Made by a program: the position numbers and the translations under genes
Notes under the pieces: model-generated
Told to the model about the DNA's origin: nothing
The model's input: only the letters and a program-made list of their open reading frames with translations
Databases searched by the model: none
Shown here: in pieces, positions 1 to 26,873 of the stretch
How the letters are laid out: the number at the start of each line of letters is the position of its first letter
How positions within the stretch are numbered: position 1 is the stretch's first letter
Virus record (IMG/VR): IMGVR_UViG_3300012039_000024
Location: 1 to 26,873 of that record
Source of the DNA: a virus
DNA: 26,873 bases
Direction: 5' to 3' (one strand)

Positions 1-154
1 CGGCTTCCTCAAGGTCCATGCACTCAGAGCAGAGGACGGAGAACGCCTGTTCCTCGGAGTCCCCGACATAAACCTTGTCCCTCTGACCCTTCATTTCCGC
101 GCAGGATCCGCACATCAGGTGTTCATCTTCCGAGAGGATCAATTCGATTCTCAT
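1..154 (-). CDS. Small zinc-ribbon protein (partial, runs off left edge)
   Basis: Last visible gene of a leftward operon; the 3' end lies outside the window. The ATG at 154-152 is preceded by AAGGAG seven bases upstream, which overlaps the end of the previous gene. The 51 visible residues carry two Cys pairs, CGSC at residues 15-18 and CSEC at 42-45, spaced like a small zinc ribbon. Such short proteins in phage early operons are usually nucleic-acid or protein binding, but I recognise no specific family. The start lies only 3 bases beyond the stop of its upstream neighbour, so it is probably translated from the same mRNA. Confidence 0.65.
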   Translation of the reverse strand, partial: MRIELILSEDEHLMCGSCAEMKGQRDKVYVGDSEEQAFSVLCSECMDLEEA

Positions 155-157
155 GGC

Positions 158-385
158 CTACTCCTTCCCTTCGGGGATATGGATCTCGGGGCCCAGGACG
201 GTGAGTTGTACGGAGAAGAACGCGCCCGCCGCCTCTCGCCATCCACGGCGGGCCTTCTTATAGGCGCCGTTGAGTGCCTGTGCGGCCGCGGCCTTCACCG
301 AGCCCGCCTTGACCATGTGGGTATCGGTGAGGGAGTAGCCGGTTCCCTTGACTTGCCAGGTCGTCTTGACGACGTAGGTTTTCAT
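158..385 (-). CDS. Hypothetical small phage protein (75 aa)
   Basis: The ATG at 385-383 overlaps the TGA of the upstream gene as ATGA, which favours this start over an in-frame ATG 63 bases further up that would lie well inside the neighbour. The product starts MKTYVVKTTWQVKG, an alternating beta pattern, followed by an Ala/Lys/Arg-rich helix (around residues 27-50) and a final beta-like stretch with VQLTVLGPEI. That is compatible with a small alpha/beta fold. No family recognised and no cysteine motif. It is the fifth of six genes in the leftward operon, and an early accessory role is inferred only from position. Confidence 0.6.
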   Translation of the reverse strand: MKTYVVKTTWQVKGTGYSLTDTHMVKAGSVKAAAAQALNGAYKKARRGWREAAGAFFSVQLTVLGPEIHIPEGKE

Positions 386-594
386 CCCCTCACCCCCGCG
401 TCCTTGCGCCACGTCTGCCACAACTGGTGGAAGGAGTAGGAGATCCACTCGAGGGTGAAGTTATCCGCGGGTTGGAGGTTGTGGTCGTCCCGGTACTGAC
501 GGAGGGCTCCCGGGACGTCTCCGCAGAACTCGCGGGCGGTTGCCATCGCCTCGGCGGCTCCTTCGATATGTTCCTGCGACCAACGCGCGCTCAT
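382..594 (-). CDS. Hypothetical small phage protein (70 aa)
   Basis: The start chosen is the ATG at 594-592, which has AAGGAG seven bases upstream and overlaps the preceding TGA as ATGA. A longer in-frame version starting at 696 would be Arg-rich and overlap the neighbour, so I reject it. The product is helical and acidic at first (SARWSQEHIEGAAEAMATAR), then has aromatic and charged residues (WISYSFHQLWQTWRK). It may be soluble and all-alpha. No recognised domain. Coupled to genes on both sides by 4-base overlaps. Confidence 0.6.
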   Translation of the reverse strand: MSARWSQEHIEGAAEAMATAREFCGDVPGALRQYRDDHNLQPADNFTLEWISYSFHQLWQTWRKDAGVRG

Positions 595-803
595 ATTCGG
601 GCTCCTTCTCCCGCGTCGATGCGCCGGGATTCGGCGTCGATGCGGTTCAGGCGTTCGCAGCACGAATCGCAGCGGCAGTTCCACAACTCGCGCCATTCGG
701 TCGTGTCGTAGGAGTCCTGGGAGAGGGCTCCCGGGATGGCCATGAGGAAGTAGATCCCGGAGTACAGGACGGCGGCGGCCAGGAGGATCTTGAGGGCTCT
801 CAT
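591..803 (-). CDS. Small membrane-anchored or secreted Cys-containing protein (70 aa)
   Basis: The ATG at 803-801 overlaps the upstream TGA (ATGA). The N-terminus MRALKILLAAAVLYSGIYF is a basic residue followed by a long hydrophobic stretch, so a signal peptide or single membrane anchor is likely. After it come a short polar region and a Cys cluster, CRCDSCC (about residues 42-48), then an Arg/Asp/Glu-rich tail. The cysteines could bind metal or form disulfides outside the cytoplasm. Family not recognised. It could be a lysis accessory or superinfection factor, but position in an early leftward operon is the only hint. Confidence 0.55.
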   Translation of the reverse strand: MRALKILLAAAVLYSGIYFLMAIPGALSQDSYDTTEWRELWNCRCDSCCERLNRIDAESRRIDAGEGARI

Positions 804-889
804 CGCGTCACCTTCCCGAACAGGGACCAGAGGATCCAGAGGACGCCGAGGCCGTAGAGGACGAATTGCACGTTCTCCTGGGGGCTCAT
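800..889 (-). CDS. 29-residue single-pass membrane microprotein
   Basis: This is too short for most gene finders but well supported. GGAGGT sits just upstream of the ATG at 889-887, the start overlaps the upstream stop as ATGA, and its own stop overlaps the next start in the same way. After an acidic/polar MSPQENVQ the protein is one hydrophobic helix (FVLYGLGVLWILWSLF) ending GKVTR, giving a positive C-terminal side. A transmembrane role is likely; the function is unknown. It is one of three membrane microproteins in this window (others at 3447 and 5175). Confidence 0.55.
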   Translation of the reverse strand: MSPQENVQFVLYGLGVLWILWSLFGKVTR

Positions 890-1347
890 AAGACCTCCCA
901 GGTCCCGGCATGGGACAGGAACTCGATGATGGTGCAACCGGCGTTCGGGGCGCCGAAGTCGTCCAGGGGCTCGAATCCCACGCGGGACGCCTTCCCCTCG
1001 TAGTAGAGAACCTTGTCGTCGTCGCTCATCCGGAAGGGGAGCCCGCAAGGGATGGCGGGATCGCAGTTGTGCGGGCCCATGAGCCCCACGGCGTTGTCGT
1101 TGGTTCCGGGCTTGGTTCCGGGCTCGGCCAGGTGATCCACGAGGATGATCCAACGGTAGTGGGACGACGGTTTGCGGGCTTCCTGCCGGTCGATCTCGGC
1201 ATCGGGGGAGCAGAAGTAGCAGAGCAGGATCCCGTCCGGGTTGCCGTCCTGGCGGTACGGCTCGACGTGACGGAGGGCTCCGCACTTCTCGCATCGTTGG
1301 TTGATGAGGCCGGGACTCGTCGCGGTTGACTTGACCTTGCTTGGCAT
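886..1347 (-). CDS. Zinc-ribbon protein, first gene of leftward operon (153 aa)
   Basis: The ATG at 1347-1345 has GGGAGG five bases upstream and lies about 30 bases below a good minus-strand promoter, so it is probably the first gene of the operon. An N-terminal zinc ribbon is formed by CEKC (residues 19-22) and CYFC (43-46). The rest is a mixed alpha/beta region with a His/Cys-containing centre (MGPHNCDPAIPCG) and a C-terminal beta stretch. No enzyme motif recognised. The fold suggests DNA, RNA or protein binding. Opposite-strand ORFs over the same bases are Arg/Gly-rich shadows. Confidence 0.65.
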   Translation of the reverse strand: MPSKVKSTATSPGLINQRCEKCGALRHVEPYRQDGNPDGILLCYFCSPDAEIDRQEARKPSSHYRWIILVDHLAEPGTKPGTNDNAVGLMGPHNCDPAIPCGLPFRMSDDDKVLYYEGKASRVGFEPLDDFGAPNAGCTIIEFLSHAGTWEVL

Positions 1348-1384
1348 AGGGTCCTCCCTACGGGGATTTGGTATGTCTGGAAAA

Positions 1385-1414
1385 AGAATACCCCGGGAGG
1401 GAATACTATGTCAA
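1385..1414 (-). promoter_or_regulatory. Leftward early promoter
   Basis: Read on the minus strand: perfect TTGACA (1414-1409), an 18-base spacer and TATTCT (1390-1385). Predicted initiation near 1378 leaves a leader of about 30 bases carrying the SD of the 1347 gene. Directly upstream is TATATTTTCTC, giving a 17-base block (1425-1409) identical to the one at the late promoter (3849-3865). Confidence 0.75.
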
Positions 1415-1440
1415 GAGAAAATATAGCAGGGGAGAAAATA
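1415..1440. promoter_or_regulatory. Two direct GAGAAAATA boxes upstream of leftward promoter
   Basis: GAGAAAATA occurs at 1415-1423 and 1432-1440, a 17-base period, immediately upstream of the leftward -35. The 8-mer GAGAAAAT occurs again at 2050-2057 (over the Cro start) and inverted at 3852-3859 (late promoter). It is a candidate activator or repressor half-site, or an A/T-rich UP element. The protein that would bind it is unknown. Confidence 0.4.
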
Positions 1441-1456
1441 GTCTACGGAGGCAATC

Positions 1457-1891
1457 TCAAGGTTGTACTGGACCGGGGATGACGCGGGGGAGAGGGCGAG
1501 GAAAAGCGGGTGCGGCTACTTGTCGAACAAGTCTCCTATGTCGCACCCCCAGGATCTCGGAGATCCGCTCGAGGTACGGCAGGGAAACGCCCACGCGGCC
1601 GTTCTCGAGGTTATTGATCCTCGCGGGGCTTGCCTTCGGCAGTTTGCGGGCCAGGGCTGATTGAGACAGACCGGCCGCCTCGCGCCGGATCCGCACGTTG
1701 CGGCCGATGCGGGCCCGGAGCGTTTGCTCTGTCATCGTCTCCGCTTTCGCGGCGGGTCCCGGGTTTCCTGGCGGCGCGGGCTCCTTCCTTCTCACCTCCT
1801 GGAGGACCTCTGCCATGATTTCCTCCTTGAGTGCCGCAATATCGGATTCCCTGCGATACCCGACCACATTGTCTGTTTTCTTTGTCGGCAT
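1457..1891 (-). CDS. XRE/lambda-type repressor, C-terminus probably frameshifted
   Basis: As read, 144 codons from ATG 1891. A basic N-terminal extension and helix lead into a clear HTH_3 domain: IGRNVRIRREAAGLSQSALA (helices 1-2), then ASPARINNLENGRV (recognition helix and typical LENG turn) and LPYLERISEILG. The frame then continues into an Arg/Pro-rich tail. If one G of the GGGGG run (plus-strand 1546-1550) is dropped, the text becomes ILGCDIGDLFDK-stop at 1518-1516, a canonical XRE ending. I therefore suspect an indel, a sequencing error or programmed slippage. Other starts are possible at 1816 (AAGGAGG, ideal SD) and 1735. Likely the lysogeny repressor, opposed to the Cro-like gene at 2056. 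Confidence 0.75.
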   Translation of the reverse strand: MPTKKTDNVVGYRRESDIAALKEEIMAEVLQEVRRKEPAPPGNPGPAAKAETMTEQTLRARIGRNVRIRREAAGLSQSALARKLPKASPARINNLENGRVGVSLPYLERISEILGVRHRRLVRQVAAPAFPRPLPRVIPGPVQP

Positions 1892-1941
1892 AGGGATGAC
1901 CACTCCTTCCTGGGCGTGGGTATGGTGGAGCGCGAACGTCA

Positions 1942-1958
1942 ACGGATGCCGTATCCGT
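1942..1958. promoter_or_regulatory. 17-bp perfect dyad, candidate operator
   Basis: ACGGAT and ATCCGT flank GCCGT, giving 6-base arms and a 5-base centre. The dyad lies between the repressor start and the Cro-promoter -35. Size and place fit a phage repressor operator, but only one copy was found, so this is a candidate only. Confidence 0.3.
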
Positions 1959-1998
1959 GCGGCTTTGAGGGACGTAACCTCCGGTACGCGATCCCCTC

Positions 1999-2027
1999 TT
2001 GACAAGTGTTTCTCCTCCCGATATGCT
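1999..2027 (+). promoter_or_regulatory. Rightward early promoter for Cro-like gene
   Basis: TTGACA (1999-2004), a 17-base spacer and TATGCT (2022-2027) make a near-consensus sigma70 promoter. Initiation is expected in the A-run around 2034, leaving about 20 bases before the ATG at 2056. The near-palindrome around the CCGG at 2045-2048 overlaps the SD and could be an operator. CTCTTGACA is shared with the two other strong promoters of the window. Confidence 0.7.
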
Positions 2028-2055
2028 ACTAAAAAAAATTCTTTCCGGAGAGAAA

Positions 2056-2274
2056 ATGGTCCATCCCCTCAGGCGGCTGAAAGAAGAACGGAAGTTGAAG
2101 TGGCGAGAGATCGCCGCGCTGATCCGTGAGGCAAACGGGACGACGACCCCTTCGAGGCAGACCGTGGTGAGTCTCGCCCAGGGGAGGATTTGTGGTCCCC
2201 GACTGGCTGCCAAGATCCATCGCGCCTTCCCCCAGATCGACCGCGAGGAATTGATCTACTTCATTCAACTGTAG
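2056..2274 (+). CDS. Cro-like small HTH protein (72 aa)
   Basis: The ATG at 2056 has GGAG five bases upstream and follows its own promoter. The protein starts MVHPLRRLKEERKLKWREIA, reading as two helices of a helix-turn-helix, then a TPSRQTVVSLAQGRICGPRL stretch resembling a recognition helix and following turn, then KIHRAFPQIDREELI. Size, position and divergent orientation to the XRE repressor match a Cro or early regulator. An in-frame upstream start at 1999 would overlap the promoter and is rejected. It probably represses the repressor promoter and tunes early transcription. Confidence 0.7.
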   Translation: MVHPLRRLKEERKLKWREIAALIREANGTTTPSRQTVVSLAQGRICGPRLAAKIHRAFPQIDREELIYFIQL

Positions 2275-2304
2275 TCTATACCTTGCGGGGCTATTGTTTG
2301 TCAA
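2275..2304 (-). promoter_or_regulatory. Candidate leftward promoter antisense to Cro-like gene
   Basis: On the minus strand: TTGACA (2304-2299), an 18-base spacer and TATAGA (2280-2275). Transcripts would run antisense through the Cro-like gene into the repressor gene, an arrangement like the lambda repressor-establishment promoter. I see no better promoter directly upstream of the repressor. This rests on sequence match only. Confidence 0.4.
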
Positions 2305-2329
2305 GGCATATTTCGGAAGGGGGAGGATA

Positions 2330-3010
2330 GTGCCGGGAGAAAAAGGATCCTATCGCTCCGTCTATTCTGCCATCTGGGATGATCCAGAGTTTCAATCGTT
2401 CGACCCCATGACAATAGCCGTTTTCTTTTGCCTCCGGACGTCCAGGGACTGTAACTTCACCTGCATCTTTCCTCATTACCGAAGCACCCTGTACGAAAGG
2501 ATCCCGACCGCCGACGCGATCGCCATTGACAGGGGCATGGATGCCCTCATCGAAGCCGGGTGGATCCGGTACGAGCGGCCCGTCTTGTGGATCGTCAAGG
2601 GCTTGAAGAACGATCCGGCCTACGTCAAGAACAATTCCAAACAGGCCCTTGGCATCATCAACATCCTCAAATCCCTCCCGAAACTGAAAATCATCGAAGA
2701 ATTCGCCGCTTACTACGAGATTCCCTTCAAATTCGATGCACCCTCCCATACGGGCATCAATGCGGGCATAGATGAGGGTATCGGGGGGGCATCCAAGCAT
2801 GGAACTGGAACTGGAACTGGAAAAGGAAAAGGAAAAGATCAAAGACTTACCCCCGCCAAGCCTGTGGATAACTCGACCGGGACAGGCGGGGGAGATGGGG
2901 CTCCTACGGGCCCATCTCCCCCTGTCCCTCCTTCAGGGGAAATAGATCCAGAAGTCAAAAATCTTGAGGAAATCATCAAGCGAAGGCGCCAGGAAATGGG
3001 AATCAAGTGA
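2330..3010 (+). CDS. Replication initiator/replisome organiser-like protein
   Basis: The GTG start at 2330 follows GGGGGAGGATA. A TTG at 2294 would be an alternative but has no SD. The 226-residue product has an N-terminal winged-helix-like region of the kind found in phage replisome organisers and DnaD/DnaT-type proteins: YRSVYSAIWDDPEFQSFDP, then LRTSRDC, IPHY-like and GMDALIEAGWIRYE wing elements, to about residue 90. A helical middle (KNNSKQALGIINILKSLPKL) follows, then a low-complexity linker of alternating G-T and G-K dipeptides and Pro/Gly, then a basic C-terminal helix. The linker is encoded by hexamer arrays and a large inverted repeat that may form an origin. Early position after the Cro-like gene supports a replication role; the exact family is uncertain. 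Confidence 0.6.
   Translation: MPGEKGSYRSVYSAIWDDPEFQSFDPMTIAVFFCLRTSRDCNFTCIFPHYRSTLYERIPTADAIAIDRGMDALIEAGWIRYERPVLWIVKGLKNDPAYVKNNSKQALGIINILKSLPKLKIIEEFAAYYEIPFKFDAPSHTGINAGIDEGIGGASKHGTGTGTGKGKGKDQRLTPAKPVDNSTGTGGGDGAPTGPSPPVPPSGEIDPEVKNLEEIIKRRRQEMGIK
2801..2926. repeat. Hexamer arrays plus large inverted repeat, candidate replication origin
   Basis: (GGAACT)x3 at 2801-2818 runs directly into (GGAAAA)x3 at 2819-2836. Downstream is an inverted repeat with left arm 2881-2899, an 11-base loop and right arm 2911-2926: 16 pairs with a 3-base bulge. Both sit inside the linker of the putative initiator gene, the place of the lambda origin in gene O. An origin role is inference; slippage of the hexamers would change linker length without breaking the frame. 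Confidence 0.45.
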
Positions 3011-3216
3011 AAAACCCTTCACTTCCATGCGCTTGTTGCCATCGAATCGTCGACCTCGATCTCATCGAGCCCACCGGCATCTGTATGGAAAAACTCGTTC
3101 AATTCGAGTGCCCCTGTGGCAATACCCGCATGATTCATAAGGATATTGCACACCCCGATGTCATTGAGAAGGCCCACCAGGCCATGAGGGAGAAAGGGAG
3201 GACTTTATGCCGGTAG
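3007..3216 (+). CDS. Small Cys-rich zinc-binding protein (69 aa)
   Basis: The GTG start at 3007 overlaps the upstream TGA as GTGA, so it is probably translated by coupling. Cysteines at residues 8, 10 and 11 (CACC) and at 35 and 37 (CPCG) suggest one zinc-binding site. The C-terminal half is a helical, charged segment (IAHPDVIEKAHQAMREKG). It resembles no enzyme I can name. It sits between the initiator-like gene and other small zinc proteins in an early replication cluster. Confidence 0.6.
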   Translation: MKNPSLPCACCHRIVDLDLIEPTGICMEKLVQFECPCGNTRMIHKDIAHPDVIEKAHQAMREKGRTLCR

Positions 3217-3281
3217 ACCGAATGAAAGCGGATTCACGCACGGTAGAGGGGGGTGGTGATGGGCAAAGAACTCCGGTTTGA
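3207..3281 (+). CDS. Possible 24-residue micro-ORF
   Basis: The ATG at 3207 has GGGAGGA five bases upstream, a strong SD, and overlaps the end of the preceding gene. The product (MPVDRMKADSRTVEGGG..., ending PV) is polar and unstructured and overlaps the next start. It may be a leader that couples translation to the 3259 gene rather than a functional protein. Kept with low confidence because only the SD supports it. Confidence 0.25.
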   Translation: MPVDRMKADSRTVEGGGDGQRTPV

Positions 3282-3450
3282 GATCCCCGCGGGGACTCGT
3301 ATGGTCAACTGCCGGTCGTGCCAAGCGCCGATCTACTTCATCCCACGGCCGAGACAGCCGGGAAAGAAGATGCCGGTCAACCAGGACGGTGTGAGCCACT
3401 TCGCCACTTGCCCAGAGGCCGCATCCTTCCGAAAGGGGAAAACGCCATGA
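3259..3450 (+). CDS. Small zinc-ribbon-like protein (63 aa)
   Basis: The ATG at 3259 follows a G-rich SD (GAGGGGGG); GTG at 3253 is an alternative. The sequence MVNCRSCQAPIYFIP has a CxxC pair, followed by a Pro/Arg/Lys loop, MPVNQDGVSHFATCPEA with His and Cys, and a basic end. Known phage proteins of this type pair the NCRxCxAPI motif with a distal SHFxxCP motif, which would complete a zinc site. Function unknown. Its TGA overlaps the next ATG. Confidence 0.65.
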   Translation: MGKELRFEIPAGTRMVNCRSCQAPIYFIPRPRQPGKKMPVNQDGVSHFATCPEAASFRKGKTP

Positions 3451-3521
3451 GGTACGTCCTCGCCTACCCCATGTTCGTCGCCCTGTTCCTCATCTTCTGG
3501 GTGGAATTCAAGCACAAATGA
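3447..3521 (+). CDS. 24-residue membrane microprotein
   Basis: The ATG at 3447 overlaps the upstream stop (ATGA), with GGGGAAAA upstream as a modest SD. Its own TGA overlaps the ATG of the nuclease gene. The peptide is almost entirely one transmembrane helix (YVLAYPMFVALFLIFWV) with a positive HK end. Flanking overlaps on both sides argue for real translation. Role unknown. Confidence 0.5.
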   Translation: MRYVLAYPMFVALFLIFWVEFKHK

Positions 3522-3823
3522 CCGTCGAGGGGATCATCCAGAAGCAGATCCTCGACTACCTCCGGTGGATGCACATCCTCTGTTGGAGAAACAACACGGG
3601 CCGGCGCGGGGGAGTGTCCTACGGGAGGATCGGATCCTCGGATATTCTGGGGATCCTGAAGCCGTCAGGCCGGTTCCTGGCCATTGAAGTCAAGAAGCCG
3701 GGGGAGAAGCCGACCCAGGAGCAGATCGCCTTCCTCTGGGGCATCGGGGACGCAGGAGGGGTCGCAATCGTCGCCTACTCGGTCGACGACGTGCGGAAGG
3801 CCCTCTACCCCTCCCAGGTGTGA
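3518..3823 (+). CDS. VRR-NUC domain nuclease
   Basis: The ATG at 3518 overlaps the upstream TGA. The 101-residue protein is a stand-alone VRR-NUC domain (PD-(D/E)XK superfamily). Visible elements: E4 and Q8 in the first helix (VEGIIQKQILDYL), a glycine turn, SDILGIL with the first catalytic Asp, FLAIEVKKPG (the E-x-K pair) and PTQEQIAFL with the conserved Gln. Phage members of this family act on branched DNA or as replication-associated nucleases. Early placement next to the initiator-like gene fits DNA processing. The length is typical and the active site looks complete. Confidence 0.85.
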   Translation: MTVEGIIQKQILDYLRWMHILCWRNNTGRRGGVSYGRIGSSDILGILKPSGRFLAIEVKKPGEKPTQEQIAFLWGIGDAGGVAIVAYSVDDVRKALYPSQV

Positions 3824-3848
3824 GATAGAGCCCTATTCCGTTGCAGAA

Positions 3849-3889
3849 TATATTTTCTCTTGACACAGGTTGTCGCATTACGGCATACT
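3849..3889 (+). promoter_or_regulatory. Packaging (late) promoter with 17-base element shared with leftward promoter
   Basis: TATATTTTCTCTTGACA (3849-3865) is identical to minus-strand 1425-1409. TTGACA is at 3860-3865, the spacer is 18 bases and the -10 is CATACT (3884-3889). Initiation about 7 bases on falls at 3896-3899, at or just before the ATG of the terminase small subunit, so its mRNA may have no leader. Confidence 0.65.
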
Positions 3890-3898
3890 CGCAACAAT

Positions 3899-4462
3899 AT
3901 GGGGCGCCCGTCGAAAAATGACGAACTCCTGCCTGACGCCATACCCCCCGCCCCATCCCCGAAAGAAGCGATCTTCCTCCGGATGTACATCGAACATGGA
4001 GACGTAGCCCAGGCCGCCAGGGAGTCAGGGATCTACAAGCCCAGGGGCGCAGGATACAGATCCCACGCGATAGAAGCGGCGAACAGGGTCCTCACCAGAT
4101 TCCAACCACAAGTGAAGCAGATGATGGAAGTCCAGGGGCTCTCGTTCCCTCAACTTCTCAAAAGACTCAACGACGGACTCGATGCGGAGTCCTCCTATGC
4201 GGTGGGCAGGGGAGAGGATCGACACATCGAGACGTATGCGGACCATCGCTCCCGGTCGAAGTACCTCGAGATGGGATTCAAACTCCTGGGATCCTTCCCT
4301 ACGACCCCGGCCGTCGTCAAGATCGGGGGAGACGACAACTCCACCAAGATCGCCATTCAGCACTTCGAGGCGGTCAAGAATATGTCGCCCGAGGAACGTG
4401 ACAGGCGATTCGCCGAGATGATCGAGGCGGCCAAACGCGGGCCCTTGAGGATCGCACGATGA
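3899..4462 (+). CDS. terS: Terminase small subunit
   Basis: The 187-residue product starts MGRPSKNDELLP, a typical lead-in, then SPKEAIFLRMYIEHGDVAQA, which looks like the helix-turn-helix DNA-binding domain of small terminases, followed by ESGIYKPRG and a helical middle likely to form the oligomer. The C-terminal part has an acidic/basic tail (MSPEERDRRFAEMIEAAKRG). The next gene is the large terminase. I see no SD before the ATG at 3899, and the predicted transcription start is within three bases of it. A TTG at 3860 opens the same frame but falls inside the -35 box, so it is rejected. The gene recognises the packaging site and loads the motor. Confidence 0.75.
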   Translation: MGRPSKNDELLPDAIPPAPSPKEAIFLRMYIEHGDVAQAARESGIYKPRGAGYRSHAIEAANRVLTRFQPQVKQMMEVQGLSFPQLLKRLNDGLDAESSYAVGRGEDRHIETYADHRSRSKYLEMGFKLLGSFPTTPAVVKIGGDDNSTKIAIQHFEAVKNMSPEERDRRFAEMIEAAKRGPLRIAR

Positions 4463-5178
4463 CGCCGGAAGAACGCAGGGACCATCGAGATACGCGGCTC
4501 AATCTTCTCAACACGTCCGAGCGGGCGAGGAACTTCGAGTTGGTGAAGTGCGCCGAGGATCCCGCCTACTGGCTCTGGAACGATCAGCACTACGTCTGGA
4601 CCAGGGACGAATACGATCCCGTCAACCCCGTCAAGCCCTTCCCGGACGAGCCCGCACTCCGGGACACCCTCTCCGAGATCCACAACGGCGACCAACAGGT
4701 GACGTGCATCGGCAAGTCCCGGCAACTCACCGTGACCTGGCTCGTCGTCGCCTACTTCCTCTGGTGGGCGCGGTTCAAGGCGAATCAACTCCTGTTCATC
4801 CAATCGAAGAAGGAAGAAGATGCCGCGAACCTCGTGTTCAACAAGGAGCCCGGAATGGCCCGGGCGTCCTTCATCGAGCAGAACCTCCCCTGGTGGATGA
4901 AGCAGCCCGTCTCCGAGTCCTACGGCATCCTCCTGTTCCCCAACGGATCGAAACTCTGGGGCATCCCCCAGGGCGGCGACATCATCCGGTCGTACACGGG
5001 CTCCGGGCTGTTCTCCGACGAGGCGGCCTTTCAGCCGTTCGCCCGCGAGGCGTACCGCGCCGCGAAGGCGTGTTGCCGGAAGATCGTCATGGTGTCGTCT
5101 GCCGAGGGGGGGTCTTTCTTCGGGCAACTGTCGGGATTCGAGGTAGACCAGATCGGGATGTTCGGAGGGGATGCGTGA
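4459..5178 (+). CDS. terL: Terminase large subunit, ATPase half (split gene)
   Basis: The 239-residue protein overlaps the small subunit stop (ATGA). It carries the ATPase domain of a large terminase: the deviant Walker A segment CIGKSRQLTVTW (about residues 82-93), the FIQSKKEEDAA region, Walker B with catalytic Glu in LFSDEAAF (around 185-191) and the coupling motif VMVSSAEGG (about 215-223). It stops shortly after motif III, where an intact terminase would pass into the nuclease domain. The nuclease half is a separate gene at 5264. About 239 plus 292 residues match a normal full-length large terminase. It provides the DNA-translocation motor at the portal. Confidence 0.85.
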   Translation: MTPEERRDHRDTRLNLLNTSERARNFELVKCAEDPAYWLWNDQHYVWTRDEYDPVNPVKPFPDEPALRDTLSEIHNGDQQVTCIGKSRQLTVTWLVVAYFLWWARFKANQLLFIQSKKEEDAANLVFNKEPGMARASFIEQNLPWWMKQPVSESYGILLFPNGSKLWGIPQGGDIIRSYTGSGLFSDEAAFQPFAREAYRAAKACCRKIVMVSSAEGGSFFGQLSGFEVDQIGMFGGDA

Positions 5179-5267
5179 GCGAGATCCTCGAAGGCATCGT
5201 CATCGGAATCGCCGTAGTGATCTGGATGCAGTTGTTGGTCGACATCGCCTTCCCGGAGATCAAGTGA
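5175..5267 (+). CDS. 30-residue membrane microprotein between the two terminase halves
   Basis: The GTG at 5175 overlaps the ATPase-half stop (GTGA) and has GGAGG seven bases upstream. The stop at 5265-5267 overlaps the GTG of the nuclease half. The product reads SEILEGIVIGIAVVIWMQLL then a short FPEIK end, which is a single hydrophobic helix. Strong SD and overlaps on both sides suggest real expression. It separates one enzyme into two genes; I know no equivalent. Confidence 0.5.
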   Translation: MSEILEGIVIGIAVVIWMQLLVDIAFPEIK

Positions 5268-6142
5268 CGAAGGGCATCCAGAAATGGACGACGCCTACCG
5301 GCATCCGGACGGTGCGCCTTCACTACTCGGCGTTCTCCAAGCGGGATCCGGATACGATCATCGGCCACGCATGGCGGGATAAGGCCGTCGAGGGGTACAT
5401 CGGCGGTATGGACAACCCCGCCTGGAAGATGGAGCAGGAGATCGACTTCTCGATCCGCTCCGGAGTGCCGATCTACAAGATCTTCCGCGAGGAACACCAC
5501 GTCTCGAAGTCCCAGATCACGGCCATCCCGCAGATCCCGATCATCCGAGGGTGGGACTACGGACTCACACCGGCTTGCGCCATCACGCAACTTACCAGAC
5601 GACCGCACCTGAACATCCTGCCCTGCATCTACACGCCCCAGACGCAGAGCATCGGCATCAAGAGATTCACCGAGAAGGTCATCGAATACTGCAACGTCAC
5701 CTATCCGGGATTCATGTTCATCGACTACGGGGATCCGGCCGGGGATCAGCGGGCCCAGACCGACGAGCGGACGTGCTTCGAGATTCAGCGGGACTTCAAG
5801 GACGCCCAGGGACGGCCCCTCGTACAGGTCGAGGCGGGGGAGATCTCCTGGACCGGCCGCCACAAGTCGATGGAGGACGTCCTCCGAAGGATCGAGGACG
5901 ACGGAGTGCCTTTCGTGCAGATCGACCCCAGGGAGAGATTCCTGATCGACGCCTTCAAGGGCGGCTACCGGAAGAAGAAACTCGCCAACAAGGAGATTTA
6001 CCTCGACGAGCCCGAGAAGAACGAATACTCGCACCTGATGAACGCCGTCGAATACCTCGTCTCCCGGATCCAGTACGGGCGTCCAATGGCTCGGAAGAAA
6101 GCCGTCGGAGACGATGCAACCGCCAACACCTACGCCACATGA
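5264..6142 (+). CDS. terL: Terminase large subunit, nuclease half (split gene)
   Basis: The GTG at 5264 has CGGAG upstream and overlaps the preceding stop. The 292-residue protein begins with the ATPase-nuclease linker (VRLHYSAFSKRDPDT, WKMEQEIDFSIRSG) and continues as the RNase H-like nuclease: IIRGWDYG with the first Asp, MFIDYGDPAG with the second, GYRKKKL and the final helix YSHLMNAVEYLV. Related terminases usually have Asp where this final helix shows Asn, so the third metal ligand may be replaced. A longer frame from 5171 would translate shadow sequence. It cuts concatemers into genome units and must assemble with the ATPase half. Confidence 0.8.
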   Translation: MTKGIQKWTTPTGIRTVRLHYSAFSKRDPDTIIGHAWRDKAVEGYIGGMDNPAWKMEQEIDFSIRSGVPIYKIFREEHHVSKSQITAIPQIPIIRGWDYGLTPACAITQLTRRPHLNILPCIYTPQTQSIGIKRFTEKVIEYCNVTYPGFMFIDYGDPAGDQRAQTDERTCFEIQRDFKDAQGRPLVQVEAGEISWTGRHKSMEDVLRRIEDDGVPFVQIDPRERFLIDAFKGGYRKKKLANKEIYLDEPEKNEYSHLMNAVEYLVSRIQYGRPMARKKAVGDDATANTYAT

Positions 6143-6155
6143 ACCGGAGGATGCC

Positions 6156-6533
6156 GTGAGAAAAGCCCAGTCGTACCTGATCGTCGCCTTTGCCGTGCTG
6201 ATGCTCGTGACCTCGCCCTTCTGGGCCCCTTGGGTCGACGCCGAGCCCCGATACCCGGGAGCGGAGATCGTCGAGAAGGAGGCCTACTCCAACATCACGG
6301 CGAACGCTACCACGCTCGTCAAGTCCGGAGCGGGATCCCTGGCCTGTATCACCGTCAACGGCGGGACGATGGGATCCATCACCGTGTACGACTCCCTGAC
6401 GGCGGCCGGTACGAAGATCGGACCCGTCGCGTCACCCGTGGCGGGAATGATCCTGCCCTACGGAGTGAGGTTCAACACGGGCCTGACCATCGTGACGGCC
6501 GATAACACGAATCTCACGGTTTCGTACTACTGA
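6156..6533 (+). CDS. Signal-peptide-bearing small beta-rich phage protein
   Basis: The GTG at 6156 follows GGAGGATGCC and gives a classic secretion signal: VRKAQSYLIVAFAVLMLVTS, then a polar PWVDAEP region. An ATG at 6114 gives 14 more residues with weaker support. The mature part holds a small beta domain (TTLVKSGAGSLACITVNGG, ITVYDSLTAAGTKIG, YGVRFNTGLTIVT, LTVSYY) that I recognise from many phage head-fibre or tail-associated proteins, where it normally lacks a signal sequence. A secretion signal here is odd: the protein may act in the envelope or be anchored there during assembly. Length 125 residues. Confidence 0.6.
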   Translation: MRKAQSYLIVAFAVLMLVTSPFWAPWVDAEPRYPGAEIVEKEAYSNITANATTLVKSGAGSLACITVNGGTMGSITVYDSLTAAGTKIGPVASPVAGMILPYGVRFNTGLTIVTADNTNLTVSYY

Positions 6534-6534
6534 C

Positions 6535-6858
6535 ATGACCCGTCGCAGAAAACTCATCGTCGCCCTTGCGGCCTTCGCCCTCGCGGCCCTCCTGGCCGCC
6601 TACGCGGCCGACGCAGCCGGCCCGAAATCGAAAAAAGGGAGCATCGTTACCTGGGGATGGTGGATGGATGGACTCACCTTCTGGGCACCATTTACCGACC
6701 CCGCGAATCCTCTGACGCTGAACAAGGGTACGGGGACGCTAACGACTGTGGGCACTCTTGCAACGTCAACGGTTGGTGCCTATGCTCTAACGTGGGGGGC
6801 GACATGGACAGAAGGAAACACAAGGTCGATGCGGATGGTTTGTTGGTCTACGGATTGA
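6535..6858 (+). CDS. Signal-peptide-bearing protein, C-terminus probably truncated
   Basis: The ATG at 6535 lies one base after the previous stop, with no clear SD, so coupling is likely. The product starts MTRRRKLIVALAAFALAALL, a textbook signal peptide with an AYAADA cleavage-like site. Next comes GLTFWAPFTDPANPLTLNKG, a motif I know from the start of larger phage tail or lectin-like domains. The protein then ends after only 107 residues, inside the next coding frame. This suggests a truncated domain at a mosaic junction. Base composition becomes more AT-rich from about 6760. Confidence 0.5.
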   Translation: MTRRRKLIVALAAFALAALLAAYAADAAGPKSKKGSIVTWGWWMDGLTFWAPFTDPANPLTLNKGTGTLTTVGTLATSTVGAYALTWGATWTEGNTRSMRMVCWSTD

Positions 6859-7460
6859 TTGGGAAGGAATATTTCAGGGTCGAGGTTCTTAATAGCATTC
6901 CGGGGACGAATTTGGTGTTCGTCCGTGTCTGTGAGGGGGCTTATAACGGAATGCAGGGGCGTATCAAGGCATCCCGGCGTATCAAGGCATCCCGGCTTAT
7001 CAAGCAGGATGGCTTGTTAGAGAAGTTCCCCAATGGGGGAGAGGTAATGATCTACTTCTACGCGACGCCGACGTTCGTGGCGAACCGACTGCAGAACCTC
7101 TCCGCCCGCCCGAACCTCGCCGGGGGCAGCGCGGCGGTACAGGCGGCCCTCCTACAGGCGATCATCGTGGCGACCGACAACGACGTGAACAACGTGGCAT
7201 ACGCAACCCTGATCCCGGACAATGTTCTGGCCGCGGCTCGTACCCACCCGAAATTCTTGGGGAAGGGGCTGAACGAGGTGAAGGCGAATTTCCCGAACGT
7301 CTATTCGCATATCGCTCAAAAGTCGGTGCGCCTCGTGGACAATACCGTGGTGCGCCTCGATATGTACCAGGCGACTCCCGCGGGTGGGACCGTGCTTGCT
7401 ACCGACCTTCCCGTGCAGACGTTCTACGGATATAACCCGATGACGGGGAATCCCGAATGA
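6804..7460 (+). CDS. Uncharacterised protein, possible two-part mosaic (218 aa)
   Basis: The start is uncertain. The ATG at 6804 follows GGGGGG and gives 218 residues. The ATG at 7047 has a better SD (GGAGAGGTA) and would give a 137-residue protein from MIYFYATPTF. The upstream part has a beta-barrel-like segment (YFRVEVLNSIPGTNLVFVRV) and two exact six-residue repeats RIKASR, with lower GC at third positions. The downstream part is ordinary for this genome (VQAALLQAIIVATDND, VKANFPNVYSHIAQ), helical then beta. No family recognised. A terminator covers its stop codon. Confidence 0.5.
   Translation: MDRRKHKVDADGLLVYGLIGKEYFRVEVLNSIPGTNLVFVRVCEGAYNGMQGRIKASRRIKASRLIKQDGLLEKFPNGGEVMIYFYATPTFVANRLQNLSARPNLAGGSAAVQAALLQAIIVATDNDVNNVAYATLIPDNVLAAARTHPKFLGKGLNEVKANFPNVYSHIAQKSVRLVDNTVVRLDMYQATPAGGTVLATDLPVQTFYGYNPMTGNPE
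6960..6995 (+). repeat. Two exact 18-bp tandem repeats
   Basis: CGTATCAAGGCATCCCGG occurs at 6960-6977 and 6978-6995, followed by a degraded third unit to about 7013. Each unit codes for RIKASR in frame. A recent duplication inside the more AT-rich mosaic stretch is likely. Confidence 0.8.
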
Positions 7461-7472
7461 GGGATTTTTTTT
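7449..7472 (+). terminator. Rho-independent terminator
   Basis: AATCCC and GGGATT pair across the loop GAATGA, followed by an eight-T run (7465-7472). The TGA of the preceding gene lies in the loop. It would end or reduce transcription before the portal cluster. Confidence 0.7.
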
Positions 7473-7502
7473 ACCCTGCCCTATGCCGTAGGAGGATATA
7501 CC

Positions 7503-7877
7503 TTGGAAAAACATGACTTCCTGGCAAGCCGTCCGAAGATCCCGCTCCTGGGTACGCCCTGGCAGCCGAGAATCGAAGATTGCCATCCACACACCATGAA
7601 GTTCGTCGGGACGGCCTTCGAGGACAACCGGCACTCCCACCGGATCCTGCACATCGCCCAATGCCAGGATTGCGGGCTTATCCACAAGATCCCAAGGTCG
7701 GTCAAGGAAGCGGGAGTGTCAGGCGCGGTCGACGTTGACGATCCCCGCGTGAAACGGACCCTCCTGCTAAACGATACCGTCCGGAAACGGTACTTCACCG
7801 AGCGCGACGGCCGCGGGGGTACGAGGGAGGGCACGGAGATCTTCCAGGTGCCGCCGTCTTACGGAGGCCCACGGTGA
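7503..7877 (+). CDS. Small zinc-binding-like structural-region protein (124 aa)
   Basis: The TTG start at 7503 is chosen because TAGGAGG lies eight bases upstream and no better ATG exists. The product has EDCHPHTMKF and CQDCGLIHKI, His/Cys pairs that could hold a zinc ion, followed by a charged C-terminal half. It directly precedes the portal and its TGA overlaps the portal GTG. In phages this place is often taken by packaging or head-assembly accessories, but the family is not recognised. Confidence 0.6.
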   Translation: MEKHDFLASRPKIPLLGTPWQPRIEDCHPHTMKFVGTAFEDNRHSHRILHIAQCQDCGLIHKIPRSVKEAGVSGAVDVDDPRVKRTLLLNDTVRKRYFTERDGRGGTREGTEIFQVPPSYGGPR

Positions 7878-9910
7878 CGAACCAGGAACTCGTCCTGTTC
7901 CTCAACGCCTGTATCTCGGAGTGCGAGGATACGTGGCGCGATAAGCGGAAGGTCATGCAGGAGTGCTACGACCGCTACCTGTCGTATCGGGACCACTCCA
8001 AGAAGAAGTCCTGGCAGCATAAGATCGTCGTCCCTGCCGTCTACCCCGCGATCAAAGGCGCCTCGGGGCTCATCCGTCGGATCCTGATGAAGTCGGACGA
8101 ATTCTTCAAGTTCGTGCCGGAACGCAGGGACAACGCACCGCAGAACGCGGCTTCGCCGATGGCGGCTTCACCGATGGCGGCTTCGCCGATGGCGGCTTCA
8201 CCGATGGCGGCTTCGCCGATGGGCGCTCCCGCGGCTCTCCCCATGCCCGGAGGGATGCCAGGGGCTATGCCGTCAGGAATGCCTCCCGCAGGGATGCCCC
8301 CCGCAGGGGCGCCCGTCGAGGACAACATGGACAACATGGCCCGGGCTTTCACGAAGAAGATCCGGTTCCACATCGACGAGTGCGATTTCATCGACAAGTT
8401 CGCGGAAGCCGTCGAATCGGCGTTCGTCATGTTCTACGGAGCCCTGAAATTCACCCCCGTCCGTTGCGACGATACGAAGATCGTCTGGGATCTCAACCCC
8501 CAGGCCGTCGACAAGGAGACGGGACTCCCCGCCCCACGGTACGAATTCCTGCGGGAGATCAAGGAACGCGGGAAACTCCGGTGCGAAGTCGTCAACCCGC
8601 TCCTGATCTATTTCCCCGTGGATCGGTCCTACATCATCGAGGAATCCAGGGTCCAACTGTCCGATCTTCTCTACAACGAGGAAGGCATCAAGTACGAGAA
8701 GAAGGAATTAAACCGCCTGAAACGAGAGGATTACGCGAACGCCGATCAGTCCGAGGCCGAACAGGCGCGTCGGATCATGCTCCGGATCTCGGGCGACAAG
8801 AAGAACAAGTATCGCAAGGAAGTCGTCCTCCATACGTTCTACGGAACGATCACCGAGGAAGATGGAACGGTCGTAAAGCGGGACGCGCGGTTCATCGTCG
8901 CCAACAAGAAGTACGTCATCTTGAAGCCGGAAGCGTCCCCCTACTGGCTCCGGAAACACCCGTTTGTGTTCATCACGCCCTTAAAAACCCTGTTCATGGT
9001 CATGGGGAACGGCATGGTGGACGGCATCCGTCCGATCATCAACGCACTCGACAACATCGTGAACATGGCGGGCGACAAGGCCCTGTTCTCCCTCCTGGCG
9101 CCTACGGAGATCAACGTCGACGCCTTGAAGGATCCCGAACAGGCCGAGGGTGGACTCACCCCGGGGAAACTCTACAAGACCAAGGGCCCGCTCGGTCAGG
9201 CCATGCACCAGATCTCGCAGGGAGACATTCCCCAGGGGTCGTTCGTACTCGCGGAACTGTTCCGGTCGTTCATCCAGAACTACACCGGATGGACGGAATT
9301 CATCCAGGGGATGCCGACCGAGAAGGGGAACGTCACCGCCACGGAAGTCACCAGGAAAACCGAGGCGTCCACCATGCAGTTCGAGAATATCGCATCGTCG
9401 ATCGAGAAGGGCGGGATCATCGAGTCGATCGAAGTCGTCCGGGACTTGACCATCCAGTATTTCATGGATCCCGCGTTTAACCCCGAAACCTACGATATGT
9501 TCGAGCAGGAGGGAGTGCCGCTCGACGCCCTGCCGGAAGCCGAGCGGTTCGCGTTCGTCAACAAGCGGTATCCCATCCGGGTCAAGGGCCTCTCGGCCTT
9601 CTTCGACGCCGAGCGCAAGCGCAAGGATATGGTCGATCTGTTCGGGCTCCTGTCGAAAGTCCCGGCGATCGCCATGCGACTCAACCTCGAGGAATTCCTC
9701 TCCCGAGTCCTCAACACCTACGACGAGACCAATCCCGAGGATCTGATCCTGAAACTGCCCCCGACGCCTCCGGGAGCGCAGATCGACCCGAAAACGGGTC
9801 TGCCGATCGCCGCGCCGCCGCAACCGCTCGACGCCGCAACGATGATGAGGATGCTCTCCGGAATGAACCCGCAGCAACCCGGAGTCCCTGCCGGGGCTCC
9901 GGTCCAGTAA
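7874..9910 (+). CDS. Portal protein
   Basis: The GTG at 7874 overlaps the upstream TGA and follows GGAGG. The 678-residue protein has portal traits: a helical N-terminus with SKKKSWQHKIVVPAVYPAI, a long mixed domain, then GNGMVDGIRPIINALDNIVN and a typical stem/crown part with MPTEKGNVTATEVTRK and long amphipathic helices. The length fits podovirus-type portals. A Met/Pro/Ala insert (residues 92 to about 150) begins with five AASPM repeats and continues with PGGMPG/MPPAG motifs. The C-terminus is also Pro/Met-rich. It forms the dodecameric DNA channel and docks the terminase. No disruptive change seen. Confidence 0.8.
   Translation: MTNQELVLFLNACISECEDTWRDKRKVMQECYDRYLSYRDHSKKKSWQHKIVVPAVYPAIKGASGLIRRILMKSDEFFKFVPERRDNAPQNAASPMAASPMAASPMAASPMAASPMGAPAALPMPGGMPGAMPSGMPPAGMPPAGAPVEDNMDNMARAFTKKIRFHIDECDFIDKFAEAVESAFVMFYGALKFTPVRCDDTKIVWDLNPQAVDKETGLPAPRYEFLREIKERGKLRCEVVNPLLIYFPVDRSYIIEESRVQLSDLLYNEEGIKYEKKELNRLKREDYANADQSEAEQARRIMLRISGDKKNKYRKEVVLHTFYGTITEEDGTVVKRDARFIVANKKYVILKPEASPYWLRKHPFVFITPLKTLFMVMGNGMVDGIRPIINALDNIVNMAGDKALFSLLAPTEINVDALKDPEQAEGGLTPGKLYKTKGPLGQAMHQISQGDIPQGSFVLAELFRSFIQNYTGWTEFIQGMPTEKGNVTATEVTRKTEASTMQFENIASSIEKGGIIESIEVVRDLTIQYFMDPAFNPETYDMFEQEGVPLDALPEAERFAFVNKRYPIRVKGLSAFFDAERKRKDMVDLFGLLSKVPAIAMRLNLEEFLSRVLNTYDETNPEDLILKLPPTPPGAQIDPKTGLPIAAPPQPLDAATMMRMLSGMNPQQPGVPAGAPVQ
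8147..8221 (+). repeat. 15-bp minisatellite inside portal gene (30-bp higher-order period)
   Basis: Five tandem copies of GCGGCTTCNCCGATG, in which N alternates G, A, G, A, G. The real period is therefore 30 bases, implying duplication of a dimer. It encodes AASPM five times. Unit loss or gain keeps the frame, so portal loop length may vary between isolates. Confidence 0.9.
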
Positions 9911-9925
9911 CCCAGGGGAGGGTGC

Positions 9926-10243
9926 ATGGACGAGGAACAGAAATGGGAAGGATCGCCGGAATTCCTGGCGAAAAAGGCAAAGAAGGAAAGGGGAGTGCGC
10001 GTGGCGTCGTTCCTGGCGTCGGACGTCTGGAAACTCGACATCAAGCCGTACCTCGAGACGATGAAGCAGAACGCCCTGGCGAGGACCATCCAGGTGATCT
10101 CCGATCACGCGGCCCTGGCGGCTTGCGTGTCCTGGGAGCGTTCGGCCGATGCGTTCGAGGCGGCGCTACTCGAGACGGCCAGGGACGCGAACCTCGACCT
10201 GTCCGAGCCCACGGAGTCAGAGGAACCCAACATCCAACCGTAG
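9926..10243 (+). CDS. Small protein between portal and scaffold (105 aa)
   Basis: The ATG at 9926 has GGGGAGGG three bases upstream. The product is helical and charged: EEQKWEGSPEFLAKKAKKER, then WKLDIKPYLETMKQNALART and a long C-terminal helix with an acidic end. No enzyme motif. It lies exactly between portal and scaffold, so a head-assembly or accessory role is plausible, but I do not recognise a family. Confidence 0.65.
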   Translation: MDEEQKWEGSPEFLAKKAKKERGVRVASFLASDVWKLDIKPYLETMKQNALARTIQVISDHAALAACVSWERSADAFEAALLETARDANLDLSEPTESEEPNIQP

Positions 10244-10283
10244 GGATTCGCCCGAAAGGGCCCCCTGCATGGAGGTAGCGCAA

Positions 10284-11216
10284 ATGCTGTTCGACGGAAA
10301 ACCTCGATTCCACCTGGCCGAGCCGGGTGCCGAGGGCGGTTCAGGAGGGGGAGGCGATCACACGCCCGCCCCCGCGTCAGGACTTCCACCGTTGCCGAGC
10401 GCATCAAGCAGGGAGCGGATCTACGACGCCTCCGATGCCGCATCGGCCTCAGAAAAGCCCTCGGCCGAGGGAGAGCCCGCACCGAAGGAGACGCCCCCTG
10501 CAAAGGACTCGGCATCTTCCAAGGACGGGAAGGAGCCGGCCAAGGAGGGCGCGGAAGGGAAAGTCACGCCGGATCCGGAAAAGCGGATCAAGGACACCCA
10601 GGCCGCGTTCCACAAGACCCGCGAGGAACTGGCAGCGGAGAGGAAAGAGAAAGCGGATCTGAAAGCGAAACTCGAACTGGCGGCCAAGTACGTCGATTTC
10701 GACAAACTCGCCGAACACGACAAGACGCAATCGGAAACCGATCTCGATCAACCCCTCACGAAGCGGGACCTCAAGGCGAAAGAGGACGCGGAAGCCAAGG
10801 AAAAGGCCGATAGGGCCGCCACGTCCGAGAAGGAGTCGATGGACAGGTTCGTGGAGAAGTTCGTCACGGACAATCCGCACGTCAAGCCCTACATCGACAA
10901 CGGCGAGGCGAAAGGGGTGTACGAACTGGCGGCGACGAGGATCTGGAACGACAACCCGGAAATCTCCAAGACGGAACTCATGGAGAAGGCCGCGAAGGAA
11001 GTTGCAGATCACTTCCGCAAGTCCGACGAGGCAAAGAGGAAAGAGGTAGCCAGGGAACTCACCACCAGACGCGAATCGCTCGATCAGGGACGCACACCCC
11101 CGTCCGGGGGACAGCCGGGAGGCGGCGGCGACGAAGGGGATGAAACGGATTCCCCGTCTGCCGAAATCGCACGGCGCCACGCGATCCGCAGTCGGGCTTT
11201 TCGCCCAACTCTTTAG
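10284..11216 (+). CDS. Scaffold protein
   Basis: The ATG at 10284 is preferred because GGAGGT lies eight bases upstream; ATG at 10269 is possible. The 310-residue protein has the usual scaffold make-up: a low-complexity Gly/Pro/Ser/Ala N-terminus, a long Lys/Glu/Ala coiled-coil-like middle (KTREELAAERKEKADLKAKL), helical KESMDRFVEKFV and a basic C-terminus (ARRHAIRSRAF). The basic C-terminal helix is the part that commonly contacts the capsid protein. It lies just upstream of the major capsid gene. No protease domain seen, so it is probably expelled rather than self-cleaved. Confidence 0.7.
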   Translation: MLFDGKPRFHLAEPGAEGGSGGGGDHTPAPASGLPPLPSASSRERIYDASDAASASEKPSAEGEPAPKETPPAKDSASSKDGKEPAKEGAEGKVTPDPEKRIKDTQAAFHKTREELAAERKEKADLKAKLELAAKYVDFDKLAEHDKTQSETDLDQPLTKRDLKAKEDAEAKEKADRAATSEKESMDRFVEKFVTDNPHVKPYIDNGEAKGVYELAATRIWNDNPEISKTELMEKAAKEVADHFRKSDEAKRKEVARELTTRRESLDQGRTPPSGGQPGGGGDEGDETDSPSAEIARRHAIRSRAFRPTL

Positions 11217-11240
11217 AAAGGGAGGTAGCAGAAACAGGAA

Positions 11241-12155
11241 ATGTCGGTCGCCTCGAACTGGGTTAGCCAGGGTTCCTACCTGGCAAACGCCAAACTCAGC
11301 CGTACCACCCGCCACGCGGCGCAAGCGGAGATGGTGTTCCGTCAATACGCCGACGTGCAGGAGGAATTCGGCAAAGGCAAGGGCGACACGGTGAACTTCG
11401 ATAAGTGGGGAAACATCAGCACGGCCGGCGGGACGCTCGTGGAAACCGCCACCATGCCGAGACGGTCCCACACCCCGTATAAGGGCACGTTGACTGTGAA
11501 CGAATACGGCAACGGGCACGGCTATACGGGGAAACTCGAGGCCCTGTCGCAGTTCGACGAGAGCCAGAAGATCAACCGGATCCTTAAGAACGACATGGTG
11601 GAGACGATGGATACCGCCGTCGAGGCGCAGTTCGCCGCGACGAAGATCGTCTACGTCGCGTCCTCGGGCTCCGCGTACAACCTCTACACGGACGCAACGC
11701 CCGTGCAGACCTGCTCGGCGTCTTTCGACGACTACCACGCCAAGAACATCGTCGATTACCTCTACGCGACGATGAAGGCGTCGAAGTATTCGGGGGGCTT
11801 CTACCACGGGATTCTGTCCACCCAGGCGGCCAGGGGCTTGCACGATAAGTTGCAAGCGTTCTGGATCTACACGAAGTACCCCGTCAACGGTGAGATCGGC
11901 GCCTATTACAAGACCCGGTACTCGATGAGCAACAACGCCATCTCCAACGCCCAGGGCATTTCCTCGGCGTTCGGCGAGGCGTACATCTTCGGGTCCGACA
12001 CGGTGATGGAAGCCATCGTCATTCCGGAGGAAATCCGCTACGAAGTCAAGGACGTCGGCCGCGACAAGATGATCGCGTGGTACGCACTCCTGGGCTTCAA
12101 AATCTTCTGGGCGGGTGATCCGGACAACTCGATCGTCAAGTTCGGGGGGGCCTAA
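11241..12155 (+). CDS. Major capsid protein, N4-gp56-like (HK97 fold)
   Basis: The 304-residue product starts MSVASNWVSQGSYLANAKLS. Traits of the N4-gp56 capsid group are visible: an N-terminal arm followed by MVFRQYADVQEEFGKGKGD, VNFDKWGNI, then an LVETATMP loop, an E-loop-like beta segment (GTLTVNEYGNGHGYTGKLE), and a long helix with MVETMDTAVEAQFAATK. The C-terminal part has the P-domain-like YIFGSDTVMEAIVIP and DKMIAWYALLGFKIFW. The SD is weak (AGGAA close to ATG; GGGAGGT lies farther up). Position after the scaffold and length support the call. Confidence 0.8.
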   Translation: MSVASNWVSQGSYLANAKLSRTTRHAAQAEMVFRQYADVQEEFGKGKGDTVNFDKWGNISTAGGTLVETATMPRRSHTPYKGTLTVNEYGNGHGYTGKLEALSQFDESQKINRILKNDMVETMDTAVEAQFAATKIVYVASSGSAYNLYTDATPVQTCSASFDDYHAKNIVDYLYATMKASKYSGGFYHGILSTQAARGLHDKLQAFWIYTKYPVNGEIGAYYKTRYSMSNNAISNAQGISSAFGEAYIFGSDTVMEAIVIPEEIRYEVKDVGRDKMIAWYALLGFKIFWAGDPDNSIVKFGGA

Positions 12156-12158
12156 GCC

Positions 12159-12596
12159 ATGAGCGACACTCAGGGACGGTCCTACTCCGCTTTCGGGCAG
12201 CAGACGTTCGTCGTCATGGGCCGGGATGCGACCCTCGGCGGGACCAACGCCGCGGTCGCCGGCATCACCGGCTGTATCTTCAAGGTCCCCTCCACCTGGA
12301 ACGGCATCCTGAAGTCCGTCGCCGCCTACATCAAGACGGGCGGGACGGTCGCCTCGGCGGGCGTCGTCGGGCTCATTCAGCGGTCCCTCGCCGGGACGGG
12401 GTCCTACGCCTCTATCGGGACGCTCACGTTCCTCGGAACGTATGCCGATGCCACGATTCTCGTCGGTGCGGTCGATTCCTCCGTGGCGGTCCTGGGAGGC
12501 GATATTCTGCGCCTCGCGGTCGGCGCGGGAACCGTCGCGCAGACCCTCGTGGTCACGGTCACGGCCTCGTTCCAGGAGGCGTTCATCTCCGCGTAA
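12159..12596 (+). CDS. Capsid decoration or head-fibre-like protein (145 aa)
   Basis: The ATG at 12159 lies 3 bases after the capsid stop. The product is Gly/Ala/Ser/Thr/Val-rich and beta-patterned: GCIFKVPSTWNGILKSVAAY, SAGVVGLIQRSL, LTFLGTYADATILVG and LVVTVTASFQEAFISA. Position and composition suggest a small capsid-surface or cement protein. No specific family assigned. A strong hairpin follows it, which would separate the highly expressed head genes from those downstream. Confidence 0.6.
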   Translation: MSDTQGRSYSAFGQQTFVVMGRDATLGGTNAAVAGITGCIFKVPSTWNGILKSVAAYIKTGGTVASAGVVGLIQRSLAGTGSYASIGTLTFLGTYADATILVGAVDSSVAVLGGDILRLAVGAGTVAQTLVVTVTASFQEAFISA

Positions 12597-12621
12597 CGCG
12601 GAAAACAACACAGCATCCACG

Positions 12622-12645
12622 GGGCGGGGGAGCGATCCCCCGCCC
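12622..12645 (+). terminator. Strong GC hairpin after head genes
   Basis: GGGCGGGGGA pairs perfectly with TCCCCCGCCC across a GCGA loop, followed by only three T. The 10-bp stem is very stable. With the short T-tract it may act as a partial terminator or an mRNA 3'-end stabiliser that keeps capsid transcripts abundant. Confidence 0.6.
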
Positions 12646-12659
12646 TTTCCGGAGATTGA

Positions 12660-13751
12660 ATGAAGTCGATGATCCTTCGATACGGGGCCTACGGAGACCT
12701 GATCTATATGCTCCCGATCATCGACCGGATGAAGGCCGATGGGAAGGATCTGTACCTACACACCGGCATCCGGGGCATGGATGTGTTCCGGGAGGACACC
12801 CGCTTTACCTCGGTTCTCGTTTCCAATCCCGCAACGGCAGAGCAAATGCAGGAGGTAATCGAAAAGGACATTCTCGCCGTCAACCCGGACGAGATCGTGA
12901 ACCTCTCCGATACGATGGAAACGTCCCTCATACCGACGAGGGACCAGGACTCGTTCCATTGGCCCGTGGAGAAACGCAGGAAATTCACCCGGGGAGAGAG
13001 TTTCTACTCGATGGGGCTGCAAGTCGCGGGGTACGACCGCGGGCAGGGATGCGGGACGGTCGTATATGCCGAGGAAGAACTGGCCTGGGCCGATCGGTGG
13101 AGAGAGACGCACCGGGACGAATTCATCGTCATGATGACCGTCTCGGGGTCAAATGCACAGAAGCGGTTTCCGTTTGCCAGGGAATTGGGCAGAAATATCC
13201 TCGACCGCTACCCGGACGCCATCCTCTACCTCATGGGAGGGGAGAAGGAGAAGGCGAAGAAGTTCTCCTTTGGTGATCACCGGACGTATCCCGTGTTCGA
13301 TATTGCCTTCCGTCAGGCCCTCCTGATGACGAGGTACGCCGATTACGTTGTGGGCCCGGAAACGGGGCTCATGGTCGCCGCGGGGATGTGGGGCACTCCA
13401 AAGACCATGCTCTGCACGTCCTCGTCCGTTTTCCAATGCACGGACGGTCAAAAAAACGACTTCTCCCTGCAAGCGGATATTTCCTGCTCTCCCTGCCTTC
13501 GGGCGATCTATCTGCCCGAGGATTGCTACCACCCGCACGTCGCAGAGGATGAAACGGTATGCAACCGCAGATTCACCCAGGAGACGATTCTTGAGTCAAT
13601 CGACTTGGTTTACCGGACGATGCGATACCGACGGGACGCCGATGAGGAATGTAGGACCCAACCTGTTCGAGTGCCCGGAATGCGGCCTGATAACGTGCGA
13701 CTCCCCGAAGAACGAGGGGATCTACAACGAGAAGTACCTCGAACACTATAG
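12660..13751 (+). CDS. Family-9 glycosyltransferase (heptosyltransferase-like)
   Basis: The ATG at 12660 has CGGAG upstream. The product has a GT9-like GT-B layout: an N-terminal SMILRYGAYGDLIYMLPIID nucleotide-sugar fold start, a mid segment MMTVSGSNAQKRFPFARELG and the C-terminal donor-site motif VVGPETGLMVAAGMWGTPKT. A Cys set follows (SCSPCLR, EDCYHPH, VCNR), shared with the second GT9 domain at 14277. The last 36 codons run out of register over the methyltransferase gene with poor third-position GC, so the C-terminal tail is probably stop-loss sequence. It would transfer a sugar from an activated donor; acceptor unknown. Confidence 0.8.
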   Translation: MKSMILRYGAYGDLIYMLPIIDRMKADGKDLYLHTGIRGMDVFREDTRFTSVLVSNPATAEQMQEVIEKDILAVNPDEIVNLSDTMETSLIPTRDQDSFHWPVEKRRKFTRGESFYSMGLQVAGYDRGQGCGTVVYAEEELAWADRWRETHRDEFIVMMTVSGSNAQKRFPFARELGRNILDRYPDAILYLMGGEKEKAKKFSFGDHRTYPVFDIAFRQALLMTRYADYVVGPETGLMVAAGMWGTPKTMLCTSSSVFQCTDGQKNDFSLQADISCSPCLRAIYLPEDCYHPHVAEDETVCNRRFTQETILESIDLVYRTMRYRRDADEECRTQPVRVPGMRPDNVRLPEERGDLQREVPRTL

Positions 13752-14280
13752 GGACCTGTCGCAGACGGAACTCGGTAAGAAGATCATGGCGCTTCGGTGG
13801 GGATTCCTCCGGAGGCACGTCAACGGCCACAAGACCCTGCTCGACTACGGAACGGGCCCCGGCGCGTTCCTCGCATCGTATTCATCGTCCAATTTTCCAC
13901 CGTTGGTGATCGACGGGTACGACATAAACCCTCATTCCCCTTTTTACAAGCCGATCAATAAGAAATGGGACGTGGTGACGGCGTTCGACGTGATCGAACA
14001 CATGGAGAGCCCCCGGGATTGGATCGAATCCATCAATCCCCGGCTCCTTGTAGTTCTCACGCCTTGCATCGACGCACTCCGTCTCGAGCCCTACCGCGGC
14101 GGGATCCAGGACTGGAAGCACTATAAGCCGGGGGAGCATTTGCACTACTTCGGCGCGAAGTCCCTGTCGGCCCTGTTCCGGAAGTGCGGGTACACGGTGG
14201 AAGGATGGGATTACGCCGAATCCGCGAATCGCAACCCCGAGAACCCCCGGGACCTTATCACGATGGCGGCCTCCCGATGA
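13642..14280 (+). CDS. Class I SAM-dependent methyltransferase with N-terminal zinc knuckle
   Basis: The ATG at 13642 is chosen because the protein starts cleanly MRNVGPNLFECPECGLITC, a short zinc knuckle common in sugar or small-molecule methyltransferases. SAM-binding motif I is LLDYGTGPGAF, motif II GYDINPH and motif IV WDVVTAFDVIEHMESP. A C-terminal region with HYKPGEHLHYFGAKSL fits the Methyltransf_23 type seen in glycan loci. The first 110 bases overlap the upstream GT9 gene in another frame; the SD is weak. The TGA overlaps the next ATG. It probably methylates a sugar handled by the neighbouring glycosyltransferases. Confidence 0.8.
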   Translation: MRNVGPNLFECPECGLITCDSPKNEGIYNEKYLEHYRDLSQTELGKKIMALRWGFLRRHVNGHKTLLDYGTGPGAFLASYSSSNFPPLVIDGYDINPHSPFYKPINKKWDVVTAFDVIEHMESPRDWIESINPRLLVVLTPCIDALRLEPYRGGIQDWKHYKPGEHLHYFGAKSLSALFRKCGYTVEGWDYAESANRNPENPRDLITMAASR

Positions 14281-15911
14281 CCTGGAAACCGCTGAAAGAC
14301 ATGACGGAGTACGTCCCGGAAGTGGAGAAGTGCCGGCCGCGGCTGCTCCGCTACTGCAAGGGCCAGGGACTCGATCTGGCTTGCGGAGACAAGAAGATCA
14401 AGGAGACGGCGATCGGTTGCGACATCGGGAAGGCCAGGGACTCGGCGGCTGACTTCGCAATCGACCTCGAGGGGGGGTTGACCCTGTTCGCCTCGGATAC
14501 CTTCGATTTCATCTTCTCGTCGCATTACCTCGAACACGCCAAGGATCCCCCGTACCTGCTCCAAGAGTGGTGGAGGGTGATCCGGCCCGGGGGAAACCTC
14601 GTCCTCTACCTACCCCATGCGGATCTGTACCCCAGGGTGGGACAGGAGGGAGCCAATCCGGACCACAAGCACGACTTCACCCCGGAAGGCATCCTCGAGA
14701 TCGTGCGGGAATTCGCATCGTTCGAGATCCTGCACAACGAAGTCCACGCGGAGGACACCGAGTATTCTTTCGATCTTGTGTTGAAGAAACTCTCCGACGT
14801 GCCGGGGATCGCCCTCGACCGGCGCCCCCCGGGCTTGGAACATATGAAGAAAGCCCTCGTCATCCGGTACGGGGGCATCGGAGACGCGATCATAGCGACT
14901 CCCGTCCTCAAGGCCCTCAAGGAGGAAGGGTATCACGTCACCTTCAATACCTCGGACAACGGCATGGAGATCTGCAAGTTCAACCCGAACGTCGACCGAT
15001 TCCTCTATCAGGCGATGGACGAGGTTCCCAACGCAGACCTCGAGGGGTACTGGAAGGGACTGGCGAAGGGCTACGACCGCGTGGTGAACCTCTCCGGGAC
15101 GATCGAGGAAGCCCTCCTGGCGATCAAGGGACGCAACCCGGAGTACGAATGGACCGACGAGAAGCGGAGGGAGAAGTTCGGGAACATCAACTACTACGAC
15201 CACGCCTTGAAGATCGCGGGGATCGACCGCCGCAGGGAGAACGGAGAGATCTTCTTCTCCGACGAGGAAGAAGGACTCGCGCGGATCTGGCGAAAGACGT
15301 TCGAGGGGCGGTTCATCGTCATCTGGGCCCTGGGGGGCTCCGGACCCCACAAGCGGTTCCCATACGCGGCGATGGCGATGGCTGAATTCGCAAGGATCAA
15401 CAAGGAAGTCCTGTTCATCACCGTGGGCGGCCACGCGGAGAAACTCCTGGAACTGGCGGCCGACGACGATCCGAACTATATGCACCGCTCGGGACGGTGG
15501 GGAATCCGCAACACGGCGATCGCGGTCAAGTACGCGGATCTGGTGATCGGCCCGGAAACCGGGGCCTTGAACATGGCGGGATGCTTCGATACACCGAAGA
15601 TCTGTATGCTGTCGCACTCGTCCTGGGCGAATCTCTGCAAATACTGGAAAAACGACTACTCCGTACAGTCCAGGCAGAAATGCTCACCCTGCCACAAGAT
15701 GATCTTCTCCCTCAAAGAGTGCCCCGTGAACGAGAAATTCAAGGTCTGCGCTTGCGCGGCGGAATTCGATCCGACGGACCTCATGCCACGAATGAAGGAG
15801 GTTTTCAGAAAATGGCGACGCCACAATTCAACCCGGATCGACCTTCCGGGATCGGTGTTGACGGCGAACAAAGATGGATCACTCAAGGCCCCTGGAAGTT
15901 TGATCCATTAA
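14277..15911 (+). CDS. Methyltransferase-GT9 glycosyltransferase fusion
   Basis: A 544-residue two-domain enzyme with an ATGA start. Residues 1 to about 185 form a class I methyltransferase: GLDLACGDKK (motif I), AIGCDIG, FDFIFSSHYLEHAKDP and WWRVIRPGGNLVLYLP. From about residue 192 the frame runs on with MKKALVIRYGGIGDAIIAT, a complete GT9 N-terminus that would be a normal gene start, then FIVIWALGGSGPHKRFPYA and the donor motif VIGPETGALNMAGCFDTPK and CSPCHK cysteines. The fused GT9 and the GT9 at 12660 look like paralogues. The last 33 codons overlap the next gene. It probably builds and methylates a glycan. Confidence 0.85.
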   Translation: MTWKPLKDMTEYVPEVEKCRPRLLRYCKGQGLDLACGDKKIKETAIGCDIGKARDSAADFAIDLEGGLTLFASDTFDFIFSSHYLEHAKDPPYLLQEWWRVIRPGGNLVLYLPHADLYPRVGQEGANPDHKHDFTPEGILEIVREFASFEILHNEVHAEDTEYSFDLVLKKLSDVPGIALDRRPPGLEHMKKALVIRYGGIGDAIIATPVLKALKEEGYHVTFNTSDNGMEICKFNPNVDRFLYQAMDEVPNADLEGYWKGLAKGYDRVVNLSGTIEEALLAIKGRNPEYEWTDEKRREKFGNINYYDHALKIAGIDRRRENGEIFFSDEEEGLARIWRKTFEGRFIVIWALGGSGPHKRFPYAAMAMAEFARINKEVLFITVGGHAEKLLELAADDDPNYMHRSGRWGIRNTAIAVKYADLVIGPETGALNMAGCFDTPKICMLSHSSWANLCKYWKNDYSVQSRQKCSPCHKMIFSLKECPVNEKFKVCACAAEFDPTDLMPRMKEVFRKWRRHNSTRIDLPGSVLTANKDGSLKAPGSLIH

Positions 15912-16084
15912 CCAAGGAACTGCTCCCGGGGCAGTTCCAGACCGAGGTTCCCGCGGAGGCCCGGGCAGCGCCCCCGGTATCGGAAACCGCGGCGGGTGCG
16001 GAACTCCCTTCCGAGCCCATGACCCGGAGCCCGTTCCCGGCAGGGAAGAAGATCGGCGGCAAGAAACGCACCGCGGAGGGATGA
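15812..16084 (+). CDS. Small Pro/Ala-rich protein (90 aa)
   Basis: The ATG at 15812 has AAGGAGG about ten bases upstream, inside the tail of the preceding gene. It starts MATPQFNPDRPSGIGVDG, with RWITQGPWKFDPLTKEL, then becomes a disordered Pro/Ala/Glu stretch and ends basic (GKKIGGKKRTAEG). No family recognised. Overlapping 100 bases with the glycosyltransferase is unusual here. Ending just before the adaptor gene suggests it belongs to the structural operon rather than to the sugar cassette. Confidence 0.6.
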   Translation: MATPQFNPDRPSGIGVDGEQRWITQGPWKFDPLTKELLPGQFQTEVPAEARAAPPVSETAAGAELPSEPMTRSPFPAGKKIGGKKRTAEG

Positions 16085-16085
16085 A

Positions 16086-16979
16086 ATGCCTCTGATGCAC
16101 ACGACGTCCGGATTTTACGAAGGCAACACCCTTACGGAACTCGAGAACGGCGTCCTGTCGAAACTCGGGGAGGCGGCTGCGGCCTTCGGCCGGTACACCC
16201 AGGTCGAGATCCGCAGGGAACTGAACACCGCGCAGAGGGATTTCGCCTTCCAGACCCGATGCCTTCGGAGCCCCGGCATCATCATCCTGCAAGCGAACAA
16301 GAGTACCTATCTTCTGCCGAGCGGATTCCTGGATTTCGTCAATTCCCGGTGGCCGGCGTTCTTCCGGTCGGCAGACGGATCCGGATACACCCGCCTTGCC
16401 AGGACGACCAGGAGACGGCTCGACGAATACTCGAAGGTGTGGCGGGACGAGGTTGGATCTCCGAAGTCCATCTTCAAGGCGTCGGCCTACGGCAATAAGA
16501 GGACGATCGGGGTCTACCCCATCCCGGACGCGGCCGGCACGGACTACACCGCGGGGTCGGACGCGGGGATCACGGTATCGGTGGACGCCGCAACGGTGAC
16601 TTCGGAGTACGGAGTCATTACCTCCTGGACGGATACGGATCTCAAGGAGCGGTTCTTCTTCGGCTCGGAAGTCGGAGTCCTCGCGGATATTACCGTGCCG
16701 AACGGCAACATCTTCTTCGAGTACGTCCGTTACCCCTTCACCCTCTCGGTGGAAGGCCAGTACCCGGAGATTCCCGCGTATCTACACGAAGCCCTCGAGT
16801 GGCGGGCGGCGGCGATCCTGCTCGGCACGGAACACGACGGCCGGCTCGATCTCGGTAAATCGGCCGTCTACATGGCGATGTACGACGGCCTGGTAACACG
16901 GGGAAAAGCCGAGGAATCGGGTGCCGGCTTCTTCCCCGAGACGCTTGAGATCGACTCCGACTACCTCGAGGAACTGTAA
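16086..16979 (+). CDS. Head-tail adaptor-like protein
   Basis: The ATG at 16086 has GGAGGG upstream. The 297-residue protein has the layout of phage adaptors: an N-terminal helix LTELENGVLSKLGEAA, VEIRRELNTAQRDFAFQTRC, then STYLLPSGFLDFVNSRW and KRTIGVYPIPDA, a beta middle and a C-terminal helix bundle with EIPAYLHEALEWRAAAILL. This family forms the ring below the portal. The position between the sugar cassette and the large tail protein fits. A small beta insert (residues about 155-215) could be a surface loop. Confidence 0.65.
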   Translation: MPLMHTTSGFYEGNTLTELENGVLSKLGEAAAAFGRYTQVEIRRELNTAQRDFAFQTRCLRSPGIIILQANKSTYLLPSGFLDFVNSRWPAFFRSADGSGYTRLARTTRRRLDEYSKVWRDEVGSPKSIFKASAYGNKRTIGVYPIPDAAGTDYTAGSDAGITVSVDAATVTSEYGVITSWTDTDLKERFFFGSEVGVLADITVPNGNIFFEYVRYPFTLSVEGQYPEIPAYLHEALEWRAAAILLGTEHDGRLDLGKSAVYMAMYDGLVTRGKAEESGAGFFPETLEIDSDYLEEL

Positions 16980-18902
16980 ATGCAGGAACGCAGACCTCCG
17001 GCTCCGACGTCCCGCAAGGGGATCCGATCCCTACCGGAGATCTCCTTCCACCGGGGGATGAACTCCCTGAAAGCGAACCGGCTCCTGCTCGAGCAGGGGG
17101 AGTGCGCGACCCTCCTGAACCCGGATTTCGATGTGTTCGGGGGCATGGGGATCGGAAAGACGATCCACACGGTCAAATCCGGATTCGGGTCGATCCATTC
17201 CCTGTACGCCTCCGGGGGGATCCTCTGGATCGGGCACGGGACGTCCCTATCCTACTACGACACTTCCAACGGAGTCTCCGCATTGGTCACAACCGGCCTC
17301 TCCGGGGATCCCCTGTCGATGGATGTAGTCGGCAATTTCCTGTACCTCTCCAACGGAACGGACAAGAAGAAGGTCTACATCCCGCTATCCTCCGTATCGG
17401 AGTGGGGGATCGCGGCGCCATCCACCGCGCCAACCGTCGCCGTGGGAGCGGCCGGGAATCCGGACGGGACGTATTCCTGCTACTACTCCTACGTTGCGAA
17501 GTACACAGACGGCACGGAGTACGAAACGGACCTGTCGCCCGTGGCAACCGTCGCCCCGGTGACACAGAAGATCACCTGGACCCTCCCGGGATCGGCATCG
17601 GATTCACAGATCACCCACCTTCGCCTATACCGGGACAAGTCCGGACTGTCTCAATCGCTTGACTCCCTCCGGACGAACGTGGAAGCGGAGGAACAGGCGA
17701 AAATAACCGCGATGGCGGCCCTGACGGCGGGGATCTTCCGGGGACACATGGGAGGATCGTTCGGAGCCCTCGGCGCGGCGTATAAAACCGTCGTTAACCG
17801 AATGTCCAACAAGAAAGTCGTGCAGGACTCCATAGAAGATCAGGACGTGATCGTGGGGCCGTTCGAGGTTGCCGAAGTGACGATCGCCACGACCTCCTAC
17901 ACCGATGACGTAACCGATGCGGTCCTTCAAGAGAATCTGCCGTCGCTCCGGGAGCGGTATCTCCCGGTGAACTCGTACAAGAATTTCATCCACCGGATGA
18001 AACGGATATTCGGTATCGGAGTCACCGATTACCCCAGGTTCCTCTGGTACGGCAACCCCTACGAACCTCAAGCCCTTGAGACGTCCTGGGACGGGTACAA
18101 CACGACGATCTTCGAGGACGACGACAACAACTCCCTGCACGAACTCGGCGGCCATATCTACATCGGCGCGAAATCCGGATTCAAGCGGCTCCGGGGATCC
18201 ACTCCGGGGGATTTCTCGCTCGACGATACCCCGTCGACGGTGGGCCCGGAATCCCACGATTCCTGCCAGGTAACGCCGATCGGGATCATGTTCCCGCGCA
18301 GGGATGGGATGTACCTGTTCAGCGGGTATACCTCGGGCTTGATCGCCCCGCAGATCAAGAACCTCCTGGCGAACGTGAACTGGTCGGCTTTCTCCGTCGC
18401 CCGCTCCGTATGGGATGGACGATTCTACCGGATGTTCTACCCCTCCGGAGACGCCACGGCGAACGACCGGGAACTCGTCATGGACTTCATCGGGGGCTTG
18501 AAGGACGTTCGGTGCGGCGAGGGGAATCGGGCAATCTCCGCGGCCGTGTTCGATAAAACTACGCAGACGGTCTATTACGGAACGACGGCGGGAGTCCTTG
18601 GAGTGGCGACCGAGAGCGGATCCCGGTCGTTCGAGATCACGACGAAGGAGTACGTCTCGGCCGATCTCCTGTCCTCCGGGTCGATCGGGATGCTCCACTT
18701 CGACGTGGACACCAAGGGAGACGATCTCACGGTGACGCCGATCTACGATGGCGTCGATCAGACGCCGATCACCTTGAACAGCGACGGAAGGTTGAAATCC
18801 CAGGAATCCCTCCCGAAAGGGAACTTCTACCGGCTCGGATTCCGGATCTCCGCGACGACCTCAAAGAACATGGTTCTCTACGAACCGTGGCTGTTGGAGT
18901 AG
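16980..18902 (+). CDS. Large beta-rich tail/DNA-stabilisation protein
   Basis: The ATG at 16980 directly follows the upstream TAA. The 640-residue protein has a short basic N-terminus (RGMNSLKANRLLLEQGEC), then repeated beta segments of propeller type: IHSLYASGGILWIGHGTSL, MDVVGNFLYLSNGTDKK, TDLSPVATVAP, ELGGHIYIGAKSGFKRL, GMYLFSGYTSG. It resembles podovirus tail-hub or packaged-DNA-stabilisation proteins (P22 gp10-like) that close the portal. The assignment is by layout and context rather than a diagnostic motif. Length and position after the adaptor agree. Confidence 0.6.
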   Translation: MQERRPPAPTSRKGIRSLPEISFHRGMNSLKANRLLLEQGECATLLNPDFDVFGGMGIGKTIHTVKSGFGSIHSLYASGGILWIGHGTSLSYYDTSNGVSALVTTGLSGDPLSMDVVGNFLYLSNGTDKKKVYIPLSSVSEWGIAAPSTAPTVAVGAAGNPDGTYSCYYSYVAKYTDGTEYETDLSPVATVAPVTQKITWTLPGSASDSQITHLRLYRDKSGLSQSLDSLRTNVEAEEQAKITAMAALTAGIFRGHMGGSFGALGAAYKTVVNRMSNKKVVQDSIEDQDVIVGPFEVAEVTIATTSYTDDVTDAVLQENLPSLRERYLPVNSYKNFIHRMKRIFGIGVTDYPRFLWYGNPYEPQALETSWDGYNTTIFEDDDNNSLHELGGHIYIGAKSGFKRLRGSTPGDFSLDDTPSTVGPESHDSCQVTPIGIMFPRRDGMYLFSGYTSGLIAPQIKNLLANVNWSAFSVARSVWDGRFYRMFYPSGDATANDRELVMDFIGGLKDVRCGEGNRAISAAVFDKTTQTVYYGTTAGVLGVATESGSRSFEITTKEYVSADLLSSGSIGMLHFDVDTKGDDLTVTPIYDGVDQTPITLNSDGRLKSQESLPKGNFYRLGFRISATTSKNMVLYEPWLLE

Positions 18903-18904
18903 CG

Positions 18905-19855
18905 ATGCCTCTCGGCGTACAGATCGACTTGACGGCAACCGACGCGATGGAACAGATCCGTCACAACATCGAACTGCTGTGGAAAGAACAGGAACGCCTC
19001 TCCGGAGCGACGGGGGCCGTGAAGTTCAACTCGCCCGTGGATTTCCGGTTCAAAAAGACGATCGGAGGTATCTCCGCACTCCCGAAAGCCCACGATGCCT
19101 ACCACCAGGACGGGGGAGACGACGAGATCGACGTGACGGGGCTTTCCGGGCTCCTGGCCGATCCGCAGACGGCGAAGGCGAAGGGCGCGGATACGGAAAT
19201 GCAGTTCAACGATGGGAGTCTGCTCGGGGGCGCGCCGAACGTCCGGTACGACAAGGCCACGGATACGCTACGACTCGGGGGAGAATCCGATTACACGGAG
19301 ATCGAGGCAGACGGGACGATCAAGTGCGCGGGGGATGCGACCACTTTCAACGACATAAATATCTCCGGGCTCGCTCTGGGTACGGGACCCGCGGCCCCCT
19401 CCATCATCTCCCTCAACTCCACCGGGGTTCTGGCGTATGCCTTCATCGGGACAGGGGTTCTCGCCGATGAATTGCATGGGTCCATCGAGGCCCTTCACGA
19501 CTACCTCGAGGGATCGGACATCGTGCCGCACGTCCATTGGTGCCCTACCACCAACGACGCCGGGGACGTGAAATGGCAACTCGAGTACATCTGGATCAGC
19601 AGGACGGGAACGATCACGGGCTCCACGACGATCGACGTGACTACGGCGGCGGGGGGTACGGCGTGGGTGTTGAAGCGGTCGGATTTTCCCGCCGTTAGCG
19701 GAGCCAATCGGCAGATCGGGGATCGGTTCATGTTCCGGATCTTCCGGGATCCGGCTGATTTAGCCGATACCTACGGATTCGATGCGGCGATCCTGGATGT
19801 TGGGATCCACTACCAGAAAGACACGATGGGGTCCCGGGGGGTTACGACGAAATGA
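18905..19855 (+). CDS. Tail fibre or receptor-binding-like protein (316 aa)
   Basis: The ATG at 18905 has GGAG five bases upstream; an in-frame GTG at 18887 lies inside the previous gene. An N-terminal helix (MEQIRHNIELLWKEQERL) would join the tail. Then comes a short linker, a fibre-like segment (MQFNDGSLLGGAPNVRYDKA, LRLGGESDYTEIEADG) of trimeric-fibre type, and a C-terminal beta sandwich (VPHVHWCPTTND, WQLEYIWISRTG, FMFRIFRDPADL, AILDVGIHYQKDTMGS). That last domain is a recurring phage tail tip domain. It probably contacts the host surface. Its TGA overlaps the next ATG. Confidence 0.65.
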   Translation: MPLGVQIDLTATDAMEQIRHNIELLWKEQERLSGATGAVKFNSPVDFRFKKTIGGISALPKAHDAYHQDGGDDEIDVTGLSGLLADPQTAKAKGADTEMQFNDGSLLGGAPNVRYDKATDTLRLGGESDYTEIEADGTIKCAGDATTFNDINISGLALGTGPAAPSIISLNSTGVLAYAFIGTGVLADELHGSIEALHDYLEGSDIVPHVHWCPTTNDAGDVKWQLEYIWISRTGTITGSTTIDVTTAAGGTAWVLKRSDFPAVSGANRQIGDRFMFRIFRDPADLADTYGFDAAILDVGIHYQKDTMGSRGVTTK

Positions 19856-20571
19856 CGATCTCCGTCAATCCGCATCCCCAGATCATGTGCGACACGATCG
19901 CGGAGAGGGATTCCATCCCGCCGAGGACTGGTATCCGGGTGTTCTGCCGGGAGACGGATTCCAACTTCATCTTCGATGGGACGTGGAAGGCGGTATCCGG
20001 TGGAGCCCAGGGACCGCCAGGCGAGCGGAACGACCTCCCGGACGATTACCTTCGGAACGGGATTCAAGCCGGTGGGAACCCTGGCGACGGGAACAACCTC
20101 GAATCGGGTGTTCGTGGTGAATTTCATCTCGAACGGAACGAACCTCTACGAGGCCGGCAGGACAGCGGCGATGGCGGCGTGATGATCTCCATTCGGAAGG
20201 CAGACCCGCAGAAGGATTTGAAGGTGATCGCCCCGATGGTCAACGCCTTCGCGGAGGAAATCGGACTGGACGACGACGGCTCCGTGTCCTTGATCGCAAC
20301 GATCCCGGGCACGGTGTCGTTTATCGCCTACAAGGGGAACGATCCCGTAGGCGTTCTCGGGATGGTCGAGGCCAAGGAGGCCTTCTGGGGGCAATACATC
20401 TGGGTGGATCCGGAATATCGCGGCGGGGTCGTCGCGGGATTCCTCCACAAGGCGGCGTTCCTCTACTGCGAGGGCAAGCCGGCGCGGATCGTCGCTTCGG
20501 AGGAACGGAAGAAACTGTACGAGAAGATCGGGTACTCGATTACCCACTACGTCATGGAGAGGGCGACATGA
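19852..20571 (+). CDS. Fibre N-terminus joined in frame to GNAT acetyltransferase (as read)
   Basis: As read, a single 239-residue frame from ATG 19852. Residues 1-56 are a short fibre head (NFIFDGTWKAVSGGAQGPPG). Residues 57-110 are Asn/Gly/Arg-rich with poor third-position GC and look non-coding. From residue 111 a GNAT acetyltransferase begins. The missing fibre end is in the +1 frame (20021-20182). A single extra G near 20020 would explain everything: without it the fibre would end at 20182 and the GNAT would be a separate gene at TGATG. An indel, programmed frameshift or true fusion are all possible. Confidence 0.55.
   Translation: MTISVNPHPQIMCDTIAERDSIPPRTGIRVFCRETDSNFIFDGTWKAVSGGAQGPPGERNDLPDDYLRNGIQAGGNPGDGNNLESGVRGEFHLERNEPLRGRQDSGDGGVMISIRKADPQKDLKVIAPMVNAFAEEIGLDDDGSVSLIATIPGTVSFIAYKGNDPVGVLGMVEAKEAFWGQYIWVDPEYRGGVVAGFLHKAAFLYCEGKPARIVASEERKKLYEKIGYSITHYVMERAT
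20021..20182 (+). other. Displaced fibre C-terminal coding segment (+1 frame)
   Basis: In this frame the text reads ASGTTSRTITFGTGFKP, then GTLATGTTSNRVFVVNF and ends NLYEAGRTAAMAA-stop, a C-terminus I recognise from many phage fibre proteins. Third positions are mostly G or C here but not in the open frame. It continues the GPPG sequence of the 19852 gene if one base is skipped at about 20020. Confidence 0.6.
20182..20571 (+). CDS. GNAT-family acetyltransferase
   Basis: The ATG at 20182 overlaps the fibre-frame stop as TGATG and gives a complete 129-residue GNAT domain: MISIRKADPQKDLKVIAPMV as strand 1 and helix 1, then SFIAYKGNDPVGVLGMVE as strands 2-4, YIWVDPEYRGGVVAGFLHKA as the acetyl-CoA-binding motif A (with a weak Q/R-x-x-G-x-G/A match) and KKLYEKIGYSITHYVMER as the C-terminal motif. 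Phage tail clusters often carry such an enzyme; the substrate is unknown. In the raw sequence it is also in frame with the fibre start at 19852. Its stop overlaps the next ATG. Confidence 0.7.
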   Translation: MISIRKADPQKDLKVIAPMVNAFAEEIGLDDDGSVSLIATIPGTVSFIAYKGNDPVGVLGMVEAKEAFWGQYIWVDPEYRGGVVAGFLHKAAFLYCEGKPARIVASEERKKLYEKIGYSITHYVMERAT

Positions 20572-21146
20572 ACAAGAAAACGCTGCTTGCGATGATCTCC
20601 CGGGGGTATGGAATCGTCATCACCACCGGAGGGCTCCCGTTCCTCACGTTCAACGGAGGGGTCGTCGGAGGGGATCCGGTAACGGCCGTGGTGGGTGGCG
20701 GGGCCCTGCTCGGCAGCGCGATCCTGGGGAACAAGGCGTCCAAAAAGGCCGCCAAGTCCGTCGCCGACCAGAACGCCGCGAACACCGCTCTCCATACCAT
20801 GACGGACGCCGAGAAACAGGCGTTCCTCGCGGAGGGATTCAACAAGATCAACCAGGGATTCGCGGGGTCGACCGAACTTGCTTCAAGGACTCTCGCCGCA
20901 CGGGGGATGGGGGGGAACGCCGTGGCGGCGCCCCTGGCGAACATCGGCAGGAGCAGGGCTCAGTCGATCGGGGATCTGTATTCGAACCTCGTAAAGACGG
21001 CCATGAACATGAAGGCGGGTACGCCGTCGATGCAAGCGATACCGCCTACGCAATCCGTAGCGCAAGGATTATTCGGGCCGATCTTCTCGGGGGCTTCGAG
21101 CGCACTCGCCCCGCAACTCGGCGGTCAGTTCGCAAAACTGTTTTAA
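20568..21146 (+). CDS. Internal virion/ejection-like protein (192 aa)
   Basis: The ATG at 20568 overlaps the GNAT stop. From about residue 36, DPVTAVVGGGALLGSAILG followed by NKASKKAAKSVADQN is a pattern I know from ejected virion proteins: a Gly-rich hydrophobic helix then Lys/Ala-rich. A helical middle and TLAARGMGGNAVAAPLANIG follow, with an FAKLF end. The first 35 residues (MNKKTLLAMISRGYGIVITT and a hydrophobic turn) read like an extra small gene fused in front. Its place before two larger internal proteins supports a DNA-ejection role. Confidence 0.6.
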   Translation: MNKKTLLAMISRGYGIVITTGGLPFLTFNGGVVGGDPVTAVVGGGALLGSAILGNKASKKAAKSVADQNAANTALHTMTDAEKQAFLAEGFNKINQGFAGSTELASRTLAARGMGGNAVAAPLANIGRSRAQSIGDLYSNLVKTAMNMKAGTPSMQAIPPTQSVAQGLFGPIFSGASSALAPQLGGQFAKLF

Positions 21147-21158
21147 GGAGAGATCGAC

Positions 21159-22484
21159 ATGGACTTCGCCACGGGATTTATGAAGGGTTTCGAGGAAGAA
21201 CGGCAGTTCAAGAAATCCGAGGAAACGCGCAAGGCCAAGGCGAAGGCCCTGCAAGACGTCCTGAAAAACATCTCCATGCTCATGGAGCCCCAAGCGCAGA
21301 CGTCGACCTCCTTCCCCGATATTCCCGCACCGGCCCCCGGGGGGATGCCTCCGGTGACGCTCGGTACTCCCGCTCCCGCCGCCCCGTCGATCGGCGCCCC
21401 CCCACTCCCAGGGGCCGCTCCCCCCGCCGCGGCGCCGTCGTTCTTCCAACCGCCTCCGGCCGTCCCGGTAACGACGACGAACATGGTCACGCCGGATCGG
21501 CAGGAAGTCCTGCGCGGAGCCCTGAAAGCCCTCGGCGGTTCGGAGTACGCACCGGAGACGGCCAAGGACGTACACGCTCTCATGCCGGATTGGTTCAAAC
21601 CGGATCAGAAAAAGGTCGTAGGTGGGAAGTTGATCGACGAGTCCGGGAAGGTCGTCGCGGAAGGCCATGAGAAGCCGTCCTTCGGCGTTAGCGAGAACGG
21701 ATGGCTCACCACCGTACACACGGACGGCACCATTCAGGAACATCCCGGCATCAAGCCGATGCAGACGACCGTTCAGGAAATGAGGGGAAAGACCGCGGAA
21801 GCGGTCGCCGGCATCCGGAAGTTGCAGGGAGACGCCGCGAACGAGGCACGGATCAAGGCCGCGAAGATCGTCGCCCAGGGGGGGGTCGACCGCGTAGCGG
21901 CCGCGGCGAAGTACGCCAAGGACCTTACACGGTACAAACTCGACCGGAAAGACGCCCAGGACCCGAAAACTGTCGCCGCGTACTACGTCAAACTCCTTCA
22001 GGAATATCAGGCGGGGGATGCCGACGAGGACGACATCACGATGATGGAGTACATCCGTCCGATCGTCGAGAAGCAGGGACTCCTGGGGATGCTCATGCAG
22101 GGCGGCGGGGAGATGCCCGCACCGGCCTCCGTGCCGTGGAAGAAGGGCGAAGCCCCGGACGAGAAACCCGCTCCCGAGCCGAAAAAGGGATGGTACGACA
22201 AACTGTTCGGCGGGAAGCCGGAAGCGGATAGCGATGCCGTGCCCGTACCGGAACCGATCAGGAAGGGGGCTCCGGAACTTCCGGCGAAGAAGGGACCGGG
22301 AGCGCCGAAGGTATCGGGCGGCGGCGGGTTCTCCATCGACGGAACGAAAGTCCTGGCGCCGGAAGGACATACGGACACGGATATTAAGATGGTCATGGAT
22401 TCCATGCAGAAGAAGATGAAGGAGGGACACTCCAAGGCGAAATTGCTCGGAATTTTGAAAGACAAGGGATGGTCGGTGCAGTAA
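21159..22484 (+). CDS. Internal virion/ejection-like protein (441 aa)
   Basis: The ATG at 21159 has AAGGAGAG nine bases upstream. An N-terminal charged helix (MDFATGFMKGFEEERQFKKS) is typical of ejection proteins. A Pro/Ala-rich linker follows (about residues 45-105), then a mixed domain with RQEVLRGALKALGGSE, VVGGKLIDESGKVVAEGHEK and TVHTDGTIQEHPGIKP (a beta repeat seen in phage tail-associated proteins), a long coiled-coil-like helix and Gly/Pro linkers. It ends with a small helical domain (KMVMDSMQKKMKEGHSKAKL and LGILKDKGWSV). No enzyme motif. Confidence 0.6.
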   Translation: MDFATGFMKGFEEERQFKKSEETRKAKAKALQDVLKNISMLMEPQAQTSTSFPDIPAPAPGGMPPVTLGTPAPAAPSIGAPPLPGAAPPAAAPSFFQPPPAVPVTTTNMVTPDRQEVLRGALKALGGSEYAPETAKDVHALMPDWFKPDQKKVVGGKLIDESGKVVAEGHEKPSFGVSENGWLTTVHTDGTIQEHPGIKPMQTTVQEMRGKTAEAVAGIRKLQGDAANEARIKAAKIVAQGGVDRVAAAAKYAKDLTRYKLDRKDAQDPKTVAAYYVKLLQEYQAGDADEDDITMMEYIRPIVEKQGLLGMLMQGGGEMPAPASVPWKKGEAPDEKPAPEPKKGWYDKLFGGKPEADSDAVPVPEPIRKGAPELPAKKGPGAPKVSGGGGFSIDGTKVLAPEGHTDTDIKMVMDSMQKKMKEGHSKAKLLGILKDKGWSVQ

Positions 22485-25400
22485 ATGGCCGTCGATCCGT
22501 TCGCAGACCTCGCACCACCGAAACCCGCAAGGGATCCGTTTGCGGATCTCGGGCCGCCTGAATCGGTCAAGGACCCGTTCGCGGATCTCGGGCCCCCGCC
22601 GGCCCTGGCGACCGGAGTGGTGGGGGATTACGTCGATCCCTCCGGTATGGGCGTACCGAATAACCCCTTCGCCATGCTCAAGGGAGCCGGCGCGGCGTTC
22701 GTCGACCTGTCCAAGGGAGTCACCCAGGGCCTCGCGGGAGGACTTGCGGCCTCTCTCGCCGCGCCCTCCGCAATCATCGGCGGGCAGCCGGAACTGATCC
22801 CCCAGGCGTTCCATGACGTAGCAGGGGCTTTCCCGATGGAGCCCGTGTGGAACAAGGTTCTTACCCCCGAGGCGAACCTATACCGGGAGCAGATCGGAGC
22901 GCCGATCGCGGAACTCGGGACCCTCCCCACGGCGGGCGAGGAACTCGGGAACATCGTCCTGGAAAAGACCGGATCCCCGGAACTGGCCGCCCTGGCCGCG
23001 ACTCTCCTGCAAGGCGCCCCCCTGGGCTTGACCGGGAAACTCGGATCGGAACTGGTCAAGGGCGGGAAGGCGGCCGGAAAGGCGATCGTCGAGGACATCC
23101 CGCAGGAAATCCTCTACAAGGCGGCTAAAAAGACCACCTACACCCGGGCCGACCTCATCAAGACGATGGCGAACGATCCGAGCGGAGCCCCCCCGGATCT
23201 GCTCGAGCGGATCAAAACCGATACCGCCTTCCGGGAAAAGATCGGGAAACTCATCCGGAAAGGGGATATTTCCGTCGAGGAACTGCACCCGAACTGGCTC
23301 GGGCAGATCCTCGGCAAGGAGCCGATCACTTCCGAGACGGCCGTTACCCCCGAAACACCCCCGGAAAAGGGCCCCGTCGCCTCTCTGACGGAGGCGGCCC
23401 CCGGGACGACCCCTATGTCGTCTGAAGGCACAATCGCCCCGGAGACGCCCCCTGGCGCCCCCGTGGCCCCCGGTCCCGAGCAGATGCCAGTCTCGGCCGA
23501 GCCGTTGGACTCCCGGGCCTTCAAGGACTACTCGACCGCCCTCTCCCAGAGGACCGCATGGCAGCGGGAGGGGTTTGACGTCAAGGTGGAGGAAGCGACC
23601 GTCCCGGGGCTCCCGCATACCGTCACGAAATACCCGAAGGGATCCCTGCCGGCAGAAACGCCGACCGTCACCGATCCTTTCGTCGATCTGGCCCCCGTAT
23701 CCGCTCCCCAGGGGATCCCTCCTTCCCCGGTTGTGGAAACGCCCGTGCTGCAAACGGTGGAAACGCCGTCGACCGCCCCTTCCCCCGGTCCCGCGGCGGG
23801 GCCAGAACCTTCTTTCCCCGGCACGGAACGCCGTGCGGCGCCGGCAACGGAGGCCGAGGGGCCCCGTCAGCGCCGCGCGGATACGGAACGCCGAGCGAAA
23901 GTGCAGGAGATGATCGACCGCGGAGACGTGGAGGGCGTCCACGCGGCCATATACACCGATCCGCTTACCGGCATCAAGAACCGCCGTGCATGGGACGAAG
24001 CCGACAAAACCGACGCACGATTCGTGACTCTCGACCTCGAGGGAATGAAGGCCGTCAACGATGCGCCTGAATTCGGCCACGCGGTAGGCGATATTCTCTT
24101 GAAGAACGCCGCAGACGCCCTTGTGGAGGCGGGACTCGACCCGTACCGCACCGGGGGGGATGAATTCTCCCTCCTGTTCGACAAGGATACCGAGTCGACC
24201 ACCCTGAACCGCCTCGGAGAGGCAAAGAGAATCTTCGGGGAGAAGGAAATCGCCTTTGAGGCGCAGGATGGTACTAAAATCGTCCTCAAAGACGCCAAAT
24301 TCAATTTCGGGGTGGGAACAAGTGAACAAGAAGCCGATTTCTACGCCAACGAAGCCAAGCGAATCTCCGTCGAAGCAGGGCTCCGGGCCCGTCGTGGTGA
24401 ACTCCCTGCCTGGGCTCGTCGAGGAATTGCGGAAGCACGGATGGCTAAAGCCCCCGAAACCGGACAACTCCCCCGTGCCGAAGGGGATCAGGAGGTAGCA
24501 GATGGATCACGAACACCACAAGCCGAGGAAATCGTCCCGGCCGCCATCCAGAAAGACGCTCTCCATGCCCCCGAGCGAAATGCCCCCGTCGATGCGGGAA
24601 ATGAACCCGCTCAAGGAAAGGCAGCAGAAGCGGGTCCGGGTGGAGGAAAGACTCCGCAAGCGGTAGTTCCTCCCGAGATCGCCAAGTCCGACGCCCTCAC
24701 CCCGTCCGACCCTGTTCCGGAACTCGCCAAGGGGGAACGGATCACCCGCGGGAACGTAACCGCATGGGTGGAACAGGTCATCGTCAACAAGTTCCCGGCC
24801 TGGGTTGCAAAGCATAAGACGGAGGGCTCGGATGTTGTCCTGACGGAAGGTGGGGCAGGAGCGGGCCTCTGGACGAAGGGACAGGCGATCGAACGGGCCG
24901 CCCGGAACTTGCGGGAGGGGCGAATCATCGGGGATCGAATCGGTGATAAGGGAACCGCCCCCGTGCCGGCCGCGATCGCCAAAGAGGAAAAGCCCCCCAC
25001 CCGTCCATTCGTCTACAAGCCCTACGCGGTGGGGGATTTCGTCGACGTCCTCGCCGGCAGGGGTACTGGCGATTGGGTGAAGGGAACGGTGAACGAGGTA
25101 ATCAACCGGGAGGGAACGACTCCGGATTACCTGGTCTACATCCCCTCGCAGAACAAGAAGATGACGTTCCGCGGCCCGGAAATCCGGAAATCGGACCTTG
25201 CCAAGGACATGACGATCGACGTCACGCCGGAAGTCCCCGCCTTGGTGCCGGCCGCGATCGCAAAGACCGAGGAAGATGAACGAGTAACGTCTACGAATGG
25301 GAAGGGAGTCAGCGATCCGGAGAAAAGAGACAAACTTCTCGAAAAGATCGGATTGAAGGTCGGAGAAGTAATCGAATTCAAGTGGAACGCCGACCAACCT

Positions 25401-26873
25401 GATTGGGGGACCACGACCGTTGTAGGAGTCTCCGATACCAAGGATGGCCCTGTTCCGATCACCAGGCCAAAGACGCGACACGCCCTTGCCCCCAATGATG
25501 TGTTGTGGGATCCGTCCACCTGGCGAAAGATTGAGAAGAAGAAAAAGGTAACGGCGATCGCCAAGCCCCCCGAAGAAGTCACCCACCCGCTACCGACACC
25601 CCCTCCCGGCGATCGGTGGATCGCAGACCGCGGCGCCATCCCCGGGGAACCGTCGCACTTCCTCGACGGCGAGACGGCCGAAGATGCGAAGGGGATCCTC
25701 ATCGAGCGGGTTTCCGAGCAGGGTACGTCCTCCTGGGACGGGTACATCATGGTGGACGGAAAACCCCTCCCCGTCGCCGACCGGATGACGTTCAAGGAAG
25801 CCGCGAAAAAGGTTGAGGAAAAGGTTGACAAGAGTACAATAAAAGTAGGGGAAGGAGAAGCCGATGGGTTGGAAGGTGGACCTCCTGGAGAACCTGGAAC
25901 TCTGCCGGCCGGAACTCCTGGCGCAGATGAAGGCGCAGGGGACGTTGGAGAAGTACCTCGAGAGCCGGGAGGACCAGGCGATCGAGATGTTCAAGCGCCT
26001 GAAAAAGGACGGACTCCACGACGACCAGGCCGAAGAACTGGTAATAAACGACCTGTTTCTGAGGGAGAAGGAGGAACCGGAGGACCTGTAGAGCCGGAAG
26101 TCCTCGACGAAGTAGCCCCCGCCGTAGCGGAAGCCAACGAAGAATTCGGAATCACCCCCGGCAAAACCGATTACGTCTTAACCCCCGAGGACGTGGATTT
26201 CAAGGGCCGCGGCGCGGTCACACGCTCCCGCGACAATATCGCCGCGATCAAACTCGCTCAACTGCTCGAGAAGGAAGGACGCCTCGCTACCCCCGAGGAA
26301 CAGAAAACCCTCGTCCGGTATTCCGGGTGGGGCGGGCTCTCCAACGCTTTCCGCGGGCATTGGGGCGGCGGCGAGAACAAGACGTGGAACGACATTCACA
26401 CCGAACTTGAGGATATTCTCCCGCGGGACATTTACCTCGCATCCCGCGATTCGGTCTTAAACGCGCACTACACGTCCCTCGAAGTGGTCGACGCCATGTG
26501 GGCGGCCGTCCGTGCGGCCGGCTTCAAGGGCGGCCGCGTCCTCGAGCCCGGGGCGGGGATCGGCAACTTCCTCATGCGAACGCCGGCAGACCTCCGCGGG
26601 AAGGTCCGGTTCACGGCCGTCGAACTCGACGTGATGACGGGCGCCATCCTGAAACAACTGAACCAGTCCCACGACGTTCGGGTGCAGGGATACCAGGAAT
26701 CGGCCCTCTCGGATAACTTCTACGACCTGGCGATCTCCAACGTGCCTTTCGTGGAGACGCCGATCCTCTCCGATGCGCGGTTCACCCGTCAGCGGTTCGT
26801 CCTCCATGACTACTACTTCGCCAAGACCCTGGACAAGGTTCGTCCGGGGGGATTGATCGCCTTCATCACGTCC
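22485..26873 (+). CDS. Polyvalent virion protein: DPFADL repeats, GGDEF domain, DarB-like DNA methylase (partial)
   Basis: Open from ATG 22485 (directly after a TAA) to the edge: at least 1463 residues, 3' end missing. Order: three DPFADL motifs at residues 4-35; hydrophobic Gly/Ala helices to about 85; a charged region; a second motif DPFVDLAP at 397-404; a GGDEF domain at about 488-640 (DPLTGIKNRRAW, DLEGMKAVND, GHAVGD, RTGGDEF at 555-561, no RxxD inhibitory site five residues before); linkers with VPAAIAK repeats; small beta domains; and from about 1210 a DarB-like N6-adenine methylase with YSGWGGL (1279), VLEPGAGIGNF (motif I, 1352) and SNVPF (motif IV, 1418). Related phage proteins are injected with DNA against restriction. 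It contains overprinted small ORFs in the +1 frame. Confidence 0.8.
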   Translation, partial: MAVDPFADLAPPKPARDPFADLGPPESVKDPFADLGPPPALATGVVGDYVDPSGMGVPNNPFAMLKGAGAAFVDLSKGVTQGLAGGLAASLAAPSAIIGGQPELIPQAFHDVAGAFPMEPVWNKVLTPEANLYREQIGAPIAELGTLPTAGEELGNIVLEKTGSPELAALAATLLQGAPLGLTGKLGSELVKGGKAAGKAIVEDIPQEILYKAAKKTTYTRADLIKTMANDPSGAPPDLLERIKTDTAFREKIGKLIRKGDISVEELHPNWLGQILGKEPITSETAVTPETPPEKGPVASLTEAAPGTTPMSSEGTIAPETPPGAPVAPGPEQMPVSAEPLDSRAFKDYSTALSQRTAWQREGFDVKVEEATVPGLPHTVTKYPKGSLPAETPTVTDPFVDLAPVSAPQGIPPSPVVETPVLQTVETPSTAPSPGPAAGPEPSFPGTERRAAPATEAEGPRQRRADTERRAKVQEMIDRGDVEGVHAAIYTDPLTGIKNRRAWDEADKTDARFVTLDLEGMKAVNDAPEFGHAVGDILLKNAADALVEAGLDPYRTGGDEFSLLFDKDTESTTLNRLGEAKRIFGEKEIAFEAQDGTKIVLKDAKFNFGVGTSEQEADFYANEAKRISVEAGLRARRGELPAWARRGIAEARMAKAPETGQLPRAEGDQEVADGSRTPQAEEIVPAAIQKDALHAPERNAPVDAGNEPAQGKAAEAGPGGGKTPQAVVPPEIAKSDALTPSDPVPELAKGERITRGNVTAWVEQVIVNKFPAWVAKHKTEGSDVVLTEGGAGAGLWTKGQAIERAARNLREGRIIGDRIGDKGTAPVPAAIAKEEKPPTRPFVYKPYAVGDFVDVLAGRGTGDWVKGTVNEVINREGTTPDYLVYIPSQNKKMTFRGPEIRKSDLAKDMTIDVTPEVPALVPAAIAKTEEDERVTSTNGKGVSDPEKRDKLLEKIGLKVGEVIEFKWNADQPDWGTTTVVGVSDTKDGPVPITRPKTRHALAPNDVLWDPSTWRKIEKKKKVTAIAKPPEEVTHPLPTPPPGDRWIADRGAIPGEPSHFLDGETAEDAKGILIERVSEQGTSSWDGYIMVDGKPLPVADRMTFKEAAKKVEEKVDKSTIKVGEGEADGLEGGPPGEPGTLPAGTPGADEGAGDVGEVPREPGGPGDRDVQAPEKGRTPRRPGRRTGNKRPVSEGEGGTGGPVEPEVLDEVAPAVAEANEEFGITPGKTDYVLTPEDVDFKGRGAVTRSRDNIAAIKLAQLLEKEGRLATPEEQKTLVRYSGWGGLSNAFRGHWGGGENKTWNDIHTELEDILPRDIYLASRDSVLNAHYTSLEVVDAMWAAVRAAGFKGGRVLEPGAGIGNFLMRTPADLRGKVRFTAVELDVMTGAILKQLNQSHDVRVQGYQESALSDNFYDLAISNVPFVETPILSDARFTRQRFVLHDYYFAKTLDKVRPGGLIAFITS
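22494..22589 (+). repeat. Three DPFADL peptide repeats (13-residue period) at N-terminus of polyvalent protein
   Basis: DPFADLAPP, DPFADLGPP and DPFADLGPPP lie at residues 4, 17 and 30. A fourth variant, DPFVDLAPV, is coded at 23673. Similar motifs start other giant phage proteins. A short linear motif for packaging into the head or binding another internal protein is inferred. Confidence 0.75.
24322..24498 (+). CDS. Embedded small ORF A in polyvalent gene, +1 frame (58 aa)
   Basis: The GTG at 24322 gives 58 codons ending in TAG three bases before ORF B. The SD is weak. By hand count about 81% of its codons end in G or C, like normal genes here, against about half in the polyvalent frame over the same bases. 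The product has a Ser/Pro/Lys start (VNKKPISTPTKPSESPSKQG) and an ordered-looking second half, LPGLVEELRKHGWLKPP. Function unknown. The first third overlaps the end of the GGDEF domain, so both frames may be constrained there. Confidence 0.4.
   Translation: MNKKPISTPTKPSESPSKQGSGPVVVNSLPGLVEELRKHGWLKPPKPDNSPVPKGIRR
24502..24666 (+). CDS. Embedded small ORF B in polyvalent gene, +1 frame (54 aa)
   Basis: The ATG at 24502 has a perfect GGAGGT five bases upstream (24491-24496), overlapping the stop of ORF A. By hand count 44 of 54 codons end in G or C (81%), while the polyvalent frame over the same bases is near 46%. The product is short, basic and Met/Pro-rich (MDHEHHKPRKSSRPPSRKTL, then MPPSEMPPSMREMN) and ends in a Lys/Arg/Glu helix. 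No membrane segment. Function unknown. The polyvalent frame reads a low-complexity linker here. Confidence 0.5.
   Translation: MDHEHHKPRKSSRPPSRKTLSMPPSEMPPSMREMNPLKERQQKRVRVEERLRKR
25813..25840 (+). promoter_or_regulatory. Candidate internal promoter for embedded ORF C
   Basis: TTGAGG (25813-25818), a 16-base spacer and TACAAT (25835-25840) lie just upstream of ORF C, with initiation expected near 25847. An A-rich stretch is unusual in this GC-rich gene. TTGACA at 25825 is too close to the -10 to pair with it. Confidence 0.35.
25864..26091 (+). CDS. Embedded small ORF C in polyvalent gene, +1 frame (75 aa)
   Basis: The ATG at 25864 has AAGGAG six bases upstream and a candidate promoter before it. 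The protein looks like a compact all-helical fold: MGWKVDLLENLELCRPELLA, then MKAQGTLEKYLESREDQ, MFKRLKKDGLHDDQAEEL and an acidic tail. By hand count 64 of 75 codons end in G or C (85%) against 17 of 76 (22%) in the polyvalent frame, which here reads only Gly/Pro/Arg-rich linker (GGPPGEPG...). I remember similar small proteins in other phages but no function. This is the best-supported overprinted gene of the window. Confidence 0.65.
   Translation: MGWKVDLLENLELCRPELLAQMKAQGTLEKYLESREDQAIEMFKRLKKDGLHDDQAEELVINDLFLREKEEPEDL

Follow-up and report, generated by a model that had tools for sequence, protein, structure and literature searches.

Positions 25864-26091 of the window, the 26,873-nucleotide stretch of viral DNA analysed here, appear to encode two proteins: a small TnpV-like protein with four predicted helices and, one base out of register, a linker segment of a giant DarB-like polyvalent protein. 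We propose, with a probability of roughly 85%, that the small gene is the older of the two and became enclosed when its two neighbours fused through it. The features concerned are as follows.

22485-26873, plus strand: giant DarB-like polyvalent ORF (phrog_10089), 1463 aa in the window and running past its end.
23937-24275, plus strand: GGDEF (diguanylate cyclase) domain (PF00990), residues 485-597 of the long ORF.
25813-25840, plus strand: sigma-70-like promoter candidate TTGAGG-16-TACAAT, suggestive only.
25852-25857, plus strand: Shine-Dalgarno AAGGAG, ending 6 nt 5' of the nested ATG.
25863-26090, plus strand: overlap segment of the giant ORF, 76 codons; a Gly/Pro/Arg/Glu-rich, stop-free linker with no detectable amino-acid constraint.
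25864-26091, plus strand: nested TnpV-like gene of 75 aa with four predicted helices, in the +1 frame of the giant ORF; the coordinates include its stop codon.
26199-26873, plus strand: start of a conserved N6-adenine methyltransferase domain of the giant ORF, continuing off the window.

DarB-type antirestriction machinery is used by phages and conjugative elements against restriction. Residues 1106-1463 of the giant ORF match phrog_10089 (DarB-like antirestriction; E 1.8e-83) and comprise a DarB-type N6-adenine methyltransferase domain, inside which the window closes, short of where a C-terminal SF2 helicase would lie; helicase domains are present in the related long ORFs of L107, L112, L135 and L039. 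The giant ORF is therefore of the same kind as the DarB-like polyvalent methyltransferase-helicase proteins that occur in phages and conjugative elements (Iyer et al., 2017; PMC5512222). It also contains, within what is a phage polyvalent protein, a PF00990 domain with an intact GGDEF motif (34.1 bits against a cut-off of 23.8). Genes for the large terminase, portal, major head and internal virion proteins lie 5' of the giant ORF in the 26.9-kb record, which makes the window look like a late, virion-related region of a tailed phage.

The nested ORF consists of 75 codons and a TAG stop, wholly within the long ORF (22485-26873) and in its +1 frame. The GC content of third codon positions (GC3) is 17/76 (22.4%) for the long frame across the overlap and 64/75 (85.3%) for the nested frame; both values had been counted by hand in a sequence-only reading of this DNA and, like the ORF coordinates given there, were exact on recomputation. 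Over a sliding 75 codons, the GC3 of the long ORF has its minimum (0.227) at the overlap, the next lowest value being 0.44 and the mean 0.71. The long-frame residues here are rich in Gly, Pro, Arg and Glu, consistent with their earlier description as Gly/Pro/Arg filler, and the AAGGAG Shine-Dalgarno (SD) sequence that had been placed six bases 5' of the ATG is present at 25852-25857. A possible promoter had been noted as well. One promoter-like TTGAGG-16-TACAAT element is indeed found (0.1 expected in shuffled sequence), and the window shares with L002 and L003 a TACAAT/TATAAT hexamer 23 nt 5' of the nested ATG, but TATAAT-like hexamers are so mildly enriched across the family (20-29 and 40-49 nt 5' of nested starts) that a dedicated promoter is not established, and we do not claim one.

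When the 75-aa protein alone was used as the query, no relative was found among viral contigs or plasmids and phages gave one weak match (E=6); searches of PHROGs, NCBIfam and PDB sequences with the small protein returned nothing firm. Relatives could be reached only by way of the long protein first and then a family profile, and those found by this route rule out the reading of the 75-aa protein as an orphan. Searching with the long protein gives two viral contigs with 73% identity to it and a more distant one with 32%. Both near relatives contain a +1 ORF at the same place, with 69% and 60% amino-acid identity, and a recognisable version occurs in the distant one; in one of the near relatives (L003), the long frame 5' of the overlap did not align to the window, yet the small ORF and the methyltransferase are kept. 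An alignment of the methyltransferase domain only was then used to fetch 80 viral and 80 genome loci, which with the earlier loci gave 167 for examination. An iterated small-protein profile, in which only +1 matches were fed back and matches in every frame were counted, located a homologue fully nested in the long ORF in 123 of the 167 loci, always in the +1 phase. The homologue is a separate gene just upstream of the methyltransferase gene in three cyanobacterial loci, and 41 loci gave no match to this profile. At the inclusion threshold there were 123 matches in +1, one in +2 and two in frame 0, those outside +1 being separate, non-nested copies. The product therefore has homologues, and both frames are open in 123 loci; by this comparison the nesting is family-wide and not peculiar to one phage, a scale that the sequence-only reading missed. 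Cultured phages with the nesting include Vibrio phage VvAW1, Klebsiella phages SopranoGao and LASTA, Erwinia phage PEp14 and Ochrobactrum phage POI1126.

The small protein resembles a known family. AlphaFold2 predicts four helices for the window protein (mean pLDDT 85), consistent with the helical product expected earlier, and for a Firmicutes TnpV it predicts four helices in the same order (mean pLDDT 89). TnpV (PF14198) is a transposon-encoded protein of Tn4451-type elements. The window protein scores 17.3 bits against the Pfam model (E 0.0048), below the gathering cut-off of 27 bits, but 29 of 49 family members match PF14198 at E<=0.01, nested Firmicutes copies exceed the cut-off (119.8 bits in L107, 144.8 in L112, 59.2 in L130 and 61.8 in L144), and comparison of the window family profile with the TnpV profile by hhalign gives a probability of 97.3% (E 2.3e-11). 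On the strength of these alignments the window protein is TnpV-like by descent, and we do not file it as a member of Pfam TnpV. The window family shares the order of the four-helix core with TnpV, but the window copy is shorter (75 aa) and lacks the N-terminal strands; moreover, plasmid copies are annotated as separate 'TnpV protein' genes whereas the window copy is nested in another gene. The best PDB match of the predicted fold is a DUF1896 protein (PG0816, PDB: 2apl), with a VIA-align Z of 8.0 over 68 residues. A Z of 8 is within the range of unrelated helical bundles, however, and Foldseek gives a TM of 0.64 to 2apl but an E of 3.8; the match was not recovered when the TnpV model was used as the fold query. 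The Pfam DUF1896 profile was silent in one Firmicutes genome but in the controls as well, so its silence is uninformative. The best BFVD fold match is Q8W6J4_2 (TM 0.79), which to judge from its length is probably the C-terminus of orf33 of Sinorhizobium phage PBC5. Several Firmicutes loci (L090, L113, L114, L124 and L151) carry a second, separate TnpV-like copy 3' of the giant ORF.

Selection on the two frames was compared by classing single-base changes according to their effect on the long and nested proteins, respectively: NN (both altered), NS (long only), SN (nested only) and SS (neither; too few sites to use). The nested omega is then NN/NS and the long omega NN/SN. In the group that contains the window the rates are 0.245 for NN, 0.549 for NS and 0.224 for SN, so that changes which leave the nested protein intact occur at over twice the rate of those which alter it. 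The nested omega is 0.45 [0.33-0.60] and the long omega 1.09 [0.82-1.49], the intervals coming from a bootstrap that resampled codons only, over homologue pairs that share phylogeny and so are not independent. In all six groups compared the interval of the nested omega lies below 1, with values of 0.45 in the window group, 0.10 in Vibrio, 0.22 in Spartobacteria, 0.51 in Firmicutes, and 0.52 and 0.70 in the others, indicating purifying selection on the nested frame. The long omega within the overlap ranges from 0.81 to 1.34 over the same six groups, giving no sign of selection on long-frame amino acids there. The same pairs show ordinary single-frame coding in their methyltransferase domain, with a long omega of 0.03-0.41 and 0.70-0.88 for a virtual +1 frame; in the window group, the long omega falls from 1.09 in the overlap to 0.33 in the adjoining methyltransferase domain. 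The small frame is thus the constrained one, as had been argued from composition, and purifying selection is not confined to the long frame. On this comparative evidence, the 75-codon ORF is a real gene.

Start signals agree with this assignment. Within 150 nt 5' of the conserved core, 64% of 85 non-redundant loci have a start codon whose SD match spans 5 nt or more, as against 4% of random +1-frame places in the same long ORFs; with a match of at least 4 nt the figures are 87% and 12%. Since the small proteins have conserved internal methionines, taking the ATG nearest the core understates the SD signal. This enrichment over random +1 places makes it likely that the nested gene initiates independently. 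That the +1 ORF is a by-product of codon bias, i.e. the shifted frame of a GC-rich gene, open by chance and only seemingly coding, can be dismissed with near certainty: the sequence is indeed GC-rich and other frames of the window hold long spurious ORFs, but the GC3 signal is inverted at the overlap, nested-silent changes are enriched and long-silent ones depleted (the opposite of the methyltransferase control), the homologues match a known protein family and start signals are enriched.

The long frame, for its part, is kept open. In this phase, a long-frame stop can arise only where a nested codon ending in T is followed by one starting with AA, AG or GA. Among 88 non-redundant nested ORFs there are no such stops against 266 expected from T use elsewhere, a comparison that is partly circular in that 'nested' presupposes an open long frame. 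The median expectation per locus is about 2.8 stops and for the window alone 1.4, so that the window's own open frame is mild evidence and the case rests on the family. A cleaner control, covering four genomes, is provided by paralogues within the same genome: in these four Firmicutes genomes, the TnpV copies inside the methyltransferase ORF have no stops in the equivalent frame, whereas nine separate paralogues have 1-8. The idea that the giant protein reads through the small gene as a linker is supported by this difference. A synonymous NNC exists for each NNT codon, so that opening the long frame need not have altered the nested protein. In the +2 phase, by comparison, 47 of 85 nested proteins would force one or more stops on the long frame (wherever Met precedes Lys, Asn, Thr, Ile or Met), which may be the reason for the exclusive use of the +1 phase. 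Within the overlap, then, what is maintained in the long frame is its openness and not its amino acids.

The same lack of amino-acid constraint would also be seen if only the small gene were real over the overlap and the giant ORF were two genes joined by an accidentally open frame, and the genes are in fact separate in the three cyanobacterial loci. We regard this as improbable, given that the upstream frame runs through stop-free in more than 100 loci, where a median of about 2.8 stops per locus would be expected, and that paralogues away from the methyltransferase have 1-8 stops in that frame.

The cyanobacterial loci bear instead on how an enclosed gene might have arisen. In L147, L150 and L157 (about 4300-5000) an upstream gene, a gene of about 80 aa, the small gene and the methyltransferase-helicase gene follow one another, all unfused, and separate TnpV genes are common on plasmids. 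This unfused order, together with the independent TnpV genes, indicates that the small gene probably came first and that the linker of the giant was overprinted on it, and it supports the earlier suggestion that a pre-existing gene was captured. We envisage an ancestral order, deduced from this comparison, of upstream gene, small gene and methyltransferase-helicase gene. The outer two would have fused into a single ORF and the middle gene would not have been lost, because stops in the +1 phase could be removed by changing NNT to the synonymous NNC. The small four-helix TnpV-type protein would then be started from its own AAGGAG and ATG, and the giant protein, made up of the upstream polyvalent module, methyltransferase and helicase, would read the same DNA one base off as a flexible linker.

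One locus departs from this arrangement. In Sinorhizobium phage PBC5 (L174, 8074-8479), the TnpV-like domain is in frame at the C-terminus of the upstream polyvalent orf33, because the long frame shifts just before the small domain relative to phage POI1126. A natural split, a sequencing error and a frameshift signal would each account for this. If the last held generally, a +1 frameshift would add the small domain to the C-terminus of the upstream module, and translation that stays in frame zero would yield the full-length giant. We find this hard to credit for the family: 87% of loci have a start codon and an SD match of at least 4 nt before the domain (12% at random +1-frame places), and PBC5 itself may owe its arrangement to a natural split or to sequencing error.

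Enclosure of an older gene by fusion of its neighbours, our preferred reading, has both a precedent and some unusual features. Nested phage genes are a known kind; lambda Rz1 within Rz is a small +1-frame gene with its own start signals, and the window likewise has such a gene inside a longer one. Here, however, the long partner is among the phage's largest genes and is unconstrained over the overlap, and the nested gene belongs to a family with separate members, so the long frame is probably the newer reading. In the usual picture of overprinting the small nested gene is the newcomer; the DarB/TnpV case would be the reverse. It would provide a concrete example of two genes fusing across one that stays intact, with the newer, overprinted sequence serving the large protein as a linker and the small protein being the older product. 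None of 21 GenBank/RefSeq phage records checked annotates the small gene as a gene of its own, and this ancient, widespread family has apparently escaped notice in phages because gene annotation usually retains a single frame at each locus. The darB region of P1 yielded no TnpV-like ORF. A literature search on overlaps involving TnpV, on genes nested in or overlapping DarB, and on embedded phage genes, covering open-licence papers only, returned no earlier description, and a text search of one account of DarB-like proteins found no mention of TnpV or overlap (Iyer et al., 2017; PMC5512222). Confined to open-licence papers, this search is weak evidence that the family-wide DarB/TnpV case is new.

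As to function, position, co-occurrence and retention through the fusion lead us to favour, tentatively, the view that the small protein partners or regulates the methyltransferase-helicase encoded on the same message, acting in the loading of that enzyme, its virion packaging or its activity control. If so, the small gene would encode a likely partner for the DarB-type antirestriction machinery. The link to the methyltransferase rests on position and co-occurrence, and TnpV is also found far from such genes. Somewhat less likely, in our view, the small protein is unconnected with the methyltransferase and sits there as a mobile-element passenger, such as a TnpV concerned with excision: some elements carry TnpV genes but no methyltransferase of this type, and an excision role has been postulated for the TnpV of Tn4451 from its similarity to lambda Xis (PMC3158075). 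A passenger would not readily explain why, across many phyla, phages and integrated elements keep the place just before the methyltransferase despite a variable upstream module, why the gene outlived the fusion instead of disappearing, or why other small genes fill the same slot where the TnpV-like one is absent.

These other genes come from the 41 loci without a TnpV-type match, several of which have different small +1 ORFs nested at the same place, 5' of the methyltransferase domain. They form three sets.

X1: L077, L081, L083 and L088 (about 4600-4920).
X2: L064, L078 and L087 (about 4590-4930 or 3290-3630), and L089.
X3: L085, L100, L119 and L126.

Pfam gave no firm match for the tested members of the three sets. 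We put it at about even odds that DarB-like genes have a general slot for nesting immediately 5' of the methyltransferase domain, where small genes of various families, always in +1, are kept while the flanking genes fuse through them; some three quarters of the loci here hold the TnpV-like kind, and others hold at least three further families. If so, it would represent a general route by which two genes are joined across a third without its loss, through synonymous removal of stops in a cost-free phase. In all three sets the long frame is stop-free and the substitution pattern of the nested frame is the same as that of the TnpV-like genes.
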